DNA from: Bacteroidota bacterium
Lineage (GTDB): Bacteria; Bacteroidota; Ignavibacteria; Ignavibacteriales; Ignavibacteriaceae
DNA length: 64,000 nt
Direction: 5' to 3'
Assembly (NCBI GenBank): GCA_020161395.1
Contig: JAIUOE010000010.1
Location: forward strand, 62,001-126,000
A program made the position numbers and the translations under genes. Below, piece by piece: positions 1 to 64,000 of this stretch. The notes under the pieces are model-generated. The model made no database searches. It was not told where the DNA came from and worked only from the letters and a program-made list of their open reading frames with translations. Within the stretch, counting starts at the first letter, position 1; every line of letters starts with the position of its first letter.

Positions 1-233
1 GCTTCCTTGTAAACAGGAGGTGTAAGGGGATTAACGACCGGTTCATCAATAAAAACCTGAACTTTGAATCGGTAAAGGGGGGTTCTGCTTCTCGCGTCAA
101 TTGATCTTTTCGAGATGTAATATCCCGATATTTTTGCCGGTTTCTCTCTAATCGATTTGAGAATGAGGGAGCGTATTTTTTCGTTGTCGCGGACATCAGC
201 CGGATTCACGGCGATTTCAATTTCTTTTATCAT
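1..233 (-). CDS. N-terminal fragment of a COG2509-like FAD-dependent dehydrogenase
   Basis: The gene runs off the left edge; only the first 77 codons are present, read from an ATG at 231-233 on the minus strand. The fragment starts MIKEIEIAVNPADV and contains YYISKRSIDARS followed by a beta strand (YRFKVQVFI). This pattern, a small alpha/beta domain with a K-R-S-I-D-A-R motif, is what I know from the N-terminus of uncharacterised FAD-dependent dehydrogenases of the COG2509 type; the FAD-binding part would lie outside the window. It begins 35 bases after the stop of the upstream histidine kinase, so the two may be cotranscribed. No strong Shine-Dalgarno is visible. The family call rests on a short motif and is moderate. 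Confidence 0.6.
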   Translation of the reverse strand, partial: MIKEIEIAVNPADVRDNEKIRSLILKSIREKPAKISGYYISKRSIDARSRTPLYRFKVQVFIDEPVVNPLTPPVYKE

Positions 234-268
234 AATTCCGGCGGGTCAGGAAATCCCGTTTCCGGCTA

Positions 269-2107
269 TCAAATCGACAAGCCTCTCGGGAGGGTGAATG
301 TTACAATAGTGCCCATTCCCAGTTCACTCGAAATCGCAATAGTGCCATGCATCTTTTCCAACAATTCCTTACACAGGAGAAGACCGAGCCCGGAACCTTT
401 TTCATTGAATGTTCCCCGGGACGATCTTGTTTGAGAGATGTCAAAAAGTTTATTCAGGCTTTCAGATTCGATACCTCTTCCATTGTCGATAACCGAAACT
501 TCGATCGTTTTATCCGTAGCTTTCTGGTTAATCCAAACCTGAGAACCGACATCACTGAATTTAGCGGCGTTCGAAAGAAGGTTTCTGATGACGGTAATAG
601 TCATCTCGGTATCCGCAATTGCGAAAAATTCTTCAGATGGTGTAAATTTTATTAAAATATTTTTGCTTTCAAAGACGGATGATACTTGAGCAATGGCTTT
701 TTGGATGGTAGTTGAGATCAGAAACCTTTCGGCATTTATTCTCAATTTCCCTTGCGTTGCCCTTGACCATTCGAGAATCGATTCCAAAAGTGCGAACTGG
801 GTTTGAGCTATTTCATAACTTGATTTGATGAACTGTTTTCTTTCATCTTCTGTAAAAAGTTCATAGTCGCTGTGCAACAGGTCAAGTGAATTAAGCAACG
901 GGTGGAAAGGACCCCGCAAGTCGTGAGCCAAAATGGAAATAAACTTGTTCTTTCTTTCATTCAAATCTCTTAATTCACTCGAAAGTGCTTCAAGTTCCCG
1001 TATCGAGTGTTTACGGTGGGTAATATCGAATCCGAAAATCGCCAGCCTGGAAACATCGCCATTTTCGTCAAAAACTGGATAAATCGAGTTCAGGATGTTG
1101 CTTCCAAATCTCAGATCCTCGAATTGTACAGAAGCTTTTTTACGGATGACCTCGTCAACCTTTTTTCTTCTGTATTCTGCTGTTTCAGGTTCCAGAAGTT
1201 CAAAAATGTTCTTTCCAGACAGATCTTCTCCCGGCCTCTTAAGTCTCTCGGCAGTAATTAAGTTACTGATTACAACGGTGCCGTCAATTTCGATCAGAAT
1301 AGCAGATTCGGTGATCGAATTTACGAGTGACTTTAGAACTCCGGCATTTTCTTTGACGCTTTCCTGGAGTTTGATTTGTTGAGAGACATCTCTTGCAACG
1401 GCATAATATTTATCATTTTTGATTGCTGCCCGCCAGTCGAGGGTAACAACTTCACCTGATTTGGTCAGATATCTGTTTCGGAAAGAAGATATGATCCCGT
1501 CATCCGAGACATATCCCGCTAGGTTCAGGGTTTTTTCCAGATCATCGGGGTGTACAAATTCGATAAATGAGCGACCCTGCAGCTCCTTAACTTCAAAGCC
1601 GAGAGTTCTCTCCCATGCCTGGTTAACTCTTATGAGAGTTCCGCCAATTGTGGCTATACAAAGAAGGTCGGGTTGGATGTCGAAGAAGGTATTAAATTCG
1701 AATTCCCGTTCTTTTTTCTCTGTAATGTCGGTGATATATCCTTCAAGAAAAAGGAGATTCCCTTTGTCGTCGTAGATTCCTGCCCCTTTTTCCCAGACCC
1801 ATTTCTCATTACCCGATTTTGTCAGGATTCTGTACTCGATGGTGAACGGAAGTCTGGAGTCAATTGATTCCTGGATGGCATCCCGGACTTTTTTTCTATA
1901 TTCGGGCAGAATTAAGGAATCGAAGGAAACGAGTTGATTTATAAACTCATCCGGTGTGTATCCGGTCAGCTCAAAAGACCCGGGGGAAATAATAAACATG
2001 GTCCAGTCAGAATCATTGGCACATCTGTATGCCATTCCCGGCAAGAAACTGAAGAAATTGTCTAGAGCTATGCCATTACTACTATCTGAACTCCCATCAG
2101 AAATCAT
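269..2107 (-). CDS. PAS-domain sensor histidine kinase (three PAS, HisKA, HATPase)
   Basis: This 612-residue protein has no signal peptide or membrane segment, so it is probably a cytoplasmic sensor. Three PAS-like domains are visible at about 12-130, 137-247 and 255-368; the first two end in the typical PAC-like DITE/DVSQ strands. The dimerisation/phosphoacceptor helix carries the H-box SILAHDLRGP with His395. The ATPase domain has an N-box around Asn509/Asn513, the G1 box DNGRGI at 541-546 and the G2 box GSGLGL at 571-576. There is no receiver domain and no response regulator next to it, so it is an orphan kinase whose partner cannot be deduced. The ligand of the PAS domains is unknown. It is divergent from the pyruvate dehydrogenase operon, with 218 bases between. 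Confidence 0.93.
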   Translation of the reverse strand: MISDGSSDSSNGIALDNFFSFLPGMAYRCANDSDWTMFIISPGSFELTGYTPDEFINQLVSFDSLILPEYRKKVRDAIQESIDSRLPFTIEYRILTKSGNEKWVWEKGAGIYDDKGNLLFLEGYITDITEKKEREFEFNTFFDIQPDLLCIATIGGTLIRVNQAWERTLGFEVKELQGRSFIEFVHPDDLEKTLNLAGYVSDDGIISSFRNRYLTKSGEVVTLDWRAAIKNDKYYAVARDVSQQIKLQESVKENAGVLKSLVNSITESAILIEIDGTVVISNLITAERLKRPGEDLSGKNIFELLEPETAEYRRKKVDEVIRKKASVQFEDLRFGSNILNSIYPVFDENGDVSRLAIFGFDITHRKHSIRELEALSSELRDLNERKNKFISILAHDLRGPFHPLLNSLDLLHSDYELFTEDERKQFIKSSYEIAQTQFALLESILEWSRATQGKLRINAERFLISTTIQKAIAQVSSVFESKNILIKFTPSEEFFAIADTEMTITVIRNLLSNAAKFSDVGSQVWINQKATDKTIEVSVIDNGRGIESESLNKLFDISQTRSSRGTFNEKGSGLGLLLCKELLEKMHGTIAISSELGMGTIVTFTLPRGLSI

Positions 2108-2234
2108 GATTTGGCTTTCTCAAAAGAGGTATAAAAAAACATTTAATGATGAGTTGTTAATCTAAATCATATTTTTCATAAATGCAAATGTTATTTGGGA
2201 CATTGGGCACGAAACCCGTCTGCGATTTTAGATT

Positions 2235-2256
2235 TCTTTTGCTAAATTTGTAAGTT
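2235..2256 (+). promoter_or_regulatory. Putative Bacteroidota-type promoter of aceE
   Basis: TAAATTTG at 2243-2250 fits the TAnnTTTG minus-7 box known from Bacteroidota. The surrounding 22 bases match, with two differences, a segment upstream of the aconitase gene at 9047-9068. I could not find a convincing TTG minus-33 box at the usual spacing, so the promoter call is inferential. It lies 70 bases before the aceE start. Confidence 0.45.
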
Positions 2257-2325
2257 TGAAATTAAAAATTTCCCCACCGTGTTATTAGAAACAGAAACGA
2301 ACATCGACAACTAAACAGGTTTTAT

Positions 2326-4995
2326 ATGACAGACGATAAAAATTTGCGTGAAATACAGGAACTTGAGAATCAGGAATGGCTCTATTCTCTTGATTATGTT
2401 TTGCAGAATGGCGGAAAAGAGAGAGTGGTTGAATTACTGCACCTCCTGCAAATAAGGGCACACAAAGCAGGAGTGGAGATCCCATTCACAGCCAACACAC
2501 CTTACATCAACACCATTCCGAGAGAAAAACAGGTTCCTTTCCCGGGTGACCGTGAAATTGAAAGAAGAATAAAAAGCATCATCCGCTGGAATGCGATGGC
2601 AATGGTAGTAAGAGCCAATAAAATTGAAAACGGAATTGGCGGACACATTTCCACTTATGCATCGGTTGCCACACTCCTTGAAATCGGATTCAATCATTTC
2701 TTCAGAGCAAAAAGCGAAAACCATCCCGGCGATATGATCTATTTCCAGGGGCATGCCTCACCGGGAATATACGGCAGAGCATTTCTCGAAGGAAGAATTT
2801 CGGTTGAAGAGCTTGAAAACTTCAGAAGAGAGCTGAAAACTCCAAGAGGACTTTCCTCATACCCGCATCCCTGGCTGATGCCTGATTTCTGGCAGTTCCC
2901 AACCGTTTCGATGGGATTGGGACCACTTCAGGCTATTTACCAGGCACGATTTAACAGGTACCTCGAAGACAGAGGACTTGTTCCAAAATCTGACGCCAAA
3001 GTAATTGCGTTTCTTGGTGACGGTGAAACTGATGAACCCGAATCACTCGGTGCCATCACCCTCGCTTCCCGCGAAAAACTTGACAACCTTATTTTTATTA
3101 TTAACTGTAACCTGCAGAGACTTGACGGTCCTGTAAGAGGTAACGGCAAAATCATCCAGGAGCTTGAAGCTGCTTTCAGAGGTGCCGGCTGGAATGTTAT
3201 TAAAGTGGTTTGGGGTTCCGACTGGGATCCGTTGCTCGAAAGAGACGACAAAGGAATTCTCGTTCAGACCCTCGGAGAAATTGTCGATGGTGAATACCAA
3301 AAATTCTCGGTAGAGTCGGGTGCTTATGTCAGAGAAAAATTGTTCGGAAAACATCCTGAACTCACCAAAATGGTTGAGGAAATGAGTGATGAACAGTTGA
3401 GGAAGATGAGAAGAGGCGGACACGATCCTGAAAAAGTTTATACCGCTCTCAAATCAGCTTATGAGCACAAAGGTCAGCCGACTGTTATTCTTGCAAAGAC
3501 AATCAAAGGTTACGGACTCGGTGAAAGCGGTGAAGGAAAGAACATTACTCACCAGCAGAAGAAACTGAACGAGGATGAATTAAGAGAATTCAGAACAAGA
3601 TTTGGAATCCCCATTTCAGATGATGAAGTGGCTAAAGCTCCATTTTATAAGCCTGCTCCCGACAGCCCCGAGATTCAATATCTGAAAGCGAAAAGGGAAG
3701 CCCTCGGTGGTTCCGTTCCTCAGAGAAAAGTTGATATCAGACCGATTAAGACTCCACCTGAGGAGATCATTTCGGAATTTTTTGAGGGTACAGATGGCAG
3801 AGAAGTATCTACAACAATGGTATTTGTTAAGATTCTCGCCAATCTCCTCAAAGACAGGGAGCTCGGCAAGCTAATTGTTCCGATAGTCCCCGATGAAGCC
3901 CGTACATTTGGTATGGAAGCCCTCTTCCGTCAGGTGGGTATCTATTCCCATGTCGGACAGCTTTATGAGCCGGTTGACAGACAGAGCCTCCTTTATTACA
4001 AAGAAGCGATAGACGGACAGATTCTCGAAGAAGGTATTACCGAAGCCGGTTCGATGGCATCATTCCTCGCTGCAGGTACATCCTATGCCAACCATGGTTT
4101 GAATATGATTCCGTTCTTCATCTACTATTCGATGTTCGGATTCCAGAGAATAGGTGACCTTGTATGGGCAGGTGCCGACATGCGTACGAAGGGTTTCCTC
4201 GTGGGAGGAACTGCAGGCAGAACCACCCTTAATGGAGAGGGTTTGCAGCATCAGGATGGTCATTCTCACCACCTCGCTTATCCCGTGCCTACACTTCTGA
4301 CCTACGATCCTGCATTTGCATTCGAACTTGCAATCATCATTCGCGAAGGCATTCGCAGAATGTATGAAGAGCAGGAAGACCTGTTCTATTATATCACAGT
4401 AATGAACGAAAATTATGCAATGCCCCCAATGCCCGAAGGAGTCAAAGAGGGGATTGTAAAAGGTCTCTACAAATTCCGTTCATCCGACAAGAAAAAATTG
4501 AAACTCAAGGTAAATCTTCTCGGCAGTGGCACAATCATGAATGAAGTGCTTAAGGCTCAGGAAATACTTGAGGAGAGGTATGGAGTTGCTGCAGATATTT
4601 ACAGCGCAACAAGTTATAAAGAACTCAGAAGAGAAGCTCTCGATGTAGAGAGATGGAACCTTCTGAACCCCGGTAATCCGAAACAGACCTACATTTCGAA
4701 AGTGTTTGAAGGAGCTTCGGGCGTTTTTGTTGCTTCGAGTGATTACATCAAGGCAATTCCTGATTCAATTTCCAAGTGGGTGCCCGGAAGATTATTGACT
4801 CTCGGAACCGATGGATTTGGAAGAAGTGAGGGCAGGAAAGAGCTTCGGGATTTCTTCGAAGTGGATGCAAAATATGTTACCGTGGCAGCGCTCTATGGAC
4901 TGATGTTAGAGGGCAAGGTTAAACAATCTGTTGTCGATAAAGCCATTGAAGAGCTTGATATCGACAAAAATAAACTTAACCCGATGATATCGTAA
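2326..4995 (+). CDS. aceE: Pyruvate dehydrogenase E1 component, homodimeric type
   Basis: E1 decarboxylates pyruvate with thiamine diphosphate and passes the acetyl group to the lipoyl arms of E2. At 889 residues it matches the homodimeric AceE family length (about 890) rather than the split alpha/beta E1. The TPP-binding motif GDGETDEPES lies at 231-240 and ends in NCNLQRLDGPV at 260-270. Other AceE hallmarks visible are QGHASPGIYGRAFLEGR near 141-157, SSYPHPWLMPDFWQFPT near 177-193, and the C-terminal transketolase-like region with GLQHQDGHSH. It starts a three-gene operon with aceF 14 bases downstream and lpdA after it, so the full PDH complex is encoded. The gene sits behind a promoter-like box shared with the aconitase gene. 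Confidence 0.97.
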   Translation: MTDDKNLREIQELENQEWLYSLDYVLQNGGKERVVELLHLLQIRAHKAGVEIPFTANTPYINTIPREKQVPFPGDREIERRIKSIIRWNAMAMVVRANKIENGIGGHISTYASVATLLEIGFNHFFRAKSENHPGDMIYFQGHASPGIYGRAFLEGRISVEELENFRRELKTPRGLSSYPHPWLMPDFWQFPTVSMGLGPLQAIYQARFNRYLEDRGLVPKSDAKVIAFLGDGETDEPESLGAITLASREKLDNLIFIINCNLQRLDGPVRGNGKIIQELEAAFRGAGWNVIKVVWGSDWDPLLERDDKGILVQTLGEIVDGEYQKFSVESGAYVREKLFGKHPELTKMVEEMSDEQLRKMRRGGHDPEKVYTALKSAYEHKGQPTVILAKTIKGYGLGESGEGKNITHQQKKLNEDELREFRTRFGIPISDDEVAKAPFYKPAPDSPEIQYLKAKREALGGSVPQRKVDIRPIKTPPEEIISEFFEGTDGREVSTTMVFVKILANLLKDRELGKLIVPIVPDEARTFGMEALFRQVGIYSHVGQLYEPVDRQSLLYYKEAIDGQILEEGITEAGSMASFLAAGTSYANHGLNMIPFFIYYSMFGFQRIGDLVWAGADMRTKGFLVGGTAGRTTLNGEGLQHQDGHSHHLAYPVPTLLTYDPAFAFELAIIIREGIRRMYEEQEDLFYYITVMNENYAMPPMPEGVKEGIVKGLYKFRSSDKKKLKLKVNLLGSGTIMNEVLKAQEILEERYGVAADIYSATSYKELRREALDVERWNLLNPGNPKQTYISKVFEGASGVFVASSDYIKAIPDSISKWVPGRLLTLGTDGFGRSEGRKELRDFFEVDAKYVTVAALYGLMLEGKVKQSVVDKAIEELDIDKNKLNPMIS

Positions 4996-5009
4996 GAAAG
5001 GAATGTACC

Positions 5010-6713
5010 ATGGATAAAGAATTTAAATTACCCGATCTGGGTGAAAGTATAGTTTCCGCGACCATCGTAAAAGTACTTATTGCACCGGGCGATATGGTGA
5101 AAGAGGATCAGACTGTTTTGGAGATTGAAACCGACAAAGCTACAATCGAGGTCCCTTCCGAGATATCAGGAAAAGTTTCAGGTGTCTATGTAAAAGAAGG
5201 CGATAAAGTTGAAGTAGGCGCAGTTGTGTTTTCAGTCAGCGCCGAAGGTCAGGCTGCTGCTCCTGTTGCAGCTCCCCCGGCAGTTGAAAAAGCTGTTGAA
5301 ACTCCAAAGGCAAAGGCTGAAGAGCCTGTAACTGTCGTACCTGCTCCGGTAGCCCCGGTTCAAAATTCTGCTCCTGTATCGACCGAGATGATACTGCCTG
5401 ATTTGGGTGATACAATAGAATCGGCGATGGTTGTCAAGGTACTCGTTAAAGTTGGTGATAAAGTCGAGGAAGATCAGTCTGTATTGGAAATAGAGACCGA
5501 TAAAGCGACAGTCGAGGTGCCTGCGAGTGCTTCAGGTACCATAACAGAGGTCTTTGTAAAAGAAGGCGAGCATGCAAAAGTCGGTTCTGTGATGTTCAAA
5601 CTTGATTCATCATCAGGTGCGGCTCCGGCAGTCAATACCGTGGCAAGTGCTCCTGTGGCACAGCCCGTGACTCCTTCCCAAACCGCAGCACCAAAACTGA
5701 CACCCGAGGAGCTCAAAGAGGAACTGGGTAACCCTGAAGTGACAGTTGCTCCACCGAGAGTTCTGCTCGACATGCAACCACCGATCTTAAAGAATTCAGC
5801 ACCAGCCGCTCCTTCAGTCAGAAGGCTTGCAAGAGAGATTGGTGTGGATATCAACAAGGTGCCCGGGTCAGGTCCGGGTGGAAGAATAACCCTTGATGAT
5901 GTGAAAGCTTTCTCGAAAGCTCTTCATGAAGGAAGGGTGAAAGATCAGCCACAGGCTGCGGCAGGTGGTTTTGGAATTAAGCATCAGCCACTTCCCGATT
6001 TCAGCAAGTTTGGTGAAATCGAGCGGAAAGCGATGAACAACATCCGAACAAAGACTGCAGAGCACCTGAGTTACGCATGGGCTACAATTCCGCATGTAAC
6101 ACAGTTTGACAAAGCGGATATTACAGACCTTGAGCAGCTTAGGAAGAAATTTGCTCCTGATGTTGCGAAATCAGGTGGTAAACTCACGATGACTTCGATT
6201 TTGGTAAAGGTGATCACTGCTGCTTTGAAACAGTTCCCGCAGTTCAACTCATCAGTTGACATGGAGAAAAAAGAGATAGTTTACAAGAGCTATTTCAATA
6301 TTGGCATTGCTGTCGATACAGAGTTCGGTTTGATCGTTCCAAACATCAAGGGAACCGACAATCTGAACCTTACCCAAATCTCTGCCGAAATGAATGTGAT
6401 TTCTGAAAAGGCAAGGAACAAAAAAATCGGGCTCGATGACCTGCAGGGTGGATGCTTCACCATTTCCAACCTCGGTGGAATTGGCGGAACCTATTTCACA
6501 CCTGTTGTCAATTCACCTGAAGTTGCAATACTTGGTGTTTCCAAAGGTGCATTCGAACCAGTTTACAAAGACGGTAATTTTGTACCGAGACTGATGCTGC
6601 CATTGTCTCTTTCATATGACCACAGAGTGATTGATGGTGCTGATGCAATCCGTTTCTTAAGATGGGTTATCGAAACTCTCGAGAATCCCTTTAAACTTTT
6701 GATTGAAGGGTAG
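5010..6713 (+). CDS. aceF: Dihydrolipoamide acetyltransferase E2 of PDH
   Basis: E2 carries acetyl groups on lipoyl-lysines and transfers them to CoA; it forms the core of the complex. Two lipoyl domains are present with the lipoylation motif ETDKAT at Lys43 and Lys165, separated by Ala/Pro-rich flexible linkers (about 82-125 and 200-260). The peripheral-subunit-binding domain is at about 269-300 (VRRLAREIGVDINKVPGSG). The acyltransferase domain follows and ends with the catalytic HxxxD motif, His538 to Asp542, in SYDHRVIDG. The length of 567 residues is normal for a two-lipoyl E2. It is 14 bases after aceE with GAAAGGAATG upstream as a likely ribosome-binding site. Confidence 0.97.
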   Translation: MDKEFKLPDLGESIVSATIVKVLIAPGDMVKEDQTVLEIETDKATIEVPSEISGKVSGVYVKEGDKVEVGAVVFSVSAEGQAAAPVAAPPAVEKAVETPKAKAEEPVTVVPAPVAPVQNSAPVSTEMILPDLGDTIESAMVVKVLVKVGDKVEEDQSVLEIETDKATVEVPASASGTITEVFVKEGEHAKVGSVMFKLDSSSGAAPAVNTVASAPVAQPVTPSQTAAPKLTPEELKEELGNPEVTVAPPRVLLDMQPPILKNSAPAAPSVRRLAREIGVDINKVPGSGPGGRITLDDVKAFSKALHEGRVKDQPQAAAGGFGIKHQPLPDFSKFGEIERKAMNNIRTKTAEHLSYAWATIPHVTQFDKADITDLEQLRKKFAPDVAKSGGKLTMTSILVKVITAALKQFPQFNSSVDMEKKEIVYKSYFNIGIAVDTEFGLIVPNIKGTDNLNLTQISAEMNVISEKARNKKIGLDDLQGGCFTISNLGGIGGTYFTPVVNSPEVAILGVSKGAFEPVYKDGNFVPRLMLPLSLSYDHRVIDGADAIRFLRWVIETLENPFKLLIEG

Positions 6714-6722
6714 GGGGTTGCT

Positions 6723-8141
6723 ATGATAAAAACACAATTATTGGTGATTGGTGCCGGTCCCGGTGGATATGCTGCCGCTTTTGCCGCAGCAGATATGGGA
6801 ATGGAAGTAACGCTTGTTGATCTGGATAAAAATCCGGGTGGAGTGTGTCTCTTCAGAGGTTGTATCCCATCGAAGGCACTTCTTCATGTTGCAAAACTGA
6901 TAAACGAGACGAAGGAAGCAAAGCACTGGGGTGTCGATTTTGGCGAACCAAAAATAAACCTTGATCAGCTTCGTGAATTCAAAAATAAAGTAGTCGGCAA
7001 GATGACCGGTGGACTTGGTCAGCTTGCAAAACAGCGCAAGATCAATTTTGTTCAGGGAAGGGCTACATTTACTTCTTCCCGCTCGGTAAAAGTTGATCTT
7101 AACGATGGAGGCAAGGATGAAATTCACTTCGAAAAAGCGATTATTGCAATCGGTTCCGAGATCATAACGATACCTGCTTTCAATATAAAAAGCAACAGGC
7201 TGTTGAATTCCACTTCTGCACTCGATCTTCCTGCAATTCCTGAAAAGATGCTGGTAATTGGTGGCGGATACATAGGACTTGAGCTTGGATCTGTTTATGC
7301 AGCACTCGGGACAAAGGTCTCTGTAGTGGAAATGACAAACGGACTTCTGCCAGGTGCCGACCGTGATATGGTGAACTTCCTCTCTCAGATGTTGAAGAAA
7401 AAGTTCGAGGCGATAATGCTTGAGTCACGGGTAATGAAGCTTGAACCTGTCGAAAACGGAATTAATGTTACAATTCAGGATAAAACAGGTGCTGACAGAG
7501 TGGAATTCTACGATTATGTACTTGCATCGATCGGAAGAAGACCTAATACTGCCGGACTTGGTCTGGAGAACACAAAGGTTGAACTTACACCCCGCGGGCA
7601 CATCAAAGTTGATAATACTCTGAAGACCACTGATCAGTACATTTATGCAATCGGTGATATTGCAGGTGATCCCATGCTCGCGCACAAAGCTTCACACGAA
7701 GCCCGTGTGGCGGTGGAGGCTATCGCCGGTCATCGTGTGGCATTCGAACCTGCGGCAATTCCCGCCGTGGTTTTCACAGATCCCGAAATTGCCTGGGCAG
7801 GAATCACAGAAACTGAAGCCCGTGAAAAGGGAATCAAGCACGAAGTTGCTAAATTTCCATGGGCAGCTTCCGGCAGAGCGACCACCCTTGACAGATTCGA
7901 TGGTGTCACAAAGCTTGTTGTCGATCCCGATACTCAAAGAATTCTCGGAGTGGGAATTTGTGGTCCCGGCGCTGGTGAACTAATCGCCGAAGGCACACTT
8001 GCCATCGAGATGGGTGCAAATGTTACCGACCTCAAAATGACCATTCATCCTCATCCCACACTTTCAGAAACCGTGATGGAAGCCGCAGAAGTTTTCTTTG
8101 GCGAAAGTGTTCACCTCTACAGACCGAAGAAGAAAAGCTGA
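6723..8141 (+). CDS. lpdA: Dihydrolipoamide dehydrogenase E3
   Basis: E3 reoxidises dihydrolipoamide with FAD and NAD+. The 472-residue sequence has the FAD-binding GAGPGGYAAA at 10-19, the redox-active disulfide in GGVCLFRGCIPSKA (Cys42 and Cys47), and the second nucleotide-binding motif VIGGGYIGLELGS. The C-terminal active-site base is in IHPHPTLSETV, as in all lipoamide dehydrogenases. The loop between the active cysteines reads LFRG, a minor variant of the usual NVG-type loop. It is the last gene of the PDH operon, nine bases after aceF, and is followed by a strong intrinsic terminator. No other lpd copy is in the window, so the same E3 could serve other 2-oxoacid or glycine cleavage complexes. 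Confidence 0.97.
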   Translation: MIKTQLLVIGAGPGGYAAAFAAADMGMEVTLVDLDKNPGGVCLFRGCIPSKALLHVAKLINETKEAKHWGVDFGEPKINLDQLREFKNKVVGKMTGGLGQLAKQRKINFVQGRATFTSSRSVKVDLNDGGKDEIHFEKAIIAIGSEIITIPAFNIKSNRLLNSTSALDLPAIPEKMLVIGGGYIGLELGSVYAALGTKVSVVEMTNGLLPGADRDMVNFLSQMLKKKFEAIMLESRVMKLEPVENGINVTIQDKTGADRVEFYDYVLASIGRRPNTAGLGLENTKVELTPRGHIKVDNTLKTTDQYIYAIGDIAGDPMLAHKASHEARVAVEAIAGHRVAFEPAAIPAVVFTDPEIAWAGITETEAREKGIKHEVAKFPWAASGRATTLDRFDGVTKLVVDPDTQRILGVGICGPGAGELIAEGTLAIEMGANVTDLKMTIHPHPTLSETVMEAAEVFFGESVHLYRPKKKS

Positions 8142-8196
8142 AGTCAGAAGTTTGAAAGCTGAGGGCTGAAGGCTGAATAGCGAAAGCTGAAAATTC

Positions 8197-8232
8197 AGGG
8201 GCGATGTCAGAAATGATATTCGCCCCTTTTTT
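8197..8232 (+). terminator. Intrinsic terminator after the PDH operon
   Basis: An 8-bp stem (AGGGGCGA at 8197-8204 with TCGCCCCT at 8220-8227) encloses a 15-base loop and runs into a T tract. It lies 55 bases after the lpdA stop and would close aceEF-lpdA transcription. Confidence 0.8.
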
Positions 8233-8260
8233 ATTTTTGGGAAATCTTTCGTTTCGGAAC

Positions 8261-8345
8261 AGGAGTGACAATCGTCCCGATTGTCCTTTCGACCAATTCA
8301 AACTCAGGAAAAGGAGTGACAATCGTCTCGATTGTCCTATCGACC
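8261..8345 (+). repeat. Left pair of REP hairpins (family A)
   Basis: Two near-identical units each contain an 8-bp stem GACAATCG/CGATTGTC with a 3-base loop, at 8267-8285 (loop TCC) and 8318-8336 (loop TCT). Each is preceded by AGGAGT and followed by CCTTTCGACC or CCTATCGACC. They are inverted relative to the pair downstream of the transposase. On the opposite strand the four bases 5' of the hairpins read AAAG and ATAG, versus GTAG in the right-hand pair. Confidence 0.85.
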
Positions 8346-8398
8346 AACAAAATGGGAATACAGAAATTTATAAAACCTTAAAAAAAACCATAACAAAC

Positions 8399-8869
8399 AT
8401 GAAATCGAATTTCGAACCGGTTAAAGACCTGAATGTTACACGAAGGAAACCCCCTCACTATCAATCCACCCGAACTTGTTATTTCGTAACCTCGCATTGT
8501 TCGTCGGGCGAAATCCTTTCACCTGAGGAAAGAGACATAGTGCTTTCAGCAATAAAATTCCTCGATGATGAAAAATACGATCTTTTAACAGCAGTTGTGA
8601 TGCCGGATCATATACACCTCCTGATAATTCCACTTCCTAAAAATGACGATGCGGAATTTTCCCTTTCTGAAATAATGCAAAGCATAAAAAGTTTCACAGC
8701 CCATCGGTGCAAAAAGAAGCTTTGGCAGCATGAATCTTTTGACAAGACTGTAAGAAACAACGATGAATTTGTAACATTTGCGAGCTATATCTATAATAAT
8801 CCCATGAAAAAAGGGCTGGTGGTAGAGGGTGAGGATTACAAATGGTTTTATGTTTTTAATAATCCTTGA
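8399..8869 (+). CDS. REP-associated tyrosine transposase (RAYT, Y1 HUH family)
   Basis: The protein (156 residues from the ATG at 8399) is a Y1 transposase-like HUH nuclease. The HUH metal motif is HIH at 71-73 in MPDHIHLLI, and the candidate catalytic tyrosine is Tyr130 in SYIYNNPMKKGLV, matching the Y-I-x-x-N-P-x-x-x-G-L-V pattern typical of RAYTs rather than of mobile IS200. The frame is open further upstream, through the left repeats, but ATG 8399 gives normal length and excludes the hairpins. It is bracketed by two pairs of palindromic REPs in inverted orientation; the right pair carries GTAG directly 5' of the stem, the tetranucleotide known from bacterial REPs. Family knowledge says RAYTs cut and rejoin single-stranded REP DNA. 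It sits alone between two operons and is probably still functional, since the frame is intact. Confidence 0.88.
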   Translation: MKSNFEPVKDLNVTRRKPPHYQSTRTCYFVTSHCSSGEILSPEERDIVLSAIKFLDDEKYDLLTAVVMPDHIHLLIIPLPKNDDAEFSLSEIMQSIKSFTAHRCKKKLWQHESFDKTVRNNDEFVTFASYIYNNPMKKGLVVEGEDYKWFYVFNNP

Positions 8870-8878
8870 AAGTTTTCG

Positions 8879-8960
8879 GTAGGACAATCGAGACGATTGT
8901 CACTCCTTTTCCCGTTTCGAGAGTTTTCGGTAGGACAATCGAGACGATTGTCACTCCTTT
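8879..8960 (-). repeat. Right pair of REP hairpins with GTAG (family A)
   Basis: Two units are arranged head to tail: GTAG at 8879-8882 followed by the hairpin at 8883-8901, and GTAG at 8930-8933 followed by the hairpin at 8934-8952. Stems are GACAATCG/CGATTGTC with loop AGA. Each unit is preceded by GTTTTCG and followed by ACTCCTTTT. They are the reverse complement of the left pair, so the transposase gene is symmetrically framed. Confidence 0.87.
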
Positions 8961-9046
8961 TCTGAAAATGTAAATTCATCATTATTTAAATCACTCAAGT
9001 TTCTCAAGTCGCTGAGGTTCCGAATCTCCGGACTATGTCTCGCCTC

Positions 9047-9068
9047 TCTTTTGCTATATTTGTAAATT
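9047..9068 (+). promoter_or_regulatory. Putative promoter of the aconitase gene
   Basis: TATATTTG at 9055-9062 matches the TAnnTTTG minus-7 box. The 22-base context (TCTTTTGCTA, one variable base, then ATTTGTAA and a further TT after one variable base) is shared with the aceE promoter region at 2235-2256. It lies 32 bases before the chosen start. No good minus-33 box was seen. Confidence 0.45.
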
Positions 9069-9099
9069 GATTTTTCCAATTTTTTTAACGAGGATACGG

Positions 9100-11361
<2,262 letters not shown>

Positions 11362-11379
11362 CGCTATATTATGGTTTCC

Positions 11380-11462
11380 AGGGGATGGAATGTCAAATTT
11401 GATTTGCGGGTGTCCGGTGAAGGTGAGTGGTACACCTTCCCGGCTGCCTTAATCCATCCCTT
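11380..11462. other. Branched inverted repeat between aconitase and VWA genes
   Basis: An outer stem pairs GGGATGGA (11382-11389) with TCCATCCC (11453-11460). Inside it, CCGG-T-GAAGGTG (11414-11425) pairs with CACCTTC-CCGG (11433-11443) around a 7-base loop. No T tract follows, so a simple intrinsic terminator is unlikely. It could be a structured RNA, an attenuator or a remnant of an intergenic repeat; I cannot name it. Confidence 0.5.
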
Positions 11463-11503
11463 GAACCAACACCATTTCTCTTTAACAGTTCTGCTGTGAC
11501 CGT

Positions 11504-13582
11504 ATGAATTTCCTCTCACCCGGTTTATTGTTTGGACTTCTCGCTGCATCAATTCCGATATTGATCCACCTCCTCAATTTACGAAAACTAAAAAAGATAG
11601 ATTTCTCCACACTTCACTTCCTTCGACTTATCGAAAAACAAAAAGTGAGAAGAGTGAAACTCGTACAGTGGCTGTTGATGGCGCTTAGGGTTTTGATCAT
11701 CGCAATGCTGGTTCTTGGTTTCTCAAGACCCGTGATTCAGAATGAAAGAATTCCCGGCTTTACTTCCGCGGCTAAAACCACGGTTGTCCTGGTGTTGGAT
11801 GACAGCTTCAGCATGGAAGTGGTGGAAGGTCAGGGGTCGAGATTCAATCTTGCCAAGGGAGTGGCAGTTTCCATCCTGTCGGGACTGAAAGAAGGTGACG
11901 AAGCCAGTGTAATTCTTACTTCAGGGAGAGATCTGGATATCAGACTCACCCCCGGAGATCTGCCGGCGTTAACAAAAGCCATAAAAGATTTGGAGCCTGA
12001 TTTCATCAGTGGAGATCTCAACACTGCAATAATCAAGGCATCCCGTCTGCTCGGTGAATCAGAGAATTTGAATAAAGAGCTTTACATCCTCTCCGATTTT
12101 CAGAAAGCCACACTCGGAAATCCGAAAGAGTTTACCGATGTCTCGACTCTCCTTGACTCAAGAGTTCAAACCAGGCTGTTTAACCTCGGTTCGAAAAAGA
12201 CGGTTAACTCGGCGATTACCGGAATAAAAGTAAACAATCAGGTCTTCGAGCCCGGCAAGGATATCTCTGTTACGGTGACAATAAGAAATTATTCCGATGA
12301 TGATGTCAAAAACGGGGTGGTTTCACTTTTTGTGAATAACGAAAGGGGTGCCCAAAAAAGCTATAATCTTGATGCCGGGAAAATAACTGACATCACTCTC
12401 TCGGCACCTGTAAGAAAGTCAGGATTCTCTTCGATTTATGCATCGATCGAGGACGATGATATTAAAACCGATAACAGGAGATATGCTTCGATCTTTTTGC
12501 CGAAGGAATTTAGTACCGTTTTGCTGGGCAAGAGTTCCGATTTGAAATTTATCAGGGCAGCAATTGAATCCGGATCTTTCTCGGGCAACATGAAAATCAC
12601 TGAGAAGGATATCACTCAGACGGGTGCTTTGGATCTTAAAGATGTGAACATGATTATTGTTGCCGGATCAGGTGAAGGGGTAAATTTAGGGAAATTGAGA
12701 GATTATACAGCCAATGGTGGTGGAATCCTTCTGTTTCCGGGAGAAAATACTTCACTTGCGGGATATTCTGCTTTGCTAAAACAGTTTGGAGTCTCCCCTC
12801 CTTTGGAGCTTAAGAAAGATTCAAAAGCTCTTCCGGGGAAATTTTCTGCGGTGATGTTTAATCATCCCCTGCTCAGGGAGATATTTCAGACACAATACGG
12901 GAACAGCGTTGAATCACCCGAACTTGTTACATGGTTCCGATTGCCGCAGGGTGGGGGCACTGATATAATTACAATGGCAGACGGCAGCGTGTTCCTTAAA
13001 GAGACGAGAGCAGGAAAAGGCAGGGTACTGTCAGTGGCGACATCACCAACCCTGTCAACCGGTGACTTCCCGATGATTCCCCTCTTCGCGCCTCTTGTCT
13101 ACCGGTCAATGTTCTATCTTGCATCACAGGAACCGGCAACGGGGGGAAGTTTAACGGGCGAGGAGATCGCTCTTCCCGGTAGAAAAACAGGGGGAGGAAA
13201 GGTAACCGTGGTTGCTCCGAACGGACTGGCATCAGCACTTGGATCAGGTAAAACAGATGATGGGGTTGTATTTCCCGGGACAGACCTTCCCGGAATTTAC
13301 AGGTTTACCCGGGATGATGAAGAGATCGATTTTGTCCCTGTGAATACTGACACAACAGAGTCAAATTCCACCCCGATGGAAAGACAGGAAATAGTTGATT
13401 ATTTTAAGAAAATCAATGTGAAAAACAGCCCGGTCTTCATTGGTGCAGAAGGCAATTTTACACAGACGCTCACAGAGTCACGGCTGGGGTCGGAATTATG
13501 GAAACTGTTCATAATAATTGCAATGATATTGATTGGTGTGGAAATGTATTTTTCACGGGCAAAAAAGAGTGATACCCCTTAA
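11504..13582 (+). CDS. BatA/VWA-domain membrane protein
   Basis: The 692-residue protein begins with the double-transmembrane BatA N-terminal domain (MNFLSPGLLFGLLAASIPIL, then the KLKKIDFSTLHFLRL signature and a second hydrophobic segment at about 52-75). A von Willebrand A domain follows with the MIDAS motif DDSFS in VLVLDDSFSMEV near residue 93. The central part looks like beta-sandwich and glutamine-amidotransferase-like modules, and one more membrane segment lies near the C-terminus (KLFIIIAMILIGVEMYF). In Bacteroidota such proteins occur in Bat operons or alone, with poorly defined roles in envelope integrity and stress tolerance. Here no MoxR or other bat genes are adjacent. Function therefore remains open beyond the domain level. 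Confidence 0.85.
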   Translation: MNFLSPGLLFGLLAASIPILIHLLNLRKLKKIDFSTLHFLRLIEKQKVRRVKLVQWLLMALRVLIIAMLVLGFSRPVIQNERIPGFTSAAKTTVVLVLDDSFSMEVVEGQGSRFNLAKGVAVSILSGLKEGDEASVILTSGRDLDIRLTPGDLPALTKAIKDLEPDFISGDLNTAIIKASRLLGESENLNKELYILSDFQKATLGNPKEFTDVSTLLDSRVQTRLFNLGSKKTVNSAITGIKVNNQVFEPGKDISVTVTIRNYSDDDVKNGVVSLFVNNERGAQKSYNLDAGKITDITLSAPVRKSGFSSIYASIEDDDIKTDNRRYASIFLPKEFSTVLLGKSSDLKFIRAAIESGSFSGNMKITEKDITQTGALDLKDVNMIIVAGSGEGVNLGKLRDYTANGGGILLFPGENTSLAGYSALLKQFGVSPPLELKKDSKALPGKFSAVMFNHPLLREIFQTQYGNSVESPELVTWFRLPQGGGTDIITMADGSVFLKETRAGKGRVLSVATSPTLSTGDFPMIPLFAPLVYRSMFYLASQEPATGGSLTGEEIALPGRKTGGGKVTVVAPNGLASALGSGKTDDGVVFPGTDLPGIYRFTRDDEEIDFVPVNTDTTESNSTPMERQEIVDYFKKINVKNSPVFIGAEGNFTQTLTESRLGSELWKLFIIIAMILIGVEMYFSRAKKSDTP

Positions 13583-13620
13583 GGCGTCACGAGCAGGCAT
13601 GTCTAAGATGAATATAATTA

Positions 13621-13643
13621 TTGTCTAACTATAAATTAGACAA
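13621..13643. promoter_or_regulatory. Inverted repeat upstream of TonB receptor operon
   Basis: TTGTCTAA (13621-13628) and TTAGACAA (13636-13643) form a perfect 8-bp dyad separated by seven bases. No T tract follows, so it is more likely an operator or RNA hairpin than a terminator. It lies 128 bases before the receptor start. The ligand is unknown. Confidence 0.4.
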
Positions 13644-13770
13644 GTGGCAAAATATAATGTAAACTAATGAAAAATAGTTTTGATTTTTTGCTAAAAATGG
13701 GATATTTTAAAGATGCGAAATTTTAGGTAATGATTTATTAACAAACGAAGAGAGTTAATCGGAGGCCTTA

Positions 13771-16548
13771 ATGAGGTATATACTGTTACTGTGTGCCTTT
13801 ATTGTTTCCATTCTGTTCCTTTCTCCTCAAGCTTTTGCTCAAGCCGGTAAGATTTCCGGAAGGGTTTTAGACTCTCAGACGAAGGAGCCGCTTCCATTTG
13901 CAAATGTGGTTATCATGGGTACAAACCTTGGTGCCGCTACCAATCTGGATGGCGAATATGTGATAATAAATGTTCCTCCGGGAACATACAAAATACGCGC
14001 TTCTATGACCGGATACAACAATTATACTGTTGAAAACATAAAAGTTGCTACCGGTCTCACCACTTCACTGGATTTTGCCATAGTTCCGGCATCTTTTCAG
14101 ACTGAAGAAGTGATTGTAGTTGCAGAGAAGCCATTAATCAACAAAGATATTACCGCTTCCACTTCAATAGTGGGAGATGAGTTGATATCAGAACTTCCTG
14201 TTACCGACATCTCCGATGTACTCCAGCTTCAAGCCGGTATCGTTGTGGGTGGCGGAGGCGAGCTCCACATGCGTGGCGGTCGTGGCGGACAGGTGGTTTA
14301 TCAGGTTGACGGTGTACCTGTGACAGATGCTTACGACAACAGTAATGTTGTTGATGTCGGCACAAATTCAGTAAAAGAGCTTCAGGTAATTTCTGGTGCT
14401 TTTAACGCTGAATATGGACAGGCAATGTCGGGTATCGTAAACATTGTGACCAAAGATGGTAACAATGATTACACCGGGTCTCTCTCTTTCTATGGTGGCG
14501 ACTATATTTCCAACAAACAGGATGTTTTCTGGAACATTCAAAAGATCAATCCGATTGCGGTAAGAAATATTGATGCAAGTTTAAGCGGTGCATTCCTGAG
14601 GGATAAACTGTTTTTCTTTGCAAATGGGAGATACTATTACAACGAAGGATACTATTACGGAAAAAGAACCTTCCTTACATCGGATATTTCCAGAGAAAAC
14701 ACTTCGAATCAGTCGTATAACCTTGTTGACGGATCCGATACATCTCTGACACCTCTTGCCGGTCCCCGCGGAGACGGTGCATTTGTTCCTACGAATGAAA
14801 ACACCCGTTACTTTGCACAGGGCAAACTGACATACAGGATTTTCCCGGGATTTACTGTCCGTTACAGTTATCTGTTTGACAAGCAGGATTATTTTGACGG
14901 TGCGCCAAGATTGACGCCTGACAATAATCTTCAAAGATTCAGACAAGGTATCAGCAACACTTTCAGTATTAACCATGCCATTTCCAATTCTTCATTTTAT
15001 ACTTTAAACCTCTCCTATTTCTTTAAAGACTACAGACACTACCTTTATGAGAACATCTACACCGGAAATCCTTCAAGACCTACACTTTATGTGGATAACA
15101 GGCTGAAGCAGAATCCTCCGTACAGTTTTGATATCGGTGGAACAAACAACAACAGGTTTGTAAGAAATACGGGAACATACTCTGCCAAACTCGACTGGGA
15201 AACCCAGTTTAACAAACAGATCAGTGTAAAGTTTGGTATTGATGCGAAACAGCACATGATATACTTTGAGAACATCAATCTCGTGCCAATGACGGTAAAC
15301 GGAGTTGATGCAAAGCCATTCAATGTTATCGTGCCACCTGAGACTTCAACCGATCACGACACATATCGCAGAAAACCACAGGAAATTTCCGGTTATGTTC
15401 AATCGAAGTTTGAAGCATTCAACCTTATATTTAATGCCGGATTAAGATTCGACCTCTTCAATCCTGACGGCAAAATCCTTGCAGACCCGACAGATCCTGA
15501 TATCAGAAAACCTGTTAAACCTGCAAACAGAGCAAAGACCTACGAAGAAAGACTTACCTACTGGTACAAGGACGCTTCTGTAAAAACACAGATCAGCCCT
15601 CGCCTTGGTATTGCTTTCCCGATTACGGCCCGTGGAGTCATCCACTTCTCATACGGTCACTTCTTCCAGCTTCCAAGCTATGAACTTCTTTACAGCAATC
15701 CTGATTTTGAAGTGCTTGACGGATCGGGTAATGTTGCCCTGTTCGGAAATGCTGATCTCAAACCACAGAAAACCGTTAAAGGTGAAATTGGTCTTCAACA
15801 GCAGTTGTCAGATGACATGGCTATTGATGTAACTTTGTTCTTCGAAGATTTTAGAGATCTTACCGGTACGCAAACCGATCAGATTTCAATTTTTGGTACG
15901 CAATCAACCTACAGCCAGTATGCAAACTCCGATTTCGGATTCTCGAAGGGCTTCATTGTGAAGTTTGAGAAGAGATTTGGTGGCGGTTTGTCAGTAAACA
16001 TGGATTATACATTCTCGGTAACCAAAGGTAATTCGTCAAATCCTGCAGATGCAAGAAATGCAATCCTTGGCGGTGCAGCTCCCGAAACCTACATAGCACC
16101 ACTCGACTGGGATCAGACACACACCATGAACCTTGCTGTAAGCTATTCGGTACCAAACGATTTTGGTATTTCCCTGATAGCAAACTATTTCACAGGTCAG
16201 CCTTACACTCCTGCAGTCAACAAAAACACAAGAGTGACACAGAATGCTTTCCCAAGAAACAGTGACTACAAAAACGATATTTTCAATATCGATTTGAGAG
16301 CTTACAAGGAAATTGAAATCTTCGGACAGAGGATAACAGCTTTCATGAGAGTTTTCAACCTGTTGGATCTTGACAATCCACGCGGATTATACTCCGACAC
16401 AGGTGATCCATATTTCACATTCGGGCTTCTTGAAGCCAGAAAAGTTAACCCAAGGTTGTATTACAATACACTTGAAGAACTGTATCAAAATCCGGGTTTC
16501 TTCTCTGAACCAAGAAGAGTTGAAGTCGGTTTGTCGTATAACTTTTAA
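13771..16548 (+). CDS. TonB-dependent receptor with CarboxypepD-reg-like domain
   Basis: This 925-residue outer-membrane protein has a signal peptide (MRYILLLCAFIVSILFLS...FAQ, cleavage near 24). A carboxypeptidase-regulatory-like beta sandwich follows at about 26-110 (ISGRVLDSQTKEPLPFANV). The plug domain is at about 115-235, including LHMRGGRGGQVVYQVDGVPV. The rest is a beta-barrel ending in the terminal Phe of VGLSYNF. A good ribosome-binding site, GGAGG, precedes the ATG. It is the first gene of a cluster with a large secreted protein 14 bases downstream, a PorV/PorQ-like protein and a T9SS cargo. The substrate is unknown; the arrangement resembles SusC-like loci but the partner is not a recognisable SusD. 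Confidence 0.92.
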   Translation: MRYILLLCAFIVSILFLSPQAFAQAGKISGRVLDSQTKEPLPFANVVIMGTNLGAATNLDGEYVIINVPPGTYKIRASMTGYNNYTVENIKVATGLTTSLDFAIVPASFQTEEVIVVAEKPLINKDITASTSIVGDELISELPVTDISDVLQLQAGIVVGGGGELHMRGGRGGQVVYQVDGVPVTDAYDNSNVVDVGTNSVKELQVISGAFNAEYGQAMSGIVNIVTKDGNNDYTGSLSFYGGDYISNKQDVFWNIQKINPIAVRNIDASLSGAFLRDKLFFFANGRYYYNEGYYYGKRTFLTSDISRENTSNQSYNLVDGSDTSLTPLAGPRGDGAFVPTNENTRYFAQGKLTYRIFPGFTVRYSYLFDKQDYFDGAPRLTPDNNLQRFRQGISNTFSINHAISNSSFYTLNLSYFFKDYRHYLYENIYTGNPSRPTLYVDNRLKQNPPYSFDIGGTNNNRFVRNTGTYSAKLDWETQFNKQISVKFGIDAKQHMIYFENINLVPMTVNGVDAKPFNVIVPPETSTDHDTYRRKPQEISGYVQSKFEAFNLIFNAGLRFDLFNPDGKILADPTDPDIRKPVKPANRAKTYEERLTYWYKDASVKTQISPRLGIAFPITARGVIHFSYGHFFQLPSYELLYSNPDFEVLDGSGNVALFGNADLKPQKTVKGEIGLQQQLSDDMAIDVTLFFEDFRDLTGTQTDQISIFGTQSTYSQYANSDFGFSKGFIVKFEKRFGGGLSVNMDYTFSVTKGNSSNPADARNAILGGAAPETYIAPLDWDQTHTMNLAVSYSVPNDFGISLIANYFTGQPYTPAVNKNTRVTQNAFPRNSDYKNDIFNIDLRAYKEIEIFGQRITAFMRVFNLLDLDNPRGLYSDTGDPYFTFGLLEARKVNPRLYYNTLEELYQNPGFFSEPRRVEVGLSYNF

Positions 16549-16562
16549 TTCAGGTTGAGTTT

Positions 16563-19500
16563 ATGAATAAAACAATTTTTAGTATCTCGTTATTGCTTCT
16601 TTTCGTCTTTGCCGGTGAAGCTTTAGCTCAACGCGGCGACCCGAATCTCAGAAGGATCGGTTATCATACGGGAAACCGTATCGGTATCTCATACTACAAC
16701 GATGGTCAGATATCCGGTTTCAACCAGGGTGTCGATATCAGAGGTGAGTGGCCGCTTGGTTCCGGCGAAAATTATATTGGTGACCTTATTCCTCTTATTG
16801 GAGTGGAGTTTACCAATACATTAGGTGAAGTCAAACATTCGGTATGTATCTCAAGAGGTCCAAGAAGAGGACAGTTCGATGAGAGACATCCACTTTACAA
16901 CTATTTTTGGGGTTGGAATCCGATTCCCGGATTTTTGAATCCCGCTTCTGAATCAGTTGCGATGTCACATCTCCCAAATTCCTGGCCCATCGGCGGGTGG
17001 AAAGATCAGCCAACATGGGTTGATCCTCTAACCGGCAAAACACAGTGGAACGGATATTTTGGACGCGGTGTAATTCAGGCTGATCAGGAAAGCTACTATT
17101 GGGCTGATGATAATCAGGATGACGAATTTAACGGTAACTTTTTACCCGATTCAAGAGACACTTCCAGAAAAGGAATGGGTCTTCAGATGGGTGTAAGAGG
17201 ATTCCAGTGGTCGAGCTTCCTGGCTGCAAACAGCATCTTTTGGCTTTATGACATTAGAAACGAAGGAACAACACTCTTCAGAAAAGCTGACTTCGGAACC
17301 GTGGTTGGAACTCTCGCCGGTGGCGATGGCGACAGCCAGGATGATCTTGGTTCTTTTGATGTAAACAATTCCATCACATATTCCTGGGACAGCGACGGTT
17401 CGGGAAATAAAGGTCAGAAAGTTGGATATGTCGGCTATGCGTTCCTCGAATCACCGGGTAACTCATTTGACGGTATAGACAACGACGATGATTGTGGCGA
17501 TCCTAACGCTCCAAGATTCATCCAGACTTCCTTTGATTCCGTAACATACCAGCCGGGTCAGGTAATGGTTCTCATAGATGGTGGCACCTATGCAAGAACT
17601 CAATACACTGTCCAAGCGGGCGTGAATACTGTAACAAGTCTTGGAAGAACAATTTCTTTCACTGCCGGTGTAAACTACTTCAGAGAAGGACATATCAAAG
17701 AAATCGTTAATGGTGTTGCCATTCCTGACTCGTCTGCGAATGACGGACTTGATAACGACTTCGACGGTGTCATTGATGAAAACCAGGCTATCCATTTCGA
17801 GACAAGAAGAATCAAAAACCTCCCCGGTCTTAAATACAAAGATTTTAAGACAGGTCTTGCGGTTAATGATCCACTAATCGATGAAAAACGCGATAACGAT
17901 GCCGGAACAATTGTTTCCTCGTTCATCAAAAATCCTGACGGCACATCCACACTCGTATCACACTGGTCGGGTGATGAGAATGCCAACTGGGTAGCAAACG
18001 ATGCTTCAACCGGTGACATTAGAGATGATGTCGGTAGTGACGGTTTGGGACCATATGATGAAGGTTATATCGGACCGGATCCTGACGGAAGTGAAGGCAA
18101 CGGAAGACCTGATCAGGGCGAGCCAAACTTCGGTAAAACCGATCCTGACGAATCCGATCAGATTGGTCTGACAGCATTCAACTTTTTCGAACAGGCTTCT
18201 TCTCCCGACATGAGTCAGGATGAGGTGCTTTGGAGCAGAATGTTCCCCGGAAGATTTGATGTTATTCCGCCAAATCCACAGGATGGTGACTTTATTTATG
18301 CTTCGGGCTACTTCCCGCTGGCACCTAATCAGATTGAAAGATTCTCTGTATCTCTTCTCTTCGGACAGGATTATGCAGATGTGGTGCGTCAGAAAAATGT
18401 AGTTCAGCAGATTTACAACGCCGGTTACAAATTCCCGCAGCCACCAAGAAAACCAAAGATCAGCATCACACAGGATGACGGAAAAGTAATTCTTTACTGG
18501 GATCCAAGACCTGTTGAGAATTCGATCGATTTTATCTCAAAGACAAAAGACTTTGAAGGATACAAAATCTACCGTGCAAGCGATGCAGGTTTTATCGATG
18601 CAAGAACCATCACCAATGCTTATGGTGTGTTGTTCTTCAACAAACCGCTGAAACAGTTCGATATCAAAGGCAACGGCATAAAAGGGTTCTTCTATCCGAA
18701 ACCTGAACTTCTCGAACAACTCGGTGGAACCACCTATTATTTGGGAGATGATACAACAGGTCTCACAAACAGATACATAGATTCAACAGCTACTAAAGGT
18801 CAGACCTACTATTATGCTGTTGCTGCCTATGATAAAGGTGATGCACCCAGCAACATCTTCCCGAGCGAGAACTCAAGCTTTATCTTCCGTTCAAATACGG
18901 GTGAAATCATTACAGATGACAACACCGGGTACATCACACCGGGTGCAAGACCGATTGGATATGTGGATGCAGGACTCGAGTCATTGACCCCCGAAATAAA
19001 ACCAAGAGGTACCGGAAAAGTGATGGTTGAAGTTGTTGATCAATCGGCGATCAAACCTAAAAACACATACCGTGTGGTTTTTGCTGATACTTCACTTCAG
19101 AAATACACTGAATCATGGTCACTCGTTAATGTAACCACCGGTGACACTGTAATTAAACAATCGACTGTATTTGGCGGCTCAACCCCGATTATCGACGGTT
19201 TCAGATTGCAAATCGCGAATGATGATGTTATTAAACTTGACACAGTGAAATCAGGCTGGTATTTCAACGGACAGGACACAATTCCTGCAGCCGGTGGAGC
19301 AGGTTCTACTCAGTTCCCCGGGTTCACCTTCACTACTTTCCTTGTTGGAACAAACAGGGGAACAGTTTGGGCTGATGATTACTATCTTGAATTCAGTGCT
19401 GATACACTCTTTGGCACTTCCATAGCTGATACATTGGTACCCCCGACGAGTGCAAACAGATTCCCTTCGAGAAAGACTAATTTCAAAGTGAAGAGAATCT

Positions 19501-20075
19501 CTGACAATTCTGAAGTGCCGTTTGTATATTACAAAACGGGTACTCAAAGTACCGTTCATAACATCTACTTTAGAGAAGTTATTAATGGTACAAGATATCG
19601 TACATGGAGACTAAACATCTTCATGGATGCGGTAAATGCCCCTCTTCCAACTTCAGGCTTCCTTAAGGCATATACCAAAAAACCGTTCTCAAGCGCTGAC
19701 GCATTCAGATTTAACATGAAATCGAGTTCGATTAACAGTGCTGCTGCAGCAAATGAGCTGGACAAAATAAAAGTTGTTCCTAATCCTTATGTGGTCACAC
19801 ATGCGAATGAAGCCAGACTTCTTAGCACCCAGACCAGCGGCAGAGGCGAAAGAGAAATCAGATTCACCCATGTTCCTCCGGGATCGAAAATCAAAATCTT
19901 CACCGTGAAAGGTGAGTTGATCAAGACGCTCGACGCTGCTGATGTTTATGTCGGTGATGTTTACTGGAATCTCAGAACTGAAGAAAATCTTGACGCAGCA
20001 TTTGGTGTTTATGTCTATACAGTAGAGATACCAAATGTGGGAACCAAAATCGGCAAGTTTGCCTTAATCAAATAG
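16563..20075 (+). CDS. Large secreted protein with Asp-rich Ca-binding-like repeats and T9SS-like CTD
   Basis: The 1170-residue protein has a signal peptide (ending ALAQ near residue 22) and is exported. Asp/Asn-rich loops occur at about 304 (GIDNDDDCGDPNAP), 395 (DGLDNDFDGVIDENQ) and 505-525 (DPDGSEGNGRPDQGEP); they resemble thrombospondin-type-3 or dockerin-like calcium sites. A fibronectin-III-like stretch begins near 632 (KPKISITQDDGKVILYWDPR) and the C-terminal 80-100 residues (KVVPNPYVVTH through IGKFALIK) look like a divergent type A sorting domain with the final K motif. It lies between the TonB receptor and the PorV/PorQ-like gene, so it may be a surface partner of the receptor. No catalytic motif was recognised. 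Confidence 0.8.
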   Translation: MNKTIFSISLLLLFVFAGEALAQRGDPNLRRIGYHTGNRIGISYYNDGQISGFNQGVDIRGEWPLGSGENYIGDLIPLIGVEFTNTLGEVKHSVCISRGPRRGQFDERHPLYNYFWGWNPIPGFLNPASESVAMSHLPNSWPIGGWKDQPTWVDPLTGKTQWNGYFGRGVIQADQESYYWADDNQDDEFNGNFLPDSRDTSRKGMGLQMGVRGFQWSSFLAANSIFWLYDIRNEGTTLFRKADFGTVVGTLAGGDGDSQDDLGSFDVNNSITYSWDSDGSGNKGQKVGYVGYAFLESPGNSFDGIDNDDDCGDPNAPRFIQTSFDSVTYQPGQVMVLIDGGTYARTQYTVQAGVNTVTSLGRTISFTAGVNYFREGHIKEIVNGVAIPDSSANDGLDNDFDGVIDENQAIHFETRRIKNLPGLKYKDFKTGLAVNDPLIDEKRDNDAGTIVSSFIKNPDGTSTLVSHWSGDENANWVANDASTGDIRDDVGSDGLGPYDEGYIGPDPDGSEGNGRPDQGEPNFGKTDPDESDQIGLTAFNFFEQASSPDMSQDEVLWSRMFPGRFDVIPPNPQDGDFIYASGYFPLAPNQIERFSVSLLFGQDYADVVRQKNVVQQIYNAGYKFPQPPRKPKISITQDDGKVILYWDPRPVENSIDFISKTKDFEGYKIYRASDAGFIDARTITNAYGVLFFNKPLKQFDIKGNGIKGFFYPKPELLEQLGGTTYYLGDDTTGLTNRYIDSTATKGQTYYYAVAAYDKGDAPSNIFPSENSSFIFRSNTGEIITDDNTGYITPGARPIGYVDAGLESLTPEIKPRGTGKVMVEVVDQSAIKPKNTYRVVFADTSLQKYTESWSLVNVTTGDTVIKQSTVFGGSTPIIDGFRLQIANDDVIKLDTVKSGWYFNGQDTIPAAGGAGSTQFPGFTFTTFLVGTNRGTVWADDYYLEFSADTLFGTSIADTLVPPTSANRFPSRKTNFKVKRISDNSEVPFVYYKTGTQSTVHNIYFREVINGTRYRTWRLNIFMDAVNAPLPTSGFLKAYTKKPFSSADAFRFNMKSSSINSAAAANELDKIKVVPNPYVVTHANEARLLSTQTSGRGEREIRFTHVPPGSKIKIFTVKGELIKTLDAADVYVGDVYWNLRTEENLDAAFGVYVYTVEIPNVGTKIGKFALIK

Positions 20076-20089
20076 CGGAGAGTTTGAGA

Positions 20090-21097
20090 ATGAAAAGACT
20101 TTATTTTTTAGTAATTCTTGTGTCTGCCTGTTCGTTGATGTTCGGGCAGACTAAAGTCGGCTCTACTGCTGCTCCATTCTTGTCAATAGGAATAGGACCA
20201 AGAGCCGTCGGTATGGGCGGTGCATTTACTGCTACAGCCAACGACATCACTGCACTCTACTGGAACCCCGCAGGTGTGTCGAGGATGGGTGGAAGTGGTG
20301 CTTACTTTTCTCATACCAAGTGGTTCGCTGACATCAACTTCAATTATGCTGCGGCAATGTTGACTCTTGGTGATTGGGGTACAGTCGGCGGAAGCGTTAC
20401 CTTACTTGACTATGGTGAGACTGAGATTACCACCGTAAAAGAACCCGATGGAACCGGCGCCAAATATGGTGCGAAGGACATGGCATTGGGTTTGCATTAT
20501 GCGATGAATCTCACTGACCGTTTTTCAATCGGTGGTACCGTGAAGTATGTTCAGCAGTCGATCTGGAATACAAGTGCATCAACCGTGGCTTTTGACCTTG
20601 GAGTGCTTTTCCTTTCGGAGATTTATGGCTTGAGAATTGGAGCCACAATCTCTAACTTTGGAGGAGACATGACGATGGACGGAAAAGACCTTTATGTATT
20701 GTATGACATCGATCCGGGCATCTTTGGAAACAACGATCAGATTCTTGCAAAGTTGAAAACCGATCCATACCCGCTTCCCTTGACTTTCAAGGTGGGTGCG
20801 GCGATGGATGTTATCAACTCTTCGGATCTCAAATTGACTCTCGGTGTCGATGCACTTCACCCGAGTGACAACTCGGAGAGCATCAATGTTGGTGGTGAGA
20901 TCGTTTACAAAAATCTTATCGCTCTTCGGGGCGGTTACAAATCACTCTTCCTTGATAATGCCGAGGAAGGGCTCACACTTGGTGTGGGATTAAATTATGA
21001 TATCGCTCCAAATCTTGGTTTATCTTTTGACTACGCTTACCAGGACTTTGGATTGTTGAAAAACACACAGTTTTTCTCACTGGGTATCAAATTTTAG
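20090..21097 (+). CDS. PorV/PorQ family outer-membrane protein
   Basis: I start at ATG 20090 (335 residues), downstream of GCGGAGAG; a TTG two codons earlier is less likely. The signal peptide ends at CSLMFGQ. The segment SIGIGPRAVGMGGAFTATANDITALYWNPAG is the hallmark of the PorV/PorQ (UPF0164, FadL-like) barrel family, and the protein ends with the barrel-type aromatic FSLGIKF. In T9SS bacteria PorV binds CTD cargo at the outer membrane and passes it to the sortase PorU. Here it sits directly between two secreted proteins with sorting domains, which supports a role as a dedicated shuttle, although other PorV homologues may exist elsewhere. The assignment to PorV rather than PorQ is not decided. 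Confidence 0.85.
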   Translation: MKRLYFLVILVSACSLMFGQTKVGSTAAPFLSIGIGPRAVGMGGAFTATANDITALYWNPAGVSRMGGSGAYFSHTKWFADINFNYAAAMLTLGDWGTVGGSVTLLDYGETEITTVKEPDGTGAKYGAKDMALGLHYAMNLTDRFSIGGTVKYVQQSIWNTSASTVAFDLGVLFLSEIYGLRIGATISNFGGDMTMDGKDLYVLYDIDPGIFGNNDQILAKLKTDPYPLPLTFKVGAAMDVINSSDLKLTLGVDALHPSDNSESINVGGEIVYKNLIALRGGYKSLFLDNAEEGLTLGVGLNYDIAPNLGLSFDYAYQDFGLLKNTQFFSLGIKF

Positions 21098-21162
21098 GCT
21101 TTAATTAAACAAACATTTTGAATAACTTGAAATCACAAATTCATTTAATGAGGAGAAACGCT

Positions 21163-22611
21163 ATGAAAAAACTCTTTACGGCTGTAGTTTTAGTTGCAGC
21201 CATGGCTTCTATGGCTTTCGCCCAGAATGCTGTGACATTCAAAGTCAACATGGGAAAACAGGTTACACTCGGTAACTTCGATCCTATGGCAGATACTTTG
21301 TTTGTCAGTGGTGCATTCAACGGGTGGGGCACTGGAAACCCAATTCCAAAGCCAGCCGGCAATGACTCAATCTGGGTTGTAACCGTTCCTGCAGTTGGTG
21401 CACCTGGTGCAACTGCTGAATACAAATTCAGATTCAGAGATGTCTCTGCTGCTGCTGATGTATGGGAAAGTGTCGCAAACAGAAGCCTCACAGTAGCCGG
21501 TGATCCGACCGTTCTCGATGTAGTTTACTTCGACAACAATGGTTATCAGGCAACAACAAACTTAAGCCTTACATTCTCGGTTAACATGGAACTCGAAAGA
21601 CTTTCAGGAAGATTCACACCATCAGAAGATACCGTTTCAGTAAATGGTAACTTCAACGGCTGGACTTCGAAAGTTAATATCATGCTTCCAAGTGCTAACC
21701 CTGATGTTTACGAAGTAACCTTCAACAAAGAAGTATCACTCGGTGAAGAACTTAACTACAAATACTGGTACACACCTAATGCATGGGAAAGCCGTCCTAA
21801 CAGACAGTATATCATCACACAAGCTGATCTTACTGCAGGTTTCCTCGTACAGGAAGGTACATACAATGACGGAAGCCTTGCAATCGTTATCAATCAGCCA
21901 TGTACAATTAAGTTCACAGTGAACACTAACGGAGCAAGCGGTCCTATCGGTCCATTTACATCTGTTACCAACGCTATCATCGCTGGTTCATCAGCTCCAT
22001 TGGGATGGCCAGGTGGCGGATGGCCAACAAGTGACTCAGCAGTAGTTATCAGATTATTTGATGACGGTACCAACGGTGACCTTGTAGCTGGTGACAAAAT
22101 ATTCTCAAAGAATGTTCTTTTCCCTGCTTACACTTCACTCGGTCTCGAATACAAATATGGTCTTAACTTTGGATTGGCAACAAACCAGGGTTCGAACGAT
22201 AACGAAGCCGGTGTTGGCAGCAACCATACACTCAACTGGCACATCAATTATGTAAGTGCAACTGCTGTTGATACTTTCGGTAGAATCACCACTGCAAACC
22301 TTATCAATGTCGTTACAGGCGTTAAGGAAATTGACAACAATATTCCTAACAACTATTCGATGACACAGAACTATCCTAACCCGTTCAACCCTTCAACATC
22401 AATCCGTTTCAGCATTCCTGAGACAGGTAATGTAAGAATGGTAGTTTACAATGCAATCGGTCAGGAAGTAGCAGTTCTCGTTGATGAGCAGAAATCAGCC
22501 GGTAACTATGAAGTTAGCTTCGATGCAGCTAAATTGCCTTCAGGTATCTATCTTTACACAATTCAGTCAGGCAGCTTTAGCCAGACCCGTAAAATGATGC
22601 TCTTGAAGTAA
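21163..22611 (+). CDS. T9SS type A cargo protein with two FNGW starch-binding-like domains
   Basis: Starting at ATG 21163 (482 residues) behind AGGAGAAACGCT, the protein opens with a signal peptide MKKLFTAVVLVAAMASMAFAQ. Two beta-sandwich domains each contain the FNGW signature, VSGAFNGWGTGNP near 50-60 and VNGNFNGWTSK near 165-175; this is typical of CBM20/CBM48- or SusE/F-like carbohydrate-binding domains. A third beta-rich domain spans about 260-380. The C-terminal sorting domain begins at YPNPFNPSTSIRFSIPE near 404 and ends TRKMMLLK. It closes the receptor-PorV cluster and is followed by a terminator. Binding of glucans is possible but unproven; FNGW domains also serve other roles. Confidence 0.85.
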   Translation: MKKLFTAVVLVAAMASMAFAQNAVTFKVNMGKQVTLGNFDPMADTLFVSGAFNGWGTGNPIPKPAGNDSIWVVTVPAVGAPGATAEYKFRFRDVSAAADVWESVANRSLTVAGDPTVLDVVYFDNNGYQATTNLSLTFSVNMELERLSGRFTPSEDTVSVNGNFNGWTSKVNIMLPSANPDVYEVTFNKEVSLGEELNYKYWYTPNAWESRPNRQYIITQADLTAGFLVQEGTYNDGSLAIVINQPCTIKFTVNTNGASGPIGPFTSVTNAIIAGSSAPLGWPGGGWPTSDSAVVIRLFDDGTNGDLVAGDKIFSKNVLFPAYTSLGLEYKYGLNFGLATNQGSNDNEAGVGSNHTLNWHINYVSATAVDTFGRITTANLINVVTGVKEIDNNIPNNYSMTQNYPNPFNPSTSIRFSIPETGNVRMVVYNAIGQEVAVLVDEQKSAGNYEVSFDAAKLPSGIYLYTIQSGSFSQTRKMMLLK

Positions 22612-22635
22612 TTCAACTCTAACTGAATTATTGTT

Positions 22636-22669
22636 AAAAAGGCTGCTTGAAAAGGCAGCCTTTTTTTTT
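22636..22669 (+). terminator. Intrinsic terminator after the FNGW T9SS gene
   Basis: GGCTGC (22641-22646) pairs with GCAGCC (22655-22660), extended by AAAAA/TTTTT, and runs into nine T residues. It lies 25 bases after the stop codon. Confidence 0.9.
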
Positions 22670-22729
22670 GTCTATCAATATTGAATAGCTACTAAAGAAA
22701 AGAGTCGACTGAGAATTTTCAAATCAACT

Positions 22730-22954
22730 TACCCCCGAAGCGGGGTTATATGTTCGTAGCTGCAAGATTAATAATCAAATAATACCCCCGAAGCGGGGTT
22801 ATATGTTCGTAGATGAAAGATCAATAATCAAATAATACCCCCGAAGCGGGGTTATATGTTCGTAGAGAGCAGAACAACAAACCATTCCTACCCCCGAAGC
22901 GGGGTTATATGTTCGTAGAGGGTTATATGTTCGTAGAGGGTTACATGTTCGTAA
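22730..22954 (+). repeat. Left hairpin array of IS200-like element (family B)
   Basis: Four full 30-base units occur at 22730-22759, 22783-22812, 22836-22865 and 22889-22918. Each has a hairpin CCCCG-AAG-CGGGG followed by a tail TTATATGTTCGTAG. Two tail-only copies follow at 22921-22936 and 22939-22954; the innermost reads TTACATG instead of TTATATG. Spacers are 23-24 bases and AT-rich, the first two being similar to each other. The tails point toward the transposase gene. The stretch 22670-22729 between terminator and array shows nothing. Confidence 0.88.
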
Positions 22955-22962
22955 AGCTTTTC

Positions 22963-23418
22963 TCATTCTTTCCACAAATATTCTTTTTTATATTCGATTC
23001 CGTACGAAGTTAAAAACTTCTCATATTCTTCTGTAAAGCTGTTTCGGTGATGATGCACTTCCTGATCTTTAATGTATTGGACAATACGGCTTATCTCTGA
23101 TTTACCGATTGAAAAAGCACCAAAACCTTCCTGCCAACTGAATCTTCCAACTGCTAATCTTTTCTCATTAACGAAAAGTGATGAACTTCTTTTAATCTCT
23201 TTTACCAGTTCTGAGATAGAAATATCCGGAGAAATCCCTAACAAAATATGAACATGATCCATGTCTCCATTAATAATGTACAAAACTTGTTTTTTATTGG
23301 TTATGATACCGGAGATATATTTGTAAAGTTCTTCTTTCCATTGTTTTGAAATCAACCTTTCTCTTCTTTTAACAGAAAAAACCACATGAATGTAAAGTTG
23401 AGTAAATGTACTTCCCAT
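22963..23418 (-). CDS. tnpA: IS200/IS605-family TnpA transposase (Y1 HUH)
   Basis: The 151-residue protein is the usual length of IS200-type TnpA. The HUH motif is HVH at 55-57 (GDMDHVHILLGI), and the catalytic tyrosine is Tyr115 in the helix VQYIKDQEVHH, preceded by WQEGFGAFSIGKSE, all canonical for this family. It acts on single-stranded DNA and recognises subterminal hairpins. No TnpB/IscB gene accompanies it, as in IS200. The gene is intact and is framed by inverted hairpin arrays on both sides; the sequence differs clearly from the RAYT at 8399, with a different catalytic-helix pattern. It separates a terminator and the end of an SGNH hydrolase gene, so insertion did not break a visible gene. 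Confidence 0.92.
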   Translation of the reverse strand: MGSTFTQLYIHVVFSVKRRERLISKQWKEELYKYISGIITNKKQVLYIINGDMDHVHILLGISPDISISELVKEIKRSSSLFVNEKRLAVGRFSWQEGFGAFSIGKSEISRIVQYIKDQEVHHHRNSFTEEYEKFLTSYGIEYKKEYLWKE

Positions 23419-23487
23419 GATCGACTCATTAAATTGAAAAAAATGTTTATAAAAATAATTATTGGCATATAAATATCATAAAGGAAT

Positions 23488-23639
23488 CTACGAACATGTA
23501 ATCCTCTACGAACATATAACCCCGCTTCGGGGGTATTCAAGGAATTCTGTCGTGTGTCTACGAACATATAACCCCGCTTCGGGGGTATTCAAGGAATTCT
23601 GTCGTGTGTCTACGAACATATAACCCCGCTTCGGGGGTA
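23488..23639 (-). repeat. Right hairpin array of IS200-like element (family B)
   Basis: Three full units in inverted orientation lie at 23506-23535, 23558-23587 and 23610-23639, and one innermost tail-only copy at 23488-23503 has the same TTACATG variant as on the left. The two spacers at 23536-23557 and 23588-23609 are identical 22-mers, so a 52-base unit has been duplicated in tandem. Together with the left array this gives a symmetric element of roughly 0.9 kb. The rest of the gap to 23724 shows no gene. Confidence 0.88.
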
Positions 23640-23724
23640 CTCACAGAATATCGCTATTTGTCAACCAAGATAAAATCGTGCTTCTACTCACATGTCACCC
23701 AAAGGGCTGACATAATGATTATAC

Positions 23725-25554
23725 CTACCGGATGTTTTTTAGTTGCTCGGCAAGTTGGGCAGCTCCGGGGAAACGGGGATCGACCTGAAGGCAACGGCTG
23801 ATATATGTTTTTGCTGAAGTGAAATCTTTCAGATTGATGTATGCCCCCGAGAGATTATAGAGCGTCTGGGCATCATTCCCGTTGTAATTAAGGCTTTCGC
23901 TCAACCATTTTTTGGCTTCTGCAGCCTTACCGTCGTTCAAAGCAAGGATACCAAGCCATTTTGTTGAGAATGCCCCGGGTTTAACGGTGTAACTTTCGTG
24001 AAATATTCTGCCACTTTCGGAATAGAGTTTCATTTGAAGGAATGCATCGGCAAGCATATCGTAGAATGTGGTCTGGTAATGGAATTGTGAGATCAAAACC
24101 CTGAACTCCTTTTCCATTCCGGACGGGTCATTTTTGGCAGTAAAATACTGCGCAGCTTTTATGTGGGCATCATGCCATTTGATGTCCCCTTTAGCCGACA
24201 TTAAAGCCAGGGAATCGAGCATTGTTACGGGTTTCCTTATCTGTTCGAGAGTCAGTTTCTTTCCGTTTCTTACGAAAGGCCATTGCGACATTATCCCGGC
24301 TAATCTGTATTCTGCAATTAGAGAGTCAAGTTGAGAAAACGCAAGTTTTGAAAATGCCAGACTGTCCAGTGATTTACCGCCGGGTGAAAAAGCAGGAGAC
24401 CCGGAAATCTTTCCTGATTTGATGATTGCATCGAGAAAGATATCAGCCAGCAAACTGTAGCCGGTAAGGTTCGGATGGAGGTGATCCACCATCAGCGATT
24501 TTCCGGGTATGCTGTTCTCACTTCGTGTTGAAAAGATCGAATCCGCTTTTACGACTGTAAAATTCAGAGCGGCGGCGTTTTCTGTAATTATTTTGTTAAA
24601 ATCTTCAGGAGCCCTGAATCTCAGCTCATCCAGTTCCTTTGCCTCAAGAAATTTTGCAGAAGCCTCTCTGTTTTTACCTGATTTCAGGAGCCTGTTGGCT
24701 TCATCCCACGCTTTTCCAGCACCTGACAGTTCCGGATAGAAGGGTGGCTGGTCTGCCAGATTGGAAACCAGTGTACTCGCAATTACCGGGATATTGTTTT
24801 GTTTAAGTGAGGTGAAGATTTCAGAAAGATTGTATCTAAACTGTTCCACTCCTTCACTATAAAGATCGGAACCCTTGGGAATCAGTTTGTCTTTTGCGAG
24901 CGCCTCCATCAGGCCTTGTGATTCTGAGAGATTCCCCGGGGAAGAGGAAAAAATGGAGCCAATCAGTTTCATTACTTTAAGGTTGCCTGCTTTAAGCATA
25001 AATCTCGTTACACCCGGAGAACTCCCGATGCCCGTTTGTGAGGCAGCTCCCAAAGCACCGTAATATTCATTGTGGCCCGTATAAACAAGTACCAGATCAG
25101 GTTTTTGGGCTATAACATCTTCGAGTATATCCAAAATTGCATAAGAATTGATCGCCGCAATTCCTAAATTTACAACCTCAAACTTTTTTTGTGGATACAA
25201 AAGTTTTAGCTTGAGATCGAGAAATCTGGAGAATGAGCCGTTTGGTTCATAGGGAAATCCTGCTGCGCTGCTCTCTCCAAGGATGAAGATCCTGAGAGTG
25301 TTTGGGTCTTTTTCTTTAAGAAAAACATCATTTATGGAATGGGGAACGAATTGTGATCCTTTGAAATATCGACGGGTAAGGTCCGGGTTAAGCATCATAA
25401 GCTTTTCTTCGGTTCCCGGTACGGTAATGAATACTGGTTCATCTTTTGCGTATCCGCTTAGTCGCAGCACCACTTCGAGTAATGCGATAAGGACAAAAGG
25501 TGCGAGAACCGTCAGGAGATAAAAGGATAAGGGATATTTCTTTTTGTTTTCCAT
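23725..25554 (-). CDS. SGNH/GDSL-type hydrolase-like membrane protein with TPR tail
   Basis: I start at the ATG at 25554 (609 residues); the open frame extends upstream but without a signal. A membrane anchor follows (YPLSFYLLTVLAPFVLIALLEVVLRLSG). The hydrolase domain has the nucleophile-type block FILGESSAAGFPY near residue 90 and the block VYTGHNEYYG further on, with a late SMLVDHLHPNLTGYSLLA carrying the catalytic-type Asp and His. The C-terminal part (about 480-609) consists of TPR-like repeats. SGNH enzymes of this membrane-bound type often act on surface polysaccharide or peptidoglycan acetyl groups; the substrate here is unknown. It is divergent from a chaperone gene with 76 bases between. 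Confidence 0.82.
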   Translation of the reverse strand: MENKKKYPLSFYLLTVLAPFVLIALLEVVLRLSGYAKDEPVFITVPGTEEKLMMLNPDLTRRYFKGSQFVPHSINDVFLKEKDPNTLRIFILGESSAAGFPYEPNGSFSRFLDLKLKLLYPQKKFEVVNLGIAAINSYAILDILEDVIAQKPDLVLVYTGHNEYYGALGAASQTGIGSSPGVTRFMLKAGNLKVMKLIGSIFSSSPGNLSESQGLMEALAKDKLIPKGSDLYSEGVEQFRYNLSEIFTSLKQNNIPVIASTLVSNLADQPPFYPELSGAGKAWDEANRLLKSGKNREASAKFLEAKELDELRFRAPEDFNKIITENAAALNFTVVKADSIFSTRSENSIPGKSLMVDHLHPNLTGYSLLADIFLDAIIKSGKISGSPAFSPGGKSLDSLAFSKLAFSQLDSLIAEYRLAGIMSQWPFVRNGKKLTLEQIRKPVTMLDSLALMSAKGDIKWHDAHIKAAQYFTAKNDPSGMEKEFRVLISQFHYQTTFYDMLADAFLQMKLYSESGRIFHESYTVKPGAFSTKWLGILALNDGKAAEAKKWLSESLNYNGNDAQTLYNLSGAYINLKDFTSAKTYISRCLQVDPRFPGAAQLAEQLKNIR

Positions 25555-25630
25555 TTTCTCGGATGTAATTAATAAAATCAAGCGTCTAAACTTCGTGAAA
25601 TATTGACTATTATAAAACAACAAAATAACT

Positions 25631-27493
25631 ATGAAAATTAAGCCTCTACTCCATATTCTAATTCTCTCCCTCCTGGTTTCCTTCCCGATTACTGCCCAGT
25701 TAAAAAAGGATGTGGTGGCGAAGATCGGTGACAGGGAGATAACCGACAAGGAATTTATACTCCGTTATGAAATGACTCCAAAATATCTTGCTCATGTCAA
25801 GGGGGCTCAGAATGCACTTAAAGAGGAACTGATTTACACCGTGGCTGCTGAGAAACTGTTTGCTCTTGAAGCTGAAATACTCCGGCTGGACACGATTAAA
25901 GATGTGAAAAAAAGAATAGACCAGTTTGAGAAAATGTTCGCAAGCGATGCCCTTTTCAAAGTGGAGATTATCGATCGGATTGATCAGACTCAGCAGACCC
26001 TTGCAAATGAGATGGCGAAGGCTATCACAAAGATTGAACTGAGGGCTATAAGAAACAGCAATGAAAATGAGATAAAAAGGGCGTTTGATATCCTCCAATC
26101 GGGTGTCTCGTTTGATTCCCTTTTCTTTGGCATCTACGGGGAGCGTGCATTTGAGAATATGTTAACTTATACATACGGGATGTTCGATTATGATATTGAA
26201 ACAAAACTTTATGTGAAAAAGCCGGGTGAATATACCGAACCCGTTCAGTTCAACAATATGTGGTATATCTTCAAAATAGACATAAAACGAGACTCATCTT
26301 TTAAGAATTCCACTGAAATTGAAAATGAATTCGCCCGCGTGAAAAAACTTTATGTAGAAAGACTGACCGACAAATACTACAAGATTTTCAAAAAAGATTT
26401 CTTCAAAGGACTAAAAATCAATACCGATGCAAGACTTTTCTCTCTGTTCCTCGACAGATTTCATTCTGTACTTAAAGAGATGTACGATAATGATAAAAGT
26501 TTCAGGGAGTCACTCGGTAAAGATGCAAAATGGACTTTAAAAAGTGATTACTTCTGGCTCATTAAAAAAGGGATTCCGGTAGACTCTTTACAATTGCCAT
26601 ACTTCTCTCATAATGGAAAAGAGTATCCACTCGAGGACTTTATCTACTACCTCGCAGGTGATGTAAGGGAGATTGAATCGATCGATAAAAGCAAATTGTC
26701 GATAAAAGTGAAAAACTGGACACGGGACTATATCGAATCCGAACTTCTCGCTGAGGAAGCAATGAAAAGAGGTTTGCATAAAAAACCCGATGTCCGGCGT
26801 GAGTTTAACATCTGGAGGGATTTTACCCTCTCAAATGCCTACCAGATGCTTTATTTGGATTCTGCAAAAATAAGTGATGAAGAAGTGAAGGACTACTTTA
26901 TCAAGCGAAATTCCGGGAAAGCAGGCGGTATAAACATAAAACTTCTGAGGGCTGTCAGTACCGATCTCGATTTACTTTCATCGATACTTGCAAAAATTGA
27001 CTCCGGAGTCGACTTCTCCCTTCTGGCTGCTGAAGTAAATGGAAGTCGCAATTCAGAACTGAACGGGAACTCTGACAAATTTGTACCAGCTTCAGACTAT
27101 GGTGAAGCAGGTACGATCGCATTGAAACTTAACCCCGGGAGAATATTTGGTCCCGTAAAGGTTGGGGAAGAATATATGATCCTTAATCTTGTCGACAAAA
27201 AAACTGATGACATCGTTTACGATGAAGAATACGAGGCAGTGAAAGACAAATTAAAACGGGATCTGGGGTTCCAAAAATATTTCAAAGCGATGGTAAACAA
27301 TACAGCAGGTCTGGCGGAAAAGTACAAAACAGAAATTGACACCAAGAAGATTGAAGACTTGAAAGTCACCGAAACCAATTCAATATATTTCCGTTATATG
27401 GGATTCGGAGGCAAACTTACAGCATTTCCACTTTCAAAACCGTTCACCGACTGGGTGGAGGTGTGGATGAAACAAAGGAGTCTGAATCCCTGA
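25631..27493 (+). CDS. Periplasmic parvulin-like peptidyl-prolyl isomerase/chaperone
   Basis: The 620-residue protein has a signal peptide (MKIKPLLHILILSLLVSFPITAQ) and a SurA-like N-terminal segment VVAKIGDREITDKEF. Two parvulin-like (PPIC) modules are recognisable by their pattern rather than by strict motifs: one at about 135-215 (ending PGEYTEPVQFNNMWYIFKI) and one at about 433-530 (LNPGRIFGPVKVGEEYMILNLVDK). Long helices link them. It is likely an outer-membrane protein folding factor, which fits the many barrels and T9SS cargoes nearby. The parvulin domains are divergent, so isomerase activity is uncertain. Its stop codon abuts the stop of the convergent gene with no bases and no terminator in between. 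Confidence 0.8.
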   Translation: MKIKPLLHILILSLLVSFPITAQLKKDVVAKIGDREITDKEFILRYEMTPKYLAHVKGAQNALKEELIYTVAAEKLFALEAEILRLDTIKDVKKRIDQFEKMFASDALFKVEIIDRIDQTQQTLANEMAKAITKIELRAIRNSNENEIKRAFDILQSGVSFDSLFFGIYGERAFENMLTYTYGMFDYDIETKLYVKKPGEYTEPVQFNNMWYIFKIDIKRDSSFKNSTEIENEFARVKKLYVERLTDKYYKIFKKDFFKGLKINTDARLFSLFLDRFHSVLKEMYDNDKSFRESLGKDAKWTLKSDYFWLIKKGIPVDSLQLPYFSHNGKEYPLEDFIYYLAGDVREIESIDKSKLSIKVKNWTRDYIESELLAEEAMKRGLHKKPDVRREFNIWRDFTLSNAYQMLYLDSAKISDEEVKDYFIKRNSGKAGGINIKLLRAVSTDLDLLSSILAKIDSGVDFSLLAAEVNGSRNSELNGNSDKFVPASDYGEAGTIALKLNPGRIFGPVKVGEEYMILNLVDKKTDDIVYDEEYEAVKDKLKRDLGFQKYFKAMVNNTAGLAEKYKTEIDTKKIEDLKVTETNSIYFRYMGFGGKLTAFPLSKPFTDWVEVWMKQRSLNP

Positions 27494-28141
27494 TTAAACT
27501 TCGGGGGTGAATCCAATTTTTTTGTTGAATGCCACTATCATTCTCCAAATGGCAAAGGAGAAAAAGGGAGCAACGAAGATATCGATGGTGTAGTGGACAT
27601 GCTGCAGCAGGATGAATACCGCCATTATTCCCGCGAGGAATAAGAGAATGTATTTCCTGACCTTGTCAGCCACAACAAAAGAAAGAAGGACAGCGACAGA
27701 AAAATGTCCCGAAAAAAAGAGGTCATGTTTCAGGACGATGCCCGAACTGAGGGAAGAGATAAAAGGGTCGTAGAGGGGGATAAGTGTCTCAGGAGCTTTT
27801 AAAGGCAGGAATGTCATCGCTATCAGGCGGGAACTTAAAAGAAAAAAATATGCCTGAAATCCCATCATGAATCTGACCGGTTTATCAGAAAAATAATGAA
27901 ATGTTATGAAGACTCCCCCGTAAAGTGCAATAAAAGTAAACCATGTGAGATCGACAGGCGAAAAAGTGGTTAAAAGGGGATCATCAAAACTAAAACCCTT
28001 CCTGAATTCATTCCATTCAAGCACTCTCGGTGCAAAGTATGCCAGCACCAGACTGAAAATCACTGTTGCGATAAAATACCATTTAAAGTTGCCACTCGAT
28101 AATGTCTCTTTCCAGATTCCGGCCGATCTTTTAATGCTCAC
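27494..28141 (-). CDS. PAP2-like (sphingomyelin-synthase-type PAP2_C) membrane protein
   Basis: This 215-residue protein has about six hydrophobic segments. The catalytic-type motifs are HDLFFSGHFSVAVL near 138-151 and HVHYTIDIFVAPFFSF near 180-196; the H-Y-T-x-D pattern is characteristic of the PAP2_C/sphingomyelin synthase branch of the lipid phosphatase family. A role in phospholipid headgroup exchange or undecaprenyl phosphate metabolism is possible, but the substrate cannot be read from sequence. It is convergent with the chaperone gene with abutting stops, and divergent from the Rnf operon. Confidence 0.8.
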   Translation of the reverse strand: MSIKRSAGIWKETLSSGNFKWYFIATVIFSLVLAYFAPRVLEWNEFRKGFSFDDPLLTTFSPVDLTWFTFIALYGGVFITFHYFSDKPVRFMMGFQAYFFLLSSRLIAMTFLPLKAPETLIPLYDPFISSLSSGIVLKHDLFFSGHFSVAVLLSFVVADKVRKYILLFLAGIMAVFILLQHVHYTIDIFVAPFFSFAIWRMIVAFNKKIGFTPEV

Positions 28142-28308
28142 TCTTTCTCTACTTCTCCATTAAAATTAGAAATTGAAACTCCAAATATAACAATGAGTGT
28201 AGAGTATCAAAGGTCACATTTTATCAATAAATAGAAAATATTTACTGATTTTGAAAAACGGAAGATTAAATGTCTGGATTATGATTTATAAAGGTAATTT
28301 TAGCGTGG

Positions 28309-28314
28309 TATAAT
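28309..28314 (+). promoter_or_regulatory. Possible minus-10 box of the rnf operon
   Basis: TATAAT, 39 bases before the rnfC ATG, with TTTATA at 28285-28290 (18-base spacing) as a weak minus-35. A TAnnTTTG box was not found here. This is a low-confidence call. Confidence 0.3.
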
Positions 28315-28352
28315 TTTTGATGCAGATTACTGCCACAAATAAAAGTATGTAA

Positions 28353-29693
28353 ATGTTCAGATCATTTAGCACTAAAGGGACTTTCAAAGGTGGAGTGCAT
28401 CCTGCGGAATCTAAAGAATTGTCAAAGGATAAGCCATTTGAAAGTATTCCAAATCCAAAGACTGTTTATCTTCCTCTTTCCCAGCATGCGGGAAAGGAAT
28501 CAAAACTGCTCGTCAAAAAAGGGAGTTCTGTGCGAAAGGGTGAACTGCTTGCCGAGTCCGACGGATTTATTTCAGCCCCTGTCCATTCACCTGTAACCGG
28601 GACCGTAACAAAAATAGCGAAGACCGCACACCTCTCCGGTGTTCCAAAAACTGTGATGGAAATTGCAGTGTCTGAAGATGATAACCCGCTGTATATGGAA
28701 CCGCTTGACTGCCGGACTGCCACAAAAGAAGAACTTCTTCAAAGGATCAAAGAAGCCGGAATTGTAGGCATGGGAGGGGCTGCATTTCCCGCCTTTGTCA
28801 AGTTATCCCCGCCACCCGGTAAAAAAATCGAAAAATTGATAATAAACGGTGCAGAATGTGAGCCATATCTGACGCGTGACTACCGTTTAATGCTCGAGTA
28901 CACAGATCAACTGATCGGTGGCATCGAAATACTGATGAAAATTCTCGGGGTTGATTGCGTTATCGGCATCGAGGACAACAAACCGGAGGCGGTAAAGGCA
29001 CTTAAAGACAAACTCAAAGGAAGAAATGACATCGCTGTGGAAGTGTTGCCCGTAAAATATCCGCAGGGTGCAGAGAAAATGCTGATATATGCCGTTACCG
29101 GAAGAAAAGTTGCTCCGGGAAAACTGCCGATGGATGCCGGTGTGGTAATGCAAAATGTCGGAACAGCAGTATCAGTTTACAAAGCTGTCGTGGAGGGCGA
29201 ACCTCAGATAACTGCTTTTGTGAATGTAACAGGAGAAGGAATAAGCGAAGCAAAGAATCTGATTGTTCCGATCGGAACACCTGTATCCTATATATTGGAC
29301 TGGTGTGGCGGTTTGAAACCCGATGCCATAAAAGTGATTGCGGGTGGTCCCATGATGGGAGCAAATTTGTATGATTACTCGGCTCCCGTGATGAAAGCTA
29401 CATCGGGAATTCTTGTTCTCACCGAGGCAGAATCGAAACCGCAGGAGGCTATACCGTGTCTGAGATGCGGAAAATGTGTGGAGGTTTGTCCTGTAAATCT
29501 CCTGCCAACCCGAATATCACAATTTTCGAAATTGCAGAGATTTGAAGATGCGGAATCGGCGGGAATTCTCGTGTGCATGGAGTGTGGCTGTTGTGCATAT
29601 GAGTGTCCTGCAAATATTCCTCTTGTTCAGTGGATAAGGCTTGGGAAGAAAGAAGTAATCCGGTTGAAGTCACAGGAAAGGAAGAGTGCCTGA
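28353..29693 (+). CDS. rnfC: Electron transport complex subunit RnfC
   Basis: RnfC is the peripheral NADH/FMN-binding subunit of the Rnf ferredoxin:NAD+ oxidoreductase. The 446-residue protein starts with TFKGGVHPAESKELS (family signature GGVHP), has the Rossmann-like GIVGMGGAAFPAFVKL and INGAECEPYLTRD motifs, and two [4Fe-4S] motifs, CLRCGKCVEVCP and CMECGCCAYECP, in the C-terminal part. It lacks the long C-terminal Ala-rich extension of some proteobacterial RnfC. It begins the run rnfC-D-G-E-A; its stop is directly followed by the rnfD ATG. A sigma70-like TATAAT at 28309-28314 is 39 bases upstream, with a weak minus-35. Confidence 0.95.
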   Translation: MFRSFSTKGTFKGGVHPAESKELSKDKPFESIPNPKTVYLPLSQHAGKESKLLVKKGSSVRKGELLAESDGFISAPVHSPVTGTVTKIAKTAHLSGVPKTVMEIAVSEDDNPLYMEPLDCRTATKEELLQRIKEAGIVGMGGAAFPAFVKLSPPPGKKIEKLIINGAECEPYLTRDYRLMLEYTDQLIGGIEILMKILGVDCVIGIEDNKPEAVKALKDKLKGRNDIAVEVLPVKYPQGAEKMLIYAVTGRKVAPGKLPMDAGVVMQNVGTAVSVYKAVVEGEPQITAFVNVTGEGISEAKNLIVPIGTPVSYILDWCGGLKPDAIKVIAGGPMMGANLYDYSAPVMKATSGILVLTEAESKPQEAIPCLRCGKCVEVCPVNLLPTRISQFSKLQRFEDAESAGILVCMECGCCAYECPANIPLVQWIRLGKKEVIRLKSQERKSA

Positions 29694-29694
29694 T

Positions 29695-30675
29695 ATGGAA
29701 AATACCGGTACAGTTGAACTGAAATCGAAACCCGTTCTCACGAGTACACCTCATGTCCATTCTTCATTGAGTGCACAAAAAGCGATGTGGCTTGTGGTGG
29801 CGTCACTTCTTCCACCGCTTGTTATGGGAGTGGTCTATTTTGGATTGTTCCAACTCGTCGTTGTTGCCTCTGCCATTGCCGGAGCATTGCTGACAGAGTA
29901 TGCCATCAAGTATATCAGGAAGCAGAAAGTTTCTTTGATGGACGGAAGTGCGGTCATCACCGGTCTACTGCTGGGATTGATACTTCCTCCAAACTTTAAT
30001 CCTGTCTTCGCTTTTATCGGGTCTGTCGTGGCAATTGGATTCGGTAAGGAAGTGTTTGGCGGACTGGGATACAATATATTCAATCCGGCTCTTGTGGGCA
30101 GGGCGTTTTTACAGGCCGCATATCCCGTGGCAACAACAACATGGACACCCCCCGCTATGGCTGTTGATGCAGTGACCTCGGCGACACCATTAAGTCAGTA
30201 TAAGTTTGAAGCGATCGCATCCAAAGGTGGAATTGACCTGATGTCACTCTTCCTCGGAAATATCGGCGGATCGATCGGCGAAACTTCTGCCCTTGCAATA
30301 CTTCTTGGGATGATCTTTCTGGTCGTAATGAAGGTGTTGAACTGGCGTGTACCTGTTGCGATGGTTCTGGGGATGATACTTTTCGCAGGAATTTTCTGGT
30401 TTCTTGATCCGGGAAAATTTGCATCACCATTTCACCATCTCTTTATGGGTGGTTTTATGTTTGGTGCTGTTTACATGGCGAGCGACTGGGTTACATCTCC
30501 CGTTACAAACAAGGGAATCTGGTTTTATGGTCTTGGCATCTCACTGATTGTCGTAATGATCAGACTGTTCGGCGGACTTCCCGAGGGTGTTATGTATGCA
30601 ATATTGATTATGAACGGATTTGTACCGCTTATAAACAGATATACAAAACCTGTAATTTTTGGAGCGGAAAAATGA
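29695..30675 (+). CDS. rnfD: Electron transport complex subunit RnfD
   Basis: RnfD is a membrane subunit that carries covalently bound FMN. I use ATG 29695 (326 residues), one base after the rnfC stop; an in-frame GTG at 29686 would overlap. Multiple transmembrane helices are evident, and the FMN attachment site is VDAVTSATPLSQY with Thr164 as the likely acceptor, matching the S-x-A-T motif. The segment PPNFNPVFAFIGSVVAIGFGKE is conserved in RnfD/NqrB. It overlaps rnfG by four bases (ATGA), indicating translational coupling. RnfD needs the FMN transferase ApbE, which is encoded in the same operon. Confidence 0.95.
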   Translation: MENTGTVELKSKPVLTSTPHVHSSLSAQKAMWLVVASLLPPLVMGVVYFGLFQLVVVASAIAGALLTEYAIKYIRKQKVSLMDGSAVITGLLLGLILPPNFNPVFAFIGSVVAIGFGKEVFGGLGYNIFNPALVGRAFLQAAYPVATTTWTPPAMAVDAVTSATPLSQYKFEAIASKGGIDLMSLFLGNIGGSIGETSALAILLGMIFLVVMKVLNWRVPVAMVLGMILFAGIFWFLDPGKFASPFHHLFMGGFMFGAVYMASDWVTSPVTNKGIWFYGLGISLIVVMIRLFGGLPEGVMYAILIMNGFVPLINRYTKPVIFGAEK

Positions 30676-31232
30676 ACACTGTAGTTAAGATGTTACTTAC
30701 GCTCCTTGTGATTGGAGCAATTTCGGGTGGACTGCTTGCAAAGATTTTTGAGTGGGCTGATCCTCAGATTAAACTGAATGCCCAGAAAGAGACTGAGAGA
30801 GCGATATTTATTGTTCATCCCGAAGGCAAAAAACAGGAGAAAGTCTCCGGTACCACCTCCGACCTCTACAAAGTAATGGACGGCAGCGGAAAAGTTATCG
30901 GTTATGCTCTTCCTTGCAAAGGAAACGGGTTTCAGGGACTGGTGAAGTTGATGATGGGTGTTACACCCGATCTGAAAAAAATTACCGGCCTCACTGTCAT
31001 TGAGCAGGTGGAAACCCCCGGTCTCGGTTCAGAGATCACCAAAGAGGGCTTCACCAACCAGTTCAAAAAGGTGAATCCTGATCCTCATATTGTCGGAAAA
31101 AAGGGAGCTGCCGAATCACCCAACGACATAGTTACAATCACCGGTGCCACCATATCCTCCAAAGCTGTCGTTAAGATAATGAATGAGGGATTGGACGAAC
31201 TAAGAAAACTAAAAAAAGAGGGGAAAATATGA
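30672..31232 (+). CDS. rnfG: Electron transport complex subunit RnfG
   Basis: RnfG is a single-span membrane protein with a periplasmic FMN domain. The 186-residue sequence has an N-terminal membrane helix (VVKMLLTLLVIGAISGGLLAK) and the flavinylation motif TGATIS with Thr160 as the likely FMN site. Its length is typical. The ATGA overlaps on both sides (with rnfD and rnfE) indicate a tightly coupled operon. In Rnf the covalent FMN of RnfG passes electrons toward RnfD. Confidence 0.95.
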   Translation: MNTVVKMLLTLLVIGAISGGLLAKIFEWADPQIKLNAQKETERAIFIVHPEGKKQEKVSGTTSDLYKVMDGSGKVIGYALPCKGNGFQGLVKLMMGVTPDLKKITGLTVIEQVETPGLGSEITKEGFTNQFKKVNPDPHIVGKKGAAESPNDIVTITGATISSKAVVKIMNEGLDELRKLKKEGKI

Positions 31233-31924
31233 GCAAAGCAAACAGCCCTCTGAATGATTTCATGAATGGAATCTGGAAGCAGAATCCGATTTTTAAACAG
31301 GTGCTGGGTACCTGTCCCACTCTTGCAGTGACTGTTTCGGTAATGAACGGCATCGCGATGGGACTCGCCACAACATTTGTTCTCTTTTTTAGCAGTGTCA
31401 TCATTTCAATGATCAAAAAACTGATTCCCAATCAGGTGCGAATTGCCGCTTACATAGTTGTGATAGCAACTTTCGTTACGATAGTTGATATTGTAATGAA
31501 GGCTCAATTTCCCGAACTAAGCAAGTCACTCGGTCCATTCATCCCCCTGATAGTGGTGAACTGCATAATTCTCGGAAGGGCAGAAGCCTTTGCATCGAAG
31601 AATACAGTTGTCCGGTCGGCGTTCGATGCTCTTGGTATGGGAGCGGGCTTTACGCTGGCACTCCTTGTTCTTGGCGGGATAAGGGAGATTCTCGGTTCAA
31701 ACCAGCTTTTGGGAACGGTCATTCTTCCCGCCACAGTTGAACCAATGCTGATATTCATATTGCCTGCAGGAGCTTTTTTAACTCTCGGGATCCTGTTTGG
31801 TACTGCAAATTTCTTCGAGCAAAGAAAAAAAGAGAACGCACGCCAAAAAGTGATTGAAGCCAACAGGGCATCGCGTCAGGTCGCACTTCCTGTCGAACAA
31901 CAAAATGAGGGAGAGGAGGCATAA
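31229..31924 (+). CDS. rnfE: Electron transport complex subunit RnfE
   Basis: RnfE is a six-helix membrane subunit paired with RnfA. The family signatures GTCPTLAVTVSVMNG and VNCIILGRAEAFASKN are visible; Cys29 and Cys112 are the residues that, together with two in RnfA, hold the intramembrane iron-sulfur centre in known Rnf/Nqr structures. The 231-residue protein carries a charged C-terminal tail (FEQRKKENARQK onward) longer than many homologues. It ends one base before the rnfA start codon. Confidence 0.95.
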   Translation: MSKANSPLNDFMNGIWKQNPIFKQVLGTCPTLAVTVSVMNGIAMGLATTFVLFFSSVIISMIKKLIPNQVRIAAYIVVIATFVTIVDIVMKAQFPELSKSLGPFIPLIVVNCIILGRAEAFASKNTVVRSAFDALGMGAGFTLALLVLGGIREILGSNQLLGTVILPATVEPMLIFILPAGAFLTLGILFGTANFFEQRKKENARQKVIEANRASRQVALPVEQQNEGEEA

Positions 31925-31925
31925 A

Positions 31926-32498
31926 ATGGACCTGCTTATCGTATTTCTTTCTGCCGCAATAGTTAATAATTTTGTGTTGTCATATTTCCTCGGAATTTGT
32001 CCCTTCATCGGCGTTTCGAATAAACTGACCTCTGCTTTTTCGATGGGACTTGCAACGACATTTGTGCTGGTGCTTACGGCAGTGGTGACATGGATGATTA
32101 ATCATTTGATTCTCATTCCTGCGGGTCTCGACTACCTGCAGTATGTCTCATTTATTCTCGTAATTGCATCTCTTGTGCAGTTTGTGGAAATGTTCATTAA
32201 GAAAACATCGCAGCCCCTTTACAGGGCACTCGGTATTTATCTGCCTCTGATAACAACAAATTGTGCGATACTCGGACTTGCTCTTTTTATGGCACTGCGT
32301 GATTATGACATGATGCAGAGTATCTTTTTCGGTCTTGGTGCCGGTACGGGTTTCACTCTCGCACTCGTAATAATGGCGGGAATCAGGGAGGAGCTTGAGC
32401 TTGCTGATATCCCGAAACCGTTCCGGGGAGTTCCGATAACTCTCATAACTGCGGGATTGCTGGCAATGGCATTCATGGGTTTTTCAGGTTTGATATAA
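31926..32498 (+). CDS. rnfA: Electron transport complex subunit RnfA
   Basis: Starting at ATG 31926 the protein has 190 residues, the usual RnfA size; the longer open frame upstream overlaps rnfE. RnfA has an inverted topology relative to RnfE. The signatures FLGICPFIGVSNK (Cys25) and TTNCAILGLALF (Cys113) supply its two ligands for the intramembrane cluster. It ends the first Rnf block; the Tat-exported NusG-II gene follows 19 bases later. Confidence 0.95.
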   Translation: MDLLIVFLSAAIVNNFVLSYFLGICPFIGVSNKLTSAFSMGLATTFVLVLTAVVTWMINHLILIPAGLDYLQYVSFILVIASLVQFVEMFIKKTSQPLYRALGIYLPLITTNCAILGLALFMALRDYDMMQSIFFGLGAGTGFTLALVIMAGIREELELADIPKPFRGVPITLITAGLLAMAFMGFSGLI

Positions 32499-32517
32499 AA
32501 CTATTTGGAGTTTAAAA

Positions 32518-33225
32518 ATGATTAACAGAAGAGATTTTTTGAAAATATCCGGACTTGCAGTCGTAGCTTTGGGAAGTGGTGCCGGATTAAGAAAACTGTT
32601 TACCACCCGGGAGAGGGATATCACGCTCGCAGCGCTTCTGCCCGACAATAACAGACTGATAGCAAAAGTGATAAACGAACTTGCAGGCGAGGCTGATATC
32701 AGACTGAAACCTTCCACAACACTGTTGATGGGGGAATCCACTCTTGTTTCAAGACTCAGGAATATGGGATTCAGTCCTGACCGGCTGGAGAATCCGAATT
32801 TTGTAATCTCAATTTCGAGAATTCCGGCGGGCAGTAAAGCCGATATTTTTGTCAAAACCGGTGATTTTGAGATACTGACCCCCGAGACAGGATTCACTTC
32901 AGGTCTGAAACAGTTGCGAAGAGAAATCAAGGATTCTGATGCTGCGCTTCTGATGAGTATAAGACCCTTTGCGGCATATGACAGCAAAAAAGAAAAGTTT
33001 GTGGTCATCGAATCCGAGGGGAAACAGGTCGAAAAGGTTTCTCTTACAGGTGTTGAGAAAGAGATCAAAGTATATGGCGGAAATCTGATTTCAGTCGGAA
33101 ACGGCAGGGCATTTGTGAAAGAACACGGCTGTAAACACGGAATTTGCAGAAGCATGGGACATATAGCTCTTCCGGGTGACATGATAGCATGTGCCCCTCA
33201 CAAAACCGTGATTACTGTCGTCTAA
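32518..33225 (+). CDS. Tat-exported protein with C-terminal NusG domain II
   Basis: The 235-residue protein begins MINRRDFLKISGLAV, a good twin-arginine signal (RR at 4-5, then FLK and a hydrophobic stretch). Residues about 30-160 form a domain I do not recognise. From about 168 to the end the sequence matches the NusG domain II found in anaerobe Rnf/ApbE neighbourhoods: KEIKVYGGNLISVGNGRAFV, then Cys205 and Cys210 in HGCKHGICRSMGHIALPG, and Cys225 in ACAPHK. Domain II alone is known near FMN-transfer and redox genes, but its role is unsettled. Position between rnfA and apbE suggests a periplasmic helper of Rnf maturation or flavinylation. The N-terminal half and the Tat signal are the unusual parts. 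Confidence 0.75.
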   Translation: MINRRDFLKISGLAVVALGSGAGLRKLFTTRERDITLAALLPDNNRLIAKVINELAGEADIRLKPSTTLLMGESTLVSRLRNMGFSPDRLENPNFVISISRIPAGSKADIFVKTGDFEILTPETGFTSGLKQLRREIKDSDAALLMSIRPFAAYDSKKEKFVVIESEGKQVEKVSLTGVEKEIKVYGGNLISVGNGRAFVKEHGCKHGICRSMGHIALPGDMIACAPHKTVITVV

Positions 33226-33231
33226 AAACAG

Positions 33232-34227
33232 ATGCTTAACAAAAAAGCTATCCTGTTTTTGGCGGCATTTATTCTCTTTTTCATGATCGGACTCTTCTTT
33301 ACCGGTGTGGAAAAAGAGGCTCCGAAGAGAGTGAAGCAGATTATTCCTGCGATGGGCACGATTGTTGAAGTACAATTGCAGGAAGGGGATGCTTCTCAAA
33401 ATGAAAAAGCTTTCAAAGCGGCTTTTGACGAGATCAGGAGGATTGATTCACTCTTCACCGATTACAATGACTCGAGCACCATTGGCTCCTTAAATAAAGT
33501 TGATTCTGGAAAAGTGACTGTTAATCCCGAGGTGGTCGCTCTGGTTAAGCGGGGATTGGAGCTGTCTCCAAAAACAGAGGGAGCCTTTGATATTACTCTC
33601 GGAAGTGTGGTCCGCCTTTGGGGATTCAAGGATGGAAGCATGCATCTGCCCGCATCCGATTCCATAAAAATTGCTCTTGGAAAATCCGGCATCGACAAAA
33701 TAAAAATTATTAACGATAGTCTGATCGGGAAAAAAGGCGAAATACACCTCGATTTGAGCGGAATTGCAAAGGGATATGCGGTTGACAGAGCCTTTTACAT
33801 TCTTGAAAAGATGGGCGTTAAAAGTTTCCTGATTAATGCGGGCGGTGAAATCAGAGCAAAAGGGGAAGGGTGGACAACCGGAATTCAGGACCCCTTCAAC
33901 GAAAGCGGGATTGTCGAAATTTTATATCCGGGCAAAAAGGCTGTTGCGACATCGGGTGACTATGAAAACTTTTTTGAGGTTGATGGAAAGCGCTACTGCC
34001 ACCTCTTCGATCCGAAAACAGGTTTTCCGGCCGCTAAAGTTTCGTCGGTTACAGTTCTTGCTGATGATGTGACTACAGCTGACGCACTCGCCACAGCATT
34101 TTTTATTCTCGGAATTGAGAAAAGTAAAGAGCTCATTAAGAATTTCCCCGGGTGTGAATTCATGATTATCGATAAAAACGGTAAAAGGCATTATTCACCG
34201 GGTTTCAAAGATTATACAAGGAGTTGA
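33232..34227 (+). CDS. apbE: FAD:protein FMN transferase ApbE
   Basis: ApbE transfers FMN from FAD to Thr in flavinylation motifs of RnfD and RnfG. The 331-residue protein has an N-terminal hydrophobic export segment (AILFLAAFILFFMIGLFF) and the family motifs PAMGTIVEV, DLSGIAKGYAVDRA, INAGGEIRAKG, HLFDPKTGFPA and TTADALATAFFILG, the last holding metal-binding Asp. No lipobox Cys is seen, so it is probably membrane-anchored by its N-terminus or soluble in the periplasm. It lies seven bases after the NusG-II gene and two bases before rnfB, so its targets and the enzyme are encoded in one transcription unit. Confidence 0.95.
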   Translation: MLNKKAILFLAAFILFFMIGLFFTGVEKEAPKRVKQIIPAMGTIVEVQLQEGDASQNEKAFKAAFDEIRRIDSLFTDYNDSSTIGSLNKVDSGKVTVNPEVVALVKRGLELSPKTEGAFDITLGSVVRLWGFKDGSMHLPASDSIKIALGKSGIDKIKIINDSLIGKKGEIHLDLSGIAKGYAVDRAFYILEKMGVKSFLINAGGEIRAKGEGWTTGIQDPFNESGIVEILYPGKKAVATSGDYENFFEVDGKRYCHLFDPKTGFPAAKVSSVTVLADDVTTADALATAFFILGIEKSKELIKNFPGCEFMIIDKNGKRHYSPGFKDYTRS

Positions 34228-34228
34228 A

Positions 34229-35032
34229 ATGGACACTCAATTTATAATTGCACTTGTCACAATGGGAGGACTCGGTTTTATATTTGCCGGTGCTCTCGCA
34301 ATAGCAGACAAAAAATTACGGGTTGAGGAGAATCCCCTGATCGGGGACATCAATGATGTTCTTCCCGGAGCAAACTGTGGTGGATGCGGTTATGCAGGGT
34401 GTTATGATTTCGCGGTGAATGTTGTAGAGAAAACCGCAAAGACCAACGGATGTCCCGTCGGAGGATCCGAAACCGCCCTCTCTATTGCCCGCCTTATGGG
34501 TGAAGAAGCCGGCGAGGTAGTCAGATTTTTACCAAGGGTTTTGTGTCGTGGTGGAAACAAGGAGGCGGTTCAGAAATTTGCAACTTATCATGGACCCCTT
34601 ACATGCAGCGCGATGGATCTCCTTTCGGGGGGTGACAAACTTTGTTTTTACGGCTGTTTGAGTGGTGGCGACTGTGTAACGGCATGTCCTTTTGGTGCGA
34701 TGGTAATGGGTGAAAACGGACTTCCCGAGGTTATTGAATCGCTTTGCACCGGTTGTGGAAAGTGTGAAAAGGCGTGTCCGAGAAACATAATTGAAATGCA
34801 TCCTGCAAACAGGAAAGTGTTCGTTTTTTGCAAAAGCCATGACGATCCAAAAACTTCGAAGGCTGTTTGTTCCGTCTCCTGTATGGGTTGCAGCATTTGT
34901 GCAAGAAAATCTGATGGTGGAGTGGAGATGGAAGACAATCTCGCAGTGATAAAATACGGTCTACTCGATGCTGAAAAAATTCCTTTTGAAAAATGCCAGA
35001 CAAAAGCTATCCGAATGATAGAGATTAATTAG
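34229..35032 (+). CDS. rnfB: Electron transport complex subunit RnfB with altered cluster ligands
   Basis: RnfB accepts electrons from or donates them to ferredoxin. The 267-residue protein has an N-terminal helix, then a 4Fe-4S domain (Cys50, 53, 58, 75). The first ferredoxin module should bind two clusters, but reads YGCLSGGDCVTACP: the second Cys of the CxxCxxC motif is Gly146, leaving Cys143, Cys149 and Cys183 for cluster I, while Cys173, 176, 179 and 153 make a full cluster II. The C-terminal module reads CSVSCMGCSICARKSD and ends IPFEKCQTKAI; it keeps Cys218, 221, 224 and 256 for one cluster and lacks all four ligands of the other. RnfB is placed after apbE instead of the usual first position. 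Confidence 0.93.
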   Translation: MDTQFIIALVTMGGLGFIFAGALAIADKKLRVEENPLIGDINDVLPGANCGGCGYAGCYDFAVNVVEKTAKTNGCPVGGSETALSIARLMGEEAGEVVRFLPRVLCRGGNKEAVQKFATYHGPLTCSAMDLLSGGDKLCFYGCLSGGDCVTACPFGAMVMGENGLPEVIESLCTGCGKCEKACPRNIIEMHPANRKVFVFCKSHDDPKTSKAVCSVSCMGCSICARKSDGGVEMEDNLAVIKYGLLDAEKIPFEKCQTKAIRMIEIN

Positions 35033-35036
35033 GCAA

Positions 35037-35495
35037 ATGATGGAAGTCTTCACCGAGGAAGGAATTATTCTCGAGAAAAAAGGTGATCTCGCCGAAATTG
35101 CCATTATGGATAAAGGCAATTGTAAAACCTGTGCCGCCAAACCATTTTGCAGTACAAACAGCGACGGGGTTTACTCTAGACTCACAGTGCTCGACAATCT
35201 GGATGCAAAACCGGGCGATGAAGTGGTGGTGGAAGTGAAAGGAACCGATATTCTCAAGGCGGTAATTATGGTTTACGGAATTCCTCTCTTTCTTTTCATA
35301 TTTACGATCGGAATCGTAATTTATTTTTATGACGGGAGTCCGAATAAAGAGTTAATAGCTTTCCTTTCTTCCCTCACAGTTTTGGCGTTTTACTACGGTT
35401 TTCTAAAACTTCGCGGGTCATCAGGAAAAATTGATAAAAAGAGTTTACCCAAAACTGTAAAGATCAAAAGGTCTTTTCAGTCAGTCAATAATTAA
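35037..35495 (+). CDS. RseC/SoxR-reducing-system-like membrane protein
   Basis: The 152-residue protein resembles RseC/RsxC-linked SoxR-reducing proteins. Conserved features are a Cys cluster, GNCKTCAAKPFCSTN near 31-45, and two membrane helices (IMVYGIPLFLFIFTIGIVIYF and ELIAFLSSLTVLAFYYGFL). Such proteins often neighbour rnf genes and may assist Fe-S/redox function of the membrane complex. The start is either the first or the second ATG of ATGATG at 35037-35042, four bases after rnfB. It is followed by nfnA after 13 bases. Function is by family association only. Confidence 0.78.
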   Translation: MMEVFTEEGIILEKKGDLAEIAIMDKGNCKTCAAKPFCSTNSDGVYSRLTVLDNLDAKPGDEVVVEVKGTDILKAVIMVYGIPLFLFIFTIGIVIYFYDGSPNKELIAFLSSLTVLAFYYGFLKLRGSSGKIDKKSLPKTVKIKRSFQSVNN

Positions 35496-35508
35496 ACACG
35501 GTAGGTTA

Positions 35509-36369
35509 ATGTTTAAGATAGTTTCAGCACAGTTTTTGGCACCCGAAGTGAAGAAATTCGAAATTGAGGCACCAAAAATAGCCGCAAAAAGAAAAGCAGG
35601 TCAGTTTGTTATAGTTAGAATTTCGCCGCAGGGTGAGAGAATTCCCCTAACAATTGCAGATTCCTCAATCGAAAAAGGAACGATAACGATTATTGTTCAG
35701 GGAATCGGAAAAACAACCAAAGAGATCAACTCTCACGAAGCCGGTGATTCGTTTCTCGATGTGGTGGGACCCCTCGGTCTGCCTTCCCATATAGAAAATT
35801 TCGGTACAGCCGTCAGCATTGGTGGCGGGGTCGGAACAGCAATTGCTTTCCCGACTGCAAAAGCCCTCAAGGAAGCCGGCAATCACACTATTTCCATTAT
35901 TGGCGGTAAGACAAAGGAATATGTCATCCTCGAAGACGAACTGCGTGCAATTTGTGATGAAGTTTTTGTTACCACTGACGACGGAAGCTACGGCTATCAT
36001 GGCTTCGTCACAGGGAAGTTGAAAGAATTGATCGAATCGGGACGGAAAATCGACTTTGTCCTGGCAATTGGACCCATCCCGATGATGCGGGCAATAGCCG
36101 AAGTGACCAGACCATACGGAATAAAAACTGTTGTCAGCTTGAATCCTGTAATGGTTGATGGAACAGGGATGTGCGGCGGTTGCAGAGCGGTTGTTGGCGG
36201 TAAAACGGTTTTTGTATGTGTTGACGGACCCGAATTTGACGCACATGAGGTTGATTTTGACCTCCTGATAAAAAGAAACAATACCTACGGAGCTGAAGAG
36301 AAGGACTCACTCGAGCACCACATCTGTAACATCGACAAACAGTATGCGGAAGCAGTAAAAACATTTTAA
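35509..36369 (+). CDS. nfnA: Ferredoxin-NADP+ reductase-like NfnA (bifurcating transhydrogenase subunit)
   Basis: The 286-residue protein belongs to the FNR-like FAD/NAD(P)-binding family related to dihydroorotate dehydrogenase electron-transfer subunits. It shows FAD-binding RISPQGERIPLTIADSS, the NAD-binding GGGVGTAIAFPTAKAL, and the [2Fe-2S] ligand region GTGMCGGCRAVVGGKTVFVCVDGPEFDAHEVDFD that is characteristic of NfnA. With nfnB 25 bases downstream it should form the NADH-dependent reduced ferredoxin:NADP+ oxidoreductase. A sulfide-dehydrogenase-like role (SudB) cannot be excluded from sequence alone. Confidence 0.88.
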   Translation: MFKIVSAQFLAPEVKKFEIEAPKIAAKRKAGQFVIVRISPQGERIPLTIADSSIEKGTITIIVQGIGKTTKEINSHEAGDSFLDVVGPLGLPSHIENFGTAVSIGGGVGTAIAFPTAKALKEAGNHTISIIGGKTKEYVILEDELRAICDEVFVTTDDGSYGYHGFVTGKLKELIESGRKIDFVLAIGPIPMMRAIAEVTRPYGIKTVVSLNPVMVDGTGMCGGCRAVVGGKTVFVCVDGPEFDAHEVDFDLLIKRNNTYGAEEKDSLEHHICNIDKQYAEAVKTF

Positions 36370-36394
36370 GACCCTTTATTAATAAAGAGAAACA

Positions 36395-37819
36395 ATGGCA
36401 GAATTAACAAAAAAAGAGAGGATGCAAATCCCTCGCCAGCCGATGCCTGAGCAGGACCCTCAGACTCGTAATAAAAATTTTACAGAAGTAAATCTTGGAT
36501 TTACGGAAGAACTTGCGAAACTCGAGGCTGAAAGATGCCTTCAGTGTCCCAAACCAAAATGTGTTGAGGGATGCCCGGTTGGAGTAAAGATTAAAGATTT
36601 TATTCAGCTTGTCGCCGATGGCGAGTATCTTGCAGCAGCCGCAAAAATCAAAGAAAACAATGTCCTTCCTGCTGTATGCGGTCGTGTTTGTCCACAGGAA
36701 GAACAGTGCGAAGCCAAATGCGTTACCGGTGTAAAGGGTGAGTCCGTTGCCATAGGTCGCTTGGAAAGATTTGTAGCTGATTATGAAAGGAATACCGTTG
36801 GAATTCGTGCCGCTGAAATAAAAGAAAAATCGGGCAAAAAAGTTGCAATTATCGGTTCAGGACCTGCAGGTTTGAGCTGTGCCGGAGAGCTCATTCAACT
36901 GGGACACGATGTTACGGTTTTTGAAGCACTTCACGATGTTGGCGGGGTGCTTATCTATGGTATACCTGAATTTAGACTCCCAAAAGAGATTGTAAAAGCT
37001 GAAGTGGATGCCCTTGAAGCTCTCGGAGTGGAATTCAGAACAAACGCAGTTATCGGATTCACCGATACAATCGATGAGTTGATGACCACTGAGGGTTATG
37101 ATGCTGTTTTTATCGGAGTGGGTGCAGGACTTCCTTACTTCATGAATATCCCCGGTGAAAACTACAACGGAATTTACTCTGCCAACGAGTTCCTCACCCG
37201 GGTCAATCTGATGAAAGCCTACAAGTTTCCCGAATTTGATACGCCTGTTTTTGATGTTAAAGGAAAAAATGTTGCTGTTTTTGGTGGCGGTAACACTGCC
37301 ATGGATGCAGTAAGAACTGCAAAAAGACTCGGTGCCGGAACCGCTTCCATAATTTACCGCAGAAGTGAAGTGGAAATGCCGGCAAGAATAGAAGAAGTTC
37401 ATCATGCAAAGGAAGAGGGGATTCAGTTTGTAATGCTGACCAATCCTCTCGAGTTTCTGGGTGATGATGCAGGCTGGTTGCACGGAGTAAAACTTCAAAA
37501 GATGGAGCTCGGCGAACCTGATGCATCCGGCAGAAGAAGACCTGTGCCCGTTCCCGGTTCGGAATATGTTATGCCAATCGACATGGCAGTTATAGCTATC
37601 GGTAACGGCTCAAACCCGATAATCAAGAAGACCACACCAGATATCGATTTCAACAAATGGGGAAACATCCTCGTTGATGAAGCCACAATGAAAACATCAA
37701 AAAAGGGTGTCTTTGCCGGTGGTGACATTGTCACGGGTGGTGCAACAGTTATTCTTGCGATGGGTGCGGGACGAAAAGCCGCCACCGCGATTGATGAATT
37801 TCTCAGGTCCGGCTTATAA
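36395..37819 (+). CDS. nfnB: NfnB / GltD-like NADPH oxidoreductase
   Basis: The 474-residue protein has the N-terminal [4Fe-4S] Cys-rich region CLQCPKPKCVEGCPVGVKIKDF and ENNVLPAVCGRVCPQEEQCEAKC, the FAD motif IGSGPAGLSCAGELI near 152, and the second nucleotide-binding site FGGGNTAMDAVRTAKRLGA near 298-316. This fits both NfnB and the small subunit of NADPH-glutamate synthase. The immediate upstream nfnA and absence of a glutamate synthase large subunit favour NfnB. NfnAB bifurcates electrons from NADPH to ferredoxin and NAD+ or runs in reverse. It ends the long rnf-nfn run; no hairpin terminator is obvious directly behind it. Confidence 0.88.
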   Translation: MAELTKKERMQIPRQPMPEQDPQTRNKNFTEVNLGFTEELAKLEAERCLQCPKPKCVEGCPVGVKIKDFIQLVADGEYLAAAAKIKENNVLPAVCGRVCPQEEQCEAKCVTGVKGESVAIGRLERFVADYERNTVGIRAAEIKEKSGKKVAIIGSGPAGLSCAGELIQLGHDVTVFEALHDVGGVLIYGIPEFRLPKEIVKAEVDALEALGVEFRTNAVIGFTDTIDELMTTEGYDAVFIGVGAGLPYFMNIPGENYNGIYSANEFLTRVNLMKAYKFPEFDTPVFDVKGKNVAVFGGGNTAMDAVRTAKRLGAGTASIIYRRSEVEMPARIEEVHHAKEEGIQFVMLTNPLEFLGDDAGWLHGVKLQKMELGEPDASGRRRPVPVPGSEYVMPIDMAVIAIGNGSNPIIKKTTPDIDFNKWGNILVDEATMKTSKKGVFAGGDIVTGGATVILAMGAGRKAATAIDEFLRSGL

Positions 37820-37880
37820 GTTCTTAAGAGCCCGCGGATACACGCAGATTAAACTGATTTCCGCAGATATATTGAAATGG

Positions 37881-37918
37881 TTCCACTGATTTCACGGATT
37901 AATCACGGATTCCACGGA
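37881..37918. repeat. CACGGATT-type intergenic repeat, copy 1
   Basis: TTCCACTGATTTCACGGATT and then AATCACGGATTCCACGGA. It resembles the copies at 47374-47418 and 49681-49728, which share CCACGGATTTCACGGAT. It lies between the rnf-nfn operon and the 2017-residue gene. Confidence 0.72.
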
Positions 37919-37960
37919 AGACTTTTGAATCTATTGTGGCGACAAATCTTTACCAATCCT

Positions 37961-37983
37961 CCCCTCTCATTTCAGGAGAGGGG
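37961..37983. repeat. Palindromic CCCCTCTC/GAGAGGGG hairpin
   Basis: An 8-bp perfect stem with the 7-base loop ATTTCAG, followed by CCGGGGGTGAGG. It resembles a common G-rich intergenic palindrome of many genomes. It may also serve as a transcript end for the rnf-nfn operon, but no T tract follows. Confidence 0.65.
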
Positions 37984-38009
37984 CCGGGGGTGAGGTAATA
38001 AATACTTTC

Positions 38010-38040
38010 AAACCTCAAACCTCAAACCTCAAACCTCAAA
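38010..38040. repeat. Short tandem repeat of CCTCAAA
   Basis: Four consecutive copies of the 7-mer CCTCAAA, preceded by a partial copy TTCAAA. It lies in the spacer before the 2017-residue gene. Confidence 0.75.
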
Positions 38041-38112
38041 AAAACTCCCCTTTTTTTGATAAAATTGCGCAATCTTATCATAATCAAATAGAATAATACC
38101 TAAAAAGTATAA

Positions 38113-38120
38113 TATATTTG
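38113..38120 (+). promoter_or_regulatory. Putative minus-7 box TATATTTG of the 2017-residue gene
   Basis: TATATTTG fits the TAnnTTTG consensus and lies 118 bases before the ATG in an AT-rich stretch. No clear minus-33 element was found. Confidence 0.35.
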
Positions 38121-38238
38121 AATCGAGTTCTTCAAAGTTCTTTAAAAACATTTTGTATTTCATTTTCTGAACTGCAACAGTTCCGGCCGTCCTGCTGCGG
38201 TTTAATCATTTTTTAATCAAAAATTATCCGGTGAAATC

Positions 38239-41200
38239 ATGCGATCAACACTACTTGCTACAATCGTTGTTATTCTTCTTTTGTCTGTAACAGTTAACGG
38301 ACAGATGAATTATGTGATGGAAAAGACCACAGGCACTTACACCACACTGACTGGTGGAAATAATTTCCGATACATTTCAAATCCCGCCTTTCTGAATGAA
38401 AATTTTTCATTGGCAACACCAATTGGATTCTCATTTAATTATAACAGTCAGGTTTTTGATTCATTTCAGGTATCAACAAATGGTTTCATCAGAATGGGAT
38501 CGGGTCTGGGTTCCTCCGGAAATACAAACTCCCTTAACAGTCTGATCAGAAGGATAATAGCTCCTCTTTGGGATGATCTTCAGGCTCAGGACACAAACAG
38601 CATACAGTATCTGACTTCGGGAACAGCCCCAAACAGGGTTTTGTCCGTCGACTTCAAGAGGGTAAAATGGAGTACTGGTACGGGTTATTCGAGTTTTATG
38701 ATAAAATTGTATGAAACCACAAATGTCATAGAATTCATATACGGCACCATTAATCCCGCTCCCTCGATATCGGTGACAATTGGAATGTCAAGCAACCAGG
38801 CAATTAACGCTTCAGGCTCAGCAACCGGAACTAATGGCTTTCTTTCCGTTAACATAGGAGCTGATTCACTGAATCCATCGTATCATCAGAGCATGAGTCT
38901 AAGCTACGATAACATTCCCAAAACCCCGCTTCCGGGTACTCTTCTCCGATTCACACAGGTTTCCACACCGATAGCAACAGGGACATATACAGTCGGAGCA
39001 ACCGGCGATTTCAAAACGATAAGTGATATGGTAATCGCACTGAATACAAGAGGTATTTTGGGCCCGGTTACATTCCTTATTCAAAACGGAACTTATGATG
39101 ACTTCATGCACCTTTCGCTGATCAACGGCACTTCGGCTACAAACACAATTACAATAAAACCTGCAAACGGGGCGACTGTAACCCTTTCACCCACCAATGG
39201 TTCGTTTTTGACAAATCAAATTGGACCGTTCGCAGGTGAAGCTATACTTCGCCTCGCAGGTGTTTCATATACAACCATTGAGGGAGTAAAGATTGTTCAT
39301 GATCCCCGAAATACCACTACAGCCACGAGATTTGAACATGCAATAACAGTAACAGGCTCTTCAGTTTCCATAGGTACAGTAATGACCAGCATTGGTTCCA
39401 AATACAACACCTTCCGGAAAATAGAAGCAAACATGGCTATGAGCACGAGCTCGACACCATATGGTGTTTCAACCGGAATTATTCTGGGTGCGATAGGCAG
39501 TAATTTCACCGACTCAATAGCATCTGTCAGTTATAACACATTTGAAGATATAAAAATTGAAGATTTTGGAGCGATTGGAGTATATTTACTCGGAGCAAGC
39601 GACACAAATCCCGATACCGGTAACAAAATTACAGCTACAACGGGAAGAAATTTTATTGGCAATGTCAATTTTAGCGGAACTTCCGGCGTAACAACCGCAC
39701 ATGGGATTTTCGCGTACAAACAGAAGGACCTGACGATTGAAAAAACAGATATTGGTAATATTCTTATTTCAACCTTTGGTGGTGGAAACACTTCAGGAAT
39801 TAATCTCAATTCGATTGATGCTCCCACATTCGCCAATCAGGGAGAAGTAATTGTAAGAAACAACCGTATCTTCAACATAAAGCAAAACCCGATTCCATCA
39901 TCTCCTGCCGCTACCTCGGGTGTAACAACGGGTATCCTTTCAAACAGAGTCAGTACAGGATCGACTGTAACCATTTCGGGGAACGAGATATATAATCTTG
40001 AGTCAAACATGCCGGGAAACTCGACAAAGGTGAACGGAATACTTTGTAATGCCGGCACTTCCAACTCAATTATTGAAGTGGCAATTACAAACAATGTTAT
40101 TTCAGACCTTAAGAGCTCGAACTCCATAAGTTCGGTGGCCACCGTAAACGGGATCGAAGTGAAATCACCGACGGGTGGCGGTTCAAATATAAAACTTGCT
40201 CACAATACAGTATTAGTGACTAATAACCTTTCTGTTTCTGCCGTGGTATATTCCACCTGCCTTTATCTGGGAGATGTGGGATTAGGAAAAGTCGATCTAA
40301 AGAACAACATTTTTATAAATAATTCGACCCCGGGAACAAGCGGGCAAGGCACTGCTGTATTAATCGGTGCCGTCAACACCTCAGGTTTTTACAGAATTTC
40401 CGATGAATCAAACTACAATATCTATTATTTTGCGGCACCTTCACCCAACAGGGGTGTATCAGCAATCGGAACTGTGCTGAATAGAACTCTCACAGATCAT
40501 GTGATTGCTCTCTGGAATGAGTCAAGGGAGGGTACCAGAGACTACAATTCCACTTTTTCTACCATTCCTTTCATTAATTCAATGATTACACCATTTGATC
40601 TTAGAGTGAGCACAACCACTCCGACACAAGCGAGCAATGCAGGAATTCCTGTTGCGGGTGTTACTACCGATTTGGACGGTAATGTGAGAAGCTCGACCTC
40701 ACCCGATATCGGCGCATTTGAATTTACCGGAATTGATAATGACAAAACCTCTCCGTATCTCTCAATGAAGCCATTTTCTTCTTCGGTTCAACTTGGACAA
40801 ACGCTCACATTTAAAGCCGCTGTCAGAGACAGAAACGGAGTGGCGACAGCCGGCAATTCTCCCAGAGTCTGGTTCAAAACAAAAGGAGCGGTTTCGTTTG
40901 TCTCGCAGGCGGGAACACTTGTCACTCCCGATACAGTCTCGTTTACAATTGATCCGGTACTTGCAAACGCCTCAGCGAACGATACCCTTCAGGTCTATAT
41001 CGCCGCCCAGGACAATCTTCCATCACCAAATGGTGGGACATATCCTTACGGTGGCGCTGGAATAAATCCACCCGGCGGCACTTCACCCGAAACCTTTTAT
41101 GAACTCGCTGTAATGGCCGGACCACTTTCGGGTAACTATACAATCGGGCTGACTGCTTTCAACAGGGTTACAGGAAAAAACCTTTACTTCAAAACCAACC

Positions 41201-44200
41201 CGGCTTCGCCTGCAAAAGAGCCTGTTCTGATGGAAGGAGGAAATCCTTATCAGGGGTCTCTCTTCGCTTCAACGGGAACGGAGGCTGTCTATGCCACGAT
41301 GGCTGCGGCAATTGATGATTACAACCGGAGAGGTATTTCTGCAAACACGAACTTTCTTTTGGTTGACACAGCATATGTAAACGCAACTGCTTTAGGTCTG
41401 AACACGATCTCAACCTTCACTCCATCGGAAACAGCAAAACTGAGGATCGCTCCGGCTGCAGGGGTAAACACAACTATAAGGGGACCCCTTGATGCATCGA
41501 TTTTTTACATTTTCAATTCATGGATCGAATTTGACGGCTCAAATACACCCGGGGGTTCCACCAGGAATCTTACGATTTTACTCACCGGAACAAACCAGGG
41601 TTCGGGTGGCATTATTGCTGCCGGAAGAGGGATTGTACTGAAAAACCTTAATATCGGAAGTGCCGATACCCTAAGTGGAACCGGAATCTCCCTTAATTTT
41701 GCAAAAAATTCATATGTGACAAATAACTTTTTCTACTCCCTTTCGACCGGTATTCAAGCCTGGAACGATTGCGACTCGATTTATATTTCGAAGAATATCA
41801 TAGGTGGTACAAATACAGGTTTAAGAATTGGCAGGGAGGGTATTTACATGCGGACCACAAAGAACTTCAGGATCACAGAGAATATAATCTCCGGAGTAAC
41901 AGGCAATGGTGTGAACGCAGTATATGGGATATATTTTGTAAATCCTGCAGCGGTTGCATCTCCGATAAACGGTTTGATTGACCGAAACCACATTCATGAT
42001 GTCACACATACAGGTTTGAACACAGACGCTCAACCGGCAATCGGAATTTATCTGGCTCCGAACAGCCCTGAAGCAGTTATTACAGTTACCAACAATGTTA
42101 TCTCGAATATTCTCTCCGGTCAAAAAAATGCAGCAAATGCGATGACCAGCGGAATCTTCATTCAGAATGGCGGCGGGATAAATGTAATAAACAATTCGAT
42201 CCGGCTTGCCGGTCAGATTACTCACAATCAGCCTTCTGAAACATATTCAAGTTGTATTTTTGTGAACAGCCCCGGAACAACCGGTATAAACATCATGAAC
42301 AATATCCTTTCCAATAGGATAAGCAATCCTGCCGGAGGAAACGGAACGCATTTCGGTGTATGGACCCGGTCTGCTTCAAGTTTCACAAATTTTAATTTCA
42401 ATCTTTTCGACACGTCTCCCGGGACGGGCAGACTGCTTTATCTTGCGGGGACATTTGTAAATAACAGGGACAGTATCTTCACCCTGCTTGGCAAAGGAGA
42501 TTTTTCATTTGTTAACCAGCCTGCATTTGCCGATACCGTTTCACTCGCCATCGACACACAGAATCCGGATGCTGCATTCACTGATGCTTTTGGTTATCCA
42601 ACGGGTGTGGCTCAGGACTTCAACGGGAATCAGCGGAGTGTGGCTCTGGGAACGGGTCCCGTTGATCTCGGTGCCTATGAATATGATATGACAGTTGAGC
42701 CACCGTTGGTCGTGCCCAATCCGCCACCAGCTCCCGGTGGACTTTCAACATACGAGCTCAATGGTGTTGTGATTGCTCAAATCCAGTGGGGTACAACCGG
42801 AACACTTCCTTCAAATATGACTCTGGCGTATTTTGGTGAAGATCCACAACAAACCGAGGATATTAAATACTATTTTGGGAAGTGGAAGCTTGTAGCCACG
42901 GGCGGGTCCAATTATAATTACACACTTAAGACCCGAATTTCACCCTCCTCCGTCGGCAATTCTGATACGAGTGCATTAAAAGCAATAGTTTTCACCGACA
43001 AATGGTATTTGACAGGAACATCCATTAAGACAGGTGACTTTATCTCCACATCGGGACTTACCGCCGGCGGACTCTACAGTCTGGTTGATGCAAGTTTTAT
43101 CGCCCCGGTGCCCGCATCGCCGGCAAACAACCAGTTGGTGAACAGCACAGTCACACTTAAATGGTCAAAAGCGAACTTCCTGTTGCCTGTTCTGAGTAAG
43201 CCGGGAAACTCAAAAGGTCTTGATCCTGAAGGGTCTGTTACAACCTATTCTGTTCAGTTGTCATCAGATTCACTTTTTACATCACCTGTGCTGCAAACAA
43301 CAGTTGATACTTCAATTACGCTCAGCAATCTTCCCGAAGGAGCTGTAAGGTACTGGAGAGTGGGAGTTACGGAGAAGAATTTCTTTACGGGTTACTCAAA
43401 TCATCTGGTATTCAGGGTGAAACTTAACACCCCTTCAAACCTTTCGGCAGTTTCAACACAATACAACAGAGTAACGCTGACCTGGTCGGATAACTCATCT
43501 GCAGAGGCGAATGTTGTTCTCGAGAGAAAATCGGGTGATTCCACCTCGGCGAACAACTATTCTGTGGTTGCCACGCTTCCTGCAAACACCGTCGCCTTTC
43601 AGGATACAACAGTTTCGGGAAGTACAGGTTACACATATCGTGTGAAAATGACCAGTCAGGGCTCAAATTCCGACTACAGTAATCAGGCACAGGTCGTCAC
43701 ATTGGTGCCCGTCGAACTCTCATCCTTCACTTCATCTTTTGAGGGAACGGGAATAAAATTGAACTGGGTTACAGCTTCCGAGAAAAACAACCGTGGCTTC
43801 GAAATCGAGAGAAAATTGAATGGTGACTGGCAAAAGATAGCATTCATTGAAGGCAGAGGCACCACAACAGGCGTGAGCAATTACGCTTATGACGACAATT
43901 TGAGATTCATCTCGTGGAAAGGCACCATTTCCTACAGGCTGAAACAGATTGATTTTGACGGTTCCACTGCTTTTTCACCCGTTGTCGCAGTTGAAGTGGA
44001 CCTGACACCGACGGAATTCGCCCTGTTCCCCAATTATCCGAATCCGTTCAATCCATCTACCGTAATCAAGTACGCTCTGCCATCCGACAGCAAAGTATCG
44101 CTAAAGGTGTACAGTCTGAATGGTGAATTGCTGGCAGACCTGGTGAATTCAAATCAGCCGGCAGGATATCACGATATGGTCTTCAATGCGGCTAATCTTT

Positions 44201-44292
44201 CATCCGGTGTCTATCTCTATGTGATCGATGCAGCACCCCTGAAGGGCGGAAACTCCTTCCGTCAGGTGAAGAAGATGGTACTCATGAAATAG
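38239..44292 (+). CDS. 2017-residue T9SS-secreted protein with two beta-helix modules and FN3 domains
   Basis: The protein has a signal peptide (about 1-21, ending VTVNG). Residues 25-245 form a beta-sandwich-like domain. Two long parallel beta-helix regions follow, at about 250-830 and 965-1483; each ends in a similar closing module, DLDGNVRSSTSPDIGAFEF and DFNGNQRSVALGTGPVDLGAYEY. Fibronectin-III-like domains are at about 1624-1725 and 1730-1820, then the PVELSSFTS...NNRGFEIER domain and a type A sorting domain from YPNPFNPSTVIKYAL (about 1933) to KMVLMK. Repeats such as N-x-I-x-N-I fit a right-handed helix typical of adhesins or polysaccharide lyases, but no catalytic motif was identified. 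It is transcribed alone and exported to the cell surface or medium. Confidence 0.85.
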   Translation: MRSTLLATIVVILLLSVTVNGQMNYVMEKTTGTYTTLTGGNNFRYISNPAFLNENFSLATPIGFSFNYNSQVFDSFQVSTNGFIRMGSGLGSSGNTNSLNSLIRRIIAPLWDDLQAQDTNSIQYLTSGTAPNRVLSVDFKRVKWSTGTGYSSFMIKLYETTNVIEFIYGTINPAPSISVTIGMSSNQAINASGSATGTNGFLSVNIGADSLNPSYHQSMSLSYDNIPKTPLPGTLLRFTQVSTPIATGTYTVGATGDFKTISDMVIALNTRGILGPVTFLIQNGTYDDFMHLSLINGTSATNTITIKPANGATVTLSPTNGSFLTNQIGPFAGEAILRLAGVSYTTIEGVKIVHDPRNTTTATRFEHAITVTGSSVSIGTVMTSIGSKYNTFRKIEANMAMSTSSTPYGVSTGIILGAIGSNFTDSIASVSYNTFEDIKIEDFGAIGVYLLGASDTNPDTGNKITATTGRNFIGNVNFSGTSGVTTAHGIFAYKQKDLTIEKTDIGNILISTFGGGNTSGINLNSIDAPTFANQGEVIVRNNRIFNIKQNPIPSSPAATSGVTTGILSNRVSTGSTVTISGNEIYNLESNMPGNSTKVNGILCNAGTSNSIIEVAITNNVISDLKSSNSISSVATVNGIEVKSPTGGGSNIKLAHNTVLVTNNLSVSAVVYSTCLYLGDVGLGKVDLKNNIFINNSTPGTSGQGTAVLIGAVNTSGFYRISDESNYNIYYFAAPSPNRGVSAIGTVLNRTLTDHVIALWNESREGTRDYNSTFSTIPFINSMITPFDLRVSTTTPTQASNAGIPVAGVTTDLDGNVRSSTSPDIGAFEFTGIDNDKTSPYLSMKPFSSSVQLGQTLTFKAAVRDRNGVATAGNSPRVWFKTKGAVSFVSQAGTLVTPDTVSFTIDPVLANASANDTLQVYIAAQDNLPSPNGGTYPYGGAGINPPGGTSPETFYELAVMAGPLSGNYTIGLTAFNRVTGKNLYFKTNPASPAKEPVLMEGGNPYQGSLFASTGTEAVYATMAAAIDDYNRRGISANTNFLLVDTAYVNATALGLNTISTFTPSETAKLRIAPAAGVNTTIRGPLDASIFYIFNSWIEFDGSNTPGGSTRNLTILLTGTNQGSGGIIAAGRGIVLKNLNIGSADTLSGTGISLNFAKNSYVTNNFFYSLSTGIQAWNDCDSIYISKNIIGGTNTGLRIGREGIYMRTTKNFRITENIISGVTGNGVNAVYGIYFVNPAAVASPINGLIDRNHIHDVTHTGLNTDAQPAIGIYLAPNSPEAVITVTNNVISNILSGQKNAANAMTSGIFIQNGGGINVINNSIRLAGQITHNQPSETYSSCIFVNSPGTTGINIMNNILSNRISNPAGGNGTHFGVWTRSASSFTNFNFNLFDTSPGTGRLLYLAGTFVNNRDSIFTLLGKGDFSFVNQPAFADTVSLAIDTQNPDAAFTDAFGYPTGVAQDFNGNQRSVALGTGPVDLGAYEYDMTVEPPLVVPNPPPAPGGLSTYELNGVVIAQIQWGTTGTLPSNMTLAYFGEDPQQTEDIKYYFGKWKLVATGGSNYNYTLKTRISPSSVGNSDTSALKAIVFTDKWYLTGTSIKTGDFISTSGLTAGGLYSLVDASFIAPVPASPANNQLVNSTVTLKWSKANFLLPVLSKPGNSKGLDPEGSVTTYSVQLSSDSLFTSPVLQTTVDTSITLSNLPEGAVRYWRVGVTEKNFFTGYSNHLVFRVKLNTPSNLSAVSTQYNRVTLTWSDNSSAEANVVLERKSGDSTSANNYSVVATLPANTVAFQDTTVSGSTGYTYRVKMTSQGSNSDYSNQAQVVTLVPVELSSFTSSFEGTGIKLNWVTASEKNNRGFEIERKLNGDWQKIAFIEGRGTTTGVSNYAYDDNLRFISWKGTISYRLKQIDFDGSTAFSPVVAVEVDLTPTEFALFPNYPNPFNPSTVIKYALPSDSKVSLKVYSLNGELLADLVNSNQPAGYHDMVFNAANLSSGVYLYVIDAAPLKGGNSFRQVKKMVLMK

Positions 44293-44300
44293 CTATTTAG

Positions 44301-44440
44301 CTATGATCTATTAGCTATGAACTATGAGATGCGGTAATTAGCCCTTTAGGGCGACATATGTGTAGAATAGCTATGATCTATTAGCTATGAACTATGAGCT
44401 GCGGTAATTACCCCTTTAGGGCGAAATATGTATTGAGGAC
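44301..44440 (+). repeat. Tandem duplication of about 70 bases after the 2017-residue gene
   Basis: The segment 44301-44340 (CTATGATCTATTAGCTATGA and following) returns at 44371-44410 with one visible difference, and each copy is followed by a family C hairpin. The duplication has a period of 70 bases. Confidence 0.8.
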
Positions 44441-44787
44441 GCAGATATCCGCAGATTGAATGTGCCGAAGGCATCCCTCTGGGAGATTTTCGCAGAGGGG
44501 AAGCCCTTCAGGGCGAAATATGGGTGGAACGAGGCACCCAACATTAAAAGAGCCCTTTAGGGCGACATATGTGAAGAATAACTATGATGTATGAACTATA
44601 AGCTGTTGTAGTTGAGCCCTTTAGGGCGACATATGTTAAGAATGTGGCACCCAACATCAAAAAAGCCCTTTAGGGCGACATGTGTGTAGAACCAGTGAAC
44701 AATCCCAGGAAAGCCCTCGGGGCGGCATGTGTGTAGAATGTGGCACCCAACATCAAAAGAGCCCTTTAGGGCGACATGTGTGTAGAA
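44341..44787 (+). repeat. Array of eight head-to-tail hairpins (family C)
   Basis: Hairpins begin at 44341, 44411 (degenerate), 44503, 44552, 44616, 44665, 44713 (variant) and 44761. The core is GCCCTTTAGGGC followed by GACATATGTGTAGAA or a close variant. Three copies (44552, 44665, 44761) are preceded by GGCACCCAACATCAAAA or a variant, forming a 46-48-base composite. All point the same way. The tail (CATATGTGTAG) resembles that of family B (TATATGTTCGTAG), but no transposase lies nearby. Confidence 0.88.
44475..44499. repeat. CCCTCTG/CAGAGGG hairpin inside the family C array
   Basis: A 7-bp perfect stem with an 11-base loop, in the spacer between the second and third family C hairpins. It is not followed by T residues. 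Confidence 0.6.
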
Positions 44788-44814
44788 ACTGCCCCACAAA
44801 AAAATATTCCATAA

Positions 44815-44834
44815 GCCGGGGTTAAAACCCCGGC
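44815..44834. repeat. GCCGGGG/CCCCGGC hairpin between convergent genes
   Basis: A 7-bp G/C stem with loop TTAAAA, flanked by ATAA and CTAT. It lies between the convergent T9SS genes and could act as a bidirectional transcript end; a T-rich stretch (CTATTTTTCTT) follows after 12 bases on the plus strand. Confidence 0.6.
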
Positions 44835-44888
44835 CTATTGGTTCTATTTTTCTTCAGCAATTCAGCCTTCATCCCTCAGCAATTCAAC

Positions 44889-47330
44889 TTATTTCATCAA
44901 CGCCATTTTAATGGTGAGCGACTTCGTTCTGCCCGAAACGGTATTTGTGCAAAGCACCTGACAGAAATACATGCCCGATGATTGGGTCCCCATCTCGATA
45001 TCCTGCTCGAAATTACCGTGAGGGAGGATACCTCTGTCAATCTCTTTAACCAGCTCTCCCATAGGATTGAAAACCCTGATTACCACCTTGTTCTCTTCGG
45101 GGAGTGAAAATGTAACCTTTGTAGATGGATTAAAAGGGTTTGGGTAGTTCTGATTGATCGCATAGTTTCCAGGTACATCACCAAGGAGGACTTCCACTTC
45201 CTTCGAGTATTCGAACTGACCATTATAGTCAATCTGTTTCAGGCGGTAATAGAGAATTGCAGGAGCTTTCGGCTCATAGTCGTCATAACCGTAATAGATT
45301 TTACGGGTTGAGGTTCCTGATCCCTTGGAAAAAGCAATCTTTTTCCAGTCACCGTATTTGTTTCTTCTTTCGATCTCAAATCCCAAGTTGTTGGTTTCTG
45401 TTTCGGTTGTCCAATTTAGCATTACTTTGTTGTCGAACGGAAATGCAGTAAAAGAGGAGAGTTCTACGGGGGTGTTACCGCGGTTATTGGTGATCCAGAT
45501 GCTTCTTCTTCCTCCTCCACCTGCGATGGCAATACCGTTAAGGTGGTCGAACATGTGTACTCCCGCAAGAGAGGATAATCCTGTGGAAGGAATTTCATTC
45601 ATCTTCCACATCTTTCCTCCGTCGTATGTTGAGAAGAGTTTGTTTGCGATCAAATGGTAATTTAAAGAGTCGCTGCAGAAAACATATCGTGCACCTGACA
45701 TTTCAGCTATTGATACAAGCTCAACTGTTGTTCCACCATCATGTGTTCTGTAAACCTGTTGGTTACTCCCCACAAAAAATCCGTTATTACTGTCATAAAA
45801 ATTGAACTGGTAAACACCAAAAAGTGAATAACCCAATTGGACCCATGTATCGCCGTGATTAGTGGTTTTATATACTTTCCCGTTTGCCGCATAACCTGTT
45901 CCGTCACTAAACATCTTGATCATCCTGAAGTATTCACCTCCGGGTGAGAATTTTGTAACCCATGTTTGTCCATCATCGCTACTGGAGATTAGTTTGTTGT
46001 TTGAGCATAACCAAAAATTACCATTCGGTGATACCTCAATATCCATAATGAATTCTAATGGCAAGGAGGCATACCATTGATAGTTCTTACAGATTACATC
46101 AGTTTTATAGATTTCTGTTGTACTTGCAAGATATACCAATGTATCTGAGACGATTTCCAAATTCATCGGAGTAAAAAAAGGAAAATATTCCGTTCGCCAA
46201 TTTTCACCTCTGTCCGATGATATGTAAATCTTGTGATGTGATGAGTAACTTGAATTATTTCCGATTATGACATACCCGGGATCCAGAAAATCGAATCCTC
46301 TTGGGTTTTGGTAGGTTTGCTCCAACCTTAGGTCCCACGGCTCGACTATGTTTTCATTAGAGGCTAAAAATACAGATCCCACACCGGAAACAAAAACTTT
46401 GTTGTTCATTATCTCAATGTCAGTACCGCTGTAGAATTTCTCGGGATAATCACCCGTGGACCAGTTCTGACCCAAATCAGTTGTCATCAATATTCCCCGT
46501 CCGGTCTCAAGGATTGTGAGGGCGGTGGTATCGTTTAGTAATTTAATATCACTCGCTATTCCTCTTATTGTCGTCAGTGAAAAATCCCTGACACTCCAGG
46601 TATCACCCCCATTTCTTGAGATGGCAATAACGGGTGCGTAAGTACTGGATCCGAAGCCGCCAATCCATTTTGCTCCCCCCAAGATAATCAAACTATCAGC
46701 AATAGTATCAATCGACCATCCGTCGCTGAATCCAGATGGAAAATTCAATTGGGTGAAACTCCCACCACCGTCGGTAGTGTGATACATTTTGTCGCCACAT
46801 AGCCATCCATCCTGAAGATTAGAGAACCGAAATCGGTTGATGCCGGATGTTGTCAAATTGATGTTCACCCAGTTAACTCCTCCATCGTAGGTTCTCAACA
46901 ATGAATCAGACTTAATCCCTCCTGTTGATTTCCTTACAAGAGCATAGCCATCGTTGGCACCAAAGAACTGAATTTGTTTTACTTCACTGAATGTTGAGGG
47001 AACAGAGAAGTTTGTCCAGGTTGCCCCACTATTAGTGGTTTTGAAACCGTTTGATCCGGAGTAGCCAAAAACGATAATTGTCTGTTCGTCCAAAAAGTTT
47101 ACAGCGGCTGCGGCAGTAAGAGCTATCGGGTTAAGAATTGTCCAATTGCGACCACCATCATAACTTCTAACCACAAAACACGAATCGGCTTCGAGAATGG
47201 CTGTAATATTCAGTGTATCGCTCATATAGAATTCAACAATACTCCCATTCAGCGGATAAAAATTTGCAGCAACCCACTGACTATAAATGAGCGAACTCAT
47301 CACAAATAATAAAACTATCAATCTTTTCAT
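44889..47330 (-). CDS. T9SS cargo protein with Ycf48/BNR-type beta-propeller
   Basis: I start at the third ATG of the reading frame, 47330 (813 residues), where MKRLIVLLFVMSSLIYSQ gives a clean signal peptide; earlier in-frame ATGs at 47342 and 47363 add a short charged leader. The body contains repeated BNR-like motifs (SYDGGRNWTILN, TTNSGATWTNF, STDDGG-type and SSDDGQTWVTKF) as in photosystem-assembly Ycf48-like or sortilin-type propellers. Near the C-terminus is the PVELSSFTAFP...NNLGFEIERR domain, shared with the 2017-residue protein, followed by the sorting domain from YPNPFNPSTKVTFSL. The last 85 residues are identical to those of the neighbouring gene 47455-48744. No enzymatic role is evident. 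Confidence 0.85.
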   Translation of the reverse strand: MKRLIVLLFVMSSLIYSQWVAANFYPLNGSIVEFYMSDTLNITAILEADSCFVVRSYDGGRNWTILNPIALTAAAAVNFLDEQTIIVFGYSGSNGFKTTNSGATWTNFSVPSTFSEVKQIQFFGANDGYALVRKSTGGIKSDSLLRTYDGGVNWVNINLTTSGINRFRFSNLQDGWLCGDKMYHTTDGGGSFTQLNFPSGFSDGWSIDTIADSLIILGGAKWIGGFGSSTYAPVIAISRNGGDTWSVRDFSLTTIRGIASDIKLLNDTTALTILETGRGILMTTDLGQNWSTGDYPEKFYSGTDIEIMNNKVFVSGVGSVFLASNENIVEPWDLRLEQTYQNPRGFDFLDPGYVIIGNNSSYSSHHKIYISSDRGENWRTEYFPFFTPMNLEIVSDTLVYLASTTEIYKTDVICKNYQWYASLPLEFIMDIEVSPNGNFWLCSNNKLISSSDDGQTWVTKFSPGGEYFRMIKMFSDGTGYAANGKVYKTTNHGDTWVQLGYSLFGVYQFNFYDSNNGFFVGSNQQVYRTHDGGTTVELVSIAEMSGARYVFCSDSLNYHLIANKLFSTYDGGKMWKMNEIPSTGLSSLAGVHMFDHLNGIAIAGGGGRRSIWITNNRGNTPVELSSFTAFPFDNKVMLNWTTETETNNLGFEIERRNKYGDWKKIAFSKGSGTSTRKIYYGYDDYEPKAPAILYYRLKQIDYNGQFEYSKEVEVLLGDVPGNYAINQNYPNPFNPSTKVTFSLPEENKVVIRVFNPMGELVKEIDRGILPHGNFEQDIEMGTQSSGMYFCQVLCTNTVSGRTKSLTIKMALMK

Positions 47331-47373
47331 TTTTAATCTCATTTTTTTATTTCGAAACATCACCAGTAACAGG

Positions 47374-47418
47374 GCAATAGTCCCACGGATTTCACGGATT
47401 AAGCACGGAATCCACGGA
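47374..47418. repeat. CACGGATT-type intergenic repeat, copy 2
   Basis: Contains GCAATAGTCCCACGGATTTC followed by ACGGATTAAGCACGGAATCC. Related copies are at 37881-37918 and 49681-49728. It lies between two T9SS genes of the same strand. Confidence 0.75.
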
Positions 47419-47454
47419 TGGGTTTTTCAGCCTTCATCTTTAAAAGATTCATCC

Positions 47455-48744
47455 TCATTTCATCAACGCCATTTTAATTGTAAGCGACTTCGTTCTGCCC
47501 GAAACGGTATTTGTGCAAAGCACCTGACAGAAATACATGCCGGATGATTGGGTCCCCATCTCGATATCCTGCTCGAAATTACCGTGGGGGAGGATACCTC
47601 TGTCGATCTCTTTAACCAGTTCTCCCATTGGATTGAAAACCCTGATTACCACCTTGTTTTCTTCGGGGAGTGAAAATGTAACCTTTGTAGAGGGATTAAA
47701 GGGATTTGGATAAGCCTTCAAATCGATCGAAACGGGAATTTGGGGTTCATCCTCTGTGATTCCGACTGAAGGGTCATAACTCAAGGTATGATAACCGGTT
47801 GATGAAGGATGATAGACCAACTTCGGTCTGTAAAATTTATCGCGAAGTGTAAATCTGTATTTAAATTTGTAACCGGCTTTCATTTTGACACTGTCGAGAA
47901 ACATGCTGACAGCTGTTACCGGGGTACCAGCCTCAATGGCTGTTTCATAAGCGAGAGTAGAATCGGTGCCGTTTGTGTAATACCATCGGATGAACAGCGA
48001 ATCGTTAAAATTGATTTCAGGTATATACTGTGAATAGAGGATGTTGACATTGTGTGTAGTGTTCACCAAGAATGTCTTGTAGAAAACTGAAGTCGTGGTT
48101 TCAGGGGTGTATGTGAGCAAGGGTGCCCATGTTTGAGTTTTGTAAAGTGTATCGCCATTTTGATTGAATCTTATTAAATTGAAGGTCGCCCAGTCATCAC
48201 TAAACCCTCTCCCGTTTGAAATTGAATAGGAAGTGTACCTTTCGCGGAGGCCAAGTCCTCTTTCTACGCGATATTCAGTCGACTCGCCACCCTGAGCGTG
48301 TGATTGATAATACTCGTAATATCTAACAGAGTCGCTTCCGGTAACGGTAATATTATGAGATGTATATTCACCCGGAAACTGCCCAACAAAACTTGAGCCC
48401 GGAGGGATATTAAAATCGAGCATCATAATTTTAGTACTGTCTCTTAAGAAGTATAGCTTGTTATTTGCTTCATCCATCCCAAAATAAATACTTGGTCCAG
48501 CGCAATAGCCTTTAAAAAATCTAATTCCATCCTTATCCACCATGGAACTAACCGATGTTTGATGGAATGATTTTGTCATTGTTGAGGAGCCATATTCCCA
48601 GGAATTGGCTGTGTAAATGTACTGTTCCTTGTCATTGGGAGACATAACAAAAAACGGAGTGGTTTGGGCATGGATATTCAATGAGAGAACCGGCACAAGT
48701 AAAAAGATGCCGGTTAACAGGCGGGATAATATTTCCTTTTTCAT
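47455..48744 (-). CDS. T9SS cargo protein with recently shared sorting domain
   Basis: The 429-residue protein has a signal peptide (LLTGIFLLVPVLSLNIHAQ) and a unique N-terminal region of about 340 residues with beta-rich, Tyr/Ser-rich sequence that I cannot assign. The C-terminal type A sorting domain starts at YPNPFNPSTKVTFSLPE and ends KMALMK. These 85 residues are identical to the CTD of the protein encoded at 44889-47330, while the DNA differs at about a dozen silent positions. The body of the two proteins is unrelated. It is on the same strand and 92 bases upstream of the other gene's shared leader region. Function unknown; export by T9SS is well supported. Confidence 0.82.
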   Translation of the reverse strand: MKKEILSRLLTGIFLLVPVLSLNIHAQTTPFFVMSPNDKEQYIYTANSWEYGSSTMTKSFHQTSVSSMVDKDGIRFFKGYCAGPSIYFGMDEANNKLYFLRDSTKIMMLDFNIPPGSSFVGQFPGEYTSHNITVTGSDSVRYYEYYQSHAQGGESTEYRVERGLGLRERYTSYSISNGRGFSDDWATFNLIRFNQNGDTLYKTQTWAPLLTYTPETTTSVFYKTFLVNTTHNVNILYSQYIPEINFNDSLFIRWYYTNGTDSTLAYETAIEAGTPVTAVSMFLDSVKMKAGYKFKYRFTLRDKFYRPKLVYHPSSTGYHTLSYDPSVGITEDEPQIPVSIDLKAYPNPFNPSTKVTFSLPEENKVVIRVFNPMGELVKEIDRGILPHGNFEQDIEMGTQSSGMYFCQVLCTNTVSGRTKSLTIKMALMK

Positions 48745-48838
48745 AAGAGTCTCAACTTTTTTTATTGATCTTTTTTGTGACCAATAAACTAATTGACTGT
48801 TTTAGCAGTCTCCGTTAGTTCCCTGCAGGGATATGAGT

Positions 48839-49609
48839 TCAGAGGATTCTTCTGGTGAACTCGAATTTTATGCCCCTGTCGGCAGTTGATGGAGACCATT
48901 TTTTATTGTTCAGGAGGTCGCGGAAATCGAATCCGAGAGAGAATCCTTCTGCGACTGCCCATCTGATACCGGCATGAAGATAACCGTTCCCTTTGCCGTA
49001 TCGATCATTGGTATTATCATTGAATCCAAAGTTGTACTCAACCATAACACTGACATTGGAGCCGATTGTTTTTTCGGCACCAAGCATAATGTTGGTGAAC
49101 CCGTCACCATCCTTCTGCTCGAAAGAGTAGTTTACTGTACCGTGCAGACTTAAATATCCGAGCAGTTTGTAGTTCTTGCTCACAGCGGCGAAAATACCGG
49201 GAGATTTAATCTCGTATCTGCTTTCGGAAGAGAAATATCTCCCTTTCCCCTGAAGATCGGCACCCACAGCTATTGAAGGAAGTGAGAGGCTCTCATCAAT
49301 TATCTTAAATCTGATATTCACACCGGGGTATTTATACCATTCCACTTCGCCTGAACCAATAAGATTTTCGCCTCCGTAGGATATTCCAAAACTCAAGTTA
49401 TCAAAAACGCCTACATCCAGTCTTGTAAGGAGCACACCCCCAGGCATAAGGTCGGAGCCAACACTTACATACCCTCTTTTAAGCACTCCGGCAGTCGGCA
49501 TGTCGATAAGGAAACGGGGTTCAAAATCGAGTTTTTCACCGGCAAGAATCTGCGAGTAAACGGGCAGTGACAGCAAAACAGCGAATACAAGGGCGAGTAT
49601 CTTCTTCAT
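48839..49609 (-). CDS. Outer-membrane beta-barrel protein, unknown function
   Basis: The 256-residue protein has a signal peptide MKKILALVFAVLLSLPVYSQ. Alternating hydrophobic/polar strands with many Gly and aromatic residues run through the whole sequence (for example LSFGISYGGENLIG and VSVMVEYNFGFND), and it ends with a charged strand (GIKFEFTRRIL). These are features of a small outer-membrane barrel, distantly like YjbH-type proteins. No catalytic motif is seen. It is followed on the same strand by the 47455-48744 gene after 94 bases, but a functional link is not shown. Confidence 0.7.
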   Translation of the reverse strand: MKKILALVFAVLLSLPVYSQILAGEKLDFEPRFLIDMPTAGVLKRGYVSVGSDLMPGGVLLTRLDVGVFDNLSFGISYGGENLIGSGEVEWYKYPGVNIRFKIIDESLSLPSIAVGADLQGKGRYFSSESRYEIKSPGIFAAVSKNYKLLGYLSLHGTVNYSFEQKDGDGFTNIMLGAEKTIGSNVSVMVEYNFGFNDNTNDRYGKGNGYLHAGIRWAVAEGFSLGFDFRDLLNNKKWSPSTADRGIKFEFTRRIL

Positions 49610-49680
49610 TCAGCGATTTCTAATTTTTTGACACAAGTAATCTACAAAATTTTTTTGAATTTGATGTGATATAATTGGGT

Positions 49681-49780
49681 AGCAATAGTTCCACGGATTT
49701 CACGGATAGATTACAGATTCCACGGAATTCAAACTTCAAGCCCTCAGCCTTCGAAACTTGTCTCTGTGTCCTCTGTGGTT
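49681..49780. repeat. CACGGATT-type repeat copy 3 and CTCTGTG-type repeat
   Basis: 49681-49728 holds the third copy of the CACGGATT intergenic repeat (AGCAATAGTTCCACGGATTT). TCTCTGTGTCCTCTGTGGTT at 49761-49780 belongs to the family seen at 55878-56057. They fill the spacer between two minus-strand genes. Confidence 0.7.
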
Positions 49781-49789
49781 TTAACAAAA

Positions 49790-50164
49790 TCAAGGTTTAA
49801 CCGTAAACTCAAAGAGAGTCGGTTTGAGTGCATGTTTTGGTGTGACGAGAATTTTTATCTCCCCCGGACTTGTAAACTTCAACGAGAGGCTGCCGGTAAA
49901 CGACTCATCCTTTTCAATTTTTAGAAGCCCCAATCCCTCCCGGATTTCATAAGTAAACGGAGCGTCCCGAAAGGGAGGTCGAAAGCCAAGACCGTTCACA
50001 GCGTTCGCCGAAATAGTGATTGTATCATCAATTTTTATCTCATTTTTTACAGGACTTAAAGTTACTTCGTAAATTGAGAAAACGAATGAATGCAGAAGAA
50101 ATGCCATTATCAAAAAAATGGCTATTATTGCAGCTACTATAAACATATTCATGGAGATTTTCAT
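49790..50164 (-). CDS. Small membrane-anchored protein with Ig-like domain
   Basis: The 124-residue protein has one N-terminal membrane helix (FIVAAIIAIFLIMAFLLHSFVF). The rest is beta-rich (VTLSPVKNEIKIDDTITISANAV and onward) and could be an Ig- or BACON-like fold, as in domains that finish KPTLFEFTVKP. No close family is recognised and there is no operon partner. Codon structure and the good hydrophobic helix support a real gene. Confidence 0.55.
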   Translation of the reverse strand: MKISMNMFIVAAIIAIFLIMAFLLHSFVFSIYEVTLSPVKNEIKIDDTITISANAVNGLGFRPPFRDAPFTYEIREGLGLLKIEKDESFTGSLSLKFTSPGEIKILVTPKHALKPTLFEFTVKP

Positions 50165-50444
50165 TTCGCAAGTTTAATTAACAGTCAAAAAATATCATTT
50201 GAGAGTAAATGTAAACAAAAAAGATTACATTTTAGCTCTTTAAAAGGTCGGATATCCTAATAAATTATTAATCGCTAGTTCTTCAAACGGTTGAGATTGA
50301 TGTTCATCTTCCTTCTTTTCCCTCATTTTCGTTACCTTTCGAATGCAAATTTTTGGACTTTTATTCTTTTAAAAAATCGCCAAATTGCATAATTACCCTT
50401 TATTAATTAATTCTTACTTCCAAAGCCCGTTAAAATTTGTGAAA
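50165..50444. other. Spacer between divergent genes
   Basis: This 280-base, AT-rich spacer separates the small membrane protein from the TPR lipoprotein operon. No gene, strong hairpin or repeat is visible; it presumably holds both promoters. Confidence 0.5.
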
Positions 50445-52262
50445 ATGAAATTTTTGTCCCCTCTTTTCCCCCTGTTCTCTGCTCTGTTTATCTTCGGCTG
50501 CAGTTCCCCGGTCATAAAGGTCGAAGAAACTGCACCAAAAGAGAAAAATCATCCGGTGGCGAGAGAAGTATCACAAAGGGACGCTTTGGAGAATTTTATA
50601 GCCGGCACGGGTTTTGAAGCAAAGGAAGACTGGTTTCTTGCGGTCAATTCCTATCTGAAGGCTTACGAATACGACCCGGCTCCCGGAATTTCCTGGTCGA
50701 TAGCCAGATGTTACTACTGGCTTGGGAAACTCTCGCAGGCTCTCCCGTATGCCAGGGAGGCGGTTGAAAAAGATGGTGCAACGAGGGATTATCACTATCT
50801 TCTTTCCGATATTTATCTTTCAGGAAGACAGTCCGACTCGGCAGCTCTCGTGATGCAGAATCTGATTGAAAAATACCCGGCAGACTACAACAGTCTCTAC
50901 CGCCTTGCAAACATATATGAAAAATCGAAGCCTCTTTCGGCAATTGAAGTTTACAACAAAATTCTCGAAGAAGAGCCTGAAGACTGGAATGCATACATAC
51001 GGCTCGCCGACCTTTACGACAAGACAGGAAATAAAGAGAAATCGACGGAAGTGCTGGAGCAGTTTCTGGAGTTTAATCCCTCAAGTGTGGAGCTGAGAGA
51101 GATTCTCGTCAATTACTATATCAAGCTTAAAAAATATGACAGAGCTCTGTTTCATATTGACCAGATTTTACAACTTTTCCCGAATAAAACAGCCTCACTA
51201 CAAGCAAAAGCTGAAATTTTTGCGGAACAGAACAACTACTCTGCGGCAGCGGATTCCTATCTTAAACTGGTAAACGACCCGCTTGTTAATCTTGAATTCA
51301 AAATGAATGTCGGGGCTCTCTACTTTGAGCAAGGGGTGAAGGATACAGCGCTCCTTAAATTCTCCGATTCTGTTTTCTCAATCGTTGAGAAAGATACTGT
51401 CTTCTGGTTCACTAATTTTTACAAGGGTGCGCTCGCAATAATGGCGAAAGATACCGTAAAAGCCGGCGAGAGATTCGGGAAAATCGTTGGTGATTCTTTT
51501 ATGTATCTACAGATCTGGCAGAGAATCGGGGGTGTGATATATGATGCAAAACGATACAAGGAAGCGGTATTTGTTTTGAACCATGCTCAAAATTCCTTTC
51601 CCGAGGATTTTCTGGTGAATTTTTTTCTGGGTTTGTCGTATGCCTTGATGGGGGAATATGAAGCCTCGGAACCGTTCCTTTATAAATCGACTCTATTGAA
51701 TCCGAAGGAAGTAAATGTCTTTTCTGCATATGCATTTACTCTCTCAAGATTGAAAAAAGACGAACTTGCCATAAATTATTACAATAAAGCTCTGGCTCTT
51801 GAGCCAAAAAATGTGGAGCTGCTAAACTCTCTGGCAATAGTTTACGATGGCTCCGGAAATCAGGCTAAAAGCGACAGCCTTTATTCCCTCTCACTGCAAC
51901 TTGACCCGAAAAATGCTCTGGCAGCAAACAATTTCGCTTATTCCCTTGCAAAAAGAGGAACAAGGCTCGATGAGGCATTGAAGTTTGCTGAGCTTGCCCT
52001 CGCAATCGATCCGAACAGTCCCTCGTATCTTGACACATACGGATGGGTGCAGTTTAAACTGGGGAACTATGACACAGCAAAAGTTTATATAGAAAAGGCT
52101 TTGGGAATGGATGGCAATAATCATGAATTGCTCGACCATTTTGGCGATGTCCTCTCGAAGCTCGGAGACAGGGAAGGAGCGATTCTCTACTGGAAGAAAG
52201 CTCTCGATCTAAAAAAAGACAATGAAACAATCAAAAGAAAAATTGAAAGAGGCGAACTTTGA
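50445..52262 (+). CDS. TPR-repeat outer-membrane lipoprotein
   Basis: From ATG 50445 (605 residues) the protein starts with a lipoprotein signal, MKFLSPLFPLFSALFIFGC, with the lipidated Cys at 19. The rest is built of 34-residue TPR repeats (for example DYHYLLSDIYLSGRQSDSA, PKNVELLNSLAIVYDGSGN and PNSPSYLDTYGWVQFKLGN). TPR lipoproteins of this type scaffold cell-envelope assembly. An upstream in-frame ATG at 50385 gives no signal peptide and is rejected. It overlaps the next gene (DUF4292 lipoprotein) by four bases and is part of a three-gene envelope operon including an EnvC-like protein. Confidence 0.85.
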   Translation: MKFLSPLFPLFSALFIFGCSSPVIKVEETAPKEKNHPVAREVSQRDALENFIAGTGFEAKEDWFLAVNSYLKAYEYDPAPGISWSIARCYYWLGKLSQALPYAREAVEKDGATRDYHYLLSDIYLSGRQSDSAALVMQNLIEKYPADYNSLYRLANIYEKSKPLSAIEVYNKILEEEPEDWNAYIRLADLYDKTGNKEKSTEVLEQFLEFNPSSVELREILVNYYIKLKKYDRALFHIDQILQLFPNKTASLQAKAEIFAEQNNYSAAADSYLKLVNDPLVNLEFKMNVGALYFEQGVKDTALLKFSDSVFSIVEKDTVFWFTNFYKGALAIMAKDTVKAGERFGKIVGDSFMYLQIWQRIGGVIYDAKRYKEAVFVLNHAQNSFPEDFLVNFFLGLSYALMGEYEASEPFLYKSTLLNPKEVNVFSAYAFTLSRLKKDELAINYYNKALALEPKNVELLNSLAIVYDGSGNQAKSDSLYSLSLQLDPKNALAANNFAYSLAKRGTRLDEALKFAELALAIDPNSPSYLDTYGWVQFKLGNYDTAKVYIEKALGMDGNNHELLDHFGDVLSKLGDREGAILYWKKALDLKKDNETIKRKIERGEL

Positions 52263-53059
52263 AAAAGTTTTTGTTTTTTATCATTTTTATCCTCCCTCTG
52301 ATGTTGATATGGCAGGGGTGTGCCACCGTAAATGATTCAGGTGATGAAGAAAATGAAATTATTGACGGCAACATAAAGCCCGAACGGCTGATCAAAAAGA
52401 TGGAAGCCAACAGACGGAAAATAAGGTCGTTCAACGGCAAAGGTGAGATGCATGTTCAGACTCCCGAAATGGATAACTCGGCATTCTTTCAGTCGATTCT
52501 AAAAAGACCCGATTCACTCAATATTAATGTTTACGGTCCTTTTGGTATCGAGCTCGCCAATGTCCTCCTTACGGAGAAGGAATTCAAGTTCTATGAGTCA
52601 TTGAACAACAATCTCTATAAGGGAGGTGTTGACAACATTGCACTCAGGAATATTTTCAAGGTTGATCTAAGTTTCGATGACATCAGGGATGCATTTGCGG
52701 GCACCGTAAATCTTACAAAAAGGTTATATACCCAGCCAACGGAATTCAAGTTTGACAAAGGTTATTTCAATTTGACCTATGCAGACAGCCTCTCGGGAAA
52801 TCTTGTTTCGTATAAAATCAAACTGGACGGACTTGCAACCGAAGCATATTCGATTAAAACCAAAAAAGGGGAAATCCTTGTCGAAGCAAAATACTCCGAT
52901 TTCCAAAAAATTGAAGGAGTAATGCTCCCGAAAAGCATCGAAGTAAATGCGCCGAAACTGAAACAGTCTCTTCAACTGACTTATCAGACCATGCAGGCGA
53001 ACAAAGAGTGGATCATAGAATTTCTTCCACCGGCTGATGCAACGGTAATTGAGTACTGA
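52259..53059 (+). CDS. DUF4292/LolB-like lipoprotein
   Basis: The 266-residue protein begins at a TTG codon (52259-52261) that overlaps the TGA stop of the preceding TPR gene. The lipobox is MLIWQGC with the modified Cys at 21. The body (KMEANRRKIRSFNGKGEMHV, then LNINVYGPFGIELANVLLTEKEFKFYES) is typical of DUF4292, an outer-membrane lipoprotein family with LolA/LolB-like fold from Bacteroidota. It probably helps lipoprotein or lipid insertion at the outer membrane. The TTG start is supported by the signal peptide beginning at once and by coupling with the upstream gene. Confidence 0.82.
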   Translation: MKKFLFFIIFILPLMLIWQGCATVNDSGDEENEIIDGNIKPERLIKKMEANRRKIRSFNGKGEMHVQTPEMDNSAFFQSILKRPDSLNINVYGPFGIELANVLLTEKEFKFYESLNNNLYKGGVDNIALRNIFKVDLSFDDIRDAFAGTVNLTKRLYTQPTEFKFDKGYFNLTYADSLSGNLVSYKIKLDGLATEAYSIKTKKGEILVEAKYSDFQKIEGVMLPKSIEVNAPKLKQSLQLTYQTMQANKEWIIEFLPPADATVIEY

Positions 53060-53074
53060 TTTTAAACCAGAAAA

Positions 53075-54406
53075 ATGACAAAAAACTCCTTCTTTCGTCC
53101 GTTTCTTATAATTCTGGTGCTGTTCTCCGTTATTCTTTTTGACGGACACAACCAGCAGCCAGATATAAAAAAGAAAAAGGATGAACTCGCTTCTCTTAAA
53201 AAAGAGATCGAATCACTAAAGGATGAGTTAAAAAAGGCATCGGGCGAGGAGAAGAAAACCTATGAGTTGATCGAAAAATTCAACAGGCAGGTTTTCCTCT
53301 TGAATAAACTTGTAAACGGACTTCAGGCAGAGGAAGAGAAAAAATCGGGTCAGATTGGTGAACTCGAGGAAGAAATCAAAAATCTCGATACACAAATAAA
53401 GGATTTGCAAAATTTTTATGCCCGCTATGTTGTCGCTGTTTATAAAGGTCTGATTAAAGACAAGTGGCTCTACATCCTCAACTCTTCCTCTCTCGATGAA
53501 GCACTCCGGAGGCACCGCTACTTTAAGGCATTTACTGAGAGGGGAGCCCGTGTGGTTTCCGATCTTAAGTCATCGGTGGAGCGGCTTGAATTGGCGAAAC
53601 TTTCTCTGGAGAGCGAAAAAAAGGAGAAGGCGAAGATAATTGCCCTGAAAAAAGGAGAGGAGAGTGCCCTGAAGGAGAGCATCGATGACGAAAAAGAGAT
53701 GCTGAAGGAGATCGGGGAAAATAAAGAGGCACTAAAAAAAGAGCTTGAAGCAAAAAAACAGTCGGAAAAGAAAATCGGATCCATCATAGATCAGTTGATA
53801 GCCAAAGAAGAGAAAGCAAAGAAAAACAAAACAAAAAATAAAAACACTCCCAAACCTTCCGATAAAAAGAGTGACAAAACAGTTGACAAGACTGCCGAAA
53901 ATAAAAAAGAGAAAAAACCCGATATAAAAGGTGCCGAGGAAGATTCTGATGCGGATATAACGGGAGGCACAGCAGTCGAGGATTTCGAAGAGCAGACCGT
54001 AACAGGAAAAGCATTTTCATCGCTTAAAGGGAATCTGATGAAGCCCGTATCGTCGGCTAAAATATTCAGAGGATTTGGTGAAAACAAAAACGAGGAACTT
54101 AAAACAGTCACCGTAAACTATGGCATCGACTTCAAAGTGGAGGGGTCTCAATCCGTAAAATGTGTTGCTGACGGCATCGTCTCTGCAATTGAATGGCTGC
54201 CCGGATACGGAAGCGTAATAATTATCACCCACACCGAAGGGTATCGCACCGTTTACGGGCACCTGAGCAACATCTCCGTTCGAGAAGGGAAGAAAATCTC
54301 CGGTGGTACCGTAATAGGAAGTGTCGGCAAAAGTCTCGAGGGTTACATTTTCCATTTCGAAATCTGGAAAGGAAAACAGAACATTAATCCCTCCAACTGG
54401 TTTTAA
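53075..54406 (+). CDS. EnvC-like coiled-coil protein with degenerate LytM (M23) domain
   Basis: The 443-residue protein has an N-terminal signal or anchor (FFRPFLIILVLFSVILFDG), a long coiled coil rich in K/E (about 28-250), a charged low-complexity linker with many Lys (about 250-310) and a C-terminal LytM domain. In catalytic M23 enzymes the zinc ligands are H-x(3)-D and H-x-H. Here the first motif is NYGID (Asn348, Asp352) and the last is IFHFE (Ile425, His427), so two ligands are replaced, while YGHL (His396) remains. This matches EnvC/NlpD-type activators that switch on amidases instead of cutting peptidoglycan. It follows the DUF4292 gene by 15 bases and closes the envelope operon. Confidence 0.82.
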   Translation: MTKNSFFRPFLIILVLFSVILFDGHNQQPDIKKKKDELASLKKEIESLKDELKKASGEEKKTYELIEKFNRQVFLLNKLVNGLQAEEEKKSGQIGELEEEIKNLDTQIKDLQNFYARYVVAVYKGLIKDKWLYILNSSSLDEALRRHRYFKAFTERGARVVSDLKSSVERLELAKLSLESEKKEKAKIIALKKGEESALKESIDDEKEMLKEIGENKEALKKELEAKKQSEKKIGSIIDQLIAKEEKAKKNKTKNKNTPKPSDKKSDKTVDKTAENKKEKKPDIKGAEEDSDADITGGTAVEDFEEQTVTGKAFSSLKGNLMKPVSSAKIFRGFGENKNEELKTVTVNYGIDFKVEGSQSVKCVADGIVSAIEWLPGYGSVIIITHTEGYRTVYGHLSNISVREGKKISGGTVIGSVGKSLEGYIFHFEIWKGKQNINPSNWF

Positions 54407-54469
54407 GAAGCAGAGAATCGAAATAGCGGAGTATCCGAGTCACAGGTTAGAGAAAAACAAAGAGAAAGA

Positions 54470-54703
54470 ATGATCGACGAAGAAAAGTACAGAATGGCGA
54501 AAACAGGCAGGTTGATGATCGACATTATACCCGATAAATGTGATTTTTGCGGGTGCTGCGTAGGTGTATGCCCTGAGGACGCCATTGAACTGAAGGAAGC
54601 TGAGATTTTTATTATTGATCCAAAGTGTACGAACTGTTCAAAGTGTATCTGGAGTTGTCCTATTGAAGTGATAGAATTCAAGCGGGAAGGGGTGCTAAAA
54701 TGA
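54470..54703 (+). CDS. 2[4Fe-4S] ferredoxin, partner of the flavoprotein gene
   Basis: The 77-residue protein contains two ferredoxin motifs, CDFCGCCVGVCPEDAIE near 24-40 and CTNCSKCIWSCPIEVIE near 53-69, each with CxxCxxCxxxCP. The start may be the ATG at 54470 or the one at 54494. It overlaps the following reductase gene by four bases (ATGA), so the two are translationally coupled. It is most likely the electron donor of that reductase. Confidence 0.9.
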   Translation: MIDEEKYRMAKTGRLMIDIIPDKCDFCGCCVGVCPEDAIELKEAEIFIIDPKCTNCSKCIWSCPIEVIEFKREGVLK

Positions 54704-55863
54704 AAAAAGAGTATGATATTGTAGTCGTCGGTGGCGGACCCGCCGGTTCGATGGCAGCGAGATATGCTGCCGAAAAGGGGGTTTCAGTTCTTGTTTTGGA
54801 GAAGGACAGGGATATTGGATACCCCGTAAGGTGTGGCGAGGCAATCAGCCGCAAGGGGGTTGAAGAATTTATAGAACCCGATGAAAAATGGATAGCTTCG
54901 CACATCACAAAATTTTCAATGAACTCTCCCGATGGCACCGAAGTGGTGCTTCCACTTCCCGAGGAGGGGTTTGTGCTCGAAAGAAGGATATTTGACTACG
55001 AACTCGCAAAAACCGCAGCAAATGCGGGAGCGGAAATCCTCACCAGAGCCTATGTAAACGGACTCCTTTTTGACGGTGATGCCGTCTCGGGGGTTAAATA
55101 TGAGTTCCGTGGTGAACAACATGAAGTGAAGGCAAAAGTTGTTATAGCCGCCGACGGGGTTGAATCCCGTGTCGGAAGGTGGGCGGGACTAAAAACCCAC
55201 ATCGATTTCAGGGATATGGAGTCGTGTGTGCAATACACCATTTCCGGAATAGATGTTGACCCGAACACAATTTACTTCCACTTCGGAAGCAATGCAGCTC
55301 CCGAGGGATATCTTTGGGTATTTTCGAAAGGGAGTCACTCTGCCAATGTCGGACTGGGTGTGAGCGGAGCAGTTGGGAAGAAAAAATCGGCTCTGAAGTA
55401 TTTAACAGATTTTATGGACCGGCAGTATCCTGATGCCGCAATTCTTACTTCAATCGCGGGGGGTGTCCCATGTAGTGTCACCCTCGATAAAATTTCCGCT
55501 CCCGGAATAATTCTTGTCGGGGATGCAGCGAGACAGGTGAATCCACTTTCAGGTGGAGGGATAGCCTCGGGAATGATAGGAGGAAGTATCGGTGGAAGAG
55601 TTGCTGCTGAATCGGTTCTGCAGAACAAACCCGCACATCTTCTCTCCTATGACAAGGAATGGAACGACCGCCTTGGGAAGCGTCACGAAACTTTTGACAG
55701 AATAAAGAACGGAATCTATAACTTTTCTGACGAAAAATTCAATTCGATTGCTCATTCATTTGCAAAAGTCCCCGATGACAAGAGAAGTCTGGGTAATCTC
55801 TTCAAGACTGCCCTGATTCATAATCCCGGCCTGCTGATCGATGTGGCAAAAGTGTTTTTGTAG
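54700..55863 (+). CDS. Geranylgeranyl-reductase-family flavoprotein
   Basis: The 387-residue FAD protein has the N-terminal Rossmann motif VVGGGPAGSMAARYAA, then GYPVRCGEAISRKGVEEF (the family's P-V-x-C-x-E pattern), GVESRVGRWAG, and the FAD-binding GDAARQVNPLSGGGIASGMIGG. This belongs to the geranylgeranyl reductase/FixC-like group, whose members reduce isoprenoid double bonds of menaquinone side chains, chlorophyll or archaeal lipid chains. A ferredoxin gene overlaps its start; such pairing is known from methanogen geranylgeranyl reductases. Its substrate here is probably menaquinone or another polyprenyl chain, but this is inference. It is the last gene before a long inverted repeat. Confidence 0.82.
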   Translation: MKKEYDIVVVGGGPAGSMAARYAAEKGVSVLVLEKDRDIGYPVRCGEAISRKGVEEFIEPDEKWIASHITKFSMNSPDGTEVVLPLPEEGFVLERRIFDYELAKTAANAGAEILTRAYVNGLLFDGDAVSGVKYEFRGEQHEVKAKVVIAADGVESRVGRWAGLKTHIDFRDMESCVQYTISGIDVDPNTIYFHFGSNAAPEGYLWVFSKGSHSANVGLGVSGAVGKKKSALKYLTDFMDRQYPDAAILTSIAGGVPCSVTLDKISAPGIILVGDAARQVNPLSGGGIASGMIGGSIGGRVAAESVLQNKPAHLLSYDKEWNDRLGKRHETFDRIKNGIYNFSDEKFNSIAHSFAKVPDDKRSLGNLFKTALIHNPGLLIDVAKVFL

Positions 55864-55877
55864 GGGTAAAATATAAT

Positions 55878-56057
55878 ACCGCAAAGGTCGCAAAAGGTGT
55901 AATAAACCACAGAGTCCACAGAGAGCACAGAGTACCTCTCTTTAAAATCTTTCTCTGTGAGCTCCTTGTGCTCTTTGGTGAATTCCCTTCTCTGTGAGCT
56001 CTGTGTGCTCTGTGGTTCCAAATAATTTCTTTGCGTTCTTTGCGTCCTCTGCGGTTA
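55878..56057. repeat. Long imperfect inverted repeat of CACAGAG/CTCTGTG units
   Basis: The left arm (ACCGCAAAGGTCGCAAA, then CCACAGAGTCCACAGAGAGC) pairs imperfectly with the right arm (CTCTGTGTGCTCTGTGGTT and TTTGCGTCCTCTGCGGTTAA). The element lies between two convergent genes. Similar sequence occurs at 49761-49780. It could end both transcripts. Confidence 0.75.
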
Positions 56058-56061
56058 ATAA

Positions 56062-58350
56062 CTAGAACTCTAAACTGACACCGATGGAGGGAAGGATACC
56101 AATGGTTCCGCCGCCATCTTCTTTTTTCTCACGCCTGTCCCATCTGTAGGCGAAGACATTCTTTTTGTTGTAGATGTTCTCAATATCGATGTAGGTAATC
56201 AAAGTTACACTTTCGAAGAACCATTTTTTGTCAACTCTTACATCGAGAGCATGTGCATCGGGAAGTTTCGCAGAGTTATAGTTTGAAAGTGACTGCGTAC
56301 CATCCGGGTTAAACGGAGTGTAGGGCGCACCACTGGAATATCTGAATTTGAAACTTGCCTCCCATGACTCATCAAATCTGTAGCCGCCTGAGAGATTAAA
56401 TAGCCACTTCTGATTGAATTTTCCCTGTCTTGGCACACCGTCAAAGGCGGTGTTTTCGATCTCTGAATATGTCAGGCTTAAGAGACCATAGAGGGGAATT
56501 TCAGATAACTTTTTCTGGGCTGAGAATTCAATTCCTTTTGCATTTCCGACACCCGAACTTGTGAGTGGTTCAAAACCGAAAGATTCGAAATTGTTGTCAG
56601 ATCCTTCAAATCCCGCTCCCGTGTTTGAGAGTACCACATAGGGTCTTGCAAGGCTTGTGGGATAATCTTTGTAATTTTTGTAAAAACCCTCCAGTTTCAG
56701 AAGAGCATCCTCACTTACGCGGTGTTCTATTCCGAGGACATACTGGTCAACTCTTATCGGTCTCAAATCGGTATTCCTCGCATCAGCAACAAGCCAGATA
56801 TATGAAGGTGACTGGTGATAGACTCCCGTTGAGAAGGATATACCCGTTTCAGGGTTAAATTTGTATTCGATCGAGAATCTTGGACTTAATCTCAAGCCGT
56901 TTGAAATACCGCTGAATTCGTCGAGTCTGAAACCTGCATTAAGCAAAAGTCCCGCGGTGAATCTGTGGGTAACATTTGCAAAAGCACTGTATTTATAGAA
57001 ATTCTTCGAGGTTTTTACGGAATCAACGGGTAAAATCTCCCCAAAAGAAGTTTTGAACTTCGGAAGTTTTATATCAAAACTTGTTGTGATATACTCACCC
57101 TGAAGCCCTGCAGTCAGTTCGGTAATTTTCGAAAACTGATGAAAGAATTCGAAACGGAGTTTGTTTTCTGCCTCTCTTGAGATGTTCCTGAATATCGGAT
57201 TAAGGAGTGAATCACTCTGTTGGGAATCATAATCAACATAGTTTCTTGACATTACGACTTTGTAGTAACCCTTGTCCATCAGGTTGGTGAAGGTAATTCC
57301 CGTTCCGTACTGGGTCTGATCGCTTCCGAGGATTCTTGAGTTGTTATATCTCTGATCTTCTGTGTCATTGAAAAATTTCACATTATCGAACGCTCCGATG
57401 AATAAATACGATATCTTTTGTTTATTGTTAATGTTTACATCATACTTTGCAAGCACATCATAATATTCGGGTACGAAGCCGAATCCCGCTGCCTTGAAAA
57501 TAAAATCGAGATAACTTCTGCGCGCCGAAAAGATAAAATTCGAGGATTCTGAAAGTGGTCCTTCAAGATTCAGTCCAAACTGGGAAGCGGAAATGGTGGC
57601 TTTCCCCCCGATTTTATCGCTTCTTCCGTCTCTAAGATCAATTTTCAAAACTGATGAAAGTTTGTCACCATAAAGTGAGGAGAACCCGCCTGTTGAGAAC
57701 ACTGATTCTTTTACGAAATCGAGATTCACAAAAGAAAGGGGACCGCCTGTTGCACCTTGTGCCCCGAAATGGTTGATATTGGGGATTTTTATCCCGTCAA
57801 GAATGTAAAGGTTTTCTGAAGGAGCCCCGCCTCTTACAAGAAGGTCATTTCTGCCCGCAGATGCCTGTGCCACACCCGGAAGAATGGAAAGGGCACGAAC
57901 CACATCTTCAAATCCACCCGGCGCTCGTCGCAGCTCTTCATAAGAAAAGGTGGTTGTTGAATTCAAATCGGTCGGTGGAGTGTAAAAATAGTCGGAAGTG
58001 ATGGTAACATCTTTAAGTTGAAGCGATGTCTCCTGCAGTTCAATCTGAATTTCAGTCGGTTTTGTGTTATTTACCACCACATCGGCAACAGTGATTGTGG
58101 CATAACCGATCGCGGAAACCCTGACCTGATAAACATTGGGTGTCAGTCCGTCAATCGAAAAAGTACCATCCTCGTTTGAAGTTGCTCCCTTTTGTGTCCC
58201 CAAAACCACCACGGTAGCAAATGGTACAGGCTGTTTAGTGGCGATGTTTATAACTTTCCCCTTTATCATTCCCATCATGGGGTTGGCGGAAACTCCGATT
58301 GAAAAAAGTAAAATAATAAAAGCGATTTTTTGTAAGGTTCTCATTTTCAT
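56062..58350 (-). CDS. TonB-dependent receptor with CarboxypepD-reg-like domain (second)
   Basis: The 762-residue protein has a signal peptide (LQKIAFIILLFSIGVSA). A carboxypeptidase-regulatory-like domain lies at about 27-110 (IKGKVINIATKQPVPFATV and following), then the plug domain (DVVRALSILPGVAQAS, DLLVRGGAPSENLYILDGIKI), and the barrel ends SIGVSLEF with the terminal Phe. The start may be the first or second in-frame ATG (58350 or 58344). It stands alone, divergent from korD and convergent with the flavoprotein gene. No TonB, ExbB or SusD partner is adjacent and the substrate is unknown. It differs clearly in size and sequence from the receptor at 13771. Confidence 0.92.
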   Translation of the reverse strand: MKMRTLQKIAFIILLFSIGVSANPMMGMIKGKVINIATKQPVPFATVVVLGTQKGATSNEDGTFSIDGLTPNVYQVRVSAIGYATITVADVVVNNTKPTEIQIELQETSLQLKDVTITSDYFYTPPTDLNSTTTFSYEELRRAPGGFEDVVRALSILPGVAQASAGRNDLLVRGGAPSENLYILDGIKIPNINHFGAQGATGGPLSFVNLDFVKESVFSTGGFSSLYGDKLSSVLKIDLRDGRSDKIGGKATISASQFGLNLEGPLSESSNFIFSARRSYLDFIFKAAGFGFVPEYYDVLAKYDVNINNKQKISYLFIGAFDNVKFFNDTEDQRYNNSRILGSDQTQYGTGITFTNLMDKGYYKVVMSRNYVDYDSQQSDSLLNPIFRNISREAENKLRFEFFHQFSKITELTAGLQGEYITTSFDIKLPKFKTSFGEILPVDSVKTSKNFYKYSAFANVTHRFTAGLLLNAGFRLDEFSGISNGLRLSPRFSIEYKFNPETGISFSTGVYHQSPSYIWLVADARNTDLRPIRVDQYVLGIEHRVSEDALLKLEGFYKNYKDYPTSLARPYVVLSNTGAGFEGSDNNFESFGFEPLTSSGVGNAKGIEFSAQKKLSEIPLYGLLSLTYSEIENTAFDGVPRQGKFNQKWLFNLSGGYRFDESWEASFKFRYSSGAPYTPFNPDGTQSLSNYNSAKLPDAHALDVRVDKKWFFESVTLITYIDIENIYNKKNVFAYRWDRREKKEDGGGTIGILPSIGVSLEF

Positions 58351-58477
58351 CCATTAGTTTAATTGAAGTTGTAACATCTAATTTTTTCGTTAAGTTCAAT
58401 AAAGAGAAATATATTGGGATTTTTAGAATGCTTTATATATTTTCCTTTTCCGTACCCTTGGTTACCCAGTAACAAGA

Positions 58478-58527
58478 AATAGAAACACTTCTCAAATATT
58501 GGAAAGAAAAAATGGAGAGTTTCTATT
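58478..58527. other. Inverted repeat in the divergent korD/TonB spacer
   Basis: AATAGAAAC (58478-58486) and GTTTCTATT (58519-58527) form a 9-bp dyad with 32 bases between; TCTC and GAGA inside can extend the stem. The 293-base spacer otherwise holds no gene. It may regulate either neighbour. Confidence 0.4.
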
Positions 58528-58643
58528 ATTTGGCAAAAGGAAAATCAAAAAGAGGTTAAAACACCGTTTTTAGGCACAAAAAAGTTTGGCACAGTAATTG
58601 AATGTAAACTGGTTACAGGAAAAAAACGGAAAGATCACAAGAA

Positions 58644-58874
58644 ATGGCAATAAAAGGCACAATAATAATTGACACAGAGCTCTGCAAGGGTTGCGAGCTT
58701 TGCGTTTTGGCTTGCCCCCAGAAAGGATTAGTCCTTTCCGACAAGATCAACTTAAAAGGTTACCGCGTAGTGGAATTATATATGGACAATTGCACAGGTT
58801 GCGTGAATTGCGCACTTGTTTGTCCCGACTCTGCGATAACTGTTTACCGCGAAAAGAAAGCAAAAGCGGAATAA
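58644..58874 (+). CDS. korD: 2-oxoacid:ferredoxin oxidoreductase delta subunit (ferredoxin-like)
   Basis: The 76-residue protein has two [4Fe-4S] motifs, CKGCELCVLACPQKGL near 14-29 and CTGCVNCALVCPDSAI near 50-65. It is the first gene of a four-gene 2-oxoacid:ferredoxin oxidoreductase operon (korD-A-B-C) and is the internal electron carrier of the complex. korA begins 14 bases downstream. The order D-A-B-C with a separate small delta subunit is typical of KOR/VOR-type enzymes rather than fused PFOR. Confidence 0.92.
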   Translation: MAIKGTIIIDTELCKGCELCVLACPQKGLVLSDKINLKGYRVVELYMDNCTGCVNCALVCPDSAITVYREKKAKAE

Positions 58875-58888
58875 GGAAAGAAAATACG

Positions 58889-59962
58889 ATGGAGACTAAA
58901 GAATTAAAAGGAAAAGAAGTCCGCTTGATGAAAGGCAACGAAGCCATGGCTGAAGCTGCCATCAGAGCGGGACTTGATGCTTATTTCGGATATCCCATTA
59001 CTCCACAGTCGGAAGTGATGGAATATTTAACAGAACAGATTCCACTCAGACGCGGACTCGTTCTTCAGGCAGAAAGTGAAGTGGCATCGATAAATATGGT
59101 TTATGGTGCTGCCGGAGCCGGTGCAAGAGTGATGACATCATCTTCGAGCCCGGGCATGAGTCTTATGCAGGAAGGCATTTCGTACATTGCGAGTGCACAA
59201 CTTCCCTGCCTTCTCGTGAATGTTATGCGCGGCGGTCCCGGACTTGGAACAATCCAGCCCTCACAGGGGGATTATTTCCAGGCGGTAAAGGGCGGCGGAC
59301 ATGGCGATTACAAAATGTTCGTTCTCGCGCCCTCTTCAGTTCAGGAGATGGTCGATTTTGTATTCGAAGGCTTTAAAATGGCTGAGAAATACCGTACTCC
59401 CGCGATGATACTTGCTGACGGAGCTCTTGGACAGATGATGGAAAAGGTCGAACTCCCGGCAGAAGGTTCATTTCCGCATGTGATACCCGACTGGGCGACA
59501 ACCGGTAAAAAAGAGGGAAGAAAACAGAATGTCATCACCTCTCTTTTTATTCAGCCCGAAAAAATGGAAGAAATTAACCATACACTTCAGGCAAAATATA
59601 AAGCCATGGAAGTGGAAGTAAAATCGGAGGCCATCAACACTGAAGGTGCCGATGTGATACTGGTTGCTTTCGGACTGGTAGCAAGAATCTGCATGAAAGC
59701 TGCCGAACTTGCAAAAGAAAAAGGAATAAAAGTCGGAGTTATCAGACCAATTACTCTTTTCCCTTTCCCGACTCAGGTGATAAGCGATGCCGCTGAGGGC
59801 GTAAAGAAATTTCTCGTTGTTGAGATGAACGCCGGTCAGATGGTTGAGGATGTCAGACTTTCAATAAACGGAAAAGCTGATGTTCAGTTCTACGGCAGAA
59901 TGGGCGGCATGATCCCCACTCCCGAAGAAATTCTTGAAAAACTTGAATCAATGATGAAATAA
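58889..59962 (+). CDS. korA: 2-oxoacid:ferredoxin oxidoreductase alpha subunit
   Basis: From ATG 58889 (357 residues, the family length) the protein starts METKELKGKEVRLMKGNEAM. The family's N-terminal signature GNEAMAEAAIRAGLDAYFGYPITPQSEVMEY is present, followed by MTSSSSPGMSLMQEGISY and GPGLGTIQPSQGDY. A longer open frame upstream overlaps korD in another frame and is rejected. Together with beta, gamma and delta it makes a CoA-dependent oxidoreductase of 2-oxoglutarate or branched-chain 2-oxoacids. The sequence does not settle the substrate. It could run oxidatively (to succinyl-CoA) or in the reductive TCA direction. Confidence 0.93.
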   Translation: METKELKGKEVRLMKGNEAMAEAAIRAGLDAYFGYPITPQSEVMEYLTEQIPLRRGLVLQAESEVASINMVYGAAGAGARVMTSSSSPGMSLMQEGISYIASAQLPCLLVNVMRGGPGLGTIQPSQGDYFQAVKGGGHGDYKMFVLAPSSVQEMVDFVFEGFKMAEKYRTPAMILADGALGQMMEKVELPAEGSFPHVIPDWATTGKKEGRKQNVITSLFIQPEKMEEINHTLQAKYKAMEVEVKSEAINTEGADVILVAFGLVARICMKAAELAKEKGIKVGVIRPITLFPFPTQVISDAAEGVKKFLVVEMNAGQMVEDVRLSINGKADVQFYGRMGGMIPTPEEILEKLESMMK

Positions 59963-59975
59963 CGGGAGAAAGACA

Positions 59976-60776
59976 ATGGAACAATTTTTAATTAACCCCG
60001 ATTGCATGGTATATGACAATCATCCCGTTACACTCACCGGAGAGCCTTTTCACTATTGCCCCGGTTGTGGTCACGGTGTAATTCATAAAATTTTGATGGA
60101 AGTGGTTCGAGACCTTGGCATACAGGAAGAGGTGATTGGTGTAGCCCCTGTAGGCTGTTCGGTTTTCGCTTATCATTATATGAATGTGGATATGCAGGAA
60201 GCTGCTCACGGAAGAGCAAGTGCCGTTGCCACAGGAATAAAAAGAGTGAGACCCGAAAAGTATGTCTTTTCATACCAGGGTGACGGCGATCTCGCTGCCA
60301 TCGGTACCGCTGAAACAATGCATACGGTTAACAGAGGTGAAAACATATTGATGGTTTTTGTGAACAATGCGATCTATGGAATGACGGGTGGCCAGATGGC
60401 TCCCACATCCCTGATCGGAATGAAAACCTCCACTTCACCTTACGGAAGAGATGCCGCATCAATGGGTAACCCTTTGAAAATCACGGAGCTAATTGCACAA
60501 CTCCCCGGTGCTTATTATGTGGCAAGACACGCTGTACACACTCCAAATGCAGTAAGAAAACTCACTAAAGCCCTTAAAAATGCTTTTGAATACCAGAAGC
60601 AGAAAAAAGGAACATGCTTTATTGAAGTGGTTTCAAACTGCCCGTCGGGATGGAAGATGAGTCCTGTACAGTCGATTGACTGGATCGAAAAAAACATGTT
60701 GCCGCTTTACCCGCTTGGCGATATAAAAGTGCCTGATCCAAAGACAGGTGAACCAGTTATGGTTAAGAACAATTAA
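59976..60776 (+). CDS. korB: 2-oxoacid:ferredoxin oxidoreductase beta subunit (TPP-binding)
   Basis: The 266-residue subunit binds thiamine diphosphate and an iron-sulfur cluster. The TPP motif is GDGDLAAIGTAETMHT followed by VNNAIYGMTGGQMAPTS; HYCPGCGHGVIHK near 27-39 carries CxxC-type cluster ligands and ISP-like Cys in GVAPVGCSVFAY. A VSNCPSGWKMSP region near 215-226 fits the KOR/VOR beta family. It is 13 bases after korA and 16 bases before korC, in one operon. Substrate choice between 2-oxoglutarate and branched-chain 2-oxoacids is undecided. Confidence 0.94.
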   Translation: MEQFLINPDCMVYDNHPVTLTGEPFHYCPGCGHGVIHKILMEVVRDLGIQEEVIGVAPVGCSVFAYHYMNVDMQEAAHGRASAVATGIKRVRPEKYVFSYQGDGDLAAIGTAETMHTVNRGENILMVFVNNAIYGMTGGQMAPTSLIGMKTSTSPYGRDAASMGNPLKITELIAQLPGAYYVARHAVHTPNAVRKLTKALKNAFEYQKQKKGTCFIEVVSNCPSGWKMSPVQSIDWIEKNMLPLYPLGDIKVPDPKTGEPVMVKNN

Positions 60777-60792
60777 GTTTTAGGATACAGAA

Positions 60793-61353
60793 ATGAAAAC
60801 AGAAGAGATAATTATAGCGGGATTTGGCGGTCAGGGTGTCCTCTCGATGGGACAGATGCTCGCTTATTCTGCAATGATAGATAATAAGGAAACCAGTTGG
60901 ATGCCCTCCTACGGACCCGAGATGCGCGGTGGAACGGCTAACTGTGTGGTGATTGTTTCAGAGACCAGAATCAGTTCGCCACTCGTTACAAAGTTCGATA
61001 CGGCTATAATTCTTAATCAGCCGTCGATGGAGAAGTTCGAGAAGGCAGTAAAGCCGGGTGGTTCACTTTTTTATGAAGAATCAACGATAATTCAACCTCC
61101 CATGAGGACAGACATCAACATTTACAGGATCAGTGCTCTCAGAGAAGCTGAACGGTTAAACAAAAAACAGGTGGCGAACATGGTTATGCTTGGGGCTTTT
61201 CTCGAAGTGAAGCCGATAGTCGATTTCCAGTCGATCCTCGCTGCTCTTAAAAAGGTTTTACCCGAACGGCATCATCACCTCATTCCCGTCAACGAGCAAG
61301 CCTTGCTTAAGGGAAAAGAGATAATTGCAGAGTACTTAAAAGAACCCGTTTAA
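60793..61353 (+). CDS. korC: 2-oxoacid:ferredoxin oxidoreductase gamma subunit
   Basis: The 186-residue protein carries IIAGFGGQGVLSMGQMLAYSAM, PSYGPEMRGGTANCVVIVS and ANMVMLGAFLEVKPIVD, all typical of the gamma (CoA-binding-region) subunit of 2-oxoacid:ferredoxin oxidoreductases. It completes the korDABC set. Only 21 bases separate it from the small ferritin-like gene, which is probably in the same transcript and shares the terminator at 61662-61697. Confidence 0.94.
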   Translation: MKTEEIIIAGFGGQGVLSMGQMLAYSAMIDNKETSWMPSYGPEMRGGTANCVVIVSETRISSPLVTKFDTAIILNQPSMEKFEKAVKPGGSLFYEESTIIQPPMRTDINIYRISALREAERLNKKQVANMVMLGAFLEVKPIVDFQSILAALKKVLPERHHHLIPVNEQALLKGKEIIAEYLKEPV

Positions 61354-61374
61354 TCAGCAAGGCAGGTAACTAAA

Positions 61375-61641
61375 ATGACCCAAAAAGAATTCAATTGCAA
61401 CAAAATATGTAAAAACTCCTGTGCCTCGCTTCAGGAAGCACTGAGAAAAGAGACGGCTACCGTTAACTTCTACGAAAATATGATGGAAGAGTGTAATTCT
61501 CCCGAAATTTCGGAATTCCTCTCCGGCATAATCGAGTCAAGAAGGTCTGAGATGCTGAAAATCATCCAGAAACTTAATGAAGTGCAGGCCCGTTCTCAGA
61601 TAGTGGACGGGGTCATTTCAAGTTTCGACTCCGAAAGCTGA
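61375..61641 (+). CDS. Small Cys-containing two-helix ferritin-like protein
   Basis: The 88-residue protein begins with a Cys cluster, FNCNKICKNSCASL (Cys8, Cys12, Cys16). The rest looks like one two-helix unit of a ferritin-like fold: KETATVNFYENMMEECNSPE then EFLSGIIESRRSEMLKIIQKL, which resembles half of a rubrerythrin-type E-x(6)-Y...E-x-x-H motif, with Arg where His would sit. A dimer could form a four-helix bundle, but iron binding is uncertain. It is the last gene of the kor operon, so it may protect the oxygen-sensitive KOR or handle iron. I do not recognise the family by name. Confidence 0.65.
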   Translation: MTQKEFNCNKICKNSCASLQEALRKETATVNFYENMMEECNSPEISEFLSGIIESRRSEMLKIIQKLNEVQARSQIVDGVISSFDSES

Positions 61642-61661
61642 CAGCAGTTAATCTTATTGTT

Positions 61662-61697
61662 AAAAAGCCGTTCGCTCTTACGGGTGAACGGCTTTTT
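61662..61697. terminator. Bidirectional intrinsic terminator after the kor operon
   Basis: AAAAAGCCGTTC (61662-61673) pairs with GAACGGCTTTTT (61686-61697) around a 12-base loop. T runs on both strands make it work for the kor operon and for the convergent OmpA-family gene. Confidence 0.92.
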
Positions 61698-61704
61698 ATT
61701 TATT

Positions 61705-63027
61705 CTATCTAATCTTTAGAATTCGCATTTCAACCCGCCTGTTTTTTGCCCGGTTTTTTTCAGTGTCGTTTGGGGCGACGGGTCTGTCAGGACCGTAACC
61801 GACGGTGGTAATTCTGTCGGGGCTTATTTCCTTTGAAATCAGATACTGTTTACACGATTCAACTCTTGAAAGAGAGAGGCTTTTATTCGATTCATAATTG
61901 CCGTCTGATGATGTGTGTCCCGAGAGTTCAATATCAATCTTTGGGTTTTGGGAGAGGAACAAAACCATTTTATCCAGCTCAGTTTTCGATTTTGCAGTAA
62001 GTTCGGAACTTCCTGAAGCAAACTGGACATTGGCAAGATTTAGTGTGTCACCTTCTTTCAGTGTCCTGCCGTCATAGGTAGATGTTACTGTAGTGGCTTT
62101 TCTTAATACAATGTCTTTTATAGGAATTTCATCATACTCCGAGAGGATATCAATTCCCGCCGCCTCTGTCAGGTAACCTTCCATGGTGAATTCTGCAAGT
62201 ACCATACCGGCAGGAAGATCTTTGAATGTGACGACTCCCTCTGCATCTGCGTATGCCAAAGGATAGCCCGGAATCTGAACGGCGCAGCCCTTCATCGGTT
62301 CGCCTTCTTCATTTGTAATTTTCAGAGTCACGGGTCCCCTAAACTGATATGGTTTCGGGTTAACGAGCAGTTTTACAAAATCAACCGCATACCCGTCTCC
62401 GGCTTTGGTGGTTGAGTCGTCAATCGAGATTACCAGCTTCTCTTTTTGGAGAAGGGGGAGTAAATCAGAAGGGATCTCCTGATAGATGATTTTGCCAATG
62501 GGCCCTGTTTGATTAATCTTGTTGAGGATGCGCTCGAGAGCTGAAAACCGTACACCGTTGAACCACACTCTGTACTTGGTACAAAATTCAGGTGCCTGAA
62601 AATCATCCACAAACAACAGCAGGGTAGCCGCTTTTATCTCAACACCTTTCAAGTCTGTAAGAGGAAGAACTATCGCCTCGGGTTTTGTGAGATCAGACAG
62701 GCTTTGTGAGTAGCCGTCATTGCCGCATGGGGTGGCATAGAGATCTTTTAGTGAAGATGGCAACATTATCTTGTCAGTACCGCGGTGATTAGAGGGATCC
62801 ATTTCCCATGGATATCTGTGAGCCTCTGTTGACTTGCCTGAGAAGGGATTAAACCCCTCTGACCAGCCAAATCCAAGGTTGTCGATGTCACCAACCCGGA
62901 TCATTACAGCAGCTTCGGGGGTGTTTTTCAGAGTAATGGATTGCTTGTTCCACTCTCCGTCATTTGCAGTTTTTTGGGAGTAAACCGCCAGTGAAAGAAC
63001 GAAAGCGATTAAAAGGACTTTTTTCAT
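61705..63027 (-). CDS. OmpA-family protein with carboxypeptidase-like domain
   Basis: The 440-residue protein has a signal peptide MKKVLLIAFVLSLAVYSQ. A beta-rich N-terminal region of unknown fold (about 20-220) is followed by a carboxypeptidase-regulatory-like domain at about 235-310 (VTLKITNEEGEPMKGCAVQI). The C-terminal OmpA peptidoglycan-binding domain starts near 330, with IELSGHTSSDGNYESNKSLSLSRVESCKQYL and NRAKNRRVEMRIL. The protein likely anchors the outer membrane to peptidoglycan, or is part of a larger surface complex. It is convergent with the kor operon and shares its terminator. Confidence 0.88.
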   Translation of the reverse strand: MKKVLLIAFVLSLAVYSQKTANDGEWNKQSITLKNTPEAAVMIRVGDIDNLGFGWSEGFNPFSGKSTEAHRYPWEMDPSNHRGTDKIMLPSSLKDLYATPCGNDGYSQSLSDLTKPEAIVLPLTDLKGVEIKAATLLLFVDDFQAPEFCTKYRVWFNGVRFSALERILNKINQTGPIGKIIYQEIPSDLLPLLQKEKLVISIDDSTTKAGDGYAVDFVKLLVNPKPYQFRGPVTLKITNEEGEPMKGCAVQIPGYPLAYADAEGVVTFKDLPAGMVLAEFTMEGYLTEAAGIDILSEYDEIPIKDIVLRKATTVTSTYDGRTLKEGDTLNLANVQFASGSSELTAKSKTELDKMVLFLSQNPKIDIELSGHTSSDGNYESNKSLSLSRVESCKQYLISKEISPDRITTVGYGPDRPVAPNDTEKNRAKNRRVEMRILKIR

Positions 63028-63175
63028 AGAAGTTCCATATTAATGAGGATGGAAAATAATAATAAAATTGATCTTAGGAAAGTGCCGGGAGACAAATAAT
63101 TTTTAAGAGAACAGGAATTAAAAAAAATGATTATGCAGAGGATCGGAAACTTTTTTAGAAGAGGTTATTACTTTT

Positions 63176-64000
63176 TCACTGCCGCCTGTCAGCAGATTTT
63201 AGAGTGAAGCTGAACTTGCTTCCTTGTCCTTCAACACTTTCGACCATGATTTGCCCGCCGTTGTTTTCCACAAATTCTTTGCAGATGAGGAGTCCAAGTC
63301 CGGTACTTAATTCACCTTCGGTTCCGAGGGACCCGGTTTTCTCGCCGGGGTTAAAGAGTTTGCTGACAACCTCCTGCGTCATTCCTGTACCGTTGTCGCT
63401 CACGGAAACTTTCAGCATCCCGTCTGCCAGTTTCTCGGTACCAATCGAGATTTGTCCGCCTCTGTGAGTAAATTTTAATGCATTGGAGACGAGGTTGTTA
63501 AGTACTGAGTTAATCATTTTGCGATCGGCAAACACGGACAGTCTGTCACCGGCATCAATTTTTATCGAAATACCTTTTTGTTTTGCCCTTGGAGCAGAGT
63601 TGCTTGCCACTTCTTCTATCAGGTCGGAGAGGGTGAATACAACAGGTTTGAGGGCAAGAGTCCCGTTCTGACTTTGAGCCCATTCGAGCAAGTCTCTTAA
63701 GAGTCTGAAAAGATTGCTTGCGATTCTGTTCAATTCACTGCTCATATTGGCGTACTGTTCGGCAGTAAAATGCTCTTCCTCATCGCTCATTACTTCAGTA
63801 AGTCCCCACAAAGTCTGAAAAGGACTTCGAAGGTCGTGTGCAATGATTGAAAGGAATCTGTCTTTTTCGGCATTCAACCTGGTGAGCTGTTCATTCTTTT
63901 GCTTGATTTCCGATTCCGCCTTTTTGCGGTCGCTTATATCTCTCCAGATTGTGTAGAGGAACTGTTTCCCCTTTATATGGACAGGTGTAAGCATAACCTC
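63176..64000 (-). CDS. Histidine kinase, C-terminal part (cut by the window edge)
   Basis: The reading frame continues through the right edge (codons GAG GTT precede the first internal ATG at 63994), so the start lies outside. Visible is the end of a PAS domain (LYTIWRDISDRKKAE), a coiled linker, the H-box FLSIIAHDLRSPFQ, and an ATPase domain with NLVSNALKF, VSDNGTGM and STGLGLLICKEF boxes. The closest relative in the window is the orphan kinase at 269-2107. No response regulator is adjacent in this window. Confidence 0.9.
   Translation of the reverse strand, partial: EVMLTPVHIKGKQFLYTIWRDISDRKKAESEIKQKNEQLTRLNAEKDRFLSIIAHDLRSPFQTLWGLTEVMSDEEEHFTAEQYANMSSELNRIASNLFRLLRDLLEWAQSQNGTLALKPVVFTLSDLIEEVASNSAPRAKQKGISIKIDAGDRLSVFADRKMINSVLNNLVSNALKFTHRGGQISIGTEKLADGMLKVSVSDNGTGMTQEVVSKLFNPGEKTGSLGTEGELSTGLGLLICKEFVENNGGQIMVESVEGQGSKFSFTLKSADRRQ

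Follow-up and report, generated by a model that had tools for sequence, protein, structure and literature searches.

The stretch of DNA analyzed here (the window, 64,000 nucleotides) contains a gene for a 151-residue Y1/HUH transposase, tnpA (22963..23418, minus strand), which is framed by two arrays of 30-nt units, each consisting of a hairpin and a tail that faces the gene. The left array (22730..22918, plus strand) holds four such units, which are identical 30-mers (22730-22759, 22783-22812, 22836-22865 and 22889-22918) recurring every 53 bp exactly, even though the third spacer departs from the preceding two. Adjoining the gene on this side are two hairpin-less copies of the tail (22920..22953, plus strand), with the form TTATATG at 22920-22937 and TTACATG at 22938-22953. 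On the right a single hairpin-less tail copy of the TTACATG variant, lying on the other strand (23487..23504, minus strand), is followed by an array of three units (23506..23639, minus strand; 23506-23535, 23558-23587 and 23610-23639), which are inverted with respect to those on the left and have a period of 52; the 52-mers 23505-23556 and 23557-23608 are identical. A first-pass annotation had recognized the four left and three inverted right units with tails toward the gene, and the duplication of a 52-base unit with its spacer on the right, and our coordinates and repeats agree with it. It had also reported one innermost hairpin-less TTACATG copy per side, which indeed occurs on both sides, but the left side has two hairpin-less tails rather than one.

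The two sides of tnpA match each other in inverted orientation, far above chance: the best inverted ungapped score between them is 43, as against a maximum of 14 in 200 shuffles and 7 in the direct orientation. As single-stranded DNA the window hairpin is predicted to fold with -4.8 and -5.7 kcal/mol (z -2.04 and -1.96), and the left hairpin-less pair has no stable predicted fold (z 0.71). In an Rfam search over 22500-23800 no family overlapped a unit, and all seven matches with E<=1, each below the gathering score, fell within a terminator stretch at 22538-22718. Just outside the right array lies a possible decayed tail of a second type, termed family C below (23684..23700, minus strand; C10:85684-85700), a two-mismatch match of a kind that chance can yield, as seen from three control matches in the genome. 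The neighboring gene at 21118-22611 encodes a protein with a C-terminal tail that we read as secretion-type.

The product of tnpA is a complete 151-aa Y1 transposase (Pfam Y1_Tnp, 98.3 bits, E 4.5e-28; NCBIfam transpos_IS200; two generic transposase families in PHROGs). In an alignment with 45 relatives H55, Y115, Q119, H122, H123, W95 and Q96 are invariant, and H57, which completes the H55-x-H57 motif, is conserved in at least 90%. Its predicted structure (mean pLDDT 85.7) matches TnpA of ISDra2 and IS608 with Z of about 12-13 and the REP-associated transposase (RAYT) 4er8 with Z 10.5. With an HUH motif, one catalytic tyrosine and the TnpA fold it is a Y1 (HUH) single-strand transposase and, judged by its conserved residues, it carries the signature of TnpA-Y1 subclass 1.2 (Y---Q--HH, DH[IV]H, WQ). 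The gene is under purifying selection, with dN/dS of 0.043 (dS 0.59) against the ortholog in a sister species, and of 0.090 for the orthologous pair of a second tnpA gene of the host genome.

Hairpin units around related transposase genes

Of 294 genomes of the class, 174 carry a homolog of tnpA (E<=1e-10). The loci compared are the best 80 of 247 relatives from the genome collection, or 75 after dropping five duplicates, with loci having short flanks at contig ends retained; those named come from Bacteroidota, Verrucomicrobia, Ignavibacteria, Poribacteria, Calditrichaceae, Myxococcales and others, and many are from MAGs. Among the loci listed, hairpins on both sides of the gene are usual, typically two in tandem per side about 50 nt apart. 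The typical inner hairpin is separated from the start or stop codon by about 14 nt and has a shortened tail, and the typical outer one lies ~50 nt further out with a full tail pointing to the gene and ten bases between stem and TAG. A strict unit (5-bp stem with at least three GC, loop of 3, 4 or 6, N10 and TAG), a definition taken from the very loci that were then scored with it, and checked out of sample by a model search of the host genome, occurs within 150 bp and with its tail toward the gene in 61 of the 75 loci (left 48, right 41, both 28), leaving 14 in which a strict gene-facing unit near the gene is absent. Units near the gene face it in 97 cases and point away in 23 of 120. Their density is 5.39 per kb near the gene and 0.031 per kb beyond 1.5 kb (about 175-fold); the 200-bp flanks contain 129 units, and each of 20 shuffles of them 0-1. 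Spacing between units on the same strand is 49-55 in 15 of the 21 pairs lying under 130 bp apart. Large arrays, with several to more than ten unit hits, stand beside tnpA at L127:2296-2802 (Chitinophagales) and L086:6541-7829 (Poribacteria).

In all-against-all comparisons, homology between many loci in unrelated surroundings spans only the ~630 bp from outer hairpin to outer hairpin. The homology of such pairs begins about 74-92 nt upstream and ends about 81-106 nt downstream of the gene, and alignments of two groups place the ends of the outer hairpins there. Other pairs extend further, such as L095/L102 with ~1.1 kb on both sides, presumably at a shared site, and in some the homology does not pass the gene on one side, the unit there being absent or too diverged or the contig running out. 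The typical element is a ~630-bp succession of outer unit, inner unit, tnpA, inner unit and outer unit, with units ~50 nt apart.

The stem shows compensatory changes. As an alignment of 60 units (A2) had been chosen by perfect stems, covariation was tested on 12 verrucomicrobial loci (A3) selected by position and not by pairing, in which 60 of 60 cells are paired, three of the five pairs show double changes, and the covariation score is reached by none of 500 shuffles. TAG is invariant in A2, partly by construction as it was required when seeds were picked, and also in the 12 position-chosen loci. Across 52 non-redundant loci, distances between tails correlate with distances between proteins (Mantel r 0.545, 0/2000 permutations), and those between stems do so more weakly (r 0.276, 0/1000 permutations). 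The correlation of tail and protein fits cognate recognition, and joint descent of units and gene would give the same.

A model (R1) was trained on A2, which is gap-free and contains no unit from the host genus, 31-mers (including those of the host genus) and some near-duplicates having been left out. With E<=0.1 it detects a unit in 157 of the 294 genomes of the class: in 79 of 86 with a close tnpA (E<=1e-40) as against 78 of 208 others, and in 124 of 174 with any tnpA hit as against 33 of 120 without, so that 50 genomes with tnpA have no unit hit and 33 without it have one. The Fisher values for this association are tiny, but the species are related and not independent, and at most ~25 candidates were scored per genome. 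At five more distant Y1 loci (25-35% relatives) R1 had hits in none; of two homologs on Bacteroidota plasmids, L244 has three model hits, the best of which faces away from the gene, and L245 has only two partial hits (E 0.23 and 0.26), which do not cover the TAG.

Gene-less arrays and their change between species

The census of units away from tnpA rests on pattern and model searches of the host genome (4.07 Mb, 21 contigs). Units of the window type (family A) were sought across it with an 18-nt piece of the window unit at up to 3 mismatches, the reversed piece serving as control; 26 matches (control 0) were found, nine at the window locus and 17 elsewhere. The latter include gene-less head-to-tail arrays of 4, 3 and 4 units at C3:375542, C12:69362 and C2:52336, in which units recur every 53 bp exactly and the spacers differ, as well as a facing pair at C3:147459/147854. 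Of the single matches, at least one (C1:162848) seems to be due to chance. The searches revealed one further tnpA (C13:28510), which is 50% identical and framed likewise by units of a family B; this family has 25 matches in the genome (control 0) and a gene-less array of five units at exactly 52 bp (C6:3001-3226). Family C has 61 matches (control 3), its neighbors being mostly 48-50 bp apart (range 44-53); we found no cognate tnpA for it in the host genome, and in the sister species two tnpA genes are framed by related units. Gene-less head-to-tail arrays have a period of about 49 or 52-53 bp, depending on the family. With R1 the host genome gave 13 hits at E<=1, 12 of them at arrays seen before or at the facing pair; the top-scoring one, C1:222501, is adjacent to a family-C match. 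The window's own units score 16.9-21.1 bits and none reaches E<=1 in the genome search; as the model is weak on units of the host genus itself, the 13 hits are an undercount.

Several gene-less family-A arrays (L041:1861-2319, L159, L160:1177-1627 and L042) terminate a shared ~330-bp module, about 77-81% identical between unlinked sites as if larger composites had been copied, so that part of the dispersal may reflect duplication of longer segments. Further sequences recur in such surroundings. At L012:536-667 and 1064-1200 the facing pair of units lies inside a ~120-bp inverted duplication that includes a terminator-like hairpin beside the neighboring gene. Degenerate GAGAAACTTGAGAGAC-type runs are seen near gene ends beside arrays at two sites (L013:680-820 and 2050-2170; L012:500-560 and 1180-1260), and runs such as ATCCGCGTGTATCTGCGTCC and CTCTGTGTTCTCTGTG together with a GGACAATCGAGACGATTGTCC palindrome recur beside arrays at L040:2575-2725 and at L242:1080-1110 and 1490-1520.

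The sister species (G149), which has 41 family-A pattern matches (control 3), keeps the window tnpA in the same gene neighborhood, with 95% protein identity and 5 + 3 hairpin units in place of the 4 + 3 seen here. Three orthologous array sites were compared against a shuffled spacer similarity of 0.45 (95th percentile 0.54). At the tnpA locus the spacers have diverged, those on the right being still related (0.70) and those on the left weakly so (0.61). At C2:52336 they have been replaced (0.54) while the flanks align at 85-95%, and the C12 array has the same spacers as its sister counterpart in another order (0.81). At another sister locus with tnpA and arrays (L203), the matching host site has 30 bp in place of 1,082 bp; this extra DNA, whether by gain or by loss, also holds some sequence other than the arrays. 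No clean empty sites were obtained from the flanks of the L040 array or from those of the sister array at G149 C3:359744.

These comparisons bear on several proposals of the first-pass annotation. Its suggestion that the outer units had been amplified is supported to the extent that units are locally repeated and both their number and their spacers changed between the species. Its view of the innermost TTACATG copies as the true ends of the element does not hold: the innermost unit of the relatives listed usually retains its hairpin, cross-species homology often stops at the outer hairpin, TTACATG is the usual form in the three larger gene-less family-A arrays of the host genome, and the innermost copies in the sister species lack it. 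It had further advised a genome-wide search, holding that units without relation to the transposase would speak against its reading; taken literally this is what we found, and the many gene-less arrays argue against a plain insertion sequence and are what a REP/RAYT-like system predicts.

Relationship to known elements and a proposed mechanism

IS200/IS605 elements have one unlike hairpin per end, on the same strand, the ends of IS608 being asymmetric and its right end having the layout hairpin-linker-cleavage site. The window locus resembles these elements (IS608, ISDra2) in fold, catalytic residues and subterminal hairpins, but it has mirror-image repeated hairpins on both sides, and bursts of identical copies were absent from the genomes looked at. 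In the relevant table of PMC6006769 subclass 1.1 (IS200/IS605) averages 4.8 copies with 99.4% identity, whereas the host genome has two tnpA copies which are 50% identical. With REPtrons, whose RAYTs are associated with GTAG REPs (E. coli, Stenotrophomonas; sections of PMC8266576, which also treats the guide and cleavage chemistry of REP/RAYT), the locus shares a domesticated-looking Y1 transposase, flanking inverted palindromes and cognate gene-less copies dispersed across the genome. It differs from them in having its conserved tetranucleotide 10 nt 3' of the stem and not at the 5' foot as in REPs, in gene-less arrays that are mostly head-to-tail with a near-constant period, and in a protein motif YIxxQ where RAYTs have YIxxNP. 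The 5' foot of the units has no GT[AG]G consensus; the automatic REP search outlined in PMC6006769 looked for hairpins with a basal stem of 7 nt or more and with GT[AG]G lying 0-2 nt to their 5' side, and units with a 5-bp stem and without this motif would have failed it. TIRtrons, as presented in the pertinent part of Di Nocera et al. (2013, PMC3733652), similarly place a Y1 transposase (TIRYT) between inverted repeats, but their GGGGWSAS motif is missing from the unit consensus here, and 20 of 26 described TIRYTs belong to subclass 2.1 according to the corresponding passage of PMC6006769. The first-pass annotation was broadly right in placing the locus between a mobile insertion sequence and a REP-RAYT system: the locus departs both from a standard IS200 and from a canonical REPtron.

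The closest published group is subclass 1.2 as characterized in the relevant entries of Quentin et al. (2018, PMC6006769), with which TnpA shares the residue signature, a length of ~150 aa, low copy number and Bacteroidetes among the main phyla. There the subclass is listed with 'no' REP and as generally lacking typical terminal IS200 structures, whereas here a regular hairpin end is present on each side together with dispersed cognate units. We read this mismatch as an incompleteness of the published description rather than as a sign of a protein outside the subclass. Within the limited literature searched, subclass 1.2 is treated only in PMC6006769, and the portions of Di Nocera et al. (2013, PMC3733652) and RepRanger (2025) available to us do not describe such a hairpin layout.

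A hairpin design that frames relatives in several phyla and is scattered without the gene points to an undescribed relative of the RAYT/REP systems. We consider it probable that the locus is a REPtron-like element of subclass 1.2 Y1 transposases, with cognate hairpin-N10-TAG units mirrored on both sides and a low-copy tnpA gene that selection maintains. The constant distance between stem and TAG, the conservation of TAG and the chemistry of IS608 and RAYT make it likely that the enzyme binds at the hairpin and cleaves at the TAG tetranucleotide. By analogy with the IS608, ISDra2 and RAYT enzymes, TnpA would bind the hairpin on single-stranded DNA and nick at or beside the TAG tetranucleotide via Y115; joining of neighboring nicks could then release or re-insert units of ~50 nt, that is one period, and such release and re-insertion may build, homogenize and seed arrays. 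Joining of cuts at neighboring TAGs would account for the near-constant period, the partly homogenized spacers and the head-to-tail order. The present arrangement at the window locus would reflect loss of the inner hairpins and amplification of the outer units.

For array growth the main rival is replication slippage or recombination at hairpin-rich tandem repeats, with TnpA as a passenger or only the original inserter, just as segment duplication is the main rival for some of the dispersal. Spacers are indeed more similar within an array (0.64-1.0) than between sites (0.44-0.67; shuffled 0.45), and family-C arrays persist in the host genome without a cognate tnpA, but slippage does not explain why units are dispersed over many sites, why they are mirrored around tnpA across several phyla or how the period persists with a changed spacer (unit at 22836), so we hold it to be an unlikely account. 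An ordinary IS200-like insertion sequence moving as a whole, its arrays being duplicated ends, could explain the ~630-bp block common to species in unrelated surroundings, the ~1.08-kb block of tnpA and arrays that is present in the sister species and absent at the matching host site, and paralog pairs of 84, 88 and 93% identity in three genomes. We nevertheless regard it as quite improbable: the two host copies are 50% identical, the other paralogs compared within seven genomes are 45-71% identical and usually have different units, the gene is under purifying selection at a position shared between species, units abound without it, and the ends are mirrored, unlike the asymmetric ends of IS608. 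Moreover, the 302 matching plasmid records all show less than 60% identity (27-42% in the ten matches listed) and the eight matching phage records 25-34.5%. That the hairpins act mainly in RNA, as terminators, mRNA stabilizers or controls of tnpA expression, seems very unlikely, for although the arrays looked at are intergenic, some between convergent genes as judged by ORFs, and REP hairpins act so in other bacteria (as reported in a section of PMC12306157), no T-run follows the hairpin, and tails facing the gene on both flanks lie on opposite strands relative to tnpA transcription.

Extending the REPtron-like reading, we tentatively raise the possibility that subclass 1.2 represents a third kind of single-stranded DNA element beside IS200/IS605 and GTAG-REP/RAYT, mirror-symmetric and with four hairpins, in which a selected transposase would cut at TAG and make ~50-nt single-strand units that build tandem satellites across several phyla. 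A transposase group that stands in print as having no recognizable DNA partner would then gain one, in the form of a simple 30-nt substrate, and the REP/RAYT concept would extend, under a different layout, to Bacteroidota, Verrucomicrobia and others. This would also explain a class of hairpin arrays found between genes in these lineages, and head-to-tail arrays of near-constant period would offer a way to study how such repeats arise.
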